Shown one piece after another: positions 1 to 61,696 of a DNA stretch of 61,696 nt (positions are counted from its first letter, which is position 1; each line of letters opens with the position of its first letter). The stretch spans positions 1 through 61,696 of the forward strand of contig CANRFT010000010.1 of NCBI GenBank assembly GCA_947629955.1, in the 5' to 3' direction. This DNA is from an uncultured Oscillospiraceae bacterium. GTDB lineage: Bacteria > Bacillota > Clostridia > Oscillospirales > Oscillospiraceae. The position numbers were made by a program, and so were the translations under genes. The notes beneath the pieces are model-generated. The model worked only from the letters and a program-made list of their open reading frames with translations. It was not told where the DNA came from and ran no database searches.

Positions 1-1131
1 TGGCCCGCCACCGTCTATATGGAGGGCCTGGACCAGTACCGCGGCTGGTTCCAGTCCAGCCTGCTCACCGCCGTGGGAGCCCTGGGCCAGGGCGCGCCCT
101 TCAAGGAGTGCGTCACCCACGGCTGGACGGTGGACGGCGAGGGCCGGGCCATGCACAAGTCCTTGGGCAACGGCGTGGACCCCGCCGAGGTGTTCAAGAA
201 GTACGGGGCCGACCTGCTCCGCCTGTGGGCGGGCAGCGCCGACTATCACGTGGATATGCGCTGCTCCGACGCCATCTTCAAGCAGCTGTCCCAGACCTAT
301 CTGAAGTTCCGCAACACCGCCCGGTATTGCCTGGGCAACCTGAACGGCTTCGACCCCAACGATCTGGCGGCCCCCGAGGCCATGGTGGAGCTGGACCGGT
401 GGGCGGTCACCCGGCTCAACGGCCTCATCGAGAAGTGCGAGACCGCCTATCAAAACTATGAGTTCCACACCATCTCCCACGCCGTCAACGACTTCTGCGT
501 GGTGGATCTGTCCGCCTTCTATCTGGACATCATCAAGGACCGGCTGTACTGCGGGGACGAGGCGGGCCGCCGCTCCGCCCAGACCGCCCTGTGGATCATC
601 CTGGACACCATGACCAAGATCTTCGCCCCCATCCTGGCCTTCACCTGCGACGAGATCTGGCTGGCCATGCCCCACCGGGAGGGCGACGACCCCCGGAACG
701 TGGTGCTCAACCAGATGAACCAGCCCTTCACCGCTTACGACCTGGATGAGGATACCATGGACAAGTGGAGTCAGGCCATTGACCTGCGGAATCTGGTGCT
801 CAAGACCCTGGAGGGCTCCCGCGCCAAGGGCCTGAAGAAGAACCAGGACGCGAAGATCGTCCTCACCTGGCTCGATTTGAAGGGCAATACCCTCTTTGCG
901 GCCGGAGACGGCGGCACCTTGCTGCCCGGCTTCAGTGAGGAAGATCTGGCCGCGCTGTTCATCGTGTCAGAGGTGACAGCCAGGCGGGGCGAGACGCCCG
1001 GACTGAGTGTGGAAGCCTATCTGAGCGAGGCCCCCAAGTGCCCCCGGTGCTGGAACCACGACAAGAACATCGGCGCCCCCGGCCACCACGCCGAGCTGTG
1101 CGACCGCTGCGCCGCCGTTCTGGGCCTGTAA
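1..1131 (+). CDS. ileS: Isoleucyl-tRNA synthetase, C-terminal part (5' end outside window)
   Basis: The C-terminal 376 codons of cytoplasmic IleRS, which charges tRNA-Ile. Codon 1 (TGG) is internal: the N-terminal catalytic half lies before the window, roughly 550 residues if the protein has the usual length of 900-1000. Visible are GLDQYRGWF of the class I core, the KMSKS loop in the form AMHKSLGN (window codons 50-57), a helical anticodon-binding region, and a C-terminal zinc ribbon with CPRCWNH and CDRC pairs in the last 30 residues, as in bacterial IleRS. The TAA stop is followed 24 nt later by a perfect inverted repeat. Identification is secure; only the upstream part is unknown. Confidence 0.97.
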   Translation, partial: WPATVYMEGLDQYRGWFQSSLLTAVGALGQGAPFKECVTHGWTVDGEGRAMHKSLGNGVDPAEVFKKYGADLLRLWAGSADYHVDMRCSDAIFKQLSQTYLKFRNTARYCLGNLNGFDPNDLAAPEAMVELDRWAVTRLNGLIEKCETAYQNYEFHTISHAVNDFCVVDLSAFYLDIIKDRLYCGDEAGRRSAQTALWIILDTMTKIFAPILAFTCDEIWLAMPHREGDDPRNVVLNQMNQPFTAYDLDEDTMDKWSQAIDLRNLVLKTLEGSRAKGLKKNQDAKIVLTWLDLKGNTLFAAGDGGTLLPGFSEEDLAALFIVSEVTARRGETPGLSVEAYLSEAPKCPRCWNHDKNIGAPGHHAELCDRCAAVLGL

Positions 1132-1155
1132 GACAAGTCCGTTCAATAATCAACG

Positions 1156-1183
1156 AGGCCCCGCCGGGTACCCGGCGGGGCCT
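1156..1183. terminator. Perfect 28-nt palindrome after ileS
   Basis: A perfect inverted repeat (13-bp GC-rich stem around TA) sits 24 nt after the ileS stop. No T-run follows on the plus strand, so it is a weak intrinsic terminator at best and may act as an mRNA 3' end stabiliser before the next gene. Confidence 0.55.
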
Positions 1184-1206
1184 TATCGGGAGCGTGTGGA
1201 TCCTCC

Positions 1207-2328
1207 ATGTGGAAAAAATGTATGGCGTTCCTCAAAGGGGACGTGGTGCTGGCCGTGTCCGCCCTGCTGGCGGCGATCTCCTGCTTTTTGACGCCCCCGG
1301 ACCGGGAGTACCTGGGCTATCTCAACGCCCAGACCCTCATCGTGCTGTTCTGCTTCATGGCGGTGATGGCGGGACTCAAAGAGATGGGCGCGTTCCAGCG
1401 GCTGGGGGAGGCCCTGCTCCGCAGGCTCAGCCGGGAGCGGACGCTGGCGGCGGTGCTGGTGGGGCTGTGCTTCTTCGGCAGCATGGTGGTCACCAACGAC
1501 GTGGCCCTCATCACCTTCGTGCCCCTGGCGGTGCTGGTGCTGGATATGGCGGGCCGCCGGCCCTCCCTGTGCCTGACAGTGACCCTCATGACCATCGCCG
1601 CCAATCTGGGCTCCATCCTCACCCCCATCGGCAACCCCCAGAACCTGTATCTGTACGCCGTGTCCGGCATGTCCCTGGGGGAGTTTTTCGCCGCGATGCT
1701 GCCCTACTCCCTGCTGGCGGCGGCCCTGCTGGCCCTGGCGGTGCGGTTCGGGTATAAGCCCGACCCCATCCAGATCGAGCTGAGCGGCGAGGCCCCGCCC
1801 CTGAAGAGGCCCGACCTGGCCTTCTACGCCGCGCTGTTCTGCCTGTGCCTGCTCACCGTGGCGAAGATCCTGCCCTGCTGGGCGCTGCTGGTCCTGGTGG
1901 TGCTGGCGGTGCTGCTGAAAAACCGCCGTCTGCTCCTCCAGGTGGACTACTCCCTGCTGCTCACCTTTGTGTTCCTGTTCATATTCGTGGGGAACATGGG
2001 CCGGTTCGGGCCCTTCCGGGACCTGGTGCGGTCCCTGGTGGAGGGCCGGGAGCTACTCACCGGCGCGGCCCTCAGCCAGATCATCAGCAACGTGCCGGCG
2101 GCCCTGCTGCTGTCCGGCTTCACCGATAAATGGACCGCCCTGCTGGCGGGGGTGAACATCGGCGGCCTGGGGACGCTGATCGCGTCCATGGCCAGCCTCA
2201 TCTCCTACAAGCAGGTGGCCCTCCGGGCCCCGGAGCAGAAGGGGCGGTATCTGGGGGTCTTCACCCTGTGGAACGTAGGATTTCTGGCGGCGCTGCTGGC
2301 GCTGGCGTGGATCATAAAAGCGATATAA
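1207..2328 (+). CDS. ArsB/SLC13-like anion transporter family membrane protein
   Basis: A 373-residue polytopic membrane protein with about 10 hydrophobic segments. The signature is the pair of re-entrant-type motifs typical of the ion transporter (IT) superfamily: SMVVTNDVALITFVPLAV (residues ~92-109) followed by NLGSILTPIGNPQNLYLY, and again SQIISNVPAALLLSG with GVNIGGLGTLIASMASLIS near the C-terminus. These resemble the ArsB/CitT/NhaD fold; the substrate (arsenite, dicarboxylate, citrate or other anion) cannot be read from the sequence. It starts 76 nt after ileS behind a hairpin with only a poor ribosome site (GGGAG), so the start could be slightly different. No ars genes are nearby, so arsenite export is not supported by context. 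Confidence 0.8.
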   Translation: MWKKCMAFLKGDVVLAVSALLAAISCFLTPPDREYLGYLNAQTLIVLFCFMAVMAGLKEMGAFQRLGEALLRRLSRERTLAAVLVGLCFFGSMVVTNDVALITFVPLAVLVLDMAGRRPSLCLTVTLMTIAANLGSILTPIGNPQNLYLYAVSGMSLGEFFAAMLPYSLLAAALLALAVRFGYKPDPIQIELSGEAPPLKRPDLAFYAALFCLCLLTVAKILPCWALLVLVVLAVLLKNRRLLLQVDYSLLLTFVFLFIFVGNMGRFGPFRDLVRSLVEGRELLTGAALSQIISNVPAALLLSGFTDKWTALLAGVNIGGLGTLIASMASLISYKQVALRAPEQKGRYLGVFTLWNVGFLAALLALAWIIKAI

Positions 2329-2347
2329 ACGTAGATACACATAAAAG

Positions 2348-2375
2348 GCCCCCGCCGGATCGCTCCGGCGGGGGC
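2348..2375. terminator. Intrinsic terminator between transporter and lipoprotein
   Basis: A 12-bp GC stem with a TCGC loop lies 20 nt after the transporter stop. It is flanked by AAAA on the left (a U-run for the minus strand) and only TT on the right, so it may serve both converging genes. Confidence 0.7.
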
Positions 2376-2429
2376 TTGATGCGAATAAGCGCTTTCCTAT
2401 TGAGAAAACTGGAACAATAAAAACCGCAA

Positions 2430-3695
2430 TTAAAGTGGTTGCTTCAAGGTATCATAGGTGCCAAAACTCTTATATGTGTAAGTAAAGTTCATAGAAGAAT
2501 TACGATCAGTTATTTTATAATCCAGCTTAAATGTTTTGTTCTTTAGTGTCAACGTACCGCTGTACTCATTAATGAAATCTAAAGAATACGTCATCTTGGA
2601 CGGAACAGTTTTTCCTGTATACGTGAACACGCAGGAGTCATTGGAAGTTTTCAAGTATTTGCTCAAACTACTGTAATTTGTATAGTGCCAGAAATTTGCC
2701 TTCGCATTGATTGTCGCGGTCTCGTCATCATTCAGGATGCAGGTGACCTCCAGATCATATCCCCATCCGTCTCCATCCCATTGGTCCCACAGACCGGTGC
2801 TGTCGTGGGTTTGGCGGACAGACGCATCCATGTTGTTGCATGTCCAGATGCCGCATATTTCAACAAAGGAACGATATTTTTCCAAGGTAGCCAGTCTGTC
2901 AGAGACTGCGATTCCGTTATAGCTATAATCTTCGGGCAGCTTCAAATACAGCTCTTCCGCCGTATTTAGGTAGCCCTTTTCGAGATTTGATTCGGCCTGC
3001 ATAATAATACTTGCGCGAGACATTTCGGTTGCGTCCAAAAGGTCGCCAGCGGACTCGAAATGTTCCTGAGCGGCAGTATAGTCGTTTTCCTCAAAACAGA
3101 TGAAGCCTTGTGCATATTCAGAGTACTTTGCCGCTTCCGGATTTCCCTCCAAAGAAGGCAGGGCCAGTATCTCAGCAGCCGCGCTGTATTGCTTATTATC
3201 AATAAGAGCTTTTCCTGCATCAAGAAGCCGCTGAGTAGTATTGTTAAAATCTCCGGCCTGCTCAAACAAGTGCGCCGCAGTTTCATAATCACCGTCTGCG
3301 AATGCCTTTTCCGCATCCTGATAATTCTTCGCTTTTTGAGAGAGAGCCAGTTTATCTGCGGCGTCCTTATAACCTAATATGCCCGAATATAAGGTGATAG
3401 CCTGTTCGTAGTTGCCGTTATTGAAAGCGTCGGCGGCGTCTTGGTAGTCTTTCTCTTTCAACGCAGTTTCATATTGTGATTGTGCGGCTGTGAGCGTGTC
3501 GAGGTTGTCCACTTTCTCTTTTTCTTCTTCGGAGAGCGCATCAAAAGCCTCTTGGGCGGCCTGGATGGAATCCTTGCTGTCTAAGGTCACCTCGCCGATG
3601 TCATTGATTAGTTTTTCGACTTTTGAGACTGCGCTGCAAGCGGTAAGGGATAACAGCATAACAAGAGACAGGACAAAAATGCTTGCTTTTTTCAT
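2430..3695 (-). CDS. Lipoprotein with TPR-like repeats
   Basis: A 421-residue predicted lipoprotein: a lysine start (MKK), a hydrophobic core and a lipobox LTAC with Cys20. Residues ~25-85 are charged and helical (a coiled-coil-like linker). Residues ~85-270 carry at least four degenerate repeats of the type YQDAADAFNNGNYEQAITLY / YQDAEKAFADGDYETAAHLF, spaced 33-38 residues, as in TPR/Sel1-like solenoids. The last ~150 residues look like a beta-rich domain (many T, Y, W) with no family I recognise. It probably sits outside the membrane as a scaffold or binding protein. The base composition is clearly more AT-rich than its neighbours, and with the adjacent HTH gene it looks like an acquired island. 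Start is supported by GTGAGG eight nt upstream and a strong promoter. Confidence 0.8.
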   Translation of the reverse strand: MKKASIFVLSLVMLLSLTACSAVSKVEKLINDIGEVTLDSKDSIQAAQEAFDALSEEEKEKVDNLDTLTAAQSQYETALKEKDYQDAADAFNNGNYEQAITLYSGILGYKDAADKLALSQKAKNYQDAEKAFADGDYETAAHLFEQAGDFNNTTQRLLDAGKALIDNKQYSAAAEILALPSLEGNPEAAKYSEYAQGFICFEENDYTAAQEHFESAGDLLDATEMSRASIIMQAESNLEKGYLNTAEELYLKLPEDYSYNGIAVSDRLATLEKYRSFVEICGIWTCNNMDASVRQTHDSTGLWDQWDGDGWGYDLEVTCILNDDETATINAKANFWHYTNYSSLSKYLKTSNDSCVFTYTGKTVPSKMTYSLDFINEYSGTLTLKNKTFKLDYKITDRNSSMNFTYTYKSFGTYDTLKQPL

Positions 3696-3726
3696 AGCTA
3701 TACCTCACTTTTTTAAATGAATATAA

Positions 3727-3742
3727 TAACCGATATTGGTTA
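3727..3742. promoter_or_regulatory. Candidate operator inverted repeat
   Basis: TAACC-GATATT-GGTTA is a perfect 5-bp arm inverted repeat over the predicted transcription start of the lipoprotein gene. A second GGTTAA half-site lies at 3764-3769 inside the promoter spacer. It fits a site for the small divergent HTH protein, but this is inference. Confidence 0.4.
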
Positions 3743-3747
3743 ATATG

Positions 3748-3776
3748 ATTATACACCGTCTTCGGTTAACATTCAA
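3748..3776 (-). promoter_or_regulatory. Promoter of the repeat lipoprotein
   Basis: On the minus strand: -35 TTGAAT, 17-bp spacer, -10 TATAAT (perfect). The predicted start point is about 45 nt before the lipoprotein ATG. Confidence 0.8.
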
Positions 3777-3799
3777 GTAGAAAGTGAGGCTTGGATGTT

Positions 3800-4009
3800 A
3801 TGATTTCCTATGACAATCTGTGGAAAATCATGAAGGGCAAAGGCGTCTCACAATATGCGCTGATAAAGAGATATAACATCAGCCCCGCGCAGATCACAAG
3901 GCTAAAGAGGAATGAAAGCGTCAGTACGCACACGATAGAGATGTTTTGCAGAATACTTGATTGCCAGGTCGGCGACATTATGGAATATATCAAGGATGAA
4001 AATAATTGA
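3800..4009 (+). CDS. Small XRE/Cro-type HTH regulator
   Basis: A 69-residue protein that is almost only one helix-turn-helix domain (HTH_26/YozG-like): ISYDNLWKIMKGKGVSQ, then NISPAQITRLKRNESV as the recognition helix region, then CRILDCQVGDIMEY, the typical C-terminal helix of this family. The ATG at 3800 is preferred over an upstream in-frame TTG because GTGAGG lies 10 nt before it. It is divergent from the lipoprotein gene with about 100 bp between, so it most likely regulates that promoter and perhaps itself. No clear plus-strand promoter was found for it. AT-rich like its partner. Confidence 0.85.
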   Translation: MISYDNLWKIMKGKGVSQYALIKRYNISPAQITRLKRNESVSTHTIEMFCRILDCQVGDIMEYIKDENN

Positions 4010-4017
4010 AAACGCAA

Positions 4018-4056
4018 AAAGCGCTCCCTCTCCGTCAACCGGAAAGGGAGCGCTTT
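4018..4056. terminator. Bidirectional intrinsic terminator
   Basis: A 12-bp stem AAAGCGCTCCCT / AGGGAGCGCTTT with an inner CCG/CGG pair lies between the converging HTH gene and gapA. Minus-strand transcripts end in TTTTT, plus-strand transcripts in TTTGTTT, so it can stop both. Confidence 0.85.
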
Positions 4057-4085
4057 GTTTGATTCGTTTGAAGCAATCAGTCCGA

Positions 4086-5189
<1,104 letters not shown>

Positions 5190-5245
5190 TCAAACTTTTC
5201 AGGGGCCTTTCCAGTTTTTTTGCCGGATACGCGCGGTTCTTCCAG

Positions 5246-6511
5246 TTAGTGGGCGTGTTCGTCGATGTATTTGGGCTCCAGCTTGGAGTAGGCGATCTTC
5301 TGGGCGCTGTAGAGGGAGAACTTGCCGCTGAGCAGATAGCTCACCGCGCAGGCCAGGCCGAAGTACAGCACGTTGGCTCCCCCGAACAGCTCCAGGCTCA
5401 GCAGCAGGGAGGCCATAGGGCAGTTCACCACCCCGCAGAACACGGCGATCATGGCAAGGGCCGCCCCGAACACCGGGTCCAGCCCCAGCAGGGGGGACAC
5501 CGCCGCGCCGAAGGTGGCCCCCACGAAGAAGGTGGGGACGATCTCGCCGCCCCGGTAGCCCGCCCCCAGGGTGACGGCGGTGAACAGCATCTTGAGGGCA
5601 AAGGCCCAGGGCGCCGCCTGTCCCGCCCCCAGGGCCAGCATGATGGTGTGGGTGCCGGCGCCGTTGTAGTCGCCGCTGCCCTCGATCACCGTCAGCAGGA
5701 TGACCAGCGCGCCACCCGCCAGGATGCGGAGGTACTGGTTGGGGAGGTACTTCTGATACAGGTGGGCGGTCTTGTGCATGAGCACGCAGAACACGATGGA
5801 CAGCACCGCCGCCAGCACCGCCAAGGCCCCCACCTGGAACATCACCGGGAAGCCCAGCTCCGGCCCCAGGGTCAGGGTGGGGAACTCCTCCGCCTCCACG
5901 CCGACGAGCTGGGTGACCCGCAGGGCCGTCAGGGCCGACACCATGCAGGGGAACAGGGCGGAGTACTGGAAGATGCCCACGCTGACCACCTCCAGGGCAA
6001 AGACGGCGGCGGCCAGGGGGGTGCCGAACAGGGCGGAGAACAGCCCCGCCATGCCGCACTGGATGATGATCTTGAAGCTGTTTTCCCCCAGCCGGAACAG
6101 CCGCCCCACGCCGGAGGCCAGCGCCCCGCCGATCTGGAGGGCGGCCCCCTCCCGGCCGGCGGAGCCGCCGCACAGGTGGGTCAGCACCGAGGCGATGAAG
6201 ATCAGGGGGGCCAGCCGCAGAGGGGGCCGGTCCTCCCCCCGGACGGAGGCGATGATCTGGTTGGTGCCGCTGTCGTTCTCCATGCCGGCAGCCCGGTAGA
6301 GGAACACGATGACCAGGCCGGCCACAGGCAGCAGGAACACCAGCCAGCCGTGGGCCGCCCTGAACTCCGTCACGGCGGTGACCGACGCGCTGAACGCCGC
6401 CCCCACCAGTCCGCACAGGCCGCCCACCACCAGGGCCAGCCCCAGCCACTTCACCAGGGTCACGATGGACGCCCAGGCGGACTTTGCCGCCGGTCCGAAC
6501 CGCTCCTCCAT
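5246..6511 (-). CDS. ClC-family chloride channel/antiporter (possibly fluoride type)
   Basis: A 421-residue ClC-fold membrane protein with about 10-12 hydrophobic helices. The second anion-site motif is GSAGREGAALQIGG (~residues 117-130; its Glu is the gating glutamate of exchangers), then FGTPLAAAVFALE, and near the end GGEIVPTFFVGATFGA. The first motif reads NDSGTNQI where classical family members have GSGIP. That pattern, with GREG, reminds me of the CLC-F fluoride/proton branch, but no fluoride riboswitch is recognisable upstream. No C-terminal CBS domains. Start is supported by GGAAGGAGG; it has its own promoter at 6545-6573 and is a single-gene unit. Confidence 0.85.
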   Translation of the reverse strand: MEERFGPAAKSAWASIVTLVKWLGLALVVGGLCGLVGAAFSASVTAVTEFRAAHGWLVFLLPVAGLVIVFLYRAAGMENDSGTNQIIASVRGEDRPPLRLAPLIFIASVLTHLCGGSAGREGAALQIGGALASGVGRLFRLGENSFKIIIQCGMAGLFSALFGTPLAAAVFALEVVSVGIFQYSALFPCMVSALTALRVTQLVGVEAEEFPTLTLGPELGFPVMFQVGALAVLAAVLSIVFCVLMHKTAHLYQKYLPNQYLRILAGGALVILLTVIEGSGDYNGAGTHTIMLALGAGQAAPWAFALKMLFTAVTLGAGYRGGEIVPTFFVGATFGAAVSPLLGLDPVFGAALAMIAVFCGVVNCPMASLLLSLELFGGANVLYFGLACAVSYLLSGKFSLYSAQKIAYSKLEPKYIDEHAH

Positions 6512-6544
6512 GGTGATCCCTCCTTCCGAAAAATCATTGTCCCT

Positions 6545-6573
6545 ATTGTAATCTATCGGGCGGGATTTCGCAA
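6545..6573 (-). promoter_or_regulatory. ClC gene promoter
   Basis: Minus strand -35 TTGCGA, 17-bp spacer, -10 TACAAT; predicted start about 27 nt before the ATG, which leaves no room for a structured riboswitch. Confidence 0.7.
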
Positions 6574-6581
6574 GAAAAAAT

Positions 6582-6801
6582 GTAGGGGCGGGTCCCAGAC
6601 CCGCCCGTGCTCTTCAAAAGCCTTCCACCCGCAGGGGGTCGACTCCCCCTGTCAGGGGGAGATGCCCCGAAGGGGCAGAGGGGGTAGGGTGGGTGCCCCC
6701 AAAGGGGGCGGATGAGGGGGCGGAGTAGGGGCCGCCCCCCTGGGCGGCCCGCCCTACGATAGGCTTGATAGAAACGGGTCGCCGAGGGCGGCGACCCCTA
6801 C
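6582..6801. repeat. Cluster of GC-rich palindromic repeats, GTAGGGG...CCCTAC type
   Basis: The 400-bp gap 6512-6911 carries no convincing gene. It holds four palindromic units: 6582-6607 (GTAGGGG start, GGGCGGGTC/GACCCGCCC arms), 6643-6677 (CTCCCCCT/AGGGGGAG, then TGCCCC/GGGGCA), 6725-6757 (GTAGGG...CCCTAC ends) and 6776-6801 (GGGTCGCC/GGCGACCC, then CTAC). The first, third and fourth share the GTAGGGG or CCCTAC boundary also seen after secA (55346-55413), so they belong to one dispersed family. They may form cruciforms or mRNA hairpins. Confidence 0.75.
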
Positions 6802-6868
6802 CTCCTTGCTTCATCCTTCACCGCTTTCCCACAGGCTCATCCGTCAGCCCTGCGGGCTGCCAGCTTAA

Positions 6869-6901
6869 AAATACGCCCCTCCATAACGGAGAGGCGTATT
6901 T
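6869..6901 (-). terminator. Terminator of the sigma-serpin operon
   Basis: AAATACGCC / GGCGTATTT outer stem with CTCC/GGAG inner pair, followed on the minus strand by a short T-run; lies 10 nt after the second serpin stop. Confidence 0.8.
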
Positions 6902-6911
6902 CGCGCGTATA

Positions 6912-8402
6912 TCACGCCGGGTCATTCACCACCCCCACGAACAGGGGCAGCCCCGCCGGGCCGGTGATGGCAAACACGAAGGGCCGGTCCACCGTGAACT
7001 CCACCGTGTCGTCGGGAGGCGCGGCGGCCCCCGCCGGCGCGTCGATGATGGTATAGGCGGCGGCCTCCACCTTCTCCTCCTCCACGATGACCCGGGCCGC
7101 GTGCTCGGCTTTTGACACATACACCAGCGGCACGTCGGTGAGGGGGGTGAAGTCGGCGATGTCCATGTCGAACACGTCGGTGACGCCCAAGGCCTTCAGC
7201 CCGTCGATTAGGTCGATGCCGGTGGAGATGTCGAATTTGGGCAGGGTCAGGATGATGTCGTAGTACCCGGACCCGCCCCAGGGATAGGTGGTGACGAAGG
7301 TCTCGGGGTCCCACTCCCCGGCGCTGTCCCAGTCGGTGCTCAGGAACTCCACCGCCTCCCCGGAGGCGATCAGCTCCTCCGGAGTCGTTCCCTCGTCGGG
7401 CAGGAGGACCCACATATGGTAGCCGTAGTCCTCAAAGGAGAGGCAGACCGCCCCGAACCGCTCCGCCCAGTAGTATTGCCCCTCCATGGACTTGTGCATC
7501 AGGTCGGCGGTCACGTCGCCCTCCGGGGCGTGGAAGTCGCCGGGGGCGGTGCGGTCCGGGTCAAAGGGGTCGGCCCACTTGGCCTGATAGTACAGGGTGG
7601 ACACCAGGGCGATGACGGTGGCGGGATGCAGCGTCAGGTCCTTGGAATAGTCCTTCAGCAGGCCGTGGGTCTGGCCGTCGATCCAGTCCCGGAGGGCCTG
7701 GTCGTACTCAGGAGACCCCGCCTCGCCGGAGAAGGCGGAGGCGTAGTAGTCGTCCGCCAGCCGGTCCAGCGTCTCCTGGACGTAGTGGCCGTCAAAGGTG
7801 TCGTTGAGCCACATGGAGTTTGCCAGGATGGAGGCGGTCTGCCCGTCGTCCCGGTAGTTGTCCCGCCACAGGTCCCGGGCCAGGGCCCGGACGTCCTCGA
7901 TGGTGTCCGCCCCCAGCAGGGCCAGCAGCTGGTCCCGGCTCTCCCCGCCGGTGGTCTCCGCCAGCATGGACAGGGCCAGGTAGATGTTCAGGGGGGAGTA
8001 CACCCGGTTCTCCCCCTCCCCGCCGGCCAGGAATTGGGCGGCGGTGGCGGAGAGGTAACCGTCCAGCAGGCCGGTATACTCCCGGCCGGAGGAGAGGGCG
8101 CGGACGCTCTCCGCCCACTCCTGCCGGGCGTCATAGTAGCGTTCAGTGTCCAGCACGCCCGCCACCACATAGTCGGTGTCCACGGGGCAGGGGACCATCT
8201 CCGGGTACTCAGCGGCGGCCAGGGCGGTGGCTTTGCCGGGGCCCGTGTAGTCCTCCGTGCCGGGGAGGGGGTCCGTTTTCTCCACGGCGGTGTGCCGGAA
8301 GGGCCCGCCGGGCCATAGCACCACCCCGGCGGCCACGGCGGCCACCAGGATGACAGCTACCACGGCGATCCAGATGCGGCGTTTTTTCGGTCTCTGTTCC
8401 AT
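6912..8402 (-). CDS. Membrane-anchored serpin (distal gene of sigma operon)
   Basis: A 496-residue serpin-family protein. Residues 1-9 are basic, ~10-31 form one transmembrane segment, then a ~60-residue linker leads to the serpin domain outside the cell. Serpin marks: NRVYSPLNIYLALSML (~146-161), NYRDDGQTASILANSMWLND, FHAPEGDVTADLMHKS, and the C-terminal RPFVFAITGPAGLPLFVGVV. The hinge of the reactive loop reads EEEKVEAAAYT; counting 17 positions from the hinge Glu puts Gly-Ala at P1-P1'. P15 is Lys rather than the usual Gly, and P14 is Val, so inhibitory loop insertion is plausible but not certain. It is a paralogue of the gene before it (20-nt gap, AAAGGAGGAG site) and shares its operon and terminator. 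Target protease unknown. Confidence 0.9.
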   Translation of the reverse strand: MEQRPKKRRIWIAVVAVILVAAVAAGVVLWPGGPFRHTAVEKTDPLPGTEDYTGPGKATALAAAEYPEMVPCPVDTDYVVAGVLDTERYYDARQEWAESVRALSSGREYTGLLDGYLSATAAQFLAGGEGENRVYSPLNIYLALSMLAETTGGESRDQLLALLGADTIEDVRALARDLWRDNYRDDGQTASILANSMWLNDTFDGHYVQETLDRLADDYYASAFSGEAGSPEYDQALRDWIDGQTHGLLKDYSKDLTLHPATVIALVSTLYYQAKWADPFDPDRTAPGDFHAPEGDVTADLMHKSMEGQYYWAERFGAVCLSFEDYGYHMWVLLPDEGTTPEELIASGEAVEFLSTDWDSAGEWDPETFVTTYPWGGSGYYDIILTLPKFDISTGIDLIDGLKALGVTDVFDMDIADFTPLTDVPLVYVSKAEHAARVIVEEEKVEAAAYTIIDAPAGAAAPPDDTVEFTVDRPFVFAITGPAGLPLFVGVVNDPA

Positions 8403-8422
8403 TCTCGCTCCTCCTTTCGCGT

Positions 8423-9976
8423 TTACGGGTGGTTGACCACGCCCACGAACAGCAGCTGCCCCGTCTCGCTCTCGATGGCGAACAGGAAGGGCCGGTCCAG
8501 GGTGAAGTCAATGGTCTCGTCCGCCCAGGGCGCGCTGTCTTTCACCGCGAGCACGGTGTAGGCGGCGGCCTCCACCCCCTCCTCGTCCAGGGTGACACGG
8601 GCGGCGTGCTCCGCGTTGGAGACCGCCAGCCCCGCCGAATCGGTCAGGGGGGTGAAATCGGAGACGGCACTGTCAAACACGTCGGTGATCCCCAGATGTT
8701 TCAGCCCGTCGATCAGGTCCAGGTCAGAGGACACGTCAAATTTGGGCACGGACAGGTCGATATGCAGGAACTTCCGATCCGCCCAGCCCAGCTTATCGGC
8801 GGCCAGGAACTCCGCCGCCGCCCCGGAGGTGAGCAGCTCGTCCGCGGACACCCCCTCGTCAGGGAGCAGGAACCACATGGAGCCGCCCTCGCAGAAGGAC
8901 TTCTCCACCGCGCCGAACCCCTCGCCCCGGTAATAAAACTCCGTGGCGGTCTGGTGGAGGTAATCGGCGGTCACGTCCCCCTCCGGGGCGTGGAACACAT
9001 CTTCGGTGTTCTGCTTCGGGGAGAACTCCTCCTCCCAGCGGGCCTTGAAATGGATGGTGGTCACCAGGGCCAGCACCGTCTCCGGGTCCAGCTCCAGCTG
9101 GCCGGAGGCGTCCTTCAGCAGGCCGCCGGTCTGTGCGTCGATCCAGCCCCGCAGGGCCGCGTCGTAGCCCTCTGAGCCCATTTCCCCGGAAAAGGCGGAG
9201 GCGTAGTAGTCCTTCGCCAGCGTATCCAAGGTGTCCTGATGATAGGCGCCCGCCAGGTCCTCATTCAGCCACAAAGAGGCGGCCAGCAGAGAGGTGGACA
9301 TCCCGTCGTCCCGGTAGTTGGCCTGCCACAGGCCGGCGGCCCGCTGCCGCAGGGTCTCCACGCTGTCGGCGTCCAGCAGGTCCAGGAGCTGCTGCCGGCT
9401 GTTCCCGCCGGTGGTCTCCGCCAGCATGGACAGGGCCAGGTACACGTTCAAGGGGGAGAACACCCGGTTCTCCCCGCCGCTGTTCCCCAGAAACTCCGGC
9501 AGGGCGGCGGCGCAAAAGGGTGCCAGCCCGTCCTCCGCCGGGGCCAGGGCCTGACGGGCCTCCACATCCTCCCGCCAGGCGCGATAGGCGGCAGAGTCGT
9601 CCGAGCTGGGATAGGGCACCGTCTCCGGGTACACCGCCGCCGCCAGGGGGACGGCTCCGGCAAAGCCCACGCCCGGCTCCCCGGCCTGGGGAGCGTCCCC
9701 GGCGGGGGCGTCGGCCGGGGCCTCACCGAAAGCGGGTTCTCTCACGGGGCCGGCCGCTCCCACGGGGGCCTCCGGCGCGCCCATGCCCGTCGCGCCCACC
9801 CCGCCCAGCAGGCGGGGGACCGTTCCAACCAGCAGTACCACCGCCAGCACCGCGGCCGCCGCTCCCAGCCAGACCGCCCGGCGGGGGCGTTTGACGTCGG
9901 AGGGCGTTTCGATCACGTTTCGCTTCAATTCATCGGGGGCGTGGATGCCCTCGTTGGCCTTTTTGTACCGTTCCAA
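8423..9976 (-). CDS. Serpin fused to anti-sigma-like membrane N-terminus
   Basis: A 517-residue protein with an unusual plan. Residues 1-33 form a short charged cytoplasmic segment (MERYKKANEGIHAPDELK), 34-60 one transmembrane helix, ~60-165 a Pro/Ala/Gly-rich linker, and ~165-517 a full serpin domain (NRVFSPLNVYLALSML, NYRDDGMSTSLLAASLWLNE, FHAPEGDVTADYLH, C-terminal RPFLFAIESETGQLLFVGVV). The reactive-loop hinge DEEGVEAAAYT keeps Gly at P15 and the small P12-P10 residues; P1-P1' counts to Ser-Ala. The start is a TTG: GAGGAGG lies eight nt before it and no in-frame ATG fits. It begins four nt after the ECF sigma stop, where anti-sigma genes sit, and the N-terminus looks like the cytoplasmic tail of such proteins, without a zinc HxxxCxxC motif. 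Confidence 0.9.
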   Translation of the reverse strand: MERYKKANEGIHAPDELKRNVIETPSDVKRPRRAVWLGAAAAVLAVVLLVGTVPRLLGGVGATGMGAPEAPVGAAGPVREPAFGEAPADAPAGDAPQAGEPGVGFAGAVPLAAAVYPETVPYPSSDDSAAYRAWREDVEARQALAPAEDGLAPFCAAALPEFLGNSGGENRVFSPLNVYLALSMLAETTGGNSRQQLLDLLDADSVETLRQRAAGLWQANYRDDGMSTSLLAASLWLNEDLAGAYHQDTLDTLAKDYYASAFSGEMGSEGYDAALRGWIDAQTGGLLKDASGQLELDPETVLALVTTIHFKARWEEEFSPKQNTEDVFHAPEGDVTADYLHQTATEFYYRGEGFGAVEKSFCEGGSMWFLLPDEGVSADELLTSGAAAEFLAADKLGWADRKFLHIDLSVPKFDVSSDLDLIDGLKHLGITDVFDSAVSDFTPLTDSAGLAVSNAEHAARVTLDEEGVEAAAYTVLAVKDSAPWADETIDFTLDRPFLFAIESETGQLLFVGVVNHP

Positions 9977-9979
9977 CGC

Positions 9980-10447
9980 TCATACCTCCTCATTCAGCAG
10001 ATCCCGCAGGAAGGCCCGGCCCCGGCTCAGCTGGGACTTCACCGTGCCCTCCGGCAGATCAAGGGTCCCGGCGATCTCCGCCACCGACAGCCCCTCGAAA
10101 TAGTGCAGGTGGATCACCGCCCGGTACCGGGCGGGCAGGGACAGCACCGCGCTGTACACCTCGCGGTACTCATCCTCCACCCCCACCTGGGCGGCCACCT
10201 CTAAGGGGAGGGTGCGCTTCCGCCAGGGGGAGGAGAGCAGGCTGTTGGCCCGATTCACCGTGCAGCGGATGAGCCACGCCTTCCGGTGCTCGTCGCTCCG
10301 CAGCTGATCCTCGTGGCGGAAAAAGCGCAGGAAGACCTCCTGGAACACGTCCTCCGCGTCCGGGACGTTAGCCGTACGCGCCAACGCCAGCCGCCACACC
10401 ATATCGCCCCAGCGCTCCACCGCCTGGGTGCGCTCCTCCTGGGTCAC
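9980..10447 (-). CDS. ECF-type RNA polymerase sigma factor
   Basis: A 155-residue group 4 sigma factor. Region 2 spans residues ~8-75 (WGDMVWRLALARTANVPDAEDVFQEVFLRFF, DAEDVFQEVF being the core-binding helix), and region 4 spans ~95-150 (LPARYRAVIHLHYFEGLSVAEIAGTL, then LPEGTVKSQLSRGRAFLRDLL, the -35 recognition HTH). The GTG at 10447 is chosen because AGAGGAGG lies eight nt upstream and it gives the usual ECF length; longer starts run through the predicted promoter. First gene of an operon with two serpins, the first of which probably acts as its membrane anti-sigma factor. An ECF-like promoter just upstream suggests autoregulation. Confidence 0.93.
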   Translation of the reverse strand: MTQEERTQAVERWGDMVWRLALARTANVPDAEDVFQEVFLRFFRHEDQLRSDEHRKAWLIRCTVNRANSLLSSPWRKRTLPLEVAAQVGVEDEYREVYSAVLSLPARYRAVIHLHYFEGLSVAEIAGTLDLPEGTVKSQLSRGRAFLRDLLNEEV

Positions 10448-10471
10448 GGGCCTCGCCTCCTCTCTGTACGG

Positions 10472-10499
10472 AATACCCTGCATGTCGGGAAAAGGTTGC
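10472..10499 (-). promoter_or_regulatory. Candidate ECF autoregulatory promoter
   Basis: Minus strand GCAACCTTTT-type -35, 16-bp gap, GGTATT as -10. The AACC core with following T-run resembles promoters of Firmicutes ECF factors. No housekeeping -35/-10 pair is evident here. Confidence 0.45.
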
Positions 10500-10521
10500 G
10501 CGGAATGGGAAAAAGTTTGAA

Positions 10522-10552
10522 AAGCCCCGCCGTGGAGCACACAGCGGGGCTT
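10522..10552 (-). terminator. Terminator of the ricT operon
   Basis: AAGCCCCGC / GCGGGGCTT stem, 13-nt loop, then TTTT on the minus strand, 10 nt after the ricT stop and directly before the sigma promoter. Confidence 0.85.
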
Positions 10553-10562
10553 GGGTTGGTCC

Positions 10563-11819
10563 TCAGCTCTGGGACTGGCCGCCGGGCTTGCGGCGGTGGG
10601 GCCGCCAGTGGCGGCGGTGATGGGCGGCGCCGGAGGGGGCGGCGGGCTTCTCCTCCCGCTCCGCCGGGGCGGTCATCTTCTGCAACGCGGCCTGACGAAG
10701 GGCGCGGGCGGCGGGGCGCTCCTGGCGGGCCTGCTTTTCCGGGGCGGGCGCGGCGGGCTGGGGCGCGGTCTTGGCCGCCTTGGGCTCCTTGTTCTCCTTG
10801 TCGCCGCCGGACTTGCGCCGGGAGTGCACCTTGGCCTTTCTGGGCTCCTCCTGCTGGGACTGCTCCCCCAGATAGCGGTCCAGCACGGCGGACAGGTCGG
10901 CGGGGCCGTCCAGCCGGCGGCCGGTGCGGGCGGCCTCCGCCCGGGGGTCCCGGAGCTTCTCCAGCTCCGCCTGGGGCGGGGCCACGTAGTCCTCCGGCCG
11001 CTTGCCCTTGCCGGAGCGGACCACCCGGATCTCGCTGGTGAGATAGTTCTTGGGCTGCTCGGTGGAGTCCTCCAGCTTCACCTTCACCTGCTCCTTCAGC
11101 AGATTGACGGAGGACACCACCCCCACCCCGTCGGGGCACTCCGCGAAGGAGTCCTGCCGGGGGCAGCGCTTCACCGCGTCCTCATAGGCGTCCTGCTCGT
11201 ATTTCAGGCAGCACATGAGCCGCCCGCAGGTGCCGGAGATCTTGGTGGGGTTCAGGGACAGGTTCTGGGTCTTGGCCATCTTGATGGACACCGGCTGGAA
11301 CTCGCCCAGAAACTGGGCGCAGCAGAAGGGCTTGCCGCAGATGCCGAAGCCCCCCAGCATCCGGGCCTCGTCCCGGACGCCGATCTGCCTCAGCTCGATG
11401 CGGGCCCGCAAAATGCCGGCCAGGTCCTTCACCAGGGCCCGGAAATCCACCCGCCCGTCGGAGGTGAAGAAGAAGATGATCTTGGTGCCGTCGAAGCTGT
11501 ACTCCACATCCACCAGCTTCATCTCCAGGCCGTGCCGCTCGATGAGCTGCTGACAGATGCGCATGGCGTCCTTCTCCCGGCGGCGGTTGTCCCGCACCTG
11601 TTTCTCGTCCCGGTCGGTGGCCAGGCGCACCAGGGGCCGCAGAGGCTGGACCACCGCCTCATCGTCGATGGCGGTGTTGCCCTTGACGCAGGTGCCGTAC
11701 TCCAGGCCCTTGCCCGTCTCTACGATGACAGCCTGACCCTCGGCCACCCGCTGGCCCAGAGGATCGAAGTAGTATTGCTTTCCGCCGCTTCGGAAGCGGA
11801 CGCTGATGATCTCGGTCAT
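10563..11819 (-). CDS. ricT: PSP1-domain protein RicT (YaaT)
   Basis: A 418-residue member of the RicT/YaaT family. In Bacillus RicT works with RicA and RicF, carries Fe-S clusters and promotes Y-complex/RNase Y-dependent mRNA maturation as well as sporulation and biofilm phosphorelay. The conserved core is residues ~1-275, with PSP1 marks VRFRSGGKQYYFDP and two Cys clusters, GICGKPFCCAQF and GTCGRLMCCLKYEQ, which fit the cluster ligands. Residues ~285-418 are an added basic, Ala/Pro/Lys-rich tail, probably disordered and longer than in Bacillus, with a run of Arg/His at the very end. It follows holB by 31 nt, as in the Bacillus holB-yaaT order. Confidence 0.93.
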   Translation of the reverse strand: MTEIISVRFRSGGKQYYFDPLGQRVAEGQAVIVETGKGLEYGTCVKGNTAIDDEAVVQPLRPLVRLATDRDEKQVRDNRRREKDAMRICQQLIERHGLEMKLVDVEYSFDGTKIIFFFTSDGRVDFRALVKDLAGILRARIELRQIGVRDEARMLGGFGICGKPFCCAQFLGEFQPVSIKMAKTQNLSLNPTKISGTCGRLMCCLKYEQDAYEDAVKRCPRQDSFAECPDGVGVVSSVNLLKEQVKVKLEDSTEQPKNYLTSEIRVVRSGKGKRPEDYVAPPQAELEKLRDPRAEAARTGRRLDGPADLSAVLDRYLGEQSQQEEPRKAKVHSRRKSGGDKENKEPKAAKTAPQPAAPAPEKQARQERPAARALRQAALQKMTAPAEREEKPAAPSGAAHHRRHWRPHRRKPGGQSQS

Positions 11820-11850
11820 AAAGTGGTCCTCCGTATATGAAAAATCGTTG

Positions 11851-12612
11851 TTACGGGTCCTGGAACAGGGACGCCGACAGCCAGCCCAGGGTGTGCCCCG
11901 GGCCGGGATTGAACACCGCGTTCTCCCGGCAGGCCTTCAGCGCCCGCAGGGCCTTTGCCCCCCGGGCCGGATGGGCGGCCAGCCGCTTGGCGATGCGGTT
12001 TTCCGTCTCGGCCAGCAGGGCGGCCAGCTGGTCGGCCCTGGGCTTCTCCAGCTCCAGGGCGGTGAGCCCCGTTGCCACCGCGAACTCGTCCCCGGTGAGC
12101 AGCAGCTCCGCCAGCCCCTCCGCCTGTTCCGCCAGCGCCGGGTCCACGGGGACCTCCTCCGGGGGAATGGGGAGGGGCTCGCACCGGGAGCGCACCGTGT
12201 CCAGCAGCCGGCCCGGCTCCCCCGCCAGCAGGAGGAAGGCGGCGTAGGCGGGGCCGTCCTCCAGCACTTTGAGCAGGGCGTTCTGGGCAGCGGGGTTCAT
12301 GGCGTCCGCCGGATCGATGATGTATACCTTGCGCCTGCCCTCGTTGGGGCGAACGTAGGCGTCGGACCGGAGGGCGCGGGCCTGGTCCACGCCGATCTCC
12401 CGCTTGTCCGGCAGGGGGGCCAGGGTGAACACGTCCGGGTGGATGCCACCCGCCACCTTGCGGCAATGTTTACACGCCCCGCAGGGGGCGGGGCCGTTCC
12501 CCTCGCACAGATAGGCGGCGGCCAGCCGCCTGGCCAGGGCGGTGCGGCTCTCCCCGCTGCCGCCGGTGATGAGATAGGCGTGGGACAGGGAGGCGGGCAG
12601 ATCAATATTCAT
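11851..12612 (-). CDS. holB: DNA polymerase III delta' subunit
   Basis: A 253-residue clamp-loader subunit that helps load the sliding clamp. AAA+ N-terminus: SHAYLITGGSGESRTALARR, where the P-loop is altered and lacks the standard GKT (usual in delta'), a zinc module CGACKHCRK (~45-53), IIDPADAMNPAAQNALLKVLEDGP (split here as walker B and the sensor region) and TVRSRCEPLPI, the SRC motif of clamp loaders that supplies the arginine finger. At 253 aa it is somewhat short for the family (300-330), the loss being in the C-terminal domain. ATG 12612 is preferred over the preceding TTG because GGAGGG lies seven nt upstream. Lies between the yaaO-like gene and ricT. Confidence 0.92.
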   Translation of the reverse strand: MNIDLPASLSHAYLITGGSGESRTALARRLAAAYLCEGNGPAPCGACKHCRKVAGGIHPDVFTLAPLPDKREIGVDQARALRSDAYVRPNEGRRKVYIIDPADAMNPAAQNALLKVLEDGPAYAAFLLLAGEPGRLLDTVRSRCEPLPIPPEEVPVDPALAEQAEGLAELLLTGDEFAVATGLTALELEKPRADQLAALLAETENRIAKRLAAHPARGAKALRALKACRENAVFNPGPGHTLGWLSASLFQDP

Positions 12613-12636
12613 CAAAATGCCCTCCTTCCGGCCGGT

Positions 12637-13950
12637 TCAGGGACAGATCACGTCCACTGACTCTTTATTATAACCTATTTGCCGCAAATAGGCCAGAGTT
12701 TTTTTCGTGATGACCTCTCCGGGGGCCACCACGGGCACGCCGGGGGGGTAGGGAGCGATCTGTCCGGCGGAGATGCACCCCTCAGAGGCCCCCAGTGCAA
12801 CGGCCTTTCGGGGGGCGAACAGGGCCTGCCGGGGGGTGAGGGCCGCGGGCGGCAAACCGGGCGGCGGCGGGCATTTTGCGGGGCTCGACCGGTCCTCCGC
12901 CGCCAGCAGCTTATCCAGCCTGGCGAACTGCTCCGGCCCGTCGGCGCAGGTGCAAATGAATACAACATGGCCCCTGTCCGAAAGCTCCGAAAGGCAACCT
13001 TGCGCCCGGAGCCGGTCCGCCAGGGCGAAGCCGTCCCCGCACAGCAGGGTGAGCCGGGCGGGGTCCAGGGAGAGGCCGGGCCGGGCCGTCAATGCAAGAT
13101 ACTTGCCCCGCAGCGCGGAGATCGCACGGACCGTTGCACGGTATTTCTCCGCCCCCTCCCGCTCCATGTAGTCCCGCACCAGATCCAGGGCGGCCATCAT
13201 CACATAGGAGGGGGAGGAGGAGCCGTAGACCGACCCCACCCGCCGGAGGTCGTCCAGCGATGACCCGTTGGCGAACAGCAGGGCGGTCTGCCCCGGCGCG
13301 GGGAGGGTCTTGTGGGCGGACATGACCACAGCATCGGCGGCGGGATATCCCTCATACCCCAGGAAGGGCAGATGGGCGCCGTGGGCGCTGTCCACCATCA
13401 GCCTGGCCCCGTGGGCATGGCAGACCGCCGCGATGGCGGGGATATCCGACAACACGCCGTAATAAGTGGGGGATGTGATACAGACAGTCTTGATCTCCGG
13501 GCGGTCTGACAGCAGCCGCTCCACCTCATTGGGGTCGACGGGCCCGGCGACGCCCTCTTTTTCCAGCCAGGGCCGGGAGAGGTAGTGGGGGGTCAGGTCC
13601 AGCAGAGCCAGGGCGTTGTAGGCGGAACGGTGGGCCCCCCGATCCAGGGCGATGTGTCCCCCCGCTCCCGCCAGCAGGGCCAGCCCGGCGTGGACCCCTT
13701 GGGTGGAGCCGCCGGTGAGGAACAGGCAGGAGTCGAAGCCGAACCGCTCCGCCCATAGCTCCTCTGCCCGGGCGATGGCGTCCCGCCCGTCGCCAAACAG
13801 ATCGCCGGTGAGGCCGTTTTCGGTGCAGTCCAGCTCTGCCGGCCAGGGGAGGCCGTAGGGCAGGGGCCGCCCGTGGTGCCCCGGCATGTCCAGCCGCAGC
13901 AGGTCCCGGCCGGCCAGCGTTTTCAGCAGATCGTACAGCGGCGTGGGCAT
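12637..13950 (-). CDS. Orn/Lys/Arg decarboxylase family PLP protein (YaaO-like)
   Basis: A 437-residue fold-type I PLP enzyme of the arginine/lysine/ornithine decarboxylase family, short Bacillus SpeA/YaaO form. Marks: RLDMPGHHGRP near the N-terminus, LFLTGGSTQGVHA, DRGAHRSAYNAL, VDSAHGAHLPFLG (PLP Asp and His), and SAHKTLPA with the Schiff-base Lys (~residue 229). The C-terminal domain starts at ~360. The substrate cannot be decided from sequence: arginine or lysine are the usual ones, giving agmatine or cadaverine. It follows the Nudix gene by three nt and precedes holB; in Bacillus yaaO also sits close to holB but with tmk, yaaQ and yaaR between, which are absent here. Confidence 0.88.
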   Translation of the reverse strand: MPTPLYDLLKTLAGRDLLRLDMPGHHGRPLPYGLPWPAELDCTENGLTGDLFGDGRDAIARAEELWAERFGFDSCLFLTGGSTQGVHAGLALLAGAGGHIALDRGAHRSAYNALALLDLTPHYLSRPWLEKEGVAGPVDPNEVERLLSDRPEIKTVCITSPTYYGVLSDIPAIAAVCHAHGARLMVDSAHGAHLPFLGYEGYPAADAVVMSAHKTLPAPGQTALLFANGSSLDDLRRVGSVYGSSSPSYVMMAALDLVRDYMEREGAEKYRATVRAISALRGKYLALTARPGLSLDPARLTLLCGDGFALADRLRAQGCLSELSDRGHVVFICTCADGPEQFARLDKLLAAEDRSSPAKCPPPPGLPPAALTPRQALFAPRKAVALGASEGCISAGQIAPYPPGVPVVAPGEVITKKTLAYLRQIGYNKESVDVICP

Positions 13951-13953
13951 AGC

Positions 13954-14361
13954 TCAGCGCTCCTCCAGGAAGGCGCGAGCCGCCGCCAGGACCTCCCGGT
14001 CAGAGGGGTGGGTCAGGGCGGCCAGGGCCCGATCATAGGGCAGGAAGGCGGCCTCCGCCACCTCCTCTGGCTGGCAGACGATGGGGCCCTCCTCTGCCCT
14101 GGCCAGGAAAAACGCCACGTCCTTGGTCACCTCCGGCCGGGGGGAGTAGGTGATGATCTGCCGGAAGCCCTCCTCAAAGGCGACGGTCAGGCCGGTCTCC
14201 TCGCCGATCTCCCGGACAGCGGTCTGGCGTTCGGTCTCGTTCCCCTCCACGTGGCCCTTGCAGAGGGTGGTGTGGCCCAGGGTGCTGCGCAGCACCAGAT
14301 AGGTCCGGTCCGTATGATTTCCACGGAATATCACAGCTCCGCAGCTCTTTTCCCGTTTCAT
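13954..14361 (-). CDS. Nudix hydrolase
   Basis: A 135-residue stand-alone Nudix domain. The Nudix box GHVEGNETERQTAVREIGEETGL is split here as GHVEGNE (residues ~52-58), then TAVREIGEETGL (~63-74), matching Gx5Ex7REUxEExGU. The start MKREKSCGAVIFR is typical of the bis(5'-nucleosyl)-tetraphosphatase-like subgroup (Ap4A hydrolase/MutT-like), which clears diadenosine polyphosphates or damaged nucleotides. First gene of an operon with the yaaO-like decarboxylase, holB and ricT; it has a good promoter upstream. The exact substrate is open. Confidence 0.92.
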   Translation of the reverse strand: MKREKSCGAVIFRGNHTDRTYLVLRSTLGHTTLCKGHVEGNETERQTAVREIGEETGLTVAFEEGFRQIITYSPRPEVTKDVAFFLARAEEGPIVCQPEEVAEAAFLPYDRALAALTHPSDREVLAAARAFLEER

Positions 14362-14394
14362 GGCAGAGACCTCCCGTCCATGGCGTTTGAGTAC

Positions 14395-14423
14395 AGTTTA
14401 CTCCCTGAAGCGCCCTCCGTCAA
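14395..14423 (-). promoter_or_regulatory. Promoter of Nudix-yaaO-holB-ricT operon
   Basis: Minus strand -35 TTGACG, 17-bp spacer, -10 TAAACT, about 30 nt before the Nudix ATG. Confidence 0.75.
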
Positions 14424-14441
14424 TGCCGCTGTGAAGGAGCG

Positions 14442-14488
14442 GATACAGAGAGGTCCCCGGGCTTTACGCTCGGGGACCTCTCTGTATC
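14442..14488. terminator. 18-bp perfect hairpin after hndD
   Basis: Arms 14442-14459 and 14471-14488 are perfectly complementary with an 11-nt loop. It lies 11 nt after the hndD stop and should end the hydrogenase operon. The T-run (TTTT) is on the plus-strand side only, so it is not a textbook minus-strand terminator. Confidence 0.6.
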
Positions 14489-14499
14489 TTTTCCGGAGA

Positions 14500-16254
14500 T
14501 CAGGTGCGGTAGCGCTTCTGGGGCACGTAGGTGCAGTGGAGCAGCTCGTGGGCCAGGTGGCCGCCGGGCTCGCCCAGATAGGTGGCGTAAATCTCCTTGA
14601 GCACCGGGTTCTCGTGGCTGCGGCGGTGGGACATGCCCTCGTCCTGCTTGTACAGGGCGGCGGCGCGCATACCGCGCAGGTCGTTGAAGGACCGGGTGAT
14701 GGCGGAGTGCAGGGGCTGGCCGCCGCCGTTGACACAGCCGCCGGGGCAGGCCATGAACTCGATGAAGTCATACTGCATCTCGCCGGATTTCACGCCGTCC
14801 AGCACGATCTTGGCGTTGGCCAGACCAGAGGTCACGCAGACTCTGACGGTCCTGCCGGGAAGCTCATAGGTGGCCTCCTTGATGCCCTCGATGCCGCGGA
14901 CCTCGTGGAACTCCAGCGGGGCATCCTCGTCGCCGCACAGCTTGGCGGCCACGGTGCGGAGGGCGGCCTCCATCACGCCGCCGGTGGCGCCAAAGATCAC
15001 CGACGCGCCGGTGGAGACGCCCAGCATGGGATCGAACTCTCCCTCGGGCAGATGCTCGAACATCATGCCGGCCTGGGTGATGAGGCGGGCCAGCTCACGG
15101 GTGGTGAGGGCGGCGTCCACAGGCATGCAGCCGTTGGCCATCCGCTGCTCCTCCCGCTTGACCTCGTACTTCTTGGCGGTGCAGGGCATGATGGACACCA
15201 CATAGATGTCCTTGGGGTCGATCCCCGCCTTCTCGGCGTAGTAGCTCTTCACCAGGGCGCCGAACATCTGCTGGGGGGACTTGCAGGTGGACAGGTTGGG
15301 GATCATGTCGGGATAGTGCTGCTCACAGAACCGGACCCAGCCGGGGGAGCAGGAGGTGATCATGGGCAGGGTGCCGCCGTTCTGGAGCCGCTGGAGGAAC
15401 TCGGTGCCCTCCTCCATGATGGTGAAGTCGGCGCCGGTGTCCACGTCGAACACCTTGTCGAAGCCCAGGCGCTTCAGGGCGGTGACCATCTTGCCCTCCA
15501 CGTTGGTTCCCACGGGCATGCCGAAGCACTCGCCCAGAGTGACGCGGACGGAGGGAGCGGGGCCCACCACCACATGCTTGTCGGGGTCGGCCAGAGCCTC
15601 CAGCACCTCGGGGATGGAGCTCTGCTCCTGGAGGGCGCCGGTGGGGCAGGCCACGATGCACTGGCCGCAAGAGACGCAGTCCACCTCGGCCAGGTCCCGG
15701 TCAAAGGCGGAGCCGATGTGGGTGCGGAAGCCGCGGTCGTTGGGGCCGATGACGCCCACCTCCTGGCGTTTGCGGCACACGGCCACGCAGCGGCGGCACA
15801 GCACGCACTTGGAGTTGTCACGCACCAGATGCAGGGCGGAGGCCTCGATCTGGGGCTTCAGATCGTCGCCGGCGTAACGGACCGCGTCGATGCCCAGATC
15901 GGCGGCCAGCTGGCGCAGCTCACAGTGCTCGTTGCGGGAGCAGGTCAGACAGTCCATCCGGTGGTTGGACAGGATCAGCTCCAGGGTGAGCTGGCGGGAG
16001 TGGCGGACCCGGGGGGTATTGGTGTAGACCACCATGCCCTCGCTGACAGGATACACGCAGGAGGCCATCAGGGAGCGGGCCCCCTTCACCTCCACCACGC
16101 ACATACGGCAGGCGCCGATCTCGTTGATGCCCTTCAGGTAGCACAGGGAGGGGATCTTGATGCCGGCGGAGCGGGCGGCCTCCAGAACGGTGGTGCCCTC
16201 CGGGACGGTGACGGGGATATTATCGATGGTGAGATTGATCATTTTCTGTTCCAT
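14500..16254 (-). CDS. hndD: [FeFe] hydrogenase catalytic subunit, HndD/HydA type
   Basis: A 584-residue catalytic subunit of a cytoplasmic NAD(P)-linked, probably electron-bifurcating hydrogenase. From the N-terminus: [2Fe-2S] domain (Cys38, 49, 52, 66), His-Cys3 [4Fe-4S] site (His98, Cys102, 105, 111), two [4Fe-4S] ferredoxin motifs (Cys150-160 and 193-203), then the H-cluster domain. L1 is TSCSPGW (300-306), L2 MPCTAKKYE (Cys358), L3 EFMACPGGCVNGGGQP (Cys503, Cys507), and the small-subunit-like tail ends near SHENPVLKEIY. In L1, Ser303 stands where CpI hydrogenase has the cluster ligand Cys300 by spacing; Cys324 in STCKSP is nearby. I recall TSCSPGW in other HndD-type enzymes. It lies 16 nt after hndC and closes the operon. 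Confidence 0.96.
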   Translation of the reverse strand: MEQKMINLTIDNIPVTVPEGTTVLEAARSAGIKIPSLCYLKGINEIGACRMCVVEVKGARSLMASCVYPVSEGMVVYTNTPRVRHSRQLTLELILSNHRMDCLTCSRNEHCELRQLAADLGIDAVRYAGDDLKPQIEASALHLVRDNSKCVLCRRCVAVCRKRQEVGVIGPNDRGFRTHIGSAFDRDLAEVDCVSCGQCIVACPTGALQEQSSIPEVLEALADPDKHVVVGPAPSVRVTLGECFGMPVGTNVEGKMVTALKRLGFDKVFDVDTGADFTIMEEGTEFLQRLQNGGTLPMITSCSPGWVRFCEQHYPDMIPNLSTCKSPQQMFGALVKSYYAEKAGIDPKDIYVVSIMPCTAKKYEVKREEQRMANGCMPVDAALTTRELARLITQAGMMFEHLPEGEFDPMLGVSTGASVIFGATGGVMEAALRTVAAKLCGDEDAPLEFHEVRGIEGIKEATYELPGRTVRVCVTSGLANAKIVLDGVKSGEMQYDFIEFMACPGGCVNGGGQPLHSAITRSFNDLRGMRAAALYKQDEGMSHRRSHENPVLKEIYATYLGEPGGHLAHELLHCTYVPQKRYRT

Positions 16255-16270
16255 ATTCGTCCCTCCTCCC

Positions 16271-18073
16271 TCAGTGTCTCACGATGGCGCCGAAGCGGCA
16301 GTTGGACTGGCACACGCCGCACTTGATGCACTTGTTGGTATCGATGACGTGGGGGTTCTTCACCGTGCCGGAGATGGCGCCCACCGGGCAGTTCCGGGCG
16401 CACAGGGTGCAGCCCTTGCACTTTTCGGGGATGATCTCGTACTTCAGCAGGTTGCGGCACACGCCGGCGGGGCAGCGCTTCTCCACCACGTGGGCGATGT
16501 ACTCGTCCTTGAAATACTTCAGCGTGGACAGCACCGGGTTGGGGGCCGACTGGCCCAGGGCGCACAGGGAGGAGTCCTTCAGGTGGTAACACAGCTCCTC
16601 GATGGTGTCCAGATCCTCCAGAGTGCCGTTGCCGTCGGTGATCTTGGTGAGCAGGTCCAGCAGGCGCTTGGTGCCGACGCGGCAGGGGGTGCACTTGCCG
16701 CAGGACTCGTCCACGCAGAACTCCAGGAAGAATTTGGCGATGTCCACCATGCAGTTGTCCTCGTCCATGACGATCAGTCCGCCGGAGCCCATCATGGAGC
16801 CGATGGCGGTGAGGGAGTCATAGTCGATGGGGGTGTCGATCAGGGAAGCGGGGATGCAGCCGCCGGAGGGGCCGCCGGTCTGGGCGGCCTTGAACTTCTT
16901 GCCGTTGGGGCAGCCGCCGCCGATGTCGTACACGATGGTGCGCAGGGTGGTGCCCATGGGGACCTCCACCAGGCCGGTGTTGGTGATCTTGCCGCCCAGG
17001 GCGAACACCTTGGTGCCCTTGGACTTCTCGGTGCCGATGGCGGCGAACTTCTCCCAGCCCTCGTTCAGGATCCAGGTGATGTTGGCGTAGGTCTCCACGT
17101 TGTTCAGCAGCGTGGGCTTGGCGAACAGGCCCTTGTTGGCCGGGAAGGGCGGACGGGGCCGGGGCTCGCCCCGGTGGCCCTCGATGGAGGTCATCAGAGC
17201 GGTCTCCTCGCCGCAGACGAAGGCGCCGGCGCCCAGGCGGAGCTCCAGGTCGAAGTCGAAGCCGGAGCCCAGGATGTCCTTGCCCAGCAGGCCGTACTCC
17301 CTGGCCTGGCCGATGGCCACCTCCAGGCGGTGGACGGCGATGGGGTACTCGGCGCGGATGTAGATGTAGCCCTGGTGGGCGCCGATGGCGTAGCCGGCGA
17401 TGGTCATGGCCTCGATGACGGAGAAGGGGTCGCCCTCCAGCACGGAGCGGTCCATGAACGCGCCGGGGTCGCCCTCGTCGGCGTTGCAGGCCACATACTT
17501 GACCCCGTCGTCACTGGTGGCATTATAGGTGAACTGCCACTTCTGGCCGGTGGAGAAGCCCGCGCCGCCGCGGCCCCGGAGGCCGGACTTCTTGACGCAG
17601 TCGATGATCTCCTGGGGCGGGGTCTGCTCGGTGAGGATGCGCTCCAGGGCGGTATACCCGTCCACGCCGATGTACTCGTCGATGGACTCGGGGTTGATGA
17701 CGCCGCAGTGCCGCAGGGCGATGCGCATCTGGTGCTTGTAGAAGTTGGTGTCAGACAGGGAGGTGACGGCCTCGGTCTCGTCGGCCTCCTTGTGGAGCAG
17801 GCGGGTGACGATGCGGCCCTTGACGATGTGCTCGGACACGATCTCGGGCACGTCCTCCTGGGTCACCCGGGTGTAGCAGGCGCCCTCGGGGAACACCATG
17901 ACGATGGGGCCCATGGCGCACAGGCCGAAGCAGCCGGTCTTGACCACCCGGACCTCCTGGTCCATGCCGGCGGCCTTCAGCTCTTCCTCAAACGCGGTGA
18001 TGAGCTTGGGGCTCTCGGAGGAGGTACAGCCGGTGCCGGTACAGACCATGATGTGACTGCGGATATGGCTCAT
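16271..18073 (-). CDS. hndC: Hydrogenase NADH/flavin subunit, NuoF-like (HndC/HydB)
   Basis: A 600-residue diaphorase subunit that binds FMN and NAD(P)H and is the usual site of electron bifurcation. Residues ~1-95 form a thioredoxin-like [2Fe-2S] domain (Cys11, 16, 48, 52). The NuoF core follows: GLRGRGGAGFSTGQKW (NADH/FMN site), CNADEGDPGAFMDR, GAGAFVCGEETALMTSIEG, and ESCGKCTPCRVG with a later Cys in SSLCALGQ for the [4Fe-4S] cluster. The C-terminus adds two ferredoxin clusters, CKGCTLCARNC and CIKCGVCQSNC. Length and domain order match HydB/HndC of trimeric hydrogenases. It follows hndB by 19 nt. Confidence 0.97.
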   Translation of the reverse strand: MSHIRSHIMVCTGTGCTSSESPKLITAFEEELKAAGMDQEVRVVKTGCFGLCAMGPIVMVFPEGACYTRVTQEDVPEIVSEHIVKGRIVTRLLHKEADETEAVTSLSDTNFYKHQMRIALRHCGVINPESIDEYIGVDGYTALERILTEQTPPQEIIDCVKKSGLRGRGGAGFSTGQKWQFTYNATSDDGVKYVACNADEGDPGAFMDRSVLEGDPFSVIEAMTIAGYAIGAHQGYIYIRAEYPIAVHRLEVAIGQAREYGLLGKDILGSGFDFDLELRLGAGAFVCGEETALMTSIEGHRGEPRPRPPFPANKGLFAKPTLLNNVETYANITWILNEGWEKFAAIGTEKSKGTKVFALGGKITNTGLVEVPMGTTLRTIVYDIGGGCPNGKKFKAAQTGGPSGGCIPASLIDTPIDYDSLTAIGSMMGSGGLIVMDEDNCMVDIAKFFLEFCVDESCGKCTPCRVGTKRLLDLLTKITDGNGTLEDLDTIEELCYHLKDSSLCALGQSAPNPVLSTLKYFKDEYIAHVVEKRCPAGVCRNLLKYEIIPEKCKGCTLCARNCPVGAISGTVKNPHVIDTNKCIKCGVCQSNCRFGAIVRH

Positions 18074-18092
18074 ATCGGGTTCCTCCTTCTGT

Positions 18093-18461
18093 TCAATCGG
18101 CGGCGCCGATGGTGTAATCGGTCACCACGCTGTGGTTGACCAGGTGCTGCTCCACGATGGCGGGCACCTTATCGGGCGTAAGATGCACATAGGTGACCTT
18201 CTCCTCGCCGGGGACGAACACCTCGGCCACCGGCTCCAGCCGGCACACGCCGATGCACCCGGTCTGAGACACGGACACGTTCTTCAGGCCCCGGCGGTCC
18301 ACCTCGTCCAAAAAGGCGGCCAGCACCGGGCGGGCTCCGGCGGCAATGCCGCAGGTGGCCATGCCCACCAGCACGCGGATGGTGTTCTCGTCGTTGTCGC
18401 GGACCTCCATCTGGCGCTTCATTTTTTCACGGATGGCTTTCAGTTCTTCCAGACTTTTCAT
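18093..18461 (-). CDS. hndB: Thioredoxin-like [2Fe-2S] subunit HndB
   Basis: A 122-residue ferredoxin with a thioredoxin-like fold. After a charged helix (residues 1-28), the four ligands are seen in GMATCGIAAGARP and QTGCIGVCRLEP (Cys37 and Cys68/72 region), spacing typical of the NuoE/HndB group; only three of the four classical Cys are obvious, so the cluster site should be checked. It is a separate gene in Hnd-type operons. The start ATG overlaps the stop of the preceding ATPase gene (ATGA), indicating translational coupling. Confidence 0.9.
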   Translation of the reverse strand: MKSLEELKAIREKMKRQMEVRDNDENTIRVLVGMATCGIAAGARPVLAAFLDEVDRRGLKNVSVSQTGCIGVCRLEPVAEVFVPGEEKVTYVHLTPDKVPAIVEQHLVNHSVVTDYTIGAAD

Positions 18462-19039
18462 GTTATCTCTCCTTCGATCATGGCGGCGGGGTCGATGGCC
18501 ACGGCCGCCTGTTGTTCCTGCTCGGTCAGATAATCCTGGATCCAGGCGAAGATCTCCGGCTCGGCCAGAGAGACGTCATCCCCCAGCACCTCCCGCAGCT
18601 CCGCCGTGGACAGCTCCGCCGTCCCGTTGGGGGTGGCATGGCGATAGGTGAACTCCACGTCCGGACTGCCCTGGATCAGCATGGCGATGGTGCCGGGCAG
18701 GTCTCCCAGCGGCGGGCAGTCCAGGTGCCGCCGCTGGAACCGGGCGGTGACGGCGGTGCCCACGCCCACGGTGCTCTGAATGTCCAGCGAGCCGCCGGTC
18801 TGCTCCGCCGTCAGTCGGTAGAGGGGCAGGCCCAGGCCCACCTTGCGGGTGGTGCGGGTGGTGGTGAAGGGGTCGGTGACGGTGGCGAGGAACTCCGGAG
18901 CCATGCCCCGGCCGTCGTCCCGGATGGTGATGGTCAGCCAGCCCCGCTCGTCCTCCTCCAGGCCGATGTCCACATGGCCGGCCCCGGCGGTCACCGAGTT
19001 CTTGGCCACGTCCAACAGGTGGAGGGACAGCTCCTTCAT
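18458..19039 (-). CDS. Kinase-like (GHKL) ATPase inside the hydrogenase operon
   Basis: A 193-residue protein. Residues ~1-105 are a histidine-kinase-type ATPase domain: the N box LLDVAKNSVTAGA (Asn ~14), G1 DDGRGMAP (~41-48), G2 KVGLGLPLYR (~66-75) and the G3-like VGVGTAVTARF. There is no dimerisation/phospho-acceptor His domain in front. Residues ~110-193 are a unique C-terminal part with no family I recognise. It overlaps hndA and hndB by four nt on both sides, so it is made with the hydrogenase. Similar stand-alone ATPases occur in other HndABCD loci; the function is probably regulatory (protein kinase or anti-sigma-like), not electron transfer. Confidence 0.88.
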   Translation of the reverse strand: MKELSLHLLDVAKNSVTAGAGHVDIGLEEDERGWLTITIRDDGRGMAPEFLATVTDPFTTTRTTRKVGLGLPLYRLTAEQTGGSLDIQSTVGVGTAVTARFQRRHLDCPPLGDLPGTIAMLIQGSPDVEFTYRHATPNGTAELSTAELREVLGDDVSLAEPEIFAWIQDYLTEQEQQAAVAIDPAAMIEGEIT

Positions 19040-19539
19040 CCCTGCGCCAGGTACTTGTCCAGAATGGGCCCCACCTGGTCGGGGGTCAGGCGGCCGTACA
19101 CATCGTCATTGATCGTCATGACGGGGGCCAGGCCGCAGGCGCCGATGCACCGGCAGGCGTCCAGAGAGAACGCTCCGTCCGGGGTGATGCCGCCGGGGGC
19201 GATGTTCAGCTTCTTTTCCACCGCGTCCAGCACGCCGGCGGCGCCCTTCACGTAGCAGGCGGTGCCCAGGCACACGGAGATCTGATACTTGCCCTTGGGG
19301 TTCAGAGAGAAGAACGAATAGAAGCTGGCCACGCCGTACACCTCGGACAGCGGGATGTCCAGCCCCTCGGCCACCATGATCTGGACCTCCTCGGGCAGAT
19401 AGCCGAAGATCTCCTGGGCGGCCTGGAGCACCGGCATGGTGGCGCCGGGTTGTCCCTTGTGGGCCTCGATCACCTGGCGCAGGCGCTCCTCCTGCTCCGG
19501 GGTGCCCTGATAGGGAACGGCGGTCTTGCAGTTGGGCAT
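19036..19539 (-). CDS. hndA: Hydrogenase NuoE-like subunit HndA
   Basis: A 167-residue [2Fe-2S] subunit of the NuoE family. The N-terminal helical part (QEERLRQVIEAHKGQPG, then PVLQAAQEIFGYLPEEVQ) leads to YGVASFYSFFSLNPKG and the ligand motifs CLGTACYVKG (Cys ~91/96) and CRCIGACG (~132-138). Passes electrons between the flavin subunit and the catalytic subunit. The ATG at 19539 is preferred over an upstream start because GGAGG lies nine nt in front. First gene of the enzyme half of the cluster, with its own promoter and a leader hairpin at 19568-19586. Confidence 0.96.
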   Translation of the reverse strand: MPNCKTAVPYQGTPEQEERLRQVIEAHKGQPGATMPVLQAAQEIFGYLPEEVQIMVAEGLDIPLSEVYGVASFYSFFSLNPKGKYQISVCLGTACYVKGAAGVLDAVEKKLNIAPGGITPDGAFSLDACRCIGACGLAPVMTINDDVYGRLTPDQVGPILDKYLAQG

Positions 19540-19567
19540 ATATGGTTTCCTCCTTTTCAGTAGAAAT

Positions 19568-19586
19568 GCGGGAGACAAACTCCCGC
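19568..19586 (-). promoter_or_regulatory. Leader hairpin before hndA
   Basis: GCGGGAG / CTCCCGC with a five-nt loop in the 5' leader of the hydrogenase mRNA, about 30 nt before the ATG and upstream of its ribosome site. Likely an mRNA stability or regulatory element. Confidence 0.4.
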
Positions 19587-19623
19587 GTGAATCAAAATAT
19601 GGGGCAGCATTGCGCTCGTGATG

Positions 19624-19653
19624 ATTTTAACATACTGACAACGGTTTGCGCAA
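19624..19653 (-). promoter_or_regulatory. Promoter of the hnd hydrogenase operon
   Basis: Minus strand -35 TTGCGC, 18-bp spacer, extended -10 TGT-TAAAAT. A TTGTGAAAAATTTGT stretch (19687-19701 on the other strand) about 50-60 bp upstream resembles half of a Rex (NADH-sensing) operator. Confidence 0.55.
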
Positions 19654-19716
19654 GGTAACTTCATTGAAAAAAGCCGGCAAAATCGACAAATTTTTCACAA
19701 AACGTCAGCTTTTCGT

Positions 19717-20433
19717 TCAGCGGCATCCCCGTCGGAGCCAATCCAGCGCCGCCTGCGGGGTGCGCTCGGGCAGCTCCATGTACTGGTGGGCGTCGGGGAT
19801 CTGGTCCAGATAGTGGGCGTCGCAGGCGGTGACGTGGGGCACCCCCTTCAGATCGGGCCGGTCGAACAGGTCCGTCGGGCAGTTCCTGGACGCCTCCGCC
19901 AGCGGGAAGCCCATATCCGGATCCCATAGGCCCAAGTTGGCCAGCAGGGAAAAAGAGGGCCTGTCGATGTGGGCCGGGTAGGCCAGCCCGCCGCAGGCGG
20001 CGGCCAGGGCCGCCGCCTCGTAGGCGCTGACGGTAGTGGCCCCGGCGTAAAACAGGTCCTCCTCCCCAAGCACGTTGTCGTCCTCGTCCATCAGAATCTG
20101 GGGGCCGTAGATGTCCCGCTTGTTTTTGATGGGGGGCAGGCGGTCCCTCACCAGGGCGCCGAACCGCTCCGCCTCCGCAAGGCCGGGGAACAGGCAGACG
20201 ATATGGACTTCCTCCGCGGAGGTGAGCTCCATGCCGGGGAGGGCCAGCAGGCCGTACCGCTCCGCCGCCCGGCAGAAGGCGCCGCAGTTGCCCACCGCGT
20301 TGTGGTCGGTGAGGGCGACGATGTCCAGCCCCGCCAGGGCGCACATCCCCGCCAGATTGTTGGGGGTGTTGTCCTCGCCGCCGCAGGGGGAGAGGCAGCT
20401 GTGCATATGCAGATCGAAGGAGAATTTGGGCAC
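19717..20433 (-). CDS. PHP-domain phosphoesterase
   Basis: A 238-residue PHP protein, a metal-dependent phosphoesterase fold. Metal ligands are intact: DLHMHSCLSPCG (~residues 7-18), ALTDHNAVGN (~40-49), GMELTSAEE (Glu ~68), PAHIDRPSF (~150) and CDAHYLDQIPDAHQY near the end. Substrate unknown; family members cleave phosphate esters or act with polymerases or histidinol phosphate. It is the last gene of the regulatory half of the hydrogen module, 40 nt after a DRTGG gene. The same pairing with [FeFe] hydrogenase genes is known in other Clostridia. Confidence 0.88.
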   Translation of the reverse strand: MPKFSFDLHMHSCLSPCGGEDNTPNNLAGMCALAGLDIVALTDHNAVGNCGAFCRAAERYGLLALPGMELTSAEEVHIVCLFPGLAEAERFGALVRDRLPPIKNKRDIYGPQILMDEDDNVLGEEDLFYAGATTVSAYEAAALAAACGGLAYPAHIDRPSFSLLANLGLWDPDMGFPLAEASRNCPTDLFDRPDLKGVPHVTACDAHYLDQIPDAHQYMELPERTPQAALDWLRRGCR

Positions 20434-20473
20434 GCTCTCACCCCCTTGGCGTATTTGGATTTCCCGGGAAATG

Positions 20474-20803
20474 TCAGCCGATCAGCCCGTGGAGCTTTCC
20501 GGCGCAGGCATAGGTGGGCATCGCCGTGCCCAGCAGGTTGACCCCCTGGAGCCTGGCCTTGTCCAGCAGGGCCGGGTCGGGCTGCACCCCCTCGGTGAGG
20601 ATGACGCAGGCCACGTCGGCCAGGGCGGCCACGGCGGCCACGTTCACGTTGCTCATGATGGTGAGCCACGCGCCGCCGGCCACCGCCCGGCCCATGACCC
20701 AGCTCAGCAGGTCGCCGCAGTAGCCGCCGGCGGTCTCCCGGTCCGGGTCGTCCATGGCAAACACCGTCAGGTCCAGCTCGTCGGCCAGTTGTCGGACTAT
20801 CAT
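20474..20803 (-). CDS. DRTGG-domain protein (second)
   Basis: A 109-residue stand-alone DRTGG-type domain, the small domain known from HPr kinase-like and phosphotransacetylase N-terminal regions. Visible: MIVRQLADELDLTVFAM, GGYCGDLLSWVMGRA (the GGx3GDLLS hallmark), GAWLTIMSNVNVAAVAALAD and an IL-rich core strand. No catalytic residues, so likely a ligand-binding or partner module. Its start ATG overlaps the stop of the sensory hydrogenase gene (ATGA). A second DRTGG gene opens the same operon, so the two may pair or sense different ligands. Confidence 0.85.
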   Translation of the reverse strand: MIVRQLADELDLTVFAMDDPDRETAGGYCGDLLSWVMGRAVAGGAWLTIMSNVNVAAVAALADVACVILTEGVQPDPALLDKARLQGVNLLGTAMPTYACAGKLHGLIG

Positions 20804-22137
20804 GATGTCACCTCCCCGTCTTTTGCCGAAGACCTCGCCCGCCGCCGGAAGGGGGCGGGCAGATAGGCGTCGGGATCGGTCCCCACGGCCTCGTGCTGCA
20901 TCCGCTCCCGGACCCGGAAGATGCAGTCGTCCACGGAGGCCCGGCCCATGACCACGTCCTCCGCGAAGGCCCGGCAGGAGGGGGCTCCGCAGGAGCCGCA
21001 CCGGAGGCCGGGCAGCTGCTCCTCCAGCTGCTGGATGAGCATGAGCTTCTCCATGGCCTTCCGCCGGTTGGGGTCCAGCTGGAAGGTGGGGAGGAACTCC
21101 GGCTTCTCGGTGGACTCCAGGATGGCGGCAACCTCCTCCCGGGCGGCGGCCGTGGGCGTGCGGGACGGAGGCATATTGCCGATCAGGTCCTTGAGCCGCA
21201 TTTTGGCGGTAAAGGGGTTCTCCACGTTGAGACAGCCCCCCAGGCAGCCCTTGGTACAGGCCCGCAGCTCGATAAAGTCGGCGTCGGGCATGCGGCCGTC
21301 CTCGATCTCCTCCAGCATTTTGATCACGTTGACGATGCCGTCCACAGAGATATACCGGGCGCCCCGGCGGGACAGGGCCTCCCCGCCGGAAAAGGCCCAG
21401 CTGGCCCCCTCCCGGCCACTGGCCAGGGGCAGGATCTCCGCATGGGACAGCTGGCGCATGGGCTCCAGCAGCTCCAGGTACACGTCCCGGATGGCCAGGG
21501 CGCCGTCCAGCACCCTCTTTTTCAGCCCGTTGGGGGCGGAGACCGCGGTGACCTGGGAGGAGCAGGGCACGATGGAGAACACGCCGATGTCCCCGGGCGG
21601 GATGCCGGCCTCCTCCGCCCGGCGGCGGGCCAGGATGGCGGCCAGCTCCACCGGGGTGATCACCGGGGCCAGGTGGCCCAGCAGGTCGGGGAAGCGGATG
21701 CAGATCAGCCGCACCACCGCAGGGCAGGCCGGGGACAGCTCCGGCGTCAGGGTGGCGTGGTCCTTCTCCCAGTCGTCCATGACATCCGCCAGCACCTCGG
21801 CGGAGGCGGCGGATTCATATATGTCGTCGAACCCTATCGCCAGCAGGGCGTTGAGGACGATGTTCACGTCGTCCAGATTGTGGAACTGGGCGTACAGGGC
21901 GGGATCGGGCACGGCGATGGTGTAGGGGAAGCGCTCCAGGGCCTCCCGCACATCGGCCCGCTGGGAGCGGACCGCCTGGTGGGGGCAAACCTGGATGCAG
22001 GTACCGCAGTCGATACAGCGGTTGGGCAGGATGGTGGCCTTGCCGTTTCTCACACGGATGGCCTCGGTGGGGCAGCTCTTGATGCAGGTGGTGCAGCCCC
22101 GACACTTTTTCAATGCCAATGCCACGGAATGGCGCAC
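20800..22137 (-). CDS. Putative sensory [FeFe] hydrogenase (HydS-like, no PAS domain)
   Basis: A 445-residue H-cluster protein. Two [4Fe-4S] ferredoxin motifs at the N-terminus (Cys12-22, Cys41-51) precede the hydrogenase domain. The four H-cluster ligands survive with normal spacing: Cys138, Cys192, Cys294 and Cys298, in SPACPAVV, VPCSSQ and RACTKGCLGGC. The proton-relay Cys is replaced by Ala137, a hallmark of sensory HydS enzymes, and L2 lacks the usual KxxE. C-terminal residues ~375-405 hold an extra Fe-S domain (CGSCGAPSC...C). PAS and phosphatase domains found in longer HydS are missing, resembling the short group D type. GTG 22137 is chosen for its eight-nt spacing from AAGGAGG. Probably senses H2 for the neighbours. 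Confidence 0.85.
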   Translation of the reverse strand: MRHSVALALKKCRGCTTCIKSCPTEAIRVRNGKATILPNRCIDCGTCIQVCPHQAVRSQRADVREALERFPYTIAVPDPALYAQFHNLDDVNIVLNALLAIGFDDIYESAASAEVLADVMDDWEKDHATLTPELSPACPAVVRLICIRFPDLLGHLAPVITPVELAAILARRRAEEAGIPPGDIGVFSIVPCSSQVTAVSAPNGLKKRVLDGALAIRDVYLELLEPMRQLSHAEILPLASGREGASWAFSGGEALSRRGARYISVDGIVNVIKMLEEIEDGRMPDADFIELRACTKGCLGGCLNVENPFTAKMRLKDLIGNMPPSRTPTAAAREEVAAILESTEKPEFLPTFQLDPNRRKAMEKLMLIQQLEEQLPGLRCGSCGAPSCRAFAEDVVMGRASVDDCIFRVRERMQHEAVGTDPDAYLPAPFRRRARSSAKDGEVTS

Positions 22138-22174
22138 GCCGGACACCTCCTTGTGGCGCGCGATGGCGCAGGAT

Positions 22175-22609
22175 TCAGGACGGGATCTTCACGACCATGG
22201 TGACGGTGGTGCCCACCCCCACGATGGATTTGATCTTCATCTCGTCGCTGTACTTTTTCATATTAGGCAGGCCCATGCCGGCGCCGAAGCCCAGGTCCCG
22301 CACCGAGTCGGCGGCGGTGGACCAGCCGGCCTGCATGGCCTTGTCGATGTCGGGGATGCCGGGGCCGTAGTCGGTGAGAGTGATGGTAATGTCGTCCAGC
22401 CCCACGTCCACCATGGCCAGGCCGCCGTTGGCGTGGATGACCATGTTGATCTCCCCCTCGTACATGCACACCGACACCCGGCGGATGGTCCCCGGGTCGA
22501 TGCCCAGCTTGCGGAGCGTCTGCTTGACGCCGGAGGACGCCTCCCCCGCGCGGGTCAGATCGCCCCCCTCCACCTGGTAGGACAGGTGGATCCTGTCATC
22601 GCCGTTCAT
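22175..22609 (-). CDS. RsbW-like anti-sigma/kinase ATPase
   Basis: A 144-residue GHKL ATPase of the RsbW/SpoIIAB type. Marks: VKQTLRKLGIDPGTIRRVSV, then CMYEGEINMVIHANGG with the N-box Asn, DYGPGIPDIDKAM (G1) and GFGAGMGLPNMKKYSD (G2), and a G3-like GVGTTVTMVVKI. In this family such proteins bind or phosphorylate a partner. No sigma factor or anti-anti-sigma gene is close, so its partner may be a DRTGG protein or the HydS-like sensor. The start overlaps the stop of the upstream DRTGG gene by four nt; it ends 37 nt before the HydS-like start. Confidence 0.9.
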   Translation of the reverse strand: MNGDDRIHLSYQVEGGDLTRAGEASSGVKQTLRKLGIDPGTIRRVSVCMYEGEINMVIHANGGLAMVDVGLDDITITLTDYGPGIPDIDKAMQAGWSTAADSVRDLGFGAGMGLPNMKKYSDEMKIKSIVGVGTTVTMVVKIPS

Positions 22610-22944
22610 TCGTTGAGCCCCGCGGTGTAGAGCAGGCCGCAGGCCTGGTACATCCGCTTGTCGGTGGCCAGCACCGCCAGGCCCCGGTCCTGGGCCAGCT
22701 GGAGAATGGAGGCGTCCGGCCGCTTCCCCCGGACGAAGATGACGCAGCACATGTCCATCATCTCGGCGGTGCGGACGACCTGGGGGCTCACCAGGCCGGT
22801 GAGCAGCAGGGACTGGTTGTGTACGTAGGCGAGCACATCGCTCATCAGGTCGCTGCCGCAGGCGGAATGGACCTCCGCGTCCAGCAGCTCCTCGCCGGTG
22901 AGCACCTCGGCGTTCAGGACATCGCGGACTTCGTTCAGGGTCAT
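22606..22944 (-). CDS. DRTGG-domain protein (first)
   Basis: A 112-residue DRTGG-like domain, first gene of the sensory half of the hydrogen module. It reads MTLNEVRDVLNAEVLTG, then ACGSDLMSDVLAYVHNQ (the GSDLMSDVL form of the DRTGG motif), LLLTGLVSPQVVRTAEMMDM and FVRGKRPDASILQLAQDRG. Similar in fold to the second DRTGG gene 1.8 kb downstream but clearly diverged. GGAGG lies a normal distance before the ATG. Role unknown; co-occurrence with HydS-like and kinase-like genes suggests signal relay. Confidence 0.83.
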   Translation of the reverse strand: MTLNEVRDVLNAEVLTGEELLDAEVHSACGSDLMSDVLAYVHNQSLLLTGLVSPQVVRTAEMMDMCCVIFVRGKRPDASILQLAQDRGLAVLATDKRMYQACGLLYTAGLNE

Positions 22945-22993
22945 GGTTGACTCCTCCCCTCAAGTATTACCCTGACATGATCTAACAAATCAC

Positions 22994-23022
22994 ATCATAA
23001 CACAACATCACCAAAAAGGAAA
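22994..23022 (-). promoter_or_regulatory. Candidate promoter of the hydrogen-sensing operon
   Basis: Minus strand extended -10 TGT-TATGAT with a weak -35 TTTCCT at 17 bp. Two direct ACATCA repeats (23 bases around 22992-23009) overlap the -10. About 50 nt leader before the first DRTGG gene. Confidence 0.4.
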
Positions 23023-23093
23023 TAGAAAATGGAAGATTTTTTGGGAATTATTTGGCTCCCCGGCCGATACAGCAGCGGCGCGCCCCGCGGTCC

Positions 23094-24176
23094 TCAGTTC
23101 AGCGTGAAGTCCAGATACACCGGGTTGTGGTCGCTCCACTGAAAGCCGGTGTCCGCCACGGCGGCCTCCTCCACCCCCACGTTGGCGGAGACGATGAAGC
23201 CGTCCACGGTGACGCAGAAGTCATCCTCCCCGTAAGGCCGGTCGGCGTTGCGGCAGGAGGGCACGGGGTTTTCCTCATCAAAGGGCGCCACGATGCTGAG
23301 CCCCTCCGGGATGATCTCCGCCGGGATGGGCTGGGCCCAGGTGTACTCCGGCCCGGTGACGCCGAAGGAGGCCCCGCCGTCCCCCAGCAGGTCCTTGTTG
23401 AAGTCCCCGCCGGCCACGCACCAATTGCCCTTCTCATACTCCGCCAGCATGTCCCCGAACAGCATCTTCAGCTGGTCGTCGGCGATGGTCCCGTCGCTGG
23501 TGTAGGCGGACAGGTGCAGGTCGTACAGCACCAGCTCCCCTTCGCTGCCGGGCACGGGGATCCGCTGGACGGAGTAGCAGCGGTCCAGGTCCACCAGCTT
23601 CATGAATCCCTCCTCGATGGGGAGGCTCCGCCGCAGGGCGGAGGAGATGGGGAACCGGGAGAACACGGCGATGCCGGCCCTGTTGGCCCCATGGGGCTCC
23701 AGCGGCGGCCAGAACAGATAGGGGCTGTCGTAGTTCTGGGCGAAGGTGCCGTACGGGAACCGACCGCCCAGCAGCTCCTTCGTCAGGGCCAGCTCGTCGA
23801 TGTGGTGGCTGCGGGTGCCGTCCACATCCAGCTCCTGCACCAGCAGGAAGTCGGGGTCCAGGGCGGTCACCGCCTCCATGGCCCCGGTCAGATTCTCCCG
23901 CACCGCCTCCGGCGACCGGGCCCGGCTCTCGGTGCCGCCGTCCATGAAGAAGCTGTAGTCGGCGCTGTAGGCCCCGAAGCCCACGTTGCAGGAGACGACC
24001 CGGCAGGTCTCCCCCGCCGTGAGTTGGCTGTCCGCCGCGCCGCCGGCGGTGTCCACCTCCAGGAGGATGTTGTCCTCCAGCCGGTAGTAGTCGATAAACA
24101 CGTAGGCCACGTAGCCGCCCACCACAAGCACGGCGGCCAGGATGACGCACAGCAGGGCGATCAGGAATTTTTTCAT
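23094..24176 (-). CDS. Membrane-anchored endonuclease/exonuclease/phosphatase-family protein
   Basis: A 360-residue EEP-fold protein with one N-terminal membrane helix (residues ~4-28, KKFLIALLCVILAAVLV), so the catalytic domain is outside. EEP motifs: RVVSCNVGFGAY (~59-70, Asn), LVQELDVDGTRS (Glu ~112), LYDLHLSAY, GGDFNKDLLG (Asp/Asn), and SDHNPVYLDF at the end (Asp-His catalytic pair). The metal-dependent phosphodiesterase core looks complete. Substrate unknown: extracellular nucleic acid, phospholipid or another phosphodiester. It has its own extended promoter and is divergent from the SGNH lipoprotein gene. Confidence 0.88.
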   Translation of the reverse strand: MKKFLIALLCVILAAVLVVGGYVAYVFIDYYRLEDNILLEVDTAGGAADSQLTAGETCRVVSCNVGFGAYSADYSFFMDGGTESRARSPEAVRENLTGAMEAVTALDPDFLLVQELDVDGTRSHHIDELALTKELLGGRFPYGTFAQNYDSPYLFWPPLEPHGANRAGIAVFSRFPISSALRRSLPIEEGFMKLVDLDRCYSVQRIPVPGSEGELVLYDLHLSAYTSDGTIADDQLKMLFGDMLAEYEKGNWCVAGGDFNKDLLGDGGASFGVTGPEYTWAQPIPAEIIPEGLSIVAPFDEENPVPSCRNADRPYGEDDFCVTVDGFIVSANVGVEEAAVADTGFQWSDHNPVYLDFTLN

Positions 24177-24212
24177 GGGGCCTCCCTCTCTTCCAGTGAT
24201 ATTCTTGCGGCC

Positions 24213-24242
24213 ATTATATCAAACGGGCCGCACCGTTGGCAA
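24213..24242 (-). promoter_or_regulatory. Promoter of the EEP gene
   Basis: Minus strand -35 TTGCCA, 18-bp spacer, extended -10 TGA-TATAAT. Confidence 0.75.
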
Positions 24243-24302
24243 GAGCGGCAGCGCGGGCGGAAAGAACTTCCGGCGGCAGAGGGCCGCAGCCGGTTTTTGC
24301 CC

Positions 24303-24331
24303 TTGCACGCCCAGGAAAATTGTGCTACACT
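24303..24331 (+). promoter_or_regulatory. Promoter of the SGNH lipoprotein gene
   Basis: -35 TTGCAC, 17-bp spacer, extended -10 TGC-TACACT, predicted start at ~24338, which argues against the in-frame ATG at 24346 as start. Confidence 0.7.
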
Positions 24332-24378
24332 CATCAGGTACGCGGATGCGTTTCATCCGAAAGAGAGAAGAGATAACG

Positions 24379-25713
24379 GTGAGAAGACGCATTGTCCTGT
24401 TGTTTTTTGCCTCGGTCGCGGCCATCGCCGCGGCGGGGATGCTTTTGGCCGGCTGCGGGCCGGCGCCCGCCGCGGACTCCCCCGCTGCCCAGGCCGGGCC
24501 CTCCATCGGGCCGGAGACCGCCCCGCCGGACGCGGAGGAGCTGCCCGCCCCGCCCTCCCCCCACGCGGAGCCGTCTTCGGAGGAGAGCGGCACGCCGGAG
24601 GAGACCCTCCCGCCCACCGCGGTCCCCTCCGCTCCCCAGCCGTCGGAGGGGACCGGACAGGCCTCCGGCGCCAATCCGCTGGCCGGCGGCGGCACGGGAA
24701 AGCCCCAGGAGAGCGCCCGGCCGCCGAGGCCGGAGCAGAACACCGATCCGCCCGTGTCGGCGCCGCCCATCGCGGTCACGGGGGACTCCGGCATCGTCAC
24801 CGGCTCCAGCGGGGCGTTTACGCCGGGGGCCATGGTCAGCGCCAGCTGGTTCGACGACGCGCTCTTTATCGGCGATTCCCGCACGGACGGCCTCCGGCTC
24901 TACGCGCGGACGGGGCAGGCGGACTATTTCGTCTCTACGGGCCTGACGGTGTACACCGCGCTGACCAAGACCTCCTCGGACAAGAACTTCCCCTCTCAGA
25001 CCCTGCGGTCCCTGCTGGGCGGGAAGACCTACGGAAAGGTCCTCATCTGCCTGGGGCTCAATGAGTGCGGCACCAACATACAGCGGATCATCAACGCCTA
25101 CCAAAATCTTGTGTACACGGTCAGGCAGAAGCAGCCCGGGGCGGTCATCATTCTCCAGGGGGTCATGGCCTGCGGACGGGCCAAGGCCAGGAGCAGCGCC
25201 TGCTTCGGGCCCGAGAACATCAACCGGCTGAACGCCAATATCAAAAAGATGGCGGCCGGCGCCGGGGCGTATTACATAGACCCCAATACGGTATTCGCCG
25301 ACTCCGAAGGGTATCTGCCCGACTATCTCTCGGGCGACGGATGCCATTTCCGCGCGAAATATTACCCGGTGTGGATGAACTGGATCAGATCCCAGGTCTA
25401 CCGCATCCCTGTAGGGCCCGGCGTATCGCCTGTCCCGGAGCCCACCGCGGCCCCCACGCCGGAGGTCACCGCTGCCCCCGCCTCTGAGCCGGTCCCCTCC
25501 CCTACCCCCGAGGCTGACGCATCGCCCGTCCCCACAGCCGCCCCGGCCCCGACGCCTGAGGCGGTCCCGTCTCCTTCCCCCGCGGTCACCGCGGCTCCCG
25601 CGCCGGAGCCCACCGCGGCCCCCAGCCCGGAGGCGGCCGATCCCCCGGCGATCCCGACAGAGCCGCAGCCCTCCGAGGCGGCCGTTCCGGCGGAGACACA
25701 GGCGGGATTCTGA
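24379..25713 (+). CDS. SGNH/GDSL-type lipoprotein with Pro-rich N and C regions
   Basis: A 444-residue predicted lipoprotein: RRRIVLLFF, a hydrophobic core and lipobox LLAGC (Cys ~24). A Pro/Ser/Glu-rich linker to ~residue 150 precedes an SGNH hydrolase domain with FIGDSRTDGLRLY (Ser in GDS), CLGLNECG (Asn block) and DGCHFRAKYY (catalytic Asp/His). The last ~95 residues are Pro/Ala/Thr/Glu repeats of the APTPE, APAPE type, probably a wall-spanning or disordered tail. A GTG at 24379 is chosen because the promoter start point leaves almost no leader for an upstream ATG and a purine-rich site precedes it. Likely a cell-surface acyl-esterase, for example on polysaccharides. Confidence 0.8.
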   Translation: MRRRIVLLFFASVAAIAAAGMLLAGCGPAPAADSPAAQAGPSIGPETAPPDAEELPAPPSPHAEPSSEESGTPEETLPPTAVPSAPQPSEGTGQASGANPLAGGGTGKPQESARPPRPEQNTDPPVSAPPIAVTGDSGIVTGSSGAFTPGAMVSASWFDDALFIGDSRTDGLRLYARTGQADYFVSTGLTVYTALTKTSSDKNFPSQTLRSLLGGKTYGKVLICLGLNECGTNIQRIINAYQNLVYTVRQKQPGAVIILQGVMACGRAKARSSACFGPENINRLNANIKKMAAGAGAYYIDPNTVFADSEGYLPDYLSGDGCHFRAKYYPVWMNWIRSQVYRIPVGPGVSPVPEPTAAPTPEVTAAPASEPVPSPTPEADASPVPTAAPAPTPEAVPSPSPAVTAAPAPEPTAAPSPEAADPPAIPTEPQPSEAAVPAETQAGF

Positions 25714-25781
25714 ATCGGCAGAGCGCTCCGGACCCGGTCCGGGCGCGTCCGTCATCGACTATGTAAAGTGAGGCGCTGTCT

Positions 25782-26477
25782 ATGCTGAAAGAGCTGAAAC
25801 GCAAGGTCTACGAGGCCAACATGGAACTGCCCCGCCGGGGCCTGGTCACCTACACCTGGGGCAATGTGTCCGGCATCGACCGGGAGAGGGGCCTGTTCGT
25901 CATCAAGCCCTCCGGGGTGGAGTACGACGCGCTGAGACCCGAGGATCTGGTGGTCTTGGACCTGAACGGCAATAAGGTGGAGGGGGACCTGAACCCCTCC
26001 TCCGACACGAAGACCCACCTGGTGCTCTACAACGCCTTCCCGGAGATCGGCGGCATCGTCCACACCCACAGCCCCCACGCGGTGGCCTGGGCCCAGGCGG
26101 GACAGGATATCCCCGCCTACGGCACCACCCACGCCGACTACTTCTACGGCCCCATCCCCTGTGCCCGCCATCTGACCCAGGAGGAGCTGGACGAGGACTA
26201 CGAGAAGAACACCGGCAATATCATCGTGGAGACCTTCCAAAGCCGGGGCATCGACCCCATGGCCGTGCCGGCGGTGATCTGTCACAGCCACGGCCCCTTC
26301 ACCTGGGGGAAGGACGCCGCCCAGGCGGTGTACCACGCGGTGGTGCTGGAGGAGGTGGCCAAAATGGCCATCCTGACCCGGCAGGTGGACCCCAGCGCCG
26401 CACCGGCCCCCCAGCGGATCCTGGACAAGCACTATACGCGCAAGCACGGCCCCAACGCCTATTACGGGCAGCGCTGA
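25782..26477 (+). CDS. araD: L-ribulose-5-phosphate 4-epimerase
   Basis: A 231-residue class II aldolase-fold enzyme that converts L-ribulose-5-P to D-xylulose-5-P, a feed into the pentose phosphate pathway. Marks: [57 protein letters not shown] (zinc His pair), [13 protein letters not shown] and [13 protein letters not shown] (zinc His), ending near [10 protein letters not shown]. Length equals the family norm. GTGAGG precedes the ATG by nine nt. No araA/araB in view; galM and transketolase downstream give a sugar context. An inverted repeat at 25723-25746 lies between the SGNH stop and this start. Confidence 0.96.
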
Positions 26478-26483
26478 ATCCTC

Positions 26484-26512
26484 TTGCCTTTCTTTTCCGC
26501 GTGTATTATAAT
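26484..26512 (+). promoter_or_regulatory. galM promoter
   Basis: -35 TTGCCT, 17-bp spacer, -10 TATAAT; 37 nt before the galM ATG, so galM can be transcribed apart from araD. Confidence 0.8.
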
Positions 26513-26549
26513 GGTTTCATCCAAAATCACGGGAAATGAGGTGTATCCC

Positions 26550-27590
26550 ATGAAAAAGATCCCCTTTGGGGCCCTGCCGGACGGCACGGCGGTGGACCAG
26601 TACACCCTGACCGCCGGAAGGCTGGAGTGCGATGTCATCACCTACGGCGGGGCGATCCGGACCCTGCGGGTCCCCGACCGGGACGGGCGGATCGTGGACG
26701 TGCTCCTGGGCTTCGACCGGCTGGAGGACTATCTGGACCCGGGCAACGGCTGCCTGGGCGCCCTGGTGGGCCGGTACGCCAACCGCATCGGCGGGGCCTC
26801 CTTCGACCTGAACGGCGTCCGGTATCCCCTGGCCGCCAACAACGGAGTGAATCACCTCCACGGCGGCATCGTGGGCTTCCACAAGCGGGTCTGGACGGCG
26901 GAGGCGGCGGGAGACGACTTCGTCACCCTCGCCCTGGACAGCCCTGACGGCGAGGAGGGCTATCCCGGCGATCTGGCGGTCCGGGTGACCTACCGGCTGG
27001 CGGAGGACGGGCTCGCCATCGAGTATCGGGCCAGGGCGGAGCAGGACACCCTCTGCAATCTCACCAACCACGCCTACTTCAATCTGTCCGGCCACGACAG
27101 CGGCCCGGTGACGGACCAGACCATCCAGATCTTTGCGGGGCGGTACACCCCCACCGACGCCGGCTCCATCCCCACCGGCGAGATCGCGCCGGTAGACGGC
27201 ACCCCCATGGACCTGCGGCAGCCCCTCCCCATCGGCACCCACTGGGACGACGGGTTCCAGCAGCTGATCTTCGCCGGCGGCTACGACCACAACTGGGTGC
27301 TGGACGGCGCGGACGGCTCCCTCCGCCCCGCTGCCAGGGCAGCCAGCCCCGAGACGGGCATCGCCCTGGAGGTGCTGACCACCTTGCCCGGCGTTCAGTT
27401 CTACACCGCCAACTCCCTGGACGGCTGCCCCGCCGGCAAGGGAGGCACCCCCTACAGCAGGCGCTGGGGCTTCTGTCTGGAGACCCAGCTCTTCCCTGAC
27501 AGTCCCCACCACCCCAATTTCCCCTCCGCCGTCCTGCGGGCCGGAGAGGTCTGGGCGCACACCACCGCCCTGCGCTTTTCCCTGTGCTGA
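26550..27590 (+). CDS. galM: Aldose 1-epimerase (mutarotase)
   Basis: A 346-residue galactose mutarotase that interconverts alpha and beta anomers of sugars such as glucose and galactose. Family marks: GAIRTLRVPDRDGRIVDVLLG (two pieces around residue 35-55), GRYANRIGGASF, NNGVNHLHGG (His of the active site), NHAYFNLSG (catalytic His region), and a C-terminal FCLETQLFPDSPHHPNFP with the catalytic Glu. The ATG at 26550 is preferred; GAGGTG lies seven nt before it. It lies 72 nt after araD with its own promoter and is followed by the transketolase halves. Confidence 0.95.
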   Translation: MKKIPFGALPDGTAVDQYTLTAGRLECDVITYGGAIRTLRVPDRDGRIVDVLLGFDRLEDYLDPGNGCLGALVGRYANRIGGASFDLNGVRYPLAANNGVNHLHGGIVGFHKRVWTAEAAGDDFVTLALDSPDGEEGYPGDLAVRVTYRLAEDGLAIEYRARAEQDTLCNLTNHAYFNLSGHDSGPVTDQTIQIFAGRYTPTDAGSIPTGEIAPVDGTPMDLRQPLPIGTHWDDGFQQLIFAGGYDHNWVLDGADGSLRPAARAASPETGIALEVLTTLPGVQFYTANSLDGCPAGKGGTPYSRRWGFCLETQLFPDSPHHPNFPSAVLRAGEVWAHTTALRFSLC

Positions 27591-27635
27591 CGGGCGATCA
27601 TTGAGAGCATTTTTGGAAAGGATCGATGCGTTGCT

Positions 27636-28481
27636 ATGACGGAAACTGAGAAGAAAAAACTCCAAATCGCCGCTTGCCGGGTCCGCATGGGGGTCATCGA
27701 GGGCGTCCATGCGGCCAAGGCCGGCCATCCCGGCGGCAGCCTGTCCGCCGCCGACTTGTTCACCTACCTGTACTTCAAGGAGTTGAACATCGACCCCGCC
27801 AGGCCTAAGGACCCGGACCGGGACCGGTTCGTCCTCTCCAAGGGCCACACCGCCCCCGGCCTGTACGCCGCCCTGGCCCTCCGGGGCTTCTTCCCGGTGG
27901 AGGACCTCAAGACCCTGCGGCAGATCGGCAGCTATCTCCAGGGCCACCCCAATATGAACACGGTCCCCGGCGTGGATATGTCCACCGGCTCTCTGGGCCA
28001 GGGGGTCTCCGCCGCCTGCGGCATGGCCCTGGCCGCTAAGCACATGGGCAAGACCTGCCGGGTCTACACCCTGCTGGGGGACGGCGAGATCGAGGAGGGC
28101 GAGGTCTGGGAGGCCATGATGTTCGCTCACCACCACAAGCTGGACAACCTGTGCGTCATCGTGGACAACAACGGCCTCCAGATCGATGGCCGGGTTGCCG
28201 ATGTCATGAGCCCCTACCCCATCCCGGAGAAGCTGAGAGCCTTCGGGTTCGAGGTGGCCGAGATCGACGGACACGACTTCGACCAGATGGAGGCGGCCTT
28301 CGCAAAAGCCAAGGAGACTAAAGGGGTGCCCTTCGCCATCGTGATGAAGACCACCAAGGGCAAAGGGGTCAGCTACATGGAAAACCAGGTGGGCTGGCAC
28401 GGCAAGGCCCCCAACGACGCGGAATACGAGCAGGCCATGGGCGAGCTGAGGGCCCAGCTGGCCGGATTGGAGGCGGAGTGA
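27636..28481 (+). CDS. Transketolase, N-terminal (TPP-binding) subunit
   Basis: A 281-residue N-terminal half of transketolase. Marks: AAKAGHPGGSLSAADLFTYLY, FVLSKGHTAPGLYAAL, TGSLGQGVSAACGMA and the TPP motif LLGDGEIEEGEVWEAMM followed by DNNG. In Clostridia and archaea the enzyme is commonly split in two genes that assemble to a heterotetramer moving C2 units in the pentose phosphate pathway. Its stop is one base before the C-terminal subunit start. The ribosome site AAAGGA is 13 nt upstream of the ATG, rather far. Confidence 0.96.
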   Translation: MTETEKKKLQIAACRVRMGVIEGVHAAKAGHPGGSLSAADLFTYLYFKELNIDPARPKDPDRDRFVLSKGHTAPGLYAALALRGFFPVEDLKTLRQIGSYLQGHPNMNTVPGVDMSTGSLGQGVSAACGMALAAKHMGKTCRVYTLLGDGEIEEGEVWEAMMFAHHHKLDNLCVIVDNNGLQIDGRVADVMSPYPIPEKLRAFGFEVAEIDGHDFDQMEAAFAKAKETKGVPFAIVMKTTKGKGVSYMENQVGWHGKAPNDAEYEQAMGELRAQLAGLEAE

Positions 28482-28482
28482 G

Positions 28483-29421
28483 ATGGCGGACGTGAAAAAG
28501 ATCGCCACCCGTGAGAGCTACGGGAACGCGCTGAAGGAGCTGGGCGCCGCCCATGAGGACGTGATCGTGTTCGACGCGGACCTGTCCAACGCCACCAAGA
28601 CGGGGACCTTCAAGAAGGCGTATCCGGACCGGCACTTCAACTGCGGCATCGCCGAGGGGAACATGATGGCGGTGGCGGCTGGAGCGGCCTCCATGGGGCT
28701 GGTGCCCTTCGCCTCCAGCTTCGCCATGTTCGCGGCGGGCCGTGCCTTTGAGCAGGTGCGCAACTCCATCGGCTATCCCCATTTGAACGTGAAGATCGGG
28801 GCCACCCACGGGGGCATCTCCGTGGGCGAGGACGGCGCTTCCCACCAGTGCTGTGAGGACTTCGCGCTGATGCGATCCATCCCCGGCATGGTGGTGATGT
28901 CCCCCGCCGACGACGTGGAGGCCAAAGCTATGGTGATGGCCGCCTACGAGCATGAGGGCCCCGTGTATATGCGCTTCGGCCGCGCGGCGGTGCCTGTGAT
29001 CCACGACGAAGGGAATTACTCCTTCCAGATCGGCAAGGGCGAGGTTCTGCGGGAGGGCTCCGATGTGGCCGTCATCGCCAACGGTCTGCTGGTGGCGGAG
29101 GCCCTGGAGGCCGCGGACACTCTGGCCGAACAGGGTATCTCTGTGCGGGTCATCAACATGGCCACCATCAAACCCCTGGACGAGGAGCTGGTGCTGAAAG
29201 CCGCCCGGGAGTGCGGCAGGATCGTCACCGCGGAGGAACACTCCATCATCGGCGGGCTGGGCGAGGCGGTGTGCGCAGCCGTCGCCGAGAGCGGCATCCC
29301 CTGCAAGGTGAAACGGGTGGGCGTGAACGACGAGTTCGGCCACTCCGGCCCCGCCGCCGCCCTGTTGAAGCAGTTCGGCCTCAGCACGGAGCACATAATC
29401 GAAGTCATCAAGGCGTTCTGA
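28483..29421 (+). CDS. Transketolase, C-terminal (pyrimidine-binding) subunit
   Basis: A 312-residue second half of split transketolase. Marks: RHFNCGIAEGNMMAVAAGAAS (Glu activates the TPP pyrimidine), VKIGATHGGISVGEDGASHQ, FGRAAVPV, and the C-terminal domain from ~190 (RVINMATIKPLDEELVLKAA, EEHSIIGGLGEAVC). All motifs intact, so this is not a broken gene. Follows the N-terminal subunit by one base and ends 18 nt before a strong terminator. Confidence 0.96.
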   Translation: MADVKKIATRESYGNALKELGAAHEDVIVFDADLSNATKTGTFKKAYPDRHFNCGIAEGNMMAVAAGAASMGLVPFASSFAMFAAGRAFEQVRNSIGYPHLNVKIGATHGGISVGEDGASHQCCEDFALMRSIPGMVVMSPADDVEAKAMVMAAYEHEGPVYMRFGRAAVPVIHDEGNYSFQIGKGEVLREGSDVAVIANGLLVAEALEAADTLAEQGISVRVINMATIKPLDEELVLKAARECGRIVTAEEHSIIGGLGEAVCAAVAESGIPCKVKRVGVNDEFGHSGPAAALLKQFGLSTEHIIEVIKAF

Positions 29422-29438
29422 CCGGAACAGAAGAAAAG

Positions 29439-29476
29439 GCGCGGAGCAAGGCTGTCGACCTTGCTCCGCGCTTTTT
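29439..29476 (+). terminator. Terminator of the transketolase operon
   Basis: 13-bp GC stem with seven-nt loop followed by TTTTT. Confidence 0.92.
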
Positions 29477-29537
29477 GCTGCTTTGCCACGACGGGCCTCT
29501 CTGCCTGAGCGAGTTCCGGGCCTGTATCGGCCGCCGC

Positions 29538-30416
29538 TCAGAGCCGCTCCCAGAGGAGCAAATCGTCCTCGAACCGGGCGGAGAGCTTTCCCGTGTCCTT
29601 CAGCCAGGCCAGATAGGACCGCACCGTGCTGCCCACCAGGGCGTACTGCTCAAAGGTCATGGTCAGCCCGTAGCGGGCGAACAGCTTCTGGAGAATGACC
29701 TCGAAGGTCAGCGGCTCCGCGCACAGGCCGGTGATGGCCTCCGCGATCTCCCACACCTTGTCGATGTTATATTGTGCCAGGGGGGCGATGTCCTCCGCCG
29801 CCTCCGCGTGGGCGGGGATGAACAGCTTTGCGCTCATGCCCTTGACCCGCTCCAGGGTCTCCAGGTAGGCGGCCACGTCGTACACGAAGCCGATCTGATA
29901 CTTGTCCAGGGTCTCCCTGCTGGACAGGCAGTCGGCCAGGTAGACCACATCGTCCGGGGCCCGGAAGCCGACCATGTCGAAAAAATGCCCCGGCAGGGGG
30001 ATCAGCTCGAACTCCTCCGGCAGGACGGCCTGGGTCAGTTCCTCCGCCGCGCTGGGCTGGGCCAGCAAAAACTTGTGCCGCAGGTCCTTGAAGGGGTAGC
30101 CGCCGTAGAGGAAGGAGGGCTCCAACACCGGGTGGCGGGTGAAGGCGCACTCGATGCCGGGGGCGTAGATCCTGCACCCCGTCTGTTTTTGCAGGTACTG
30201 GTTGCCGCCAATGTGGTCGGCGTTGGAGTGGGTGTTGTAGATGGCGGCCAGCTTCCAGCCGTTGGCGTCCAGATGCTGGCGGACCTTCCGGCCGGCATCC
30301 TTGTCGCTGCCGCTGTCGATAAGGCAGACCCGGTCGCCGTCCAGGCGCACCAGCCCGATCTTGGCGGGGCTCTGGACGTAATAGCAGCGGTCAGAGACCT
30401 GGATCAACTCATACAT
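29538..30416 (-). CDS. MBL-fold hydrolase with altered metal motif
   Basis: A 292-residue metallo-beta-lactamase-fold protein. The main motif reads THSNADHIGG (~residues 63-72), whereas the usual form is THxHxDH: the second His is Asn. Later metal residues look present (PLPGHFFDMVGF, with His ~145, and YLADCLS with Asp ~163, FIPAHAEAAEDIA with His). Residues ~215-292 resemble a small C-terminal helical/winged helix region. Start MYELIQVSDRCYYV is typical of glyoxalase II-like and related small-molecule hydrolases. Its start overlaps the end of the PatB gene by eight nt, so it is translated as part of the DUF3737-PatB-MBL operon. Substrate unknown; a sulfur-compound role is possible from the PatB neighbour. 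Confidence 0.85.
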   Translation of the reverse strand: MYELIQVSDRCYYVQSPAKIGLVRLDGDRVCLIDSGSDKDAGRKVRQHLDANGWKLAAIYNTHSNADHIGGNQYLQKQTGCRIYAPGIECAFTRHPVLEPSFLYGGYPFKDLRHKFLLAQPSAAEELTQAVLPEEFELIPLPGHFFDMVGFRAPDDVVYLADCLSSRETLDKYQIGFVYDVAAYLETLERVKGMSAKLFIPAHAEAAEDIAPLAQYNIDKVWEIAEAITGLCAEPLTFEVILQKLFARYGLTMTFEQYALVGSTVRSYLAWLKDTGKLSARFEDDLLLWERL

Positions 30417-31590
30417 GGGGATGTCCCTCCTTTTCCCAGGCGTCCACGCCCCGTTTGAGACGGTCCAGGCCGTCCAGCAGACGGGAGCGGGGGCAGGCGA
30501 TGTTCATGCGCAGAAATTTCTTGCCGGCGGCCCCGTACTGTCCGCCCTCGGACAGGTAGAGGCCGGTCTTTGCCCGGATGAAATCGGCCAGAGGCTCCGC
30601 GTCCTCCGCAATGGCCCCGCAGTCCAGCCACAGCAGATAGGTGGCCTCAGAGGGGGTCAGACGGATTTGAGGCAGCTCAGCGGCCAGGAAGTCCCGGACG
30701 GCCCGCTTGTTCTCATACAGATAGGCGCGAAGCCCGTCCAGCCAGGGGCCTCCCTGGGTGAAGGCCGCCACGGCGGCGTCCACGGCAAAGGCGTTCCCCT
30801 CGGCCACTTCGTCGGTGTTGAGGCCCCTCCACACCTTGTGGCGCAAAAACGGGTCAGGCACCGACACGGCGGCGGTCTGGAGCCCCGCCATGTTGAAGCA
30901 CTTGGTAGGGGCGATACAGGTGACGCTGTTGGAACGGCAGTCCTCCGACGCGGAGGCGAAGGGGAAGTACCCCTTACCTGGGTCGGTGAGGTCGCAGTGG
31001 ATCTCGTCGGAGAGGACGACGACGTGGTGCTTCCGGCAGAGTTCGCCCACCTCTGCCAAAGTCTCCCGGTCCCATATCTTACCCACCGGATTGTGGGGGT
31101 TGCACAAAATCATGAGGGTGGTCTGGGGGTCGGAGAGGTCCCGCTCCAAACGGGCAAGATCCATGCTGTAAACGCCGTTTTCATAGCGCAAAGGGCTCTC
31201 TTTCACGTTCCGCCCGTTGTTGACGATGGAGTTGAAAAAGATGTTGTACACCGGGGTCTGGATCAGCACATTCTCCCCCGGCGTGGTCAGCTTCCGCACG
31301 ATGCTGGAGATGGCGGGCACCACCCCGGTGCAGAAGATGAGCCAGTCCCGCTCCATCTCAAAGTGGTGGCGGTCCCGCCACCAGCCGATGTAGGCGTCCG
31401 CCCACTCCTCGGGGACGACAGAGTAGCCGAACACCCCGTGGTCCAGCCGCCTTTGCAGCGCCTCCCGGATACAGGGGGCGGTGGGGAAGTCCATGTCCGC
31501 CACCCACATGGGCAGTTCGCCCTCCCCCACGTCCCATTTCAGGGACTGGGTGCCCCGGCGGTTGATGAGCGCGTCAAAATCGTATCCCAT
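30409..31590 (-). CDS. PatB/MalY-type PLP aminotransferase-fold enzyme (copy 1)
   Basis: A 393-residue fold-type I PLP enzyme of the MalY/PatB group, commonly a cystathionine beta-lyase or cysteine-S-conjugate C-S lyase. It reads ELPMWVADMDFPT, FGYSVVPEEWADAYIGWW, CTGVVPAISSIVR, ILCNPHNPVGKIWDR, VVLSDEIHCDLT (PLP Asp) and APTKCFNMAGLQTAAV with the Schiff-base Lys (~residue 233). Length is normal. It begins three nt after DUF3737 and overlaps the MBL gene downstream. A second PatB-type gene (35819-37021) is only 4.2 kb away but differs clearly in sequence. Confidence 0.93.
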   Translation of the reverse strand: MGYDFDALINRRGTQSLKWDVGEGELPMWVADMDFPTAPCIREALQRRLDHGVFGYSVVPEEWADAYIGWWRDRHHFEMERDWLIFCTGVVPAISSIVRKLTTPGENVLIQTPVYNIFFNSIVNNGRNVKESPLRYENGVYSMDLARLERDLSDPQTTLMILCNPHNPVGKIWDRETLAEVGELCRKHHVVVLSDEIHCDLTDPGKGYFPFASASEDCRSNSVTCIAPTKCFNMAGLQTAAVSVPDPFLRHKVWRGLNTDEVAEGNAFAVDAAVAAFTQGGPWLDGLRAYLYENKRAVRDFLAAELPQIRLTPSEATYLLWLDCGAIAEDAEPLADFIRAKTGLYLSEGGQYGAAGKKFLRMNIACPRSRLLDGLDRLKRGVDAWEKEGHPHV

Positions 31591-31593
31591 GGC

Positions 31594-32442
31594 TCACGCC
31601 CCGTCCTGGCAGACGATGACAGTTTTGGACGGGTCCACCCTGTCCTTCTCGATGGTCAGCTCCCCGATGGAGGCGGCCCGGATGGTGCCGCCGGAGGGAT
31701 TCAGCACGCTGTCCACATGGGAGGTGATGTCCGCGTCCACGGTGGAGTACTCAAAGGCCAGAGTGGTGTTGATGAGCTTGCAGTTCTTCATCACCAGATC
31801 GTCGATGTAGCACATGCCCTGGAGGCTCTCGATGGTGCAGTTCACCAGGGTCAGGTGTTTGGCGTTCCAGCCCAGGTATTCCCCGGAAATAAAGGAGTCG
31901 CAGACCGTCACGTTCTCGCTGTTCCAGAAGGAGTCCTTGGACAGCATATGGGCGTTGCGGATGGTGACGTTCTTGGCCCCGTCGAAGGAGTAGTTGCCCA
32001 CTAAGGTGAAGCCGTCGATGTCCACGTTCTCGCAGTTCATGGCCAGATAGTCGCCCTTGGCGTGGACGTTTTCCAGCCTCACGTTTTTGCAGCTCCACAG
32101 GGTCTCGGCGGCGTTGGGAAGCTGGACGTTTTTCAGGGTGAGCCCGTCGCACCGGCGGAAGTTCTTGGGGGCCTCGATGACGGCGTCCTCCACCAGGAGA
32201 TCGTCGGTGTACCAGACCCCGGCCCGGGCCATCTCGAACCAGGTGCAGCCGTGGGCTTTGATGTGTTTGCAGTACCACAGGGGGTACTTCCACTTGAACA
32301 TGGAGCCCCAGAGCTCAATGTTTTGGCTCTCCTTCAGGGGGGACTCGCCGTCGTCAAAAATGGTGTCGTAGATCTTCAGGTCCCGGGACATGAACAGGGC
32401 CCGCTCCCCGGTGAGGAATTGCTGGCGGATCTCGTTGGACAT
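31594..32442 (-). CDS. DUF3737 beta-helix protein
   Basis: A 282-residue protein of the DUF3737 family. The middle (~residues 20-240) is a run of ~20-residue turns such as LTLKNVQLPNAAETLWSCKN and NVTIRNAHMLSKDSFWNSEN, forming a right-handed parallel beta-helix, rich in N, W and F at equivalent positions, as in pentapeptide- or hexapeptide-like solenoids. No signal peptide, so cytoplasmic. The family function is unknown to me. It is the first gene of an operon with a PatB enzyme and an MBL hydrolase and has a good promoter. Confidence 0.9.
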   Translation of the reverse strand: MSNEIRQQFLTGERALFMSRDLKIYDTIFDDGESPLKESQNIELWGSMFKWKYPLWYCKHIKAHGCTWFEMARAGVWYTDDLLVEDAVIEAPKNFRRCDGLTLKNVQLPNAAETLWSCKNVRLENVHAKGDYLAMNCENVDIDGFTLVGNYSFDGAKNVTIRNAHMLSKDSFWNSENVTVCDSFISGEYLGWNAKHLTLVNCTIESLQGMCYIDDLVMKNCKLINTTLAFEYSTVDADITSHVDSVLNPSGGTIRAASIGELTIEKDRVDPSKTVIVCQDGA

Positions 32443-32496
32443 GGTAAAACCCTCTGCCTTTGCTCTATATTCCGGCTGTTCCGGTCAATTCGCTCT

Positions 32497-32525
32497 ATTA
32501 TACACCCTTCGGAGCGGAATGCAAA
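32497..32525 (-). promoter_or_regulatory. Promoter of the DUF3737 operon
   Basis: Minus strand -35 TTTGCA, 17-bp spacer, -10 TATAAT, ~50 nt before the ATG. The -35 box lies only a few bases from the tandem repeat array. Confidence 0.75.
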
Positions 32526-32530
32526 TACTT

Positions 32531-32600
32531 GTTGCGCAGGAGACGATATGCCGTGTTGCGCAGGAGACGATATGCCGTGTTGCGCAGGAGACGATATGCC
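32531..32600. repeat. Three tandem copies of a 24-bp unit
   Basis: Units start at 32531, 32555 and 32579; each reads GTTGCGCAGGAGACGATATG followed by CCGT (third copy ends at CC). Copies are identical. Each contains AGGAG five nt before an ATG. Not a CRISPR: no spacers. A hairpin starts within the last copy. Confidence 0.9.
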
Positions 32601-32637
32601 CGCCGGGTATGGGATCGCGCCCATATCCGGCGGGCAT
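32596..32637. other. Large hairpin before the lysis cassette
   Basis: 18-bp arms (one G-U pair) with a six-nt loop, beginning with the ATGCCC at the end of the third repeat copy. No T-run on either strand, so it is not an intrinsic terminator. Confidence 0.75.
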
Positions 32638-32695
32638 TGCACGTTTCCCGTCAACCGCGGCCCGGTTCGGGGAGCAGGACGAGGGGGTGAGAGGG

Positions 32696-32947
32696 ATGGA
32701 GAGCATCATCGTGGGCGTGCTGGCGCTGATCGGGACGCTGGCGGGCACCTATTTCGCCAACCGGAAGAGCGCGGCGATCATCGCCTACCGGCTGGAGGCG
32801 CTGGAGAAAAAGGTCCAGGCCCACAACAGCCTGGTGGAGCGCGTCTATCATCTGGAGGAAAAGGACGCCATCCACGACGAGAAGCTGAAAGCGGCCAACC
32901 ACCGCATCAGCGATCTGATGGAACAGGTCATGAGAAAGGGGGAGTAG
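32696..32947 (+). CDS. XhlA-like phage membrane-associated protein
   Basis: An 83-residue protein with an N-terminal transmembrane segment (MESIIVGVLALIGTLAGTYF) and a charged coiled-coil tail (LEALEKKVQAHNSLVERVYH, then KLKAANHRISDLMEQ). The pattern VERVY-LEEK-KLKAANHRISDL is characteristic of small proteins next to holins in Firmicutes prophages. GAGGGGGTGAGAGGG precedes the ATG. First of four coupled lysis-type genes. Confidence 0.82.
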   Translation: MESIIVGVLALIGTLAGTYFANRKSAAIIAYRLEALEKKVQAHNSLVERVYHLEEKDAIHDEKLKAANHRISDLMEQVMRKGE

Positions 32948-32951
32948 ACAT

Positions 32952-33149
32952 ATGGAACTGTTGAAAACGCGGCTGGCCAATCTGCTGACCGTCAAGAGCC
33001 TGGTGACCATCATCCTGACGGCGGTGTTCGCGGTGCTGACGTGCACGGGCCGGCTGGAGCAGAGCTTCATGACCATCTACACGGTGATCGTGTCGTTCTA
33101 CTTCGGGGTGCAGACCACCAAAGAAAACACCGGAGGCGGGGCAGATTGA
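32952..33149 (+). CDS. Phage-type holin
   Basis: A 65-residue protein with two hydrophobic segments (LVTIILTAVFAVLTCTG and FMTIYTVIVSFYFGVQ) and short polar ends; KTRLANLLTVKSLVT is typical of a Firmicutes holin family. Such proteins form membrane lesions that release endolysin. It starts four nt after the preceding gene and its stop overlaps the endolysin start. Confidence 0.82.
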   Translation: MELLKTRLANLLTVKSLVTIILTAVFAVLTCTGRLEQSFMTIYTVIVSFYFGVQTTKENTGGGAD

Positions 33150-33949
33150 CGGCGGCGGAGCGGCTGCTGGCCACCGCCAGGGCGGAGATCGGCTACCATG
33201 AGAAGGCCAGCAACAGGGTTTTGGACAGCAAGACCGGCAACGCCGGGGACCGGAATTACACCAAGTACGCCCGGGACCTGGACGCCCTGGGGGACGTCTA
33301 CAACGGCGGAAAGAACGGCTACGACTGGTGCGACGTGTTCGTGGACTGGTGCTTCATCACCACCTTCGGCAAAGAGCTGGGGATGAAGCTGCTCTGTCAG
33401 CCCTACCGGGGCTGCGGCGCGGGCACCAGATACTCCATGGGATACTATCAGGCCAGGGGGCAGTTCCACCGGACGAGGCCCCAGCCGGGAGATCAGATCT
33501 TCTTCGGCACCTCAAAGTCCGTAAATCACACGGGCATCGTGGAGCGGGTCGGGGGCGGCACGGTGTACACCATCGAGGGGAACACCGGCGGCGGCGTACA
33601 GGTGGCCCGGAAGTTCTACGGGCTGAACGGGAAGACCATCCTGGGCTACGGGCGGCCGGACTGGTCGCTGGTGAAGGAGGAGTCGGCAAAGCAGCCGGCA
33701 CAGCAGCAGAAGGGGGACGACGATACGCTGACATACGAGCAATTCAGGGAGTACATGGAGAAATACCGGGCGGAACTACAGGCCAAAGAGGGCAGCGGCT
33801 GGAGCCGGGAGGCCCGGGACTGGGCGGTGGAGCGCGGTTTGTTCCAGGGGGCCGGCGGGGAGAGCGACTATCTGTGGCAGGATTTTCTGACCCGGGAACA
33901 GGCGGCGGCCCTGTTCCAGCGGTTCGACCGGACGCTGGAGGGGGCATGA
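33146..33949 (+). CDS. Endolysin-like peptidoglycan hydrolase (CHAP-type)
   Basis: A 267-residue protein read from a TTG that overlaps the holin stop (TTGA). Residues ~1-175 form an NlpC/P60- or CHAP-like amidase/peptidase: KNGYDWCDVFVDWCFITT with the likely Cys nucleophile (~62), QPGDQIFFG, and HTGIVERVGGGTVYTIEGNT with the catalytic His and Asn/Glu polar residue. The C-terminal part (~200-267) carries REARDWAVERGLFQGAGG and DFLTREQAAALFQRFDR, an S-layer-homology-like or cell-wall-binding helix pair. No signal peptide, consistent with holin-dependent release. GGAGG lies nine nt before the TTG. Confidence 0.83.
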   Translation: MTAAERLLATARAEIGYHEKASNRVLDSKTGNAGDRNYTKYARDLDALGDVYNGGKNGYDWCDVFVDWCFITTFGKELGMKLLCQPYRGCGAGTRYSMGYYQARGQFHRTRPQPGDQIFFGTSKSVNHTGIVERVGGGTVYTIEGNTGGGVQVARKFYGLNGKTILGYGRPDWSLVKEESAKQPAQQQKGDDDTLTYEQFREYMEKYRAELQAKEGSGWSREARDWAVERGLFQGAGGESDYLWQDFLTREQAAALFQRFDRTLEGA

Positions 33950-34236
33950 AAAAGCTCCAGTGGTCCAAGCTGGTCACCCTGCTGGTGATCCTGCTGGGGT
34001 TCGTCATCGTGCAGGAGTGCTTCGTGCTGATGTACCTCTGCATCCGGGACGGGTACACCTCCACCGCCGCGTGGCTGACGGCGGCGGTGGGGCTGGCCGA
34101 GGCGGTGATAGCCGCCGGGGTCTCCGGCTACCTGTCCCTGTGCAAAAGCGACCACCGGGAGGGGGGCGTCACCTTCGAGGCCGCCAGAGCCAGCGGCTTT
34201 TCGGAGAAGGACCCCTCCGACGGCCCATCCATCTGA
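33946..34236 (+). CDS. Small two-helix membrane protein of the lysis cassette
   Basis: A 96-residue protein with two transmembrane segments (LVTLLVILLGFVIVQECFVL and AAWLTAAVGLAEAVIAAGVS) and a polar C-terminal tail (VTFEAARASGFSEKDPSD). The start overlaps the endolysin stop (ATGA). No function is recognisable; the position suggests a lysis accessory or immunity-like role. Ends five nt before a terminator. Confidence 0.72.
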   Translation: MKKLQWSKLVTLLVILLGFVIVQECFVLMYLCIRDGYTSTAAWLTAAVGLAEAVIAAGVSGYLSLCKSDHREGGVTFEAARASGFSEKDPSDGPSI

Positions 34237-34240
34237 GCGG

Positions 34241-34272
34241 AACGGTCCCGCGACGTTCGCGGGGCCGTTTTT
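34241..34272 (+). terminator. Terminator of the lysis cassette
   Basis: 13-bp stem (one G-U pair), CGT loop, followed by TTTTT. Confidence 0.9.
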
Positions 34273-34295
34273 CTGCCCGGCGCCCGCGGCCGGGT

Positions 34296-34324
34296 TTGAC
34301 TTGCGGGGCGGGTCCTGCTATAAT
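34296..34324 (+). promoter_or_regulatory. Promoter of the aldehyde dehydrogenase gene
   Basis: -35 TTGACT, 17-bp spacer, extended -10 TGC-TATAAT; the strongest consensus match in the window, ~50 nt before the ATG. Confidence 0.88.
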
Positions 34325-34374
34325 TTTCCCAAACGAAGCCCGGTTTCGGGCCGGACACACAGGAGGGACAGACC

Positions 34375-35754
34375 ATGACGGAACAGGAGATCGGCGCCAT
34401 TGTGGAACGGCAGCGGGAGTGGTTTCTCACCGGGGCCACTTTGGACGTGGGGGAACGCGTCAAGGCGCTGAAAAAGCTGAGGGCGGCCATCGCCGTCCAC
34501 GAGGGGGAGATCAACGCCGCCCTCAAGGCCGACCTGGGCAAGAGCGCCGCGGAGAGCTACATGTGCGAGGTGGGCATGACCCAGGCGGAGATCAGCCATA
34601 TGCTCAAGCACATCCGCGACTACGCGGGAGAGAAACAGGTGCGGACGCCCCTGGCCCAGTTCGCCGCCCGGAGCTGTCAGAAGCCCTCCCCCTACGGGGT
34701 GACGCTCATCATGAGCCCCTGGAACTACCCTTTCCTGCTGACCATGGAGCCGCTGGTGGACGCCCTCAGCGCCGGCAATATCGCCGTTGTGAAGCCCAGC
34801 GCCTACTCCCCCAACACAAGCGCGGTGATCCAGAAGATCCTGGAGCGGTGCTTCCCCGCCGAGTACGTGGCGGTGGTCACCGGGGGGCGGGCGGAGAACA
34901 CCGCTCTGCTGGAGCAGAAATTCGACTATATCTTCTTCACCGGCAGCCAGGCGGTGGGCAAGGAGGTCATGCGGAGGGCGGCGGAGCATCTCACCCCTGT
35001 GACCCTGGAACTGGGGGGCAAGAGCCCCTGCATCGTGGAGCGGACCGCGGACCTGAAGCTGGCCGCCCGGCGCATCGTGTTCGGCAAGTTTTTGAACTGC
35101 GGCCAGACCTGCGTGGCCCCGGACTATATCCTGTGTGACCCGGCCGTGAAGGACAAACTCATCGCCCAGATCAAGGTCCAGATCGAAAAGCAGTTCGGGA
35201 AACGGCCGCTGGAGAACCAGGACTACGGCAGGATCGTCAACGAGAAGCACTTTCGGCGGCTGCTGGGGCTCATCAACCCGGCCAAGGTGGTCCACGGGGG
35301 CTCCTCCAACGGGGAGACCCTGCGCATCGAGCCCACAGTGCTGGATAACGTCACCTGGGACGACGGGGTGATGGGAGAGGAGATCTTTGGCCCCATCCTG
35401 CCGGTGCTGACCTATGAGTCTATCGACCAGGCCATCGAGACGGTGAACCGCCGCCAGCACCCCCTGGCCCTGTACCTGTTCACCTCCCGCAGAGCGGTGG
35501 CCCGGAAAGTCATGGGCCGGTGCGGGTTCGGGGGCGGCTGCGTCAACGACGTGGTCATCCACCTGGCCACCAGCGAGATGGGGTTCGGCGGCTTCGGGGA
35601 GAGCGGCATGGGGGCCTATCACGGCAAGGCCGGGTTCGACACATTCAGCCATTACAAGAGCATCGTGGACAAAAAGACCTGGATCGACCTGCCCATGCGG
35701 TATCAGCCCTACACAAAGGGCAAAAACCTGACCATCCGCTTTTTCCTGAAATAG
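34375..35754 (+). CDS. Aldehyde dehydrogenase (YwdH-like, short class 3 type)
   Basis: A 459-residue NAD(P)-dependent aldehyde dehydrogenase, short form without C-terminal extension. Oxyanion Asn in MSPWNYPFLL (~114-123), NAD-binding Lys in VVKPSAYSPNTS, FTGSQAVGKEVMRRAAEHL, catalytic Glu in TLELGGKSPC (~216) and catalytic Cys in NCGQTCVAPDY (~247). End motif SGMGAYHGKAGFDTFSHYKS is typical of the class 3/YwdH-like group that oxidises long-chain or aromatic aldehydes. Single-gene unit with a consensus promoter, probably well expressed. Substrate not assignable. Confidence 0.94.
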   Translation: MTEQEIGAIVERQREWFLTGATLDVGERVKALKKLRAAIAVHEGEINAALKADLGKSAAESYMCEVGMTQAEISHMLKHIRDYAGEKQVRTPLAQFAARSCQKPSPYGVTLIMSPWNYPFLLTMEPLVDALSAGNIAVVKPSAYSPNTSAVIQKILERCFPAEYVAVVTGGRAENTALLEQKFDYIFFTGSQAVGKEVMRRAAEHLTPVTLELGGKSPCIVERTADLKLAARRIVFGKFLNCGQTCVAPDYILCDPAVKDKLIAQIKVQIEKQFGKRPLENQDYGRIVNEKHFRRLLGLINPAKVVHGGSSNGETLRIEPTVLDNVTWDDGVMGEEIFGPILPVLTYESIDQAIETVNRRQHPLALYLFTSRRAVARKVMGRCGFGGGCVNDVVIHLATSEMGFGGFGESGMGAYHGKAGFDTFSHYKSIVDKKTWIDLPMRYQPYTKGKNLTIRFFLK

Positions 35755-35770
35755 CAGAAAGCACGTGAAA

Positions 35771-35803
35771 AGAGGGCGCATCCGCATAGCGGACGCGCCC
35801 TCT
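35771..35803. terminator. Bidirectional terminator between ALDH and PatB copy 2
   Basis: AGAGGGCGC / GCGCCCTCT stem with an inner CCGC/GCGG pair; TTTT follows on the minus-strand side. Confidence 0.8.
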
Positions 35804-35818
35804 CATGCGGATCTTGAG

Positions 35819-37021
35819 TCAGTCGGCGTGGAACACATATTTGTCCAGCCGGTCGAATGCTTCCTGTACTCTGGACAGGGGCAGAGCCAGGTTCATGCGG
35901 ATGTGGTTCGCCCCGTGGAAGGGCCGCCCGTCCTGCCAGACCACCCCAACGTCCCAGCCGGCGGCCAGCAGCTCATCCATGGTCTTCCCGTGGGCGCTGA
36001 GCCACGCCCCGCAGTCCAGGAACAGCATATAGGTGCCCTGGGGCCGGGTGACCTTGACCCCCTCGAAGTGGGCGCGGATGTAATCGCAGGCGTAGGTCAC
36101 GTTGCCGGACAGCACCTGCCGCAGCTCCTCCAGCCACTCCTCGCCGCCGGGGGAGCAGGCCCCGATGAGGGCGTGCATGGACAGCACGTTCATGGAGTTG
36201 TAGTGACTCAGGGAGGACTCCTTGTCCACCCGCTCCCGGAGTGCCTTGTTCCAGATGATGTGGTAGCTGCCCACCAGCCCCGCCAGGTTGAAGGTCTTGG
36301 AGGGGGCGTAGAGGGCCACGGTGCGGTTCTTCGCGTCCTCCGATACGGACTGGGTGGGGATGTGGCGGTTGCCGTCCAGGGTCAGATCGGACCAGATCTC
36401 GTCGGACACCACCATCACGTCATGCTTTTTGAACAACTCCATGGCCCGCTCCAGCTCCTGCCGCTCCCACACCCGGCCGGTGGGGTTGTGGGGGGAGCAG
36501 AGGATGGCGGCGTGGATCTTGTTGTCCACGATCTTTCGCTCCATGTCGGCGTAGTCCATGCGGTACACGCCGTTCTCGTCCTGGACCAGCGGGCTGTGGA
36601 CGATGTGGTAGCCGTTGTTGGTGAGCGCCCCGGTGAATCCCACATAGGTGGGGGAGTGGACCAGCACGTTGTCGCCCTTGGAGCACATCACGTTCAGGGC
36701 GGACACCACGCCCCCCAGCACGCCGTTCTCGTAGCCGATGTGATCCCTGGTCAGGCCGGTGACCCCGTTGCGGCGCGCCTGCCAATTGATGATGGCGCCG
36801 TAATATTCCTCGCTGGGGTAGAAGTAGCCGAAGGCGGGGTGTTCGATCCGGCGGACCATGGCCCCGGTGATGGCCTCCGGCGCGGGGAAGTTCATGTCCG
36901 CCACCCACATGGGGATGGGGTCGAAGCCCTCTCTGGGCGCGGGGTAGGTTTTGCCCACCGCGTCCAGGGCGATGGCGTCCCTCCCCCGGCGGTCCAGGAT
37001 GGTGGTGAAGTCGTATTTCAT
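35819..37021 (-). CDS. PatB/MalY-type PLP aminotransferase-fold enzyme (copy 2)
   Basis: A 400-residue MalY/PatB-type PLP enzyme. Marks: PMWVADMNFPAPEAITGAM, FGYFYPSEEYYGAIINWQ, GGVVSALNVMCSKGDNVL, LCSPHNPTGRVWER, VVSDEIWSDLT (PLP Asp), APSKTFNLAGLVGSYHI with the Schiff-base Lys (~residue 238), and C-terminal FHGANHIRMNLALPLSRV. Probably a C-S lyase acting on cystathionine or related thioethers. It is a single-gene unit with its own promoter, 4.2 kb from a diverged relative. Confidence 0.93.
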   Translation of the reverse strand: MKYDFTTILDRRGRDAIALDAVGKTYPAPREGFDPIPMWVADMNFPAPEAITGAMVRRIEHPAFGYFYPSEEYYGAIINWQARRNGVTGLTRDHIGYENGVLGGVVSALNVMCSKGDNVLVHSPTYVGFTGALTNNGYHIVHSPLVQDENGVYRMDYADMERKIVDNKIHAAILCSPHNPTGRVWERQELERAMELFKKHDVMVVSDEIWSDLTLDGNRHIPTQSVSEDAKNRTVALYAPSKTFNLAGLVGSYHIIWNKALRERVDKESSLSHYNSMNVLSMHALIGACSPGGEEWLEELRQVLSGNVTYACDYIRAHFEGVKVTRPQGTYMLFLDCGAWLSAHGKTMDELLAAGWDVGVVWQDGRPFHGANHIRMNLALPLSRVQEAFDRLDKYVFHAD

Positions 37022-37053
37022 GGGGTACGGCCTCCCTTTTGTAAGATAAGTTG

Positions 37054-37082
37054 ATTATACTACAGGATTTGACAAAAAGGAA
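37054..37082 (-). promoter_or_regulatory. Promoter of PatB copy 2
   Basis: Minus strand -10 TATAAT (perfect) with a weak -35 TTCCTT at 17 bp. Confidence 0.55.
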
Positions 37083-37092
37083 GGGGCGTGCC

Positions 37093-37121
37093 TTGAAAGA
37101 TGTGGGGGAATGTGGTATGGT
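37093..37121 (+). promoter_or_regulatory. Promoter of the GNAT gene
   Basis: -35 TTGAAA, 17-bp spacer, extended -10 TGG-TATGGT, 45 nt before the ATG. Confidence 0.65.
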
Positions 37122-37166
37122 GGATTTGAGGCGGCAGGGCAAATCCACCTTTGTGGAGGAATCACC

Positions 37167-37634
37167 ATGGAGATAAGAAAGTTACAGGAAAAGGACGCGG
37201 GGGAGGTTTCCGCGTTGATCGCGACAACCCTCTGGACTACGAATATTAAGGACTACTCAGCGGAATACATTGAAAACGAAGTCAAAGCGTTACGGCCTCA
37301 AACTATTTTAGAGAGAGCGAGTTGGACGCATTTCTACGTTTTTTGCGAGGACGGAAAAATAGTTGGGTGTGGGGCGATCGGCCCTTTCTGGGGGAAGACA
37401 GATGAGAGCAGTCTGTTTACTATTTTTGTCCTGCCTGAATACCAAGGGCAGGGAATCGGCAGGAAAATCATTCAAACGCTCGAAGAAGACGAATACTTTT
37501 TAAGAGCAAAGCGGATAGAGATCCCCGCTTCGATCACAGCTGTGCCATTCTATCGTAAAATGGGTTACGATTATAAAAACAGGATCACCACGCCGGATGC
37601 CGAAGGGCTGCTGCGGTTGGAGAAATTTCGGTGA
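37167..37634 (+). CDS. GNAT-family N-acetyltransferase
   Basis: A 155-residue GNAT protein. MEIRKLQEKDAGEVSALI opens the fold, VGCGAIGPFWGKTDESSLF is strand 3-4, and the acetyl-CoA-binding motif A reads FVLPEYQGQGIGRKIIQTLE (~95-114), then SITAVPFYRKMGYDY. The substrate cannot be read. It is more AT-rich than its neighbours and uses codons such as TTA and AAA more, a mild sign of recent transfer. GGAGGA precedes the ATG; own promoter and terminator. Confidence 0.9.
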   Translation: MEIRKLQEKDAGEVSALIATTLWTTNIKDYSAEYIENEVKALRPQTILERASWTHFYVFCEDGKIVGCGAIGPFWGKTDESSLFTIFVLPEYQGQGIGRKIIQTLEEDEYFLRAKRIEIPASITAVPFYRKMGYDYKNRITTPDAEGLLRLEKFR

Positions 37635-37666
37635 ATTTCCATTTGCGGGAAAATAGCCAGAAGGCC

Positions 37667-37704
37667 AAAAAAGGAGCCGCCAGCATATTGGCAGCTCCTT
37701 TTTT
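37667..37704. terminator. Bidirectional terminator after GNAT
   Basis: AAAAAAGGAGC / GCTCCTTTTTT arms with an inner GCCA/TGGC pair; T-runs on both strands serve the converging GNAT and hydrolase genes. Confidence 0.9.
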
Positions 37705-37733
37705 GCGGCTCTACCGCCGCAGAGTACCTTCCG

Positions 37734-38444
37734 CTATCCCCCGGCGGCCTCCGCAAAGGCGCGGAAGATGGCGCGGCTGGCCCCGTCCCGGCGGAAGGAG
37801 AACTCCGGGTGCCACTGCACCCCCCAGACGAATCGGGCGGAGGGAAGGTATACCCCCTCGACCAGCCCATCCTCTGCCCGGGCCATTACCCGCAGGGAGG
37901 GGGCCAGGTCTTTGATCCCCTGATGGTGGCAGCTGTTGACCGCCAGCCGTTCCGTCCCCAACAGGCCGCGGAGAGGGCTCTCCGGAGCCAGGATCACCTC
38001 ATGGGAGGGGCGATCGTAGGGGGCGGGCTGCCGGTGAGACAGCGGCGAGGGCCGCTGGGAGGGCAGGTCCTGGTACAGCGTCCCGCCCAGGGCGGCGTTC
38101 ATCAGCTGGACGCCCCGGCAGATGCCCAGCACCGGCCTGTCCATGGCAATGGCCCTCCGCAGCAGGGCGGGTTCCATCCCGTCCCGCCCGGGACAGAGCG
38201 GGCCGCACTCCGGCAAAGATCCCTCCCCATACAGACCGGGAGACAGGTCGTGGCCGCCGGTGAACAGGAGCCCATCGCACAGGCGGACCAACCGGTCCAG
38301 GTCGCCGGGGTCTGCGGTGAGGGGAAGGGTCAGGGGCAGACACCCCGCCTGCTCCAGTCCCTCCAGATAGCCGGGGAGCATCCAGAAGCTGTCCTTATGC
38401 TCGTCCCACAGGGGGATCACGCCGATGATGGGTTTGTCGTTCAT
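37734..38444 (-). CDS. Class I glutamine amidotransferase-like hydrolase (PuuD/C26 family)
   Basis: A 236-residue gamma-glutamyl-gamma-aminobutyrate hydrolase-family protein. Class I GAT triad: Cys in VLGICRGVQLMN (~108), His and Glu in GVQWHPEF (~210-212). GHDLSPGLYG and YQDLPSQRPSPLSH are typical family blocks. Members cleave gamma-glutamyl amides, as in polyamine breakdown; substrate here is inferred only. It lies 69 nt after uraA with a hairpin between, transcribed away from it. Confidence 0.88.
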   Translation of the reverse strand: MNDKPIIGVIPLWDEHKDSFWMLPGYLEGLEQAGCLPLTLPLTADPGDLDRLVRLCDGLLFTGGHDLSPGLYGEGSLPECGPLCPGRDGMEPALLRRAIAMDRPVLGICRGVQLMNAALGGTLYQDLPSQRPSPLSHRQPAPYDRPSHEVILAPESPLRGLLGTERLAVNSCHHQGIKDLAPSLRVMARAEDGLVEGVYLPSARFVWGVQWHPEFSFRRDGASRAIFRAFAEAAGG

Positions 38445-38464
38445 GGGATCACCTCAAAAAACGG

Positions 38465-38490
38465 AAAGGCGCCCCGAGAGGGGCGCCTTT
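38465..38490 (-). terminator. Terminator of the permease operon
   Basis: 11-bp AAAGGCGCCCC / GGGGCGCCTTT stem, GAGA loop, then a TTTT stretch after four bases on the minus strand. Confidence 0.85.
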
Positions 38491-38513
38491 GCCGGTCACA
38501 TCGATCTCTTTGC

Positions 38514-39902
38514 TCAATACTGGCCCAGGGAGCCGGAGGGACGGTGCTCGTCCTTGGCGGGCTCGCCGAAGGTGTAGTCCTTGCCGGGGAGGACGGCGTT
38601 GAGCAGGATGCCGGCGATGGCGGCGATGGCCAGACCGGTCAGGGTGACGGTGGCGCCGCCGACGGTGAAGGACAGGCCGTTGGAGAAGCCCAGGCCGCAG
38701 ACCAGGACGGTGGCGGCCACGATCAGGTTGCGGGAGTTGGTGAAGTCCACCTGGTTCTCCACCAGGTTGCGCACGCCGATGGCGGAGATCATGCCGTAGA
38801 GGATGAAGGACACGCCGCCGATGATGGCGGAGGGCATGGAGCCGATGACGGCCGCGAACAGGGGGGAGAAGGAGAGGACCAGGGCGTAGATAGCGGCCAG
38901 GCGGATGACCCGGGGGTCATACACCCGGGACAGCACCAGTACGCCGGTGTTCTCGCCGTAGGTGGTGTTGGCGGGGCCGCCGAACAGGCCGGCCAGAGAG
39001 GTGGCCAGACCGTCGCCGATCAGGGTGCGGTGCAGACCGGGGTCCTCCAGGAAATTGGAGCCCACGGTGGCGGAAATGGCGGACATATCGCCGATGTGCT
39101 CCATCATGGAGGCGATGGCGATGGGGGCCATCACCAGGATGGCGGACAGGTCAAACTTGGCGACGGAACCGGAGAAGTCGGTGAAGAAGGGCTGGAGGCC
39201 CACGATCTGAGCGCTCTGGATGCTGGTGAAGTCGATGAGCTGGGGCCCGCCGGCCAGGGTGACGATCAGGGCCACGAGATAGCTGCCCACCACGCCCAGC
39301 AGGATGGGGATGATCTTGACCATGCCCTTGCCCCAGATGTTGGCCGCCACGATGATGACGATGGCCACCAGGGCCAGCCACCAACAGGTGGAGGCGTTGG
39401 TCACGGCGGAGGGGGCCAGGTTCAGGCCGATGCAGATGATGATGGGGCCGGTGACCACGGGGGGCAGGAAGCGCATGACCTTGTGGACCCCCACCAGCTT
39501 CACCAGCAGGGCCAGCACCAGGTAGAGCAGGCCGGCCACCACGATGCCGCCGCAGGTGTACTGGAGCTTTTCAGCCTGGGACATATTGGCGTAGATGCCC
39601 TCGCTCATGCCGCCCATGGCCGCGAAGCCGCCCAGGAAGGCGAAGGAGGAGCCCAGGAAGGCGGGCACCTTCATCCTGGCGCACACGTGGAAGAGCAGGG
39701 TGCCGAAGCCGGCGAAGAACAGGGTGGTCTGGATGGACAGGGGCATGCCGATGGCGTCCCCGGCGCCGTTGGTCTGGCTGTTCACCAGGATGGGCACCAG
39801 GATGGTGGCCCCGAACATGGCGAACATGTGCTGGAGGCCCAGCAGCAGCATTTTGGGCACGCCCAGGGTCCGGGCGTCGCGGATGGGTTCTTGGTTGTTC
39901 AT
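38514..39902 (-). CDS. uraA: Uracil permease (NCS2 family)
   Basis: A 462-residue polytopic NCS2 transporter (about 14 membrane segments) that imports uracil with protons. Marks: LLLGLQHMFAMFGATILVP, LGSSFAFLGGFAAMGG, PIIICIGLNLAPSAV, PIAIASMMEHIGDMSAIS (conserved Glu/His region of NCS2), GLFGGPANTTYGENTGVL (the family signature with TYGEN). It lies 76 nt after the purine permease and is transcribed in the same direction; a hairpin in between suggests partial read-through. Confidence 0.95.
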   Translation of the reverse strand: MNNQEPIRDARTLGVPKMLLLGLQHMFAMFGATILVPILVNSQTNGAGDAIGMPLSIQTTLFFAGFGTLLFHVCARMKVPAFLGSSFAFLGGFAAMGGMSEGIYANMSQAEKLQYTCGGIVVAGLLYLVLALLVKLVGVHKVMRFLPPVVTGPIIICIGLNLAPSAVTNASTCWWLALVAIVIIVAANIWGKGMVKIIPILLGVVGSYLVALIVTLAGGPQLIDFTSIQSAQIVGLQPFFTDFSGSVAKFDLSAILVMAPIAIASMMEHIGDMSAISATVGSNFLEDPGLHRTLIGDGLATSLAGLFGGPANTTYGENTGVLVLSRVYDPRVIRLAAIYALVLSFSPLFAAVIGSMPSAIIGGVSFILYGMISAIGVRNLVENQVDFTNSRNLIVAATVLVCGLGFSNGLSFTVGGATVTLTGLAIAAIAGILLNAVLPGKDYTFGEPAKDEHRPSGSLGQY

Positions 39903-39937
39903 TGGGATCGCTCACTTTCTCATGTATTCCGTGGAAA

Positions 39938-39963
39938 CGCCCTCCGCCTTTCGACGGAGGGCG
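39938..39963 (-). terminator. Hairpin between the two permease genes
   Basis: CGCCCTCCG / CGGAGGGCG with eight-nt loop; only TTT follows on the minus strand, so likely an attenuator or partial terminator. Confidence 0.55.
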
Positions 39964-39978
39964 CGTCGCTGCGCTTGC

Positions 39979-41421
39979 TCAGAAGGCCAGGAAGAACTTC
40001 ACCAGGAAGATGGCGGAGATCACATAGGTGAGGACGGACACGTCCTTGGCGCGGCCGGTGAAGAGCTTGATGACGGTGTAGGAGATGAGCCCCAGGCCGA
40101 TGCCGTGGCCGATGGAGCCGGAGATGGGCATGGCCAGCAGCATGATGAACACGGGCACGGCGATAGCCATGTCGCTCAGGTCGATGTTCTTCAGCCCGCC
40201 CAGCATCAGGATGCCCACATAGATCAGGGCGGCGGAGGTGGCGGCGGCGGGGATGATGGCCGCGATGGGGCTGATGAACATGCAGGCCAGGAACAGGATG
40301 CCGGTGGTGAGGGCGGTCAGGCCGGTGCGGCCGCCGGCCTCCACGCCGGAGGCGGACTCCACGAAGGTGGTGACGGTGGAGGTGCCGGTGCAGGCGCCCA
40401 CCAGGGTGCCCACCGCGTCGGACACCAGGGTCTCGCGCATCTGGGGCATATTGCCGTTCTCGTCCACCATCTTGGCCCGGTTGGCGGTGGCGATGACGGT
40501 GCCGATGGTGTCGAACATATCGATCATGCAGAAGGTGATGATCAGGATGATGACGGTGCCCCAGCCGATGGAGAACAGGGTGGCGAAGTCAAACTTGAAC
40601 AGGGTGGTCTTGGCCATATCGGCGAAGGGGGGCAGCCAGCTGGCGGTGGCCAGGCTGGCAAAGGGATTCTGGTGCAGGAAGATGAACTGGCCCAGCCAGT
40701 TGATGACGGAGGCGGCCAGCATGCCGATGAGCACCGCGCCCTTGACCTGATAGTGGGCCAGGATGATGATGGCGAACAGGCCGATGAACATGGTGATGAC
40801 GGTGAGGACCATGGCGGGCCAGTACTCGCCCAGCTTCTCCTTGGCGGAGCTGGCGGCCAGGGCGCCGAAGAAGTCACGCATCACGTAGTACTCGCCGGAG
40901 GCGCCCTCGCCGGCGTTGGAGCCGAAGCCGATGTTCATCAGCATCAGGCCGATGGCGGGGCCGATGCCCAGCCGGACGCCCAGAGGAATGGCCTCCACGA
41001 TCTTCTGGCGGATGTTGAAGATGGACAGCAGCAGGAACACGATGCCCTCCACCAGGATGATGCACAGACCCGCCTGCAGGCCGGCCAGCATGGAGCAGCC
41101 GGCGGCGCCGGCGATCTGGGCGATGACCACGGCGAAGTAGGAGTTCAGGCCCATGCCGGGGGCCAGGGCGAAGGGCTTGTTGGCCAGGAAGGCCATGCAG
41201 AACATGGCGACGGCGGAGGCCAGGCAGGTGGCCATGAACACGCCGTTCCAGGCGGCGGCGGCATCGTCGCCGAAGGCGCCGAAGGCGCCCTGGCCGAAGC
41301 CAACGATCAGGTTGGGGTTCAGGGCGATGATGTAGGCCATGGTCATGAACGTCGTGACGCCGGCTACGATCTCGGTGCGGACATTGGTGCCGTTTTCTTT
41401 GAGCTTGAAGATACTCTCCAT
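39979..41421 (-). CDS. Guanine/hypoxanthine-type permease (AzgA/PbuG family)
   Basis: A 480-residue purine permease of the AzgA branch. It reads MESIFKLKENGTNVRTEIVAGVTTFMTMAYII (split in two here), NPNLIVGFGQGAFG, PFALAPGMGLNSYFAVV, GLRLGIG-type GVRLGIGPAIGLMLMNIGF, DMFDTIGTVIATANRA, TSTVTTFVESASGVEAGGRTG (family signature). About 12-14 membrane helices. Imports hypoxanthine, guanine or adenine by proton symport; exact base not decided. No purine riboswitch is visible in the 145-nt leader. It has an extended -10 promoter and leads into uraA, a base-salvage pair. Confidence 0.93.
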   Translation of the reverse strand: MESIFKLKENGTNVRTEIVAGVTTFMTMAYIIALNPNLIVGFGQGAFGAFGDDAAAAWNGVFMATCLASAVAMFCMAFLANKPFALAPGMGLNSYFAVVIAQIAGAAGCSMLAGLQAGLCIILVEGIVFLLLSIFNIRQKIVEAIPLGVRLGIGPAIGLMLMNIGFGSNAGEGASGEYYVMRDFFGALAASSAKEKLGEYWPAMVLTVITMFIGLFAIIILAHYQVKGAVLIGMLAASVINWLGQFIFLHQNPFASLATASWLPPFADMAKTTLFKFDFATLFSIGWGTVIILIITFCMIDMFDTIGTVIATANRAKMVDENGNMPQMRETLVSDAVGTLVGACTGTSTVTTFVESASGVEAGGRTGLTALTTGILFLACMFISPIAAIIPAAATSAALIYVGILMLGGLKNIDLSDMAIAVPVFIMLLAMPISGSIGHGIGLGLISYTVIKLFTGRAKDVSVLTYVISAIFLVKFFLAF

Positions 41422-41505
41422 AAAAATCGTTCTCCCTCCTGTAAATTTTTTCTTTTCTCTCGATCCTCATCTTGGCGTGGAAAAGCTCAAAAATCCCACG
41501 TGGTA

Positions 41506-41534
41506 ATCGTAACATACCGCCGGTCAAATGTCCA
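41506..41534 (-). promoter_or_regulatory. Promoter of the purine-uracil permease pair
   Basis: Minus strand -35 TGGACA, 17-bp spacer, extended -10 TGT-TACGAT. A CCACGTGG palindrome (41496-41503) lies near the predicted start point. Confidence 0.65.
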
Positions 41535-41595
41535 CTTGAATTTTCGCTGTTTTTTGCCCTCATTTAATGGGATTTTCCGGCATATTTCCCCTAAA

Positions 41596-41630
41596 AAAAT
41601 TCCGCCCGGAGTTTCTCCGGGCGGAATTTT
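41596..41630 (-). terminator. Terminator after the GtrA-like gene
   Basis: Perfect 16-bp stem with TTT loop flanked by AAAA/TTTT, 29 nt after the stop; T-run follows on both strands. Confidence 0.92.
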
Positions 41631-41658
41631 CGGGATGTAAATTCGCTGGATCGAGGGC

Positions 41659-42258
41659 TCAGGCGGCCTTCTTCTGGCCCCAGCCGGGGGCGAAGATGGT
41701 CTTGTCCACGATGAAGATGATGACCATGGACACGCCGCCGGTGACCACGGTGGTCACGATGGCGCTGACGGTGTTCCGCACGGCCTCGTTGTGGATCAGG
41801 GCCACGGTCACCGGGTTCCACACGCAGGTGAACAGGTTCATCACCAGGAACACCACCACGGTGGCCAGGAAGTGGCAGATGATCTGCGGCACCACGGGGC
41901 CCTTGCTCTTGAAGGTCACGTTCCGCTGCAGCGGGAAGTTGATGCACTCGCCAAAGAAGATGGCGGTCAGGTTGGCCAGCGTGAAGGCCAGGCCGCTGTT
42001 CACCAGATAGCCGCTCCCGTCGGAGGCCATCTCCAGAGCGTTGCCCAGAATGGACAGCTTGAAGTTCACCCCGAACAGGGTCACCGGGATGCCGGGCCAC
42101 AGCCACTCGGCGTCGCCCACCATGTTGTGGTAGAAGGTGGGCAGGAACATCAGCAGCAGGGCCTTGATGGCGGTGACCACGTAGCTGAAGATCAGGAACA
42201 GGCCGCCCTCACGGATCCATTGCGCCGCCTTCGGATGCTTTTCCATCCATGCTTTCAT
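41659..42258 (-). CDS. GtrA-like membrane protein
   Basis: A 199-residue membrane protein with about five hydrophobic segments. EGGLFLIFSYVVTAIKALLL and NLTAIFFGECINFPLQRNVTF carry the GtrA-family pattern (conserved N/F/R loop before a WTF/VTF turn). GtrA-like proteins are thought to help move undecaprenyl-linked sugars for glycosylation of cell-surface polymers. An N-terminal extra stretch and a 50-residue insert between helices one and two make it somewhat longer than the ~130-150 aa core. It lies 52 nt after the GH3 gene, in the same operon. Confidence 0.75.
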   Translation of the reverse strand: MKAWMEKHPKAAQWIREGGLFLIFSYVVTAIKALLLMFLPTFYHNMVGDAEWLWPGIPVTLFGVNFKLSILGNALEMASDGSGYLVNSGLAFTLANLTAIFFGECINFPLQRNVTFKSKGPVVPQIICHFLATVVVFLVMNLFTCVWNPVTVALIHNEAVRNTVSAIVTTVVTGGVSMVIIFIVDKTIFAPGWGQKKAA

Positions 42259-42310
42259 GTATGAGTCCTCCTCAATCTAAATTGAACCCTCTCCGCTTGG
42301 GGAAAAGAGG

Positions 42311-44731
42311 TCATTCCATGCTGTTGGCCTTCTTCTGCACCTTCCGCTGCCTGAAGAAGCCGCCGATCACGCCGCCCACGCCCTTGAAGAAGTGGCCGTT
42401 CACGATCTTCAAAATGCTGTGGCACATCTCCTGACTGCACATGCCGCCCGCCATCTTCCCGATGGCCCGAAAGGGCATGTTGTAGATGAAAATGATGTTC
42501 AGGTCGGGCTTGCCCTTCTCCATGCTCTTGTTCAGCATGTTGGTCATGATCTTGTAGACCTGACGGGCGGGCCAGCTCTTGGCGTAGTACAGCTGGCAGA
42601 TGGCGTCGTTCATCTCCAGCTCGCCCTCCAGCCAGTGGCCGTCGGGGATGGGATGGCCCAGCAGAGCGGTGAACTCCTCGTCGGACACGGCCTTGATGTC
42701 GCCCTTGGCATAGCTGGGCAGCTTGCTCATGTCATAGGGGGCGGGGGCGTTGGTGCCCTTCACCGTCACGGTGCCGGTGAGCTTGATGTCGGCCACAGAC
42801 GCGCCGATGAGGACGTCGTACTCGCCGCCGTCCACCTCGAACTTGTCGGTCTTCACGTTGAAGTACCGGAACGCCTTGTCGTCCAGCTTGATGGTGACCT
42901 GCTTGCTCTCCCCGGCCTTCAGGAACACCTTGGCAAAGCCCTTGAGTTCTTTCGCGGGGCGATAGATCGTGGGGTTCTTGGCGTGAACGTACAGCTGGGC
43001 GATCTCCGCCCCGTCCACCTTGCCGGTGTTCTTGATGGTGAAGGTGGCCTCGGTGGGGGACACTTTCAGGCCGCTGTACTCGAAGGTGGTGTAGCTCAAG
43101 CCGAAGCCGAAGGGGAACAGCACGGGGACGCCGGCGGTATCGAAGTAGCGGTAGCCCACATACAGGCCCTCCCGGTACTCCACCGTGCGCTCCTTGGCGG
43201 GGAAGTAGGGGGCGGAGGGGGTGTCCTCATAGGCCATGGGATAGGTCTCGGACAGCTTGCCGGAGGGGTTCACCTCGCCCAGGATGACCTTCAGCACGGC
43301 GCTGGCGCCGGCCTGGCCGCACAGATAGCCGTGGACCATGGCCTTGCACTTGTCCAGCCAGGGCATCTCCACCGAGGAGCCGGCGGACATGACGATGATG
43401 ACGTTGGGATTGACCTCCGCCACCGCGTTCAGCAGGTCGATCTGGCTCTGGGGCAGCTTCATGTGAGCGCGGTCCAGGCCCTCGGACTCGCTGATCTCGT
43501 CCAGGCCCAGGTAGAGCAGGACGTAGTCGCCCTGCTTGGCCAGTTCAACGGCCTTGGCCTGCATCTCGGGGTCGCCCGCGCCGGAGCGGGGATAGCCGGC
43601 CTCGAAGCCCACCACGTTCAGGTCGAAGTTGCCGATCACGTCCATGGTGTGGTCCAGCTTGGTGCAGTTGACCACGGAGGAGCCGGCGCCCTGATACCGG
43701 GCCTGCTTGGCAAACTCGCCGATGACGGCCACTTTGGAACCCTTCGCCAGAGGAAGGATGTTGTTTTCGTTTCTCAGAAGGACGATGGACTGCTCGCTGG
43801 CCTTCATAGCCATGGCGTGATGGGCGTCCACGTCGAAGCCCTTGCCGATGTGGGGGTCCACGGCGGCCCGAGTGGAGAGGACCACGTCCAGCAGCTCGTC
43901 CACGCGCCGGTCCACCAACTCCTCGCTGATCCTGCCGTCCTTCACGGCCTGGATCAGCTCCTCGTCGGAGTCGCCGCCGGTGGAGGGCATCTCCAGATGG
44001 GAGCCCGCCGCCACGCCGGCCACATGGTCGTTGGAGGCGCCCCAGTCGGAGACCACGAACCCGTCAAAGCCCCACTGATCCCGCAGGATCTCCTGGAGCA
44101 GGTGCTCGTTCTCGTTGGCGTAGACGCCGTTCACCATGTTGTAAGACGACATGATGGACTTGGGGTGGCTCTCCTTCACCGCGATCTCGAACCCGGTGAG
44201 ATAGATCTCACGGAGGGTCCGCTCGTCCACCACGGAGTCGGACGCCTGACGGCGCAGCTCGGTGTTGTTGGCGGCGAAGTGCTTGGGGCAGGCGGACACG
44301 CCGTTGGCCTGGATGCCCCGGACATACCCGGCGGCCATCTTGCCGGCCAGATAGGGGTCCTCGCAGAAATACTCGAAGTTGCGGCCGCAGAGGGGGGATC
44401 TCTTGATGTTCAGGCCGGGGCCCAGCAGCACGCACACGTCCTGGGCGGCGGCCTCCTCGCCCAGATATTTGCCGATCTCCTCGCCCAGAGCGGGGTCCCA
44501 GGAGTTGGCGATGGTGGCGGCGGTGGGGAAGCAGGTGGCGGGGACGGAGCCGTTCAGGCCCAGCTGGTCGCCGGCGCCCTCCTGCTTGCGGATGCCGTGG
44601 GGGCCGTCCGACAGGGTCATGTTGGGCACGCCCTTGGCCTTCACGCTGCGGCTCTGCCAGAAGTCCTTGCCGGACAGCAGGTAGCACTTCTCCTCCAGGG
44701 TCAGCTTGGAGACGATGTCTTGGTGTTTCAC
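42311..44731 (-). CDS. Glycoside hydrolase family 3 beta-glucosidase
   Basis: An 806-residue cytoplasmic GH3 enzyme. Order: GH3 N-domain (TLSDGPHGIR, KHFAANNTE, and FDGFVVSDWGASND with the Asp nucleophile at about residue 235), the (alpha/beta)6 sandwich domain (~residues 310-540, with IVLLRNENNILPL and AHMKLPQSQIDLL), and a C-terminal fibronectin III-like domain (YTTFEYSGLKVS through DVLIGASVADIKL). The final ~120 residues extend beyond the FnIII, ending in a basic tail rich in F, K and R that also carries an MCSQEM motif. No signal peptide. Hydrolyses beta-glucosides in the cytoplasm or oligosaccharides. 142 nt after the membrane-bound GH3, with a hairpin between. Confidence 0.95.
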   Translation of the reverse strand: MKHQDIVSKLTLEEKCYLLSGKDFWQSRSVKAKGVPNMTLSDGPHGIRKQEGAGDQLGLNGSVPATCFPTAATIANSWDPALGEEIGKYLGEEAAAQDVCVLLGPGLNIKRSPLCGRNFEYFCEDPYLAGKMAAGYVRGIQANGVSACPKHFAANNTELRRQASDSVVDERTLREIYLTGFEIAVKESHPKSIMSSYNMVNGVYANENEHLLQEILRDQWGFDGFVVSDWGASNDHVAGVAAGSHLEMPSTGGDSDEELIQAVKDGRISEELVDRRVDELLDVVLSTRAAVDPHIGKGFDVDAHHAMAMKASEQSIVLLRNENNILPLAKGSKVAVIGEFAKQARYQGAGSSVVNCTKLDHTMDVIGNFDLNVVGFEAGYPRSGAGDPEMQAKAVELAKQGDYVLLYLGLDEISESEGLDRAHMKLPQSQIDLLNAVAEVNPNVIIVMSAGSSVEMPWLDKCKAMVHGYLCGQAGASAVLKVILGEVNPSGKLSETYPMAYEDTPSAPYFPAKERTVEYREGLYVGYRYFDTAGVPVLFPFGFGLSYTTFEYSGLKVSPTEATFTIKNTGKVDGAEIAQLYVHAKNPTIYRPAKELKGFAKVFLKAGESKQVTIKLDDKAFRYFNVKTDKFEVDGGEYDVLIGASVADIKLTGTVTVKGTNAPAPYDMSKLPSYAKGDIKAVSDEEFTALLGHPIPDGHWLEGELEMNDAICQLYYAKSWPARQVYKIMTNMLNKSMEKGKPDLNIIFIYNMPFRAIGKMAGGMCSQEMCHSILKIVNGHFFKGVGGVIGGFFRQRKVQKKANSME

Positions 44732-44801
44732 TTCATATTACCTCCCAATCCTGCCGGCGGCAGGAGATTTAACAGTGTCAGCGCAAAAACACGCTTTTTG
44801 T

Positions 44802-44836
44802 GTCTGCCCCCTCCCCGCGCGGGGGAGGGGGCAGAC
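44802..44836 (-). terminator. Strong hairpin between the two GH3 genes
   Basis: 15-bp GTCTGCCCCCTCCCC / complement stem with five-nt loop; no T-run follows directly on the minus strand, so an intra-operon attenuator or RNA-processing element is more likely than a stop. Confidence 0.55.
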
Positions 44837-44872
44837 CGGGAAGCTCAGGTCGGATCAGGGCTCAGGCTGCCA

Positions 44873-47872
44873 TCAGGCGGCCTTTTTCTTGCCCTTCTTG
44901 ACGATGACAACGATGCCGATGACCTCGATGATGATGGCGACGGCGGCCACAGCCACGTCAATGCCTACGAAGGTCTTGGTCATCTTGTCCATACCGCCGG
45001 TGGGATCGCCATTGGCGTAGTAGCCGGAGTTGCCCACGGTGTACAGGATGTTCTTGCAGGCCTGACGCATCGCCAGCAGGACGGTGGGGCTCTGGTTGTC
45101 GAACCGGTTGGAGGCGGCGGAGCCGAAGCCCAGCATCAGGTCGTTGCCGTTGTGGACGGCCATGTCGGAGTTCATGTAGCCATAGGAGCCGTTATAGTCG
45201 GTCTCCACCAGGCCCACGAAGCCCCACTCGCCGCGGAGCACGTTGTTCAGCAGGTTGCCGTTGCCGCCGCTCCACTTGGTGCCGATGAAGTTGAAGGAGC
45301 TCATGCAGGCCAGGGCCTTGCCGGTGTAGTTCTTCACGCAGATCTCAAAGGGCTTCAGGTAGATCTCGCGGATGGCCTGCTCGGAGGCCCAGGTCAGCAG
45401 CAGGGAGCAGCGGTTGGTCTCCTGGTCGTTGACGGCGAAGTGCTTGATATAGGGATACACGCCCTTGCTGCCGGCGCCGTTGATCTCGGCGGAGGCCAGC
45501 TTGCCGGCCAGCACGCCGTCCTCGGAGAAGTACTCGAAGTTACGGCCGGCGAAGGCGCTGCGGTGGTTGTTCATGGCGGGGCCATACCAGCCGTAGTTGT
45601 TGCACTCGGCGTACTCCTGGCCCATGGCGGTTCCCATCTCCTCCATCAGAGGAGTGTTCCAGGTCTGGGCCATCAGGACCTCGGTGGGATAGGCGGTGCC
45701 GTAGGCGCCGGTCATGAAGTTGGACACGCCGGCGGGGCCGTCGCAGTCAGCGGTCTGGACCTTGCCCACGGAGTCGATCTTGGCGGTCTGCCAGCCGCCC
45801 AGGTTGATCATCTGGACCATGTCGGCGAAGGAGAGCTGATCCAGCAGCTTATCCCAGTCGGGATCGTCGTAGGCCTTGCCGGTCAGGTTGGCCAGTTTCA
45901 GGCCGTTCTGGGCGCCCAGGGTGGGGGCCACGTCGTCCGGGTTGTCATAGTCGGCGGAGTTGTAGCCGGCGTTGTTGTGCTTCTCCACCTCGGCGCGCAC
46001 CTCAGCGCTCATCTCCAGGCTGGCGGGAGCGGCAGTGGCCTCGGCATAGTTGGCGAAGCCGTCAGCGCGGGACAGCTGCACGAAGTCGCCGCGGGAGTAA
46101 TCCTGGAACTGGTTGTGGACGGGGGACTTGTCGCTGGGACGGCCGTCGCTGTAGTCGACAGCGGCCTGGGTAAAGGTCACCTCGCCCAGGACGGTGTGGG
46201 AGTCGGAGCGGATGGAGATGGTGTAGTCACCGGCCTCCAGCACGTACTTGCCCTCGCCGGAGTCGTCATAGCTGGCCAGATCCTCCTTGGGGATCTCGAA
46301 GGAGATGGCCTCGGACTGGCCGGCCTCGATAACGCCGGTCTTGGCGAAGTCCACCAGGTTCACGCTGGCCTTCTCGATGCCGCCGTTGGTGTAGGGCGGG
46401 GTGAAGTAGACCTCGACTACGTCCTTGCCGGCCACGGAGCCGGTGTTCTTCACCTCGACGGTCATGGCGATGCTGTCGCCGCTGGCGTCGAAGTCGCCGA
46501 TGGTCTGCTCAAAGGTGGTGTAGCTCAGGCCGTAGCCGAAGGGATAGAGGACCTCGTCCTCATAGTTGATGAGGCCTTCCTCGGCGGCGGTCTCATAGAA
46601 TTTGTAGCCGTTGTAGATGCCTTCCACGTAGTTCACGAAGGCCAGGTTGCCGGGATAGGAGGCGTCGGCCTTCACGATGGCCTCGCGGAGGTCGTTCACG
46701 TTGCTGTAGGAGAAGTTGCCGATGTTATTGAAGGTGGGGGCGCTGGTCAGGTCGTAGAGATAGGTGTCCACGGTCTTGCCGGAGGGGTTGACGTCGCCCT
46801 TGATCACCTTGCCCAGGGCAGCCATGCCGGAGGCGCCGGTGCCGGGGGCCAGGATGACCGCGCCGATCTGAGGATAGTCAGCCACCCAGCCCAGTTCCAT
46901 GGCGTTGTTGGCGTTGACCACCAGGATGACCTTGTCGAAGTTCTCGCACACCTTGGCGATCATGTTCTCCTCGGTGACGGAGGGCTCCAGATAGTGCTCG
47001 CCCGGCTCGAAGTCGTCGTAATTGCCGTTGTTGGTGTAGGAGCCGTTCAGATAGCCGTAGTTGCCGTTGCCCTGGGTGATGTTGCCCTCCTGGTCAATGC
47101 CGGTCATCTGGCCGGCGATGTTCCAGGTGCCCTTGATCACGGCGTTCATGTCGGTGGGCAGATCGGCGCCCTCACCGCCGGACCGGGACAGGACGATGAC
47201 CGCGGTGTCGGAGAACGACTTGGCGGCGCTCATCACGTCATCGGTGTACACGTCCACGGTGGGCTCGGGCAGAGTCCAGTCCTGAGCGGCCATGGCGATG
47301 CTGGGCCGGTCAGTGCGGTAGTCGGTGTAGATCTTGCTCAGATCCTCGTTGGTGGCGTAGCCCGCGTCCTGGAGAGACTGCAGGATGCCCACGGCGGAGG
47401 AGCCGTCGGAGGAACCGGAACCGGTGCCGCCGAAGATGGGGTTGGTGGAGCCCCAGCCGAACACGTTCAGCGCGGTCACGTCGGAGCTCAGCGGCAGCAT
47501 GCCGTTGTTCTCCACCAGGACCAGGCCCTCGTCGCCCACCCTGGAGATGACTTCCCTACTGGCCGTCATCGTAGCGTCGGTCAGGTTGACGCTGGAGTTC
47601 ATCATGGTGGAAAGGGTGTCCTTCATGGGGCCGAAGCAGATCAGGTTGGCGATGATCAGGATGGCCAGGATCATCGCCACCACGGCGGAGACGCTGACCA
47701 GGCCCTTCTTGATAACGATGCCCACGATGATGAGCACGATGCCCACCACCAGGACCGCCAGAATGGCGTAAATGTGGTTGATGCACAGATGGATGTAGCT
47801 CGCGACGTCAGCTTCGCTGACGCCCATGCCGCCCAGCGGGCCTTTCAGCAGGTTTACTAAAAGTTGTTCCAT
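44873..47872 (-). CDS. Membrane-anchored GH3 protein with permuted domain order
   Basis: A 999-residue GH3-family protein. Two membrane helices near the N-terminus (~residues 33-80), an (alpha/beta)6 GH3 C-domain (~95-400; RVGDEGLVLVENNGMLPL, AAQDWTLPEPT, GAVILAPGTGASGMAALGK), a fibronectin-like part (~430-560), then the GH3 N-domain with GPAGVSNFM, KHFAVNDQETNR and LVETDYNGS (TDY in place of SDW, probable nucleophile Asp), and a final transmembrane helix at the C-terminus followed by KKGKKKAA. The catalytic N-domain thus follows the C-domain, a circular permutation known in Ruminococcus albus beta-glucosidase. Anchored at both ends, so the enzyme should work on the outer face. ATG 47872 has AGGAGG eight nt before it. 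Confidence 0.92.
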   Translation of the reverse strand: MEQLLVNLLKGPLGGMGVSEADVASYIHLCINHIYAILAVLVVGIVLIIVGIVIKKGLVSVSAVVAMILAILIIANLICFGPMKDTLSTMMNSSVNLTDATMTASREVISRVGDEGLVLVENNGMLPLSSDVTALNVFGWGSTNPIFGGTGSGSSDGSSAVGILQSLQDAGYATNEDLSKIYTDYRTDRPSIAMAAQDWTLPEPTVDVYTDDVMSAAKSFSDTAVIVLSRSGGEGADLPTDMNAVIKGTWNIAGQMTGIDQEGNITQGNGNYGYLNGSYTNNGNYDDFEPGEHYLEPSVTEENMIAKVCENFDKVILVVNANNAMELGWVADYPQIGAVILAPGTGASGMAALGKVIKGDVNPSGKTVDTYLYDLTSAPTFNNIGNFSYSNVNDLREAIVKADASYPGNLAFVNYVEGIYNGYKFYETAAEEGLINYEDEVLYPFGYGLSYTTFEQTIGDFDASGDSIAMTVEVKNTGSVAGKDVVEVYFTPPYTNGGIEKASVNLVDFAKTGVIEAGQSEAISFEIPKEDLASYDDSGEGKYVLEAGDYTISIRSDSHTVLGEVTFTQAAVDYSDGRPSDKSPVHNQFQDYSRGDFVQLSRADGFANYAEATAAPASLEMSAEVRAEVEKHNNAGYNSADYDNPDDVAPTLGAQNGLKLANLTGKAYDDPDWDKLLDQLSFADMVQMINLGGWQTAKIDSVGKVQTADCDGPAGVSNFMTGAYGTAYPTEVLMAQTWNTPLMEEMGTAMGQEYAECNNYGWYGPAMNNHRSAFAGRNFEYFSEDGVLAGKLASAEINGAGSKGVYPYIKHFAVNDQETNRCSLLLTWASEQAIREIYLKPFEICVKNYTGKALACMSSFNFIGTKWSGGNGNLLNNVLRGEWGFVGLVETDYNGSYGYMNSDMAVHNGNDLMLGFGSAASNRFDNQSPTVLLAMRQACKNILYTVGNSGYYANGDPTGGMDKMTKTFVGIDVAVAAVAIIIEVIGIVVIVKKGKKKAA

Positions 47873-47953
47873 AGTGTTTCCTCCTACTTTTCCAATTTTT
47901 ACTGGGAACGCGCTCCGGCGGGGGATCGCCACACCTCACGCCATTGCGAGGGG

Positions 47954-48021
47954 ATTTTATCACAAATTTTACGGCTGTGTTACAGAACTGCACAAACTGC
48001 GCATTTTGGCGCACAAACTGC
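47954..48021 (-). promoter_or_regulatory. GH3 promoter with LytTR-type direct repeats
   Basis: Minus strand -10 TAAAAT (47954-47959) with a weak -35 TAACAC at 17 bp. Just upstream lie two perfect copies of GCAGTTTGTGC (47990-48000 and 48011-48021) 21 bp apart start to start. This fits the LytTR consensus [TA][AC][CA]GTTN[AG][TG] at eight of nine positions and the usual two-turn spacing. The neighbouring LytTR regulator is the natural binder. Confidence 0.7.
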
Positions 48022-48050
48022 AACAGGGCTCGGCAAAGTGCACAAAAATC

Positions 48051-48085
48051 CGCCCCGGCGTCTGCGCAAAGCGCGCGCCGGGGCG
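48051..48085 (-). terminator. Terminator of the LytTR two-component operon
   Basis: CGCCCCGGCG / CGCCGGGGCG stem with 15-nt loop, followed by ATTTTTG on the minus strand, 20 nt after the kinase stop. Leaves the GH3 operon with its own promoter. Confidence 0.8.
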
Positions 48086-48105
48086 GCGGGAGGCGTGTGG
48101 ACATC

Positions 48106-49428
48106 TCATTCGTCCTGGTCCAGCGGGATGACGACGGTCAGCACGAACCAGTCGTCCTTGGTGTCGATGCTCATGGAGCCGCCGTACTTTTCGGCGGTGT
48201 AGCGGATGGATTTCAGCCCGTAGCCGTGGCGATCCGGATCGGCTTTGGTGGTCCTGGGCAGCCCGTCCTCCTCCAGGGCGGGGGGAGCGTCGCAGTAGTT
48301 CTCGCACTGGATGAACAGCAGTTCCTTGCGGCTGTAGACCATCAGGTGGATCAGCCGCTTGGACTTGTCCGCGATGCGCAGCTCGCACTCGATGGCGTTG
48401 TCCAGGATGTTGCCGAAGACGGAGCTCAGGTCCACCACGTTCATGAAGCTCAACAGGGCGCCGTCCGCCACGCAGGTGAGGGCGATGTTGTGCCGGGCGC
48501 AGTAGAGGCTCTTGCCGGTGAGCACCGTGTCCAGCACCGGGTTGCCGGTCTTGTTCTGGGCCTCATAGTCCCGGATCTCGTTCTCCATCTCGTCCAGGAA
48601 GGCGGACCGGCGGGCCGGGTCGGTCTCCGCCCGGAGGACGGCGATCTGGTGCTTCAGGTCGTGGTACTTGTGATTGATGAGGTCGATGCTCTCCCGGGAC
48701 TGCCGGTACTGGACGTACTGGTTCTGGAGGATGCTCTGGATGGAGTCCAGCTCCTGCCGGGCGCGGAGCTCGGAGCGCTGGACGTGATAGGCGTACAGCG
48801 CCGCCACGCCGGCCAGGTCAGACAGGGTGCGGATGGTATGGATGTCGGCCACGATGCCTGTGGAGAAGGGCGTGTCGCTGACCACGAAGCTCAGGTTGCC
48901 GATGCAGAAGGAGGCCAGCGCGAAGGCCAGGGGGAGGATCAGCTCATAGGGGCGGTCGGGCAGAGGGGAGCAGGGCTCCTTCCGCAGCTCCTCCAGCAGA
49001 TAGACCGCGCCGAAGAACACGGCGTAGATGGGGATCAGGAAGGCCGCCTCCATGACCGGCCCGGACAGGTCGAAGGCGTTGGCGCAGTAGTAGTAGATCT
49101 GCCACTCCAGAGAGGCGGCCAGCTCCGCCAGCAGAAACGCCCGGGCGGTGACATATATCGCGGGGACGGCCCTGATGTCGCAGCACAGCCAGATGAGGCC
49201 CAGCATGATCAGGGCGGCCACCCCCATGCAGGGGAACCAGTACATCAGCGGCAGGGTGCCGGTGGCCTCCAGGAACACGCACTGGACGGCGAGCGCCGCC
49301 AGCAGGGCGGTAGGCAGGCCGACCCTGTTCATACCGGGCCGCTTGGGAAAGCGCACGATGAACAACAGGCAGGCGCACCACTCGGCCAGCGCGGTGAACA
49401 GCCGGGGGATATTTGGGGTGACGTTCAT
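48106..49428 (-). CDS. Sensor histidine kinase (AgrC/GHKL type)
   Basis: A 440-residue sensor of the HPK10 group. Six or so membrane helices in residues ~10-215 form the input, then a coiled-coil linker and the H box INHKYHDLKHQIAVL (phospho-His ~257), N box FGNILDNAIECE (Asn ~344) and G box GYGLKSIRYTAEKYGG. HATPase domain complete. Signal unknown; the LytTR target upstream of GH3 suggests a sugar or quorum cue. Its start overlaps the response regulator stop (ATGA), so both are coupled. Confidence 0.93.
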   Translation of the reverse strand: MNVTPNIPRLFTALAEWCACLLFIVRFPKRPGMNRVGLPTALLAALAVQCVFLEATGTLPLMYWFPCMGVAALIMLGLIWLCCDIRAVPAIYVTARAFLLAELAASLEWQIYYYCANAFDLSGPVMEAAFLIPIYAVFFGAVYLLEELRKEPCSPLPDRPYELILPLAFALASFCIGNLSFVVSDTPFSTGIVADIHTIRTLSDLAGVAALYAYHVQRSELRARQELDSIQSILQNQYVQYRQSRESIDLINHKYHDLKHQIAVLRAETDPARRSAFLDEMENEIRDYEAQNKTGNPVLDTVLTGKSLYCARHNIALTCVADGALLSFMNVVDLSSVFGNILDNAIECELRIADKSKRLIHLMVYSRKELLFIQCENYCDAPPALEEDGLPRTTKADPDRHGYGLKSIRYTAEKYGGSMSIDTKDDWFVLTVVIPLDQDE

Positions 49429-50135
49429 CGTCTCGTCCCTCCCACATAGCCGGCCAGGGCCTCCAGAAAGGCGGCCCGGCGCCCCCGGCTGATGAGCAGG
49501 CTCTCCCCCTTGACCTGGGCGCAGCTCCCCTGGATGCCCTCCACATGCTCCAGGTTCACCAGATAGCCCTTGTTGCACCGGAAGAAGCCCATGCCCTCCA
49601 GGTCCTGCTCCGCCTGCTGGATGGTGCCGGTGGCCTGATACACCCCGGAGCGGGTGTGGTAGAGCAGCTGATGGCCCTGGCTCTCCACATAGTAGAGGTC
49701 GGCCGACTCCATGCGCATGGAGCCCCCCTTGACCGGGAGAGCGACATACGCCTTGCGCCGGGCATGGAGCCGGGAGACGGCCCGGTTCAGCCGCTGGGTG
49801 AAGGAGAAATAGCTCACCGGCTTGAGCACATAGTCCAGCGCGTCCACCTCGTAGCCCTTGATGGCGTACTGGGCCATGTTGGTGATGAAGATGATGACCA
49901 CGGCCGGGTCCATCCGGCGGATGTAGCCCGCCGCCGTCATGCCGTCCATGACGGGCATCTCCACATCCATCAGGATGATGTCGAACTGGGAGTTGTAGGC
50001 CGCCACCAGCTTCTCCCCGTCGGGAAAGACAGCGGTGGTGAACGCCTGGGTGGACTCCCGGCCGAAGGTCTCGATGAATTGACAAAGCTGCTGGGCGCAC
50101 GCGGGGTCATCCTCTGCGATGGCGATCCGGATCAC
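49425..50135 (-). CDS. LytTR-family response regulator
   Basis: A 236-residue regulator. Receiver domain ~1-120: AEDDPACAQQ acidic pair, phospho-Asp in IILMDVEMPVMDG (~57), conserved Lys in DYVLKPVSY. LytTR DNA-binding domain ~130-232: YVESQGHQLLYHTRSGVYQ, FFRCNKGYLVNLEHVEGI. Start is a GTG with AGGAG upstream. Partner of the downstream histidine kinase; 36 nt after an M20 peptidase in the same operon. Best target: the direct repeats before GH3. Confidence 0.95.
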   Translation of the reverse strand: MIRIAIAEDDPACAQQLCQFIETFGRESTQAFTTAVFPDGEKLVAAYNSQFDIILMDVEMPVMDGMTAAGYIRRMDPAVVIIFITNMAQYAIKGYEVDALDYVLKPVSYFSFTQRLNRAVSRLHARRKAYVALPVKGGSMRMESADLYYVESQGHQLLYHTRSGVYQATGTIQQAEQDLEGMGFFRCNKGYLVNLEHVEGIQGSCAQVKGESLLISRGRRAAFLEALAGYVGGTRR

Positions 50136-50171
50136 GGCGTTCAGCTCCTCTCAAACGTGCTAAGGCGCGGT

Positions 50172-51572
50172 TTACGCGCACATGTCGATAATGATGTGGG
50201 CGAACATTTTCGCGGACAGCATCAGGTCCTCCACCTTCACCCGCTCGTCGGCCCCGTGGAGGCGGGTGTCGAAGCCGGGCATGGTGCAGCCGAAGGCCAC
50301 GCCGCCGGGGATGTCGTGGACGTAGGTGCCCCCGCCGGTGGCGAGGCACTCCCCCTTCACGCCGGTGTACTCCTCGTACCGTCTCAGCAGGGTCCTGACG
50401 AAGACGGAGTCGGCGGGGGTGTGGTGGGGGGCGCTCTGGGTCCCCTCAAAGGCGAAGCCCCTGCCCTCAAAGGCGGCCCTGGCCACGTTGAGGCAGTTCT
50501 CCTCGGTGGCGCAGAGTGGCACCCGGGCGTCGAAGCAGCCCTTGAGCCCCGTGTCGGTGACCTCCAGCAGGGAGAAGGCCAGGGTCAGCGGCCCGGCCAC
50601 TGGCTCCTCCTGGGCAATGCCCAGGGCCCGGCCCTTCCAGTCCCCGTGGGGGAGCAGGGCGTTCAGATCGGCCAGGGCGGCTTTTGCGCCGCCCTCCGCC
50701 AGCGGCAGGGCCAGCAGCAGGGCGATCAGCCCGGTGATGGCGTTGTTGCCCCCCTGAGGGAAGGCGGCGTGGGAGCCGGTGCCCTTGGCCCGGATGACGG
50801 TGAGGCCCTCCTCGTGGGCGAAGGTGAAGGTCACGCCGGTGCGGGAGGTGACCTTCCGCGCCACGGGCTGTACGTCGTACATAGTCAGGCCCTCCACGGC
50901 GGCGGAGGCGTCCCCGGGCAGCACGTTGAAGCGGATGCCCCCGTGGAGCCAGCGGAGCCGGGGCAGCTCGGGCTGCGGAGGCCACGCGCGGGTGAAGGTG
51001 GGCCGCAGGGCGCCCTTCTCGGTGTTGATGACCGGGAACCCGGAGTCGGGCGTGAAGGTGGCGGGGGCGAAGGGATTGCGGGCAAAGTACCAGGCGATGT
51101 CGCCGGAGCCGCTCTCCTCATTGGTGCCCATGATGACCTTGCAGTTTTTCGTCAGGGGCACCCCCAGATCCTTCACCGCCTTCATGGCCAGCAGGGAGGC
51201 GATCACGGGGCCCTTGTCGTCATCGGTGCCCCGGCCATAGATGAGGCCGTCGCTGACGATGGGGGAGAAGGGTGGCGTCACGGTCCAGCCGTCCCCGGGG
51301 GCCACCACGTCCAGGTGGCCCAGGATGTGGAGGGCGTCCTCTTTGTCGTTGAGGTCGGCGGTGCCCACATAGCCCTCGTGGTTTTGGGGGATGAGGCCCC
51401 ACTCCGCCGCGATCTTCAGCGCCTCGTCCAGAGCCGCGGCGGGGCCTGGGCCGAAGGGGGCGCCGGGGGCGGGCGCGCCCTCGGTGCTGTCGATGGACAC
51501 AAGGCGCTTGACGGCCTCGATCAGAAGCGGCTCCTTGTCGGCGAAATATTCCTCGATCCGCGCACGATCCAT
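50172..51572 (-). CDS. M20-family dipeptidase (PepV-like)
   Basis: A 466-residue zinc peptidase of the Sapep/PepV branch. Metal and catalytic marks: LGHLDVVAPGDGW (His/Asp), YGRGTDDDKGPVIASL (bridging Asp and the catalytic DDK), MGTNEESGSGDIAWY (general-base Glu pair), FTPDSGFPVINTEKG and a final VHDIPGGVAFGCTMPG. Cuts dipeptides or N-acyl amino acids in the cytoplasm. First gene of the unit containing the LytTR system, with a promoter upstream. Sulfhydryl-free, complete length. Confidence 0.93.
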   Translation of the reverse strand: MDRARIEEYFADKEPLLIEAVKRLVSIDSTEGAPAPGAPFGPGPAAALDEALKIAAEWGLIPQNHEGYVGTADLNDKEDALHILGHLDVVAPGDGWTVTPPFSPIVSDGLIYGRGTDDDKGPVIASLLAMKAVKDLGVPLTKNCKVIMGTNEESGSGDIAWYFARNPFAPATFTPDSGFPVINTEKGALRPTFTRAWPPQPELPRLRWLHGGIRFNVLPGDASAAVEGLTMYDVQPVARKVTSRTGVTFTFAHEEGLTVIRAKGTGSHAAFPQGGNNAITGLIALLLALPLAEGGAKAALADLNALLPHGDWKGRALGIAQEEPVAGPLTLAFSLLEVTDTGLKGCFDARVPLCATEENCLNVARAAFEGRGFAFEGTQSAPHHTPADSVFVRTLLRRYEEYTGVKGECLATGGGTYVHDIPGGVAFGCTMPGFDTRLHGADERVKVEDLMLSAKMFAHIIIDMCA

Positions 51573-51625
51573 ATGTATCCTCTCCTCTGAGGCGGGCGGC
51601 GTCCGCCCGGAAATCTGTTTTTCCT

Positions 51626-51654
51626 ATTCTATCCCTTTTCCGGGTCGAAAACAA
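51626..51654 (-). promoter_or_regulatory. Promoter of peptidase-LytTR operon
   Basis: Minus strand -35 TTGTTT, 17-bp spacer, -10 TAGAAT. A GGGCGG/CCGCCC hairpin lies in the leader (51594-51608). Confidence 0.6.
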
Positions 51655-51695
51655 GGGGAAAAAGCGGAGAAAACGGAGACCCGAAAAAGGCGGGC

Positions 51696-52340
51696 CTACT
51701 TCGCCGGGGGCCCGCCCTCGCCGCCGGCCTCCTTCAAATATTTATACACGGTGTACCGGGATACCCCCAGCCGCCCCGCCACGTAGGGCACCGAGCGCCG
51801 GTAGGAGAAGGCGCCCCGCTCCTTCAGCAGGGCCGTCAGCCGCAGCCGGTCGTCCTTGGTCAGGGCGTCCGCCGGCTTGCCCAGCGCGGCGAGGCACTGC
51901 TCGAACAGCCCGGCCAGCTGCCTGGAGTCCTCCGGCTGCCACAGGGCGGAGCGCAGGTCGGACCGGACGTCCGTCAGCCCGGACAGGATGCGCTCGGCAA
52001 AGGCCAGGCCGGTGTAGTCGAAGTTGACCCCCAGAGCCAGATTATAGTCCTCGCCGATCAGGTGGAAGGTGGACGACTTTACCTGTCTCCCGTCGGGGGT
52101 GGTGGCAGCCAGATTGACCTGGTCGGTGGTGGAGGCCTCCTCGTCCAGCTCCCAGCCCACCCCCATGATGTCCATGGTGGAGCCCACCTCCCGGCCGGAC
52201 ACATGGTTGTTGTAGATGGACAGGATGGGGTGGGTAGGCACCCCCATATCGTGTACCAGCGTCTCGCAGGCGGGGCCGAACATCTCGGCCAGTCCCCGGG
52301 CGGCGCGGTCCAGAAATTCAAAGGCGTGTTCCCGGTCCAT
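51696..52340 (-). CDS. YheO/DauR-type transcriptional regulator
   Basis: A 214-residue regulator of the YheO family. N-terminal PAS-like YheO domain (~residues 1-120): GPACETLVHDMGVPTHPIL, IYNNHVSGREVGSTM, FHLIGEDYNLALGVNFDYTG. C-terminal HTH_22 (~150-205): FSYRRSVPYVAGRLGVSRYTVYKYL. Likely senses a small molecule and controls its own operon. ATG 52340 is preferred, with AAAGGA eight nt upstream; an ATG three codons earlier has no free ribosome site. Own promoter containing a perfect palindrome. Confidence 0.9.
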   Translation of the reverse strand: MDREHAFEFLDRAARGLAEMFGPACETLVHDMGVPTHPILSIYNNHVSGREVGSTMDIMGVGWELDEEASTTDQVNLAATTPDGRQVKSSTFHLIGEDYNLALGVNFDYTGLAFAERILSGLTDVRSDLRSALWQPEDSRQLAGLFEQCLAALGKPADALTKDDRLRLTALLKERGAFSYRRSVPYVAGRLGVSRYTVYKYLKEAGGEGGPPAK

Positions 52341-52373
52341 AAGCAGCATCCTTTCCCCACAAGTGTCGCCTCT

Positions 52374-52402
52374 ATTGTACCCTTTCCCGGGAAAAATGGC
52401 AA
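52374..52402 (-). promoter_or_regulatory. Promoter of the YheO-type regulator, with palindrome
   Basis: Minus strand -35 TTGCCA, 17-bp spacer, -10 TACAAT. The spacer contains TTTCCCGGGAAA, a perfect palindrome at 52383-52394, a likely operator for autorepression. Confidence 0.75.
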
Positions 52403-52493
52403 GGCGGGATCTCGCTGACGGAGAGGACAAAAGCCGCGCCCGCTTTTCGGGCGTTTTTATTCACAAATTCCTCTTTTTTCTCCCTTGGATGTG

Positions 52494-52502
52494 TGGTATA
52501 CT
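52494..52502 (+). promoter_or_regulatory. Candidate secA promoter (extended -10)
   Basis: Extended -10 TGG-TATACT with only a T-run where a -35 should be; ~57 nt before the secA ATG. Confidence 0.4.
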
Positions 52503-52565
52503 ATACGAGTTAAATTGGGTTTGAATGCCTTTACGGGACATCAACATAAGAAAGGAACAGAGGCT

Positions 52566-55345
<2,780 letters not shown>

Positions 55346-55349
<4 letters not shown>

Positions 55350-55413
55350 GGGCCGATGTCCCCATCGGCCCGGCGTGCCGGATATACGGGCGGCTGAGGG
55401 CAGCCGCCCCTAC
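55346..55413. repeat. GTAGGGG...CCCCTAC repeat overlapping the secA stop
   Basis: Ends GTAGGGG and CCCCTAC are inverted. Two inner palindromes: GGGCCGATG/CATCGGCCC and GGGCGGCT/AGCCGCCC. The first TAG of the repeat is the stop codon of secA. Same family as the cluster at 6582-6801. Confidence 0.75.
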
Positions 55414-55442
55414 AGACGGTCTCCCCGCACAGGAGGAACGAT

Positions 55443-56255
55443 ATGAACGTGATAGAACAAGTCCGCGGCGGCGTCACTTTCCTCACCGCTGACGGCATCG
55501 CCGCCGCCGGCGGCGCCGCCCACGGGTTCTCCACCCGGCTGGGGGGCGTGTCCACCGGGATGTGGGCCTCTCTGAACTTAGGGGTGAACCGGGGGGACGA
55601 CCCCGACCACGTCCGGGAGAACTACCGCCGGTTCCTGGGCGCCATCGGCGCGGAGGGGAATATCATGGCCATGACCCATCAGGTCCACGGGGGGACGGTG
55701 CGCACCATCACCACCGCCGATCTGAGGGACGACCCCTATCAGAAGGTGGACTACGAGGCGGACGGCCTGATGACCGCCCTGCCCGGCGTGACCCTGCTGG
55801 TCTACTCCGCCGACTGTATCCCCATCCTGTTTTACGACCCGGTCCGCCGGGTGATCGCCGCCGTCCACGCGGGCTGGCGTGGCACCGCCGCCGGCATCGT
55901 GTCCAACGCGGTGGCCCGGATGCGGATGGTGTACGACTGCCGGCCGGAGGACATCCTGGCCGCCATCGGCCCCGGCATCTGCCCGGAGTGCTTCGAGACC
56001 CACGAGGACGTGCCCAACGCCATGTCCTCCGCCCTGGGCACCGAGGTGCTCCACTACATTAAAATAAAAAACAACGGCAAGTTCGCCGTGGACCTGAAGG
56101 GCATCAACGCCCGTCGGCTGGAGCTGGCGGGGCTGGACCCCGCCCACATCGCCGTGTGCTCCGAGTGCACCTCCTGCCTGCCCGAGCGCTACTGGAGCCA
56201 CCGCAGGCTGGGGGCCAGCCGGGGCTCCATGGCCGCCGCCATCCAGCTGAGATGA
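55443..56255 (+). CDS. pgeF: Polyphenol oxidase/PgeF laccase-domain protein (YfiH/YlmD)
   Basis: A 270-residue member of the YfiH family, which in E. coli edits peptidoglycan precursors (PgeF) and in other reports acts on purine nucleosides. Marks: GFSTRLGGVSTGMWASLNLG, MTHQVHGGTV, YSADCIPILFYDP (Cys/Asp metal site), AVHAGWRGTAAGIV (His-Gly-Trp-Arg), GPGICPECFET, SECTSC and a terminal SHRRLG. Its last bases overlap the next gene (ATGA), so the pair is translationally coupled. GGAGGA precedes the ATG. Confidence 0.94.
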   Translation: MNVIEQVRGGVTFLTADGIAAAGGAAHGFSTRLGGVSTGMWASLNLGVNRGDDPDHVRENYRRFLGAIGAEGNIMAMTHQVHGGTVRTITTADLRDDPYQKVDYEADGLMTALPGVTLLVYSADCIPILFYDPVRRVIAAVHAGWRGTAAGIVSNAVARMRMVYDCRPEDILAAIGPGICPECFETHEDVPNAMSSALGTEVLHYIKIKNNGKFAVDLKGINARRLELAGLDPAHIAVCSECTSCLPERYWSHRRLGASRGSMAAAIQLR

Positions 56256-57808
56256 AACGGCTGTCCGCCCTGCTGCTGGCCCTGTGCCTGGCCCTGTGCC
56301 TGGCCGGGTGCGGAGAGGACGCCCCGGAACCCACCGCCGCCCCGGAACCCACGCCCACGTCCGCACCCACCGCCGCGCCGACCCCGGCCCCGGAGCCTGT
56401 GCCGTTCTCTCTGGCCTATGACCCCGGCTCCACCCTGGACCCCATCACCGGGTCCAGCCAGGTGAACCGGGAGCTCATCGGCCTGGTGTGGCAGGGGCTC
56501 TATGAGCTGGACAACGACTTCCGGCCCAGGCCGGTGCTGGCCCAGGCCAGCCGGGTCAGCGGAGACGGCCTCACCTGGACCTTCTCTCTGGCCGAGGGGG
56601 CCTTCTTCTCCGACGGCACCCCCCTGGCGGCGGAGCACGTGGCCGCCTCCCTGAATGCCGCCCGGACAAGCCCGGTGTACGCGGCCCGCCTGTCCGCCGT
56701 CACCGGCGTGACCGCGGCGGAGGGCACGGTCACGGTCACGCTCTCCGCCCCCAACGGAAATCTGCCCGCCCTGCTGGACGTGCCCGTCACGCTGAGCGCG
56801 GAGGAGGAGCCCGCCCCTCTGGGCACCGGCTACTACCGGGTGGAGCGGGACGGGGAGGAGGACCTGCGGCTGGGGGTCAACCCCTTCCACTTCGCCGCCA
56901 GTCTGCCCTACGCCGTGATCCCCCTGGTGCCCGTCACCTCCGCCGACGACCGGGCCTCCGCCTTCAACACGGGGCAGGTGTCCGCGGTGGTCACCGATTA
57001 TACCGGCTCCTACGCCCTCGGCTACTCCGCCGTGTGCGCCACGGCGGACTGCCCCACCACCGACCTGATCTACCTGGGCTTTCAGACCGCCTCCGGCCCC
57101 TGCCGGGACGCCCGCGTGCGTCAGGCGGCGGCCCGGGCCCTGGACCGGGAGACGGCGGCCGCCTCTCTGCTGGCGGGCCACGCCATGGCCTCTGCCCTGC
57201 CCGTCTCCCCCCGGTCGGCGGAGTACAGCGCCGCCGCGGCGGAGCAGCTGGCCTACGACCCCGATTCCGCCGCCGCCCTGCTGGACGAGGCGGGCTATCC
57301 CCTCAATGAGGAGGACGGCCTGCGCTACCATAGGCGGGACCCCCTGGCCCTCACCCTGCTGGTGAACAGCGACAGCGAGACCAAACAGGCGGCGGCCGGC
57401 CTTCTGGCGGAGGAACTGGGGAAGCTGGGCGTCACCGTGACGGTGAACACCCTGCCCTGGGCGGAGTACCGGTCCGCCCTGTCCGCCGGGGAGTTCGACC
57501 TCTACCTCGGGGAGACCATCCTCACCGGGGATTTCGACCTCTCCGCCCTGCTCACCGGGGAGCTGAACTACGGCGGATACGACGCCTCGGCGCTGTCCGG
57601 GCTGCTGTCCGCCCGGCAGGCCGCGCGGGGAGAGGCGCGGACCGCCGCGGCCGCCGCCCTGTGGGAGGCGTTCGTCAGTGAGGTCCCCATCGCCCCGCTG
57701 TGCTTCAAAAACCGCTCCCTGCTGGTCCAGTGGGGGATGGCGTCCAACCTGCAGCCCACCCGCGCAGACCCCTTCTATCATATCGAGGAGTGGGCAGTAC
57801 CCCAATAA
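56252..57808 (+). CDS. ABC transporter substrate-binding lipoprotein (SBP5/oligopeptide type)
   Basis: A 518-residue solute-binding lipoprotein of the DppA/OppA (SBP bac 5) family. Signal peptide with lipobox LCLAGC (Cys ~20), a Pro/Thr/Ala linker to ~residue 50, then FSLAYDPGSTLDPI, LIGLVWQGLYELDND, LAQASRVSGDGLTWTFSLA and FFSDGTPLAAEHVAASL, a typical SBP5 core, with VREAL-type DARVRQAAARALDRE in the second half. The domain is complete although no permease or ATPase gene is nearby, so it may share a distant transporter. ATGA overlap with pgeF. Confidence 0.9.
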   Translation: MKRLSALLLALCLALCLAGCGEDAPEPTAAPEPTPTSAPTAAPTPAPEPVPFSLAYDPGSTLDPITGSSQVNRELIGLVWQGLYELDNDFRPRPVLAQASRVSGDGLTWTFSLAEGAFFSDGTPLAAEHVAASLNAARTSPVYAARLSAVTGVTAAEGTVTVTLSAPNGNLPALLDVPVTLSAEEEPAPLGTGYYRVERDGEEDLRLGVNPFHFAASLPYAVIPLVPVTSADDRASAFNTGQVSAVVTDYTGSYALGYSAVCATADCPTTDLIYLGFQTASGPCRDARVRQAAARALDRETAAASLLAGHAMASALPVSPRSAEYSAAAAEQLAYDPDSAAALLDEAGYPLNEEDGLRYHRRDPLALTLLVNSDSETKQAAAGLLAEELGKLGVTVTVNTLPWAEYRSALSAGEFDLYLGETILTGDFDLSALLTGELNYGGYDASALSGLLSARQAARGEARTAAAAALWEAFVSEVPIAPLCFKNRSLLVQWGMASNLQPTRADPFYHIEEWAVPQ

Positions 57809-57831
57809 AACGCATTTCAAAGGAATGGAGA

Positions 57832-60800
57832 ATGGAAATGAGCCAGGTATTTCGCTGCTATGTAGAGAAACGAAAGGGCTTTGACGTGGAGGCCCGGCGC
57901 CTGCTGCGGGAGCTCCGGGACCAGCTGGGCATCCGCACCCTGCTGGACGTCCGCCTGCTGAACCGCTACGACGTGGAGGGCATCAGCCGGGAGGTGTATG
58001 AGGCCGCCAAGACCACCGTGTTCTCTGAGCCCCAGGTGGACACGGTGTTCGACGAGGACTTCCCCATGCCCCTCGCGGCCGGCGCTCTGCTGGCGGTGGA
58101 GGCCCTGCCGGGGCAGTTCGACCAGCGGGCCGACTCCGCCGCCCAGTGCATCCAGCTGCTGGCCGGAGTGGAGAAGCCCCTGGTGGCCAACGCCCGGGTC
58201 TACCTGCTCCAGGGGGCCCTGGACGGGGAGCAGCTGGCGAAGATCAAGGGCTATCTCATCAACCCGGTGGAGTGCCGGGAGGCCTCCCTGGACAAGCCGG
58301 AGACCCTGGCCGTGGATCACCCCGCCCCGGCGGACGTGGCCGTCATCGAAGGGTTCACCTGCCTGGACGAGGCGGGGCTCGCCGCCCTGCTGGAGCGATA
58401 CGGCCTGGCCATGGACCTGGGGGACCTGAAATTCCTCCAGGACTACTTCAAAAACGAGGAAAAGCGGGACCCCACCGTCACCGAGGTGCGGGTGGTGGAC
58501 ACCTACTGGTCCGACCACTGCCGCCACACCACCTTCTCCACCCATCTGGACGACATCCAGATCGACGACCCGGACGTGAAGGCCGCCTATGAGCGGTATC
58601 TGGCCGCCCGGGTGGAGGTCTACGGCCAGGGGAAGGCCGCCAAACGGCCCCAGACCCTTATGGACATCGCCACCCTGGGCACCAAGGTGCTGAAAAAGCG
58701 GGGCGAACTGCCCGAGCTGGACGAAAGCGAGGAGATCAACGCCTGCTCTATCCACGTCCCCGCTGAGGTCAACGGCGAGACCCAGGACTGGCTGCTCATG
58801 TTCAAGAACGAGACCCACAACCACCCCACCGAGATCGAGCCCTTCGGCGGTGCGGCCACCTGCATCGGCGGCTGCATCCGGGACCCCCTGTCTGGCCGGG
58901 CCTATGTCCACCAGGCCATGCGGGTCACCGGCGCCGGCGACCCCACCGTGCCCATGAGCGCCACCATCGAGGGCCGCCTGCCCCAGCGGAAGCTGTGCCA
59001 GACGGCGGCGGCGGGCTACTCCTCCTACGGCAACCAAATCGGCCTGGCCACCGGCCACGTGGCCGAGGTCTACCACGAGGGTTACATCGCCAAGCGGCTG
59101 GAGTGCGGCGCGGTGGTGGCGGCGGCCCCCGCGGACCACGTCCGCCGGGAGCGACCGGCGGCAGGGGATGTGGTCATCCTGCTGGGGGGCCGCACCGGCC
59201 GGGACGGCATCGGCGGCGCCACCGGCTCCTCCAAGAGCCACAACAAAAAGTCGCTGACCACCATGGCCAGCGAGGTCCAGAAGGGCAACGCCCCCGAGGA
59301 GCGGAAGCTCCAGCGGCTGTTCCGCAACGGGGAGGTCACCCGGCTCATCAAGCGGTGCAACGACTTCGGCGCGGGCGGCGTCAGCGTGGCCATCGGCGAG
59401 CTGGCCGACGGCCTCACCATCGATCTGGACGCAGTGCGGAAAAAGTACGAGGGCCTGGACGGCACAGAGCTTGCCATCTCCGAGAGCCAGGAGCGGATGG
59501 CTGTGGTGGTGGCCCCCGAGGACGAGGAGCAGTTCATCGCCGCCGCCACGGCGGAGAACCTGGAGGCCTACCGAGTGGCCGTGGTCACCGAGAGCCCCCG
59601 GATGGTGATGACCTGGCGGGGCCAGAAGGTGGCCGACCTGTCCCGGGCATTTTTGAACACCAACGGCGCGGTGAAGCACGCCGCCGTCCGGGTGGAGAAG
59701 AAGGACCGCGCCGCCCTGGGCCGGCCCCGGTTCCGCAGCCTCCGGGAGATGGCGGCCAGTCTGAAGTCCGCCTCCCGCCGGGGGCTGGTGGAGCGGTTCG
59801 ACGGCTCCATCGGCGCGGGCAGCGTCCTGATGCCCTTCGGCGGTGCGGAGCAGACCACCCCCGCCCAGGCCATGGCGGCCCTGCTGCCCACCATGCCGGG
59901 GGAGGAGACGGACCAGGCCAGCGTGATGGCCTACGGCCTGGACCCGGACCGGATGACGGCGGACCCCTACGCCGGGGCCATGGACAGCGTAGTCACCTCC
60001 CTGACCAAGATCGTGGCCGCCGGCGCGGATTATAAAGACGCGTATCTGACCCTTCAGGAGTTCTTTGAGAAGCTGCGGGACAACCCGGCCCGCTGGGGCA
60101 AGCCCTTCGCCGCCCTGCTGGGGGCCCTGGAGGCCCAGCTGGACTACGGCTGCGCCGCCATCGGCGGCAAGGACTCCATGTCCGGCTCCTTCCTGGACAG
60201 GGACGTGCCCCCCACCCTGATCTCCTTCGCCATCGCCCCCATCAAGGCGGCGGACGTCCTGTCCCCCGAGTTCAAGGAGGCCGGCCACCCGGTATACGTC
60301 TTCGGCGGCGACGCGCCGGAGAACACCAGAGCCGAGTGGGACGCTTTCCACGCCCTGTCCCAGGCCGGAAAAGTCAAGGCCGCGTGGGCTGTGGAGGAGA
60401 GCATCGCCGAGGCGGTGATGAAGATGTCCTTCGGCAACCGGATCGGCTTCCGCTCTGAGGCGGAGTTGACGGATGAGATGTGGCACATCCCCTTCTACGG
60501 GACCATCGTGGCCGAGCTGACGGAGGAGATCGACTGCCCCTATGCCCGGCGGGTGGGCGTCACCACGGCGGAGCCGGTGATCATGATAGGTAATGATTCC
60601 GCTCCGATCGACGAATTGTTATCGCTGAACGAGGGCGTGCTGGAGGACGTGTACCCCACCAGGGCGGGCTCCTCCGAGGCGGTGGAGACCATCAGCTGCG
60701 ACCGCCGCTCCCCGGCGGTGTTCAGCGGCAAGATCGCCAGGCCCCGGGTGGTCATCCCCGTGTTCCCCGGCACCAACTGCGAGTACGACTCGGTCCGGGC

Positions 60801-61536
60801 CTGCCTGCGGGCGGGGATGGACGCCGAGACGGTGGTCATCCGCAACCTGACCCCGGCGGACCTGACCGCCTCCGCCGCCGACCTGGAGGCCGCCATCCAG
60901 CGCTCTCAGATCGTCTTCCTCCCCGGCGGCTTCTCCGGCGGCGACGAGCCCGACGGCTCCGCCAAGTTCATCGTGTCCTTCCTCCGCAACCCCCGCCTCA
61001 CCGACGCGGTACACGACCTGCTCAAGTACCGGGACGGGCTGATGCTGGGCATCTGCAATGGCTTCCAGGCCCTGGTGAAGCTGGGCCTGGCGCCCTACGG
61101 CGAGATCCGGCCCGCCGCGGAGGGCGGCCCCACCCTGACCTACAACCTCATCGGCCGGCACCAGAGCCGGTACGTCACCACCCGGGTGGCCAGCGTCCAG
61201 TCCCCCTGGATGCTCAAGTCCCATGTGGGCGACCTCCACGCCATCCCCGTGTCCCACGGCGAGGGCCGCTTCACGGCCTCCCCGGAGCTGGTGAGGCAGC
61301 TCATCGCCAATGGCCAGGTGGCCACCCAGTACGTGGACTTGAACGGCGTGCCCTCCATGGACATCGCCGCCAATCCCAACGGCTCCGTCATGGCCATCGA
61401 GGGTATCTTCTCCCCCGACGGCCGGGTCTTCGGCAAGATGGGCCACACCGAGCGGGCGGGGCGGCATATCGCCAAAAACATCCCCGGCAACAAGCTCCAG
61501 CCCATCTTTGAGAGCGGGGCGCTGTATTTCCGCTGA
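57832..61536 (+). CDS. purL: Phosphoribosylformylglycinamidine synthase, single-chain
   Basis: A 1234-residue FGAM synthase, fourth step of purine synthesis (FGAR + glutamine + ATP). The N-terminal PurS-like part (~1-150), two FGAMS repeats (WSDHCRHTTFSTHL ~residue 225-240, FKNETHNHPTEIEPFGGAAT ~325-344, GAGGVSVAIGELADGL, DKASVMAY-like QASVMAYGLDPD), then a class I glutamine amidotransferase (PurQ-like): VIPVFPGTNCEYDSVRA, LGICNGFQALVKLGLAP with the Cys nucleophile and SHGEGRF with the His. Fusing PurS, PurL and PurQ is common in Clostridia. ATG 57832 has AAAGGA seven nt upstream. Follows the binding protein by 23 nt. Confidence 0.97.
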   Translation: MEMSQVFRCYVEKRKGFDVEARRLLRELRDQLGIRTLLDVRLLNRYDVEGISREVYEAAKTTVFSEPQVDTVFDEDFPMPLAAGALLAVEALPGQFDQRADSAAQCIQLLAGVEKPLVANARVYLLQGALDGEQLAKIKGYLINPVECREASLDKPETLAVDHPAPADVAVIEGFTCLDEAGLAALLERYGLAMDLGDLKFLQDYFKNEEKRDPTVTEVRVVDTYWSDHCRHTTFSTHLDDIQIDDPDVKAAYERYLAARVEVYGQGKAAKRPQTLMDIATLGTKVLKKRGELPELDESEEINACSIHVPAEVNGETQDWLLMFKNETHNHPTEIEPFGGAATCIGGCIRDPLSGRAYVHQAMRVTGAGDPTVPMSATIEGRLPQRKLCQTAAAGYSSYGNQIGLATGHVAEVYHEGYIAKRLECGAVVAAAPADHVRRERPAAGDVVILLGGRTGRDGIGGATGSSKSHNKKSLTTMASEVQKGNAPEERKLQRLFRNGEVTRLIKRCNDFGAGGVSVAIGELADGLTIDLDAVRKKYEGLDGTELAISESQERMAVVVAPEDEEQFIAAATAENLEAYRVAVVTESPRMVMTWRGQKVADLSRAFLNTNGAVKHAAVRVEKKDRAALGRPRFRSLREMAASLKSASRRGLVERFDGSIGAGSVLMPFGGAEQTTPAQAMAALLPTMPGEETDQASVMAYGLDPDRMTADPYAGAMDSVVTSLTKIVAAGADYKDAYLTLQEFFEKLRDNPARWGKPFAALLGALEAQLDYGCAAIGGKDSMSGSFLDRDVPPTLISFAIAPIKAADVLSPEFKEAGHPVYVFGGDAPENTRAEWDAFHALSQAGKVKAAWAVEESIAEAVMKMSFGNRIGFRSEAELTDEMWHIPFYGTIVAELTEEIDCPYARRVGVTTAEPVIMIGNDSAPIDELLSLNEGVLEDVYPTRAGSSEAVETISCDRRSPAVFSGKIARPRVVIPVFPGTNCEYDSVRACLRAGMDAETVVIRNLTPADLTASAADLEAAIQRSQIVFLPGGFSGGDEPDGSAKFIVSFLRNPRLTDAVHDLLKYRDGLMLGICNGFQALVKLGLAPYGEIRPAAEGGPTLTYNLIGRHQSRYVTTRVASVQSPWMLKSHVGDLHAIPVSHGEGRFTASPELVRQLIANGQVATQYVDLNGVPSMDIAANPNGSVMAIEGIFSPDGRVFGKMGHTERAGRHIAKNIPGNKLQPIFESGALYFR

Positions 61537-61595
61537 GGCCCGATCTCAGGCATAAAAAAGGACCGCTCCGGGAGGGCGGCGTCCAATAAAACAAG

Positions 61596-61624
61596 TTCAG
61601 ATTGTTTTCGGAGTGCGGTATGAT
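61596..61624 (+). promoter_or_regulatory. Candidate promoter reading out of the window
   Basis: -35 TTCAGA, 17-bp spacer, -10 TATGAT in the 160 bp after purL. The 61537-61696 stretch otherwise shows a short imperfect GGACC/GGCGTCC inverted repeat and no gene. Confidence 0.4.
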
Positions 61625-61696
61625 TTCGGTCATGCCGCAGTTCCGTTTATGAGGTCATTCAAAAGTGAGGCAGGGAGTATCCCGATGTAATTGTAG

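Follow-up and report, generated by a model that had tools for sequence, protein, structure and literature searches.

A membrane serpin in the anti-sigma position of an ECF sigma factor operon of gut Clostridia

In Bacillus subtilis, the single-pass anti-sigma factor RsiV binds host lysozyme outside the cell, and cuts by signal peptidase and a site-2 protease then free the sigma factor SigV, according to the available excerpts of the cited work (PMC6066255). The RsiP-SigP system of Bacillus thuringiensis is described in similar terms, with a single-pass anti-sigma factor that is cut at site 1 by signal peptidase and at site 2 by RasP (PMC8844934). The RsgI proteins of the RsgI-SigI systems in Clostridium thermocellum form a family of membrane anti-sigma factors whose outer domains sense polysaccharides (PMC3990059, PMC12203970), and serpins of this organism are listed there as separate cellulosome components. 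The serpin of Bifidobacterium breve is inducible by proteases (papain) via a two-component system encoded beside the serpin operon (PMC8012564).

Here we analysed an operon in a stretch of 61,696 nt (from here: the window) from an uncultured Oscillospiraceae bacterium. As in RsiV-SigV, an ECF sigma factor is paired with a single-pass membrane partner bearing an outer domain, an arrangement that we propose here from sequence. The outer part of RsiV consists of DUF4179 and a lysozyme-binding domain (PMC6066255), whereas a Pfam scan of the membrane partner in the window (serpin 1) returned no DUF4179 after the helix, only Serpin and a chance match to DUF3040. RsiP shares the single-pass membrane architecture of serpin 1 but relies on a separate penicillin-binding protein as sensor, and the excerpt describes no serpin in that system (PMC8844934). 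The RsgI family likewise consists of membrane anti-sigma factors whose outer sensing domains can be exchanged (PMC3990059, PMC12203970); however, SigI is another kind of sigma factor and these domains are for polysaccharides. Bifidobacterium breve provides the parallel of a gut bacterium producing a serpin in response to proteases, but the two-component system is the regulator there and the serpin itself is not, as far as the excerpt goes (PMC8012564). Siropins and other gut serpins are likewise inhibitory serpins of gut Clostridia and are described as inhibitors. No link of these to a sigma factor was found in the literature searched, including the available part of PMC8201313, nor did that literature yield a description of an ECF-linked membrane serpin as an anti-sigma factor.

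Organization of the operon

The operon is located on the minus strand (window positions 10447-6912) in the order ECF sigma gene, serpin 1, serpin 2 (Table 1). These three genes had been recognized in a previous sequence-only reading and are confirmed by the gene coordinates and Pfam. The span of 6912..10499 given there holds at its serpin end, but the sigma gene starts at 10447, and 10499 is the first base of the likely -35 box.

Table 1. Features of the operon and its flanks (window coordinates)
Feature	Position	Strand	Basis
Likely terminator of the upstream gene: hairpin AGCCCCGC...GCGGGGCT, then TTT	10523..10551	-	read from sequence
Likely ECF promoter, GCAACC-N16-GGTATT	10472..10499	-	one exact match in genome; conserved ahead of serpin-partnered type-1 sigma genes
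ECF sigma factor, 155 aa, GTG start behind AGAGGAGG	9980..10447	-	Pfam Sigma70_r2 and Sigma70_r4_2 above cut-offs
Serpin 1, membrane protein with serpin ectodomain, 517 aa, TTG start, AGGAGG ahead	8423..9976	-	sequence, Pfam
Serpin 1, cytoplasmic piece, residues 1-33, proposed sigma-binding segment	9878..9976	-	13.1 bits against model of non-serpin type-1 partners
Serpin 1, single transmembrane helix, residues ~34-54, basic residues on cytoplasmic side	9815..9877	-	hydropathy
Serpin 1, serpin domain	8426..9517	-	PF00079
Serpin 1, reactive loop and hinge, DEEGVEAAAYTVLAVKDSA; P15 Gly, predicted P1 Ser	8531..8587	-	sequence
Serpin 2, membrane serpin, 496 aa, ~9 residues ahead of helix; P15 Lys	6912..8402	-	Pfam
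Likely operon terminator: hairpin, then T run	6867..6900	-	hairpin scan (6894-6878)

The sigma gene product matches Sigma70_r2 with an E value of 1.7e-11 and Sigma70_r4_2 with 2.2e-17; it is a short protein with sigma2 and sigma4 regions and without sigma3, as in ECF sigma factors. Serpin 1 starts 3 nt past the sigma stop, the TGA stop being followed by the codon GCG and the TTG start. Its first 33 residues are hydrophilic and become basic toward the end, a hydrophobic stretch sets in at about residue 34, and the helix is followed by a linker and the serpin domain (residues 154-517). This domain covers positions 6-370 of the 370 in PF00079 (E 7.9e-59) and hence represents a complete serpin fold, with conserpin 6ee5 as the nearest solved relative (E 3.1e-40). 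Serpin 2 matches positions 19-370 of the same profile (E 7.2e-57) and lacks a cytoplasmic piece like that of serpin 1. A separate anti-sigma gene was sought in the span that runs from the operon promoter to the terminator and can be ruled out there, as this span contains just the sigma gene and the two serpin genes. The upstream hairpin is missing from the output of the hairpin scan because its loop of 12-13 nt exceeds the length allowed there.

Conservation of the gene pair and of the cytoplasmic piece

The genus of the window yielded 55 serpin matches, including two fragments that were left unclassified. All but one of the 53 classifiable genes (52) lie inside an ECF operon, and in 38 cases the sigma gene is the immediate upstream neighbour; locus L010 lacks an ECF gene within 1.5 kb. 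Of the 42 genomes of the genus, 29 carry the sigma-serpin pair. An unfused version, consisting of an ECF gene, a separate membrane partner and a lipoprotein serpin, was found at seven of the eight remaining full serpin loci (L003-L009). Among 37 sigma-serpin pairs, the genes overlap by 4 nt in 27 (two genomes are counted twice among these loci).

Beyond the genus, the closest sigma relatives from a search of 400 genomes of the family (99-59% identity) are adjoined by a serpin in 19 of 19 cases, 14 of which belong to six other genera. The next 11 relatives (56-44% identity) have no serpin partner, and neither do the 18 still more distant sigmas that yielded a partner, out of 20 fetched. When the 29 loci with the best serpin score in the family search were considered (L033-L061), an ECF gene and partner were located upstream in two (L038, L046). 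Among the nearest named relatives, an ECF gene directly precedes the serpin gene at 61 of the best 80 of 430 confirmed loci, which were chosen for likeness to ECF-linked serpins, so that this fraction is no rate for serpins in general. The conservation in genus, family and named relatives rules out a chance neighbourhood. A pair missing from relatives, or a separate anti-sigma gene, would have refuted the earlier interpretation, and neither was found. The previous reading treated the arrangement as a lone oddity; instead, such serpins accompany two ECF types in gut Clostridia (type 1, that of the window, and type 2). A type-2 pair also occurs in a cultured relative, Flavonifractor sp.

In a tree of the sigma factors, calculated without L071, L080, L201 and L246, the serpin-partnered sigmas form one side of a branch (44 versus 35, one change, support 74); L180 was taken as serpin-partnered from its N-terminus alone, its outer part lying off the contig. 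In the serpin trees, four truncated type-1 rows (L021, L079, L086, L088) were mislabelled as free, so that the printed change counts are too high and only named branches were used.

The cytoplasmic piece, in which Tyr4, Ala7 and Leu/Pro positions are conserved, was compared with a model built from 35 non-serpin type-1 partners. For this model, as well as for the promoter and dyad counts, five of 40 non-serpin type-1 rows were omitted: L180 is cut by the contig end, L071 and L080 have a longer, different N-terminus, and for L201 and L246 the wrong partner had been picked. All 43 serpin type-1 pieces reached at least 7 bits, the window's own scoring only 13.1 bits, versus 6 of 2150 shuffled pieces at 7 bits and 1 of 2150 at 10. 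A corresponding type-2 model matched 44 of 44 serpin type-2 pieces versus 6 of 2200 shuffles, and cross-type scores of at least 6 bits occurred in just 5 of 44 and 1 of 43 cases. The piece is thus similar between serpin and non-serpin partners of one ECF type and so tracks the sigma factor, with the serpin as a shared outer module. In 78 ECF-linked serpins, the first residue of the helix is found at 29-70 (median 34), whereas in 15 of 19 unlinked ones it is at 20 or earlier; two of these 19 loci carry another, ECF-linked serpin (L213, L253). DUF4179 scored above the cut-off in one (L105) of six type-1 partners scanned and just under it in another (L111). Serpin 1 has an N-terminal cytoplasmic segment related to same-type partners, followed by one helix, and its gene is directly downstream of and translationally coupled to the sigma gene; on these points the earlier interpretation, in which a serpin fills the anti-sigma slot, is supported.

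Reactive loop, proposed mechanism and alternatives

Judged by its sequence, the hinge of serpin 1 is of the inhibitory kind: EEGVEAAA fits the pattern of P17 Glu, P15 Gly and small residues at P12-P10, numbered by the serpin convention. Serpin 2 departs from it at P15. An intact hinge is seen in 46 of 51 type-1 and 38 of 44 type-2 rows, counts that include near-copies, the protein of the window itself being present in several rows. Serpins that lack an ECF gene show it equally often (50 of 57), and it therefore provides no argument for signalling.

We consider it probable that serpin 1 is a membrane anti-sigma factor of the RsiV kind whose ectodomain is a serpin, and that sigma released through protease action autoregulates its own shield. 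Conserved gene order, homology of the cytoplasmic piece, the promoter and the inhibitory hinge support this reading at the sequence level; sigma binding, a protease as the signal and proteolytic release of sigma are inferred. The cytoplasmic segment would keep sigma at the membrane, while helix and stalk would display the inhibitory serpin outside the cell. An outside protease would attack the serpin, with the loop being cut and the protease trapped, or with the stalk being cut once the serpin is spent. The reactive loop sits C-terminally, so that a loop cut alone would leave the serpin membrane-bound and a second step would be needed. As in RsiV, regulated intramembrane proteolysis would most likely be what then inactivates the membrane protein, and sigma would be freed. 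Freed sigma would activate its own promoter, yielding more sigma, serpin anti-sigma and serpin 2, and the shield might be renewed in step with its consumption. A signal-peptidase-like AxA follows the helix in 13 of 43 type-1 proteins versus 6.5 expected from shuffles, which does not establish an RsiV-like site 1; the motif occurs in 25 of 44 type-2 proteins, there within the serpin's own N-terminal motif, and in 5 of 35 and 1 of 18 non-serpin partners. A site-2 protease family is present in the genome, as in all 14 control genomes.

Anti-sigma factor and serpin could also be fused merely for co-production and anchoring, with another signal (envelope stress, turnover) and the serpin as pure output. 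The unfused three-gene loci, where the serpin appears as plain output of an ECF operon, and serpin 2, which without a cytoplasmic piece would be output only, fit this explanation; yet in two ECF types a serpin stands in place of the ectodomain, which is normally the sensing part, and 29 of 42 genus genomes retain the fusion, so we regard this explanation as rather unlikely. That the serpin fold is a non-inhibitory domain binding some ligand would accord with Lys at P15 of serpin 2 and with the five type-1 rows off the hinge pattern, among them the type-1 serpins of genomes G027 and G030, but the hinge is intact in the large majority of both types, making this improbable. Least credible, and very improbable, is a serpin protein without effect on a sigma controlled otherwise, given the translational coupling, the cross-genus conservation and a cytoplasmic piece matched by sigma type.

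Across many gut Clostridia, and with two ECF types, serpins occupy the place expected of a signal receptor. More tentatively than for the anti-sigma role, the suicide inhibitor itself may be the receptor: with one sigma held per membrane serpin, irreversible trapping or loss to a gut protease would free sigma, the cell would count and replace spent inhibitor, and, in Oscillospiraceae and Lachnospiraceae, the same outer module would have been mounted on two distinct ECF anti-sigma platforms. A serpin-bearing anti-sigma factor would be a compact route from protease contact to gene expression. If this is true, bacterial serpins gain a signalling role, anti-sigma factors gain a new sensing domain, and the operon represents a self-contained protease-responsive switch that is readily testable in a laboratory host.

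The operon promoter and a possible wider regulon

The strict form of the promoter precedes 28 of 42 serpin-partnered type-1 sigma genes versus 0 of 35 related ones. It is likely, judging from this distribution, that the conserved promoter is specific to serpin-partnered sigma genes, with putative recognition by this sigma.

A wider regulon beyond the own operon is weakened by control counts across the genus, where 42 genomes contain 53 exact matches to the pattern versus 33 to a reversed control; of the pattern matches, 20 (counted by eye) precede a type-1 sigma gene, and the other 33 equal the control level overall. With one mismatch allowed, the genome of the window contains 8 sites versus 1 in the control. 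The other seven all lie in open frames of 150 codons or more, a test that says little in G+C-rich DNA, since the true promoter also falls inside such frames. Downstream of two of these seven, an open frame of 90 codons or more starts within 200 nt (L274 at 29 nt, L275 at 185 nt).

The operon and its counterparts in the genus

The layout proposed by the sequence-only reading (an ECF sigma gene, a membrane serpin and a second serpin) is borne out by the sequence, while the start assigned to the sigma gene had to be moved to 10447. In serpin 1, the membrane serpin in the anti-sigma slot, 33 residues precede the helix, and a linker leads from there to a full-length serpin domain. Translation would begin at a TTG, 3 nt past the sigma stop and preceded by AGGAGG. 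Downstream of the operon, ahead of the following gene, two G+C-rich perfect hairpins (6797-6776 and 6606-6586) are possibly dispersed palindromic repeats.

Features of the sigma factor-serpin operon
Feature	Position	Strand	Remark
Hairpin, likely terminator of upstream gene	10551-10523	minus	
Likely promoter	10499-10472	minus	GCAACC-N16-GGTATT pattern, first element of operon
ECF sigma gene	10447-9980	minus	
Serpin 1	9976-8423	minus	
Serpin 2	8402-6912	minus	
Hairpin and T run	6900-6867	minus	3' of serpin 2

A whole-genome search returned 55 serpin matches in 37/42 genomes of the window's genus, and neighbourhoods were read for 53 of them, two fragments being left out. Among these 53, 29 come immediately after an orthologous sigma gene (type 1; 29 genomes), 9 immediately after a different ECF gene (type 2), 7 are second serpins after a type-1 serpin, 7 are lipoprotein serpins preceded by a type-2 ECF gene and a distinct membrane partner, and 1 lacks any ECF gene within 1.5 kb. 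The type-2 ECF proteins of the genus exceeded the Pfam Sigma70_r2 cut-off in 4/4 tested cases and were matched by a model built in this analysis in 9/9.

Linkage beyond the genus

Across 400 family genomes, a membrane serpin follows all 19 best sigma relatives with loci (99-59% identity); six other genera account for 14 of these. It follows 0/11 of the next relatives (56-44% identity) and 0/18 further ones (18 of 20 with a partner recognised). In the type-1 sigma tree, 44 serpin-partnered factors, L180 being counted by its N-terminus only, are separated from 35 others by a branch with support 74. Directly upstream of the 80 named serpin loci ranked best among 430, most from gut metagenome assemblies, were a type-1 ECF gene (26), a type-2 ECF gene (35) or neither (19); these 80 belong to Oscillospiraceae (Flavonifractor, Pseudoflavonifractor, Oscillibacter and others) and Lachnospiraceae (Acetatifactor, Roseburia, Blautia, Cuneatibacter). 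At the strict limit of E 1e-90, a class-level search matched 7/391 genomes, the window's own included. ECF linkage is common in one serpin subfamily and not across all serpins: of the 29 family loci that rank highest by general serpin score, 2 have an ECF gene and partner upstream.

Cytoplasmic piece, serpin domain and proposed signalling

A model built from the cytoplasmic pieces of 35 non-serpin type-1 partners scored at least 7 bits for 43/43 serpin type-1 pieces (13.1 bits for serpin 1) and for 6/2150 shuffled pieces. The corresponding type-2 model, from 18 non-serpin partners, matched 44/44 type-2 serpin pieces versus 6/2200 shuffled ones, and cross-type scores reached at least 6 bits in 5/44 and 1/43 only. 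The helix of ECF-linked serpins begins at residue 29-70 (median 34, 78 rows). In 19 serpins without an ECF gene it lies at 20 or below in 15, at 27 in one and at 38 in one of uncertain start, with no helix called in two. From these scores and helix positions, the predicted cytoplasmic piece accompanies the sigma gene and differs according to sigma type, the serpin being the common module.

In the serpin tree, type-1- and type-2-linked domains group in a single subfamily, distinct from the lipoprotein serpins of the genus, and partly interleave: type-2 L120 and L133 group with type-1 L011, L018 and L117 (support 92), and type-2 L238 with type-1 L091 and L092 (support 87). This interleaving in quick trees suggests that the module may have moved between ECF platforms.

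The inhibitory hinge (P17 Glu, P15 Gly, small P12-P10) is intact in 46/51 type-1 and 38/44 type-2 rows, and equally in 50/57 rows without ECF link; serpin 2 of the window has lost it at P15, which is Lys. Predicted P1 residues, mainly Gly, Ala or Ser, would suit elastase- or subtilisin-like proteases. The second serpins of L014 and L015 (genomes G027 and G030) carry a lipobox in place of the plain helix.

RsiV of Bacillus may serve as a model for serpin 1: excerpts of PMC6066255 describe how the outer part of this anti-sigma factor captures a host enzyme, upon which signal peptidase and site-2 protease release sigma. The outer part of serpin 1 would inhibit the enzyme that it encounters. Cutting the loop would not by itself detach the serpin, so release would need either another cleavage or a change transmitted along the stalk. 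At L003-L009, L038 and L046, a type-2 ECF gene and a separate membrane partner are followed immediately by a lipoprotein serpin. This unfused three-gene version suggests that the serpin would be an output of such systems, to which fusion added a sensor role. No serpin fused to an anti-sigma factor appeared among the literature matches listed, and excerpts of papers from these listings treat serpins and sigma factors as unrelated; prior notice in ECF classification work is possible.

The predicted promoter

GCAACC-N16-GGTATT precedes type-1 sigma genes. As the pattern was derived from the serpin-partnered type-1 genes themselves, the test is the contrast with other genes: the strict form (spacing 15-17) occurs at 28/42 serpin-partnered type-1 genes versus 0/35 other type-1 and 0/44 type-2 genes, and the relaxed form at 37/42 versus 2/35 and 0/44, with 0.3-0.7% in shuffled upstream regions. 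A blind count of 5-mer pairs found GCAAC-GTATT in 33/42 serpin-partnered type-1 regions; the best pair of the type-2 regions reached 11/44, and the best of shuffled type-2 regions 4. The exact pattern has a single match in the window's own genome (GCA_947629955.1, 98.5% complete), at this operon, which fits autoregulation from a predicted own promoter.

In seven genus genomes (loci L167, L168, L173, L174, L176, L177 and L178), the exact pattern also stands ahead of another gene, presumably uridine kinase-like from a motif; all 7 carry the type-1 pair, and this gene is a possible second target. A TGTCA-(14-19)-TGCGA pair recurs in 11/44 type-2 ECF upstream regions and is perhaps the type-2 promoter.
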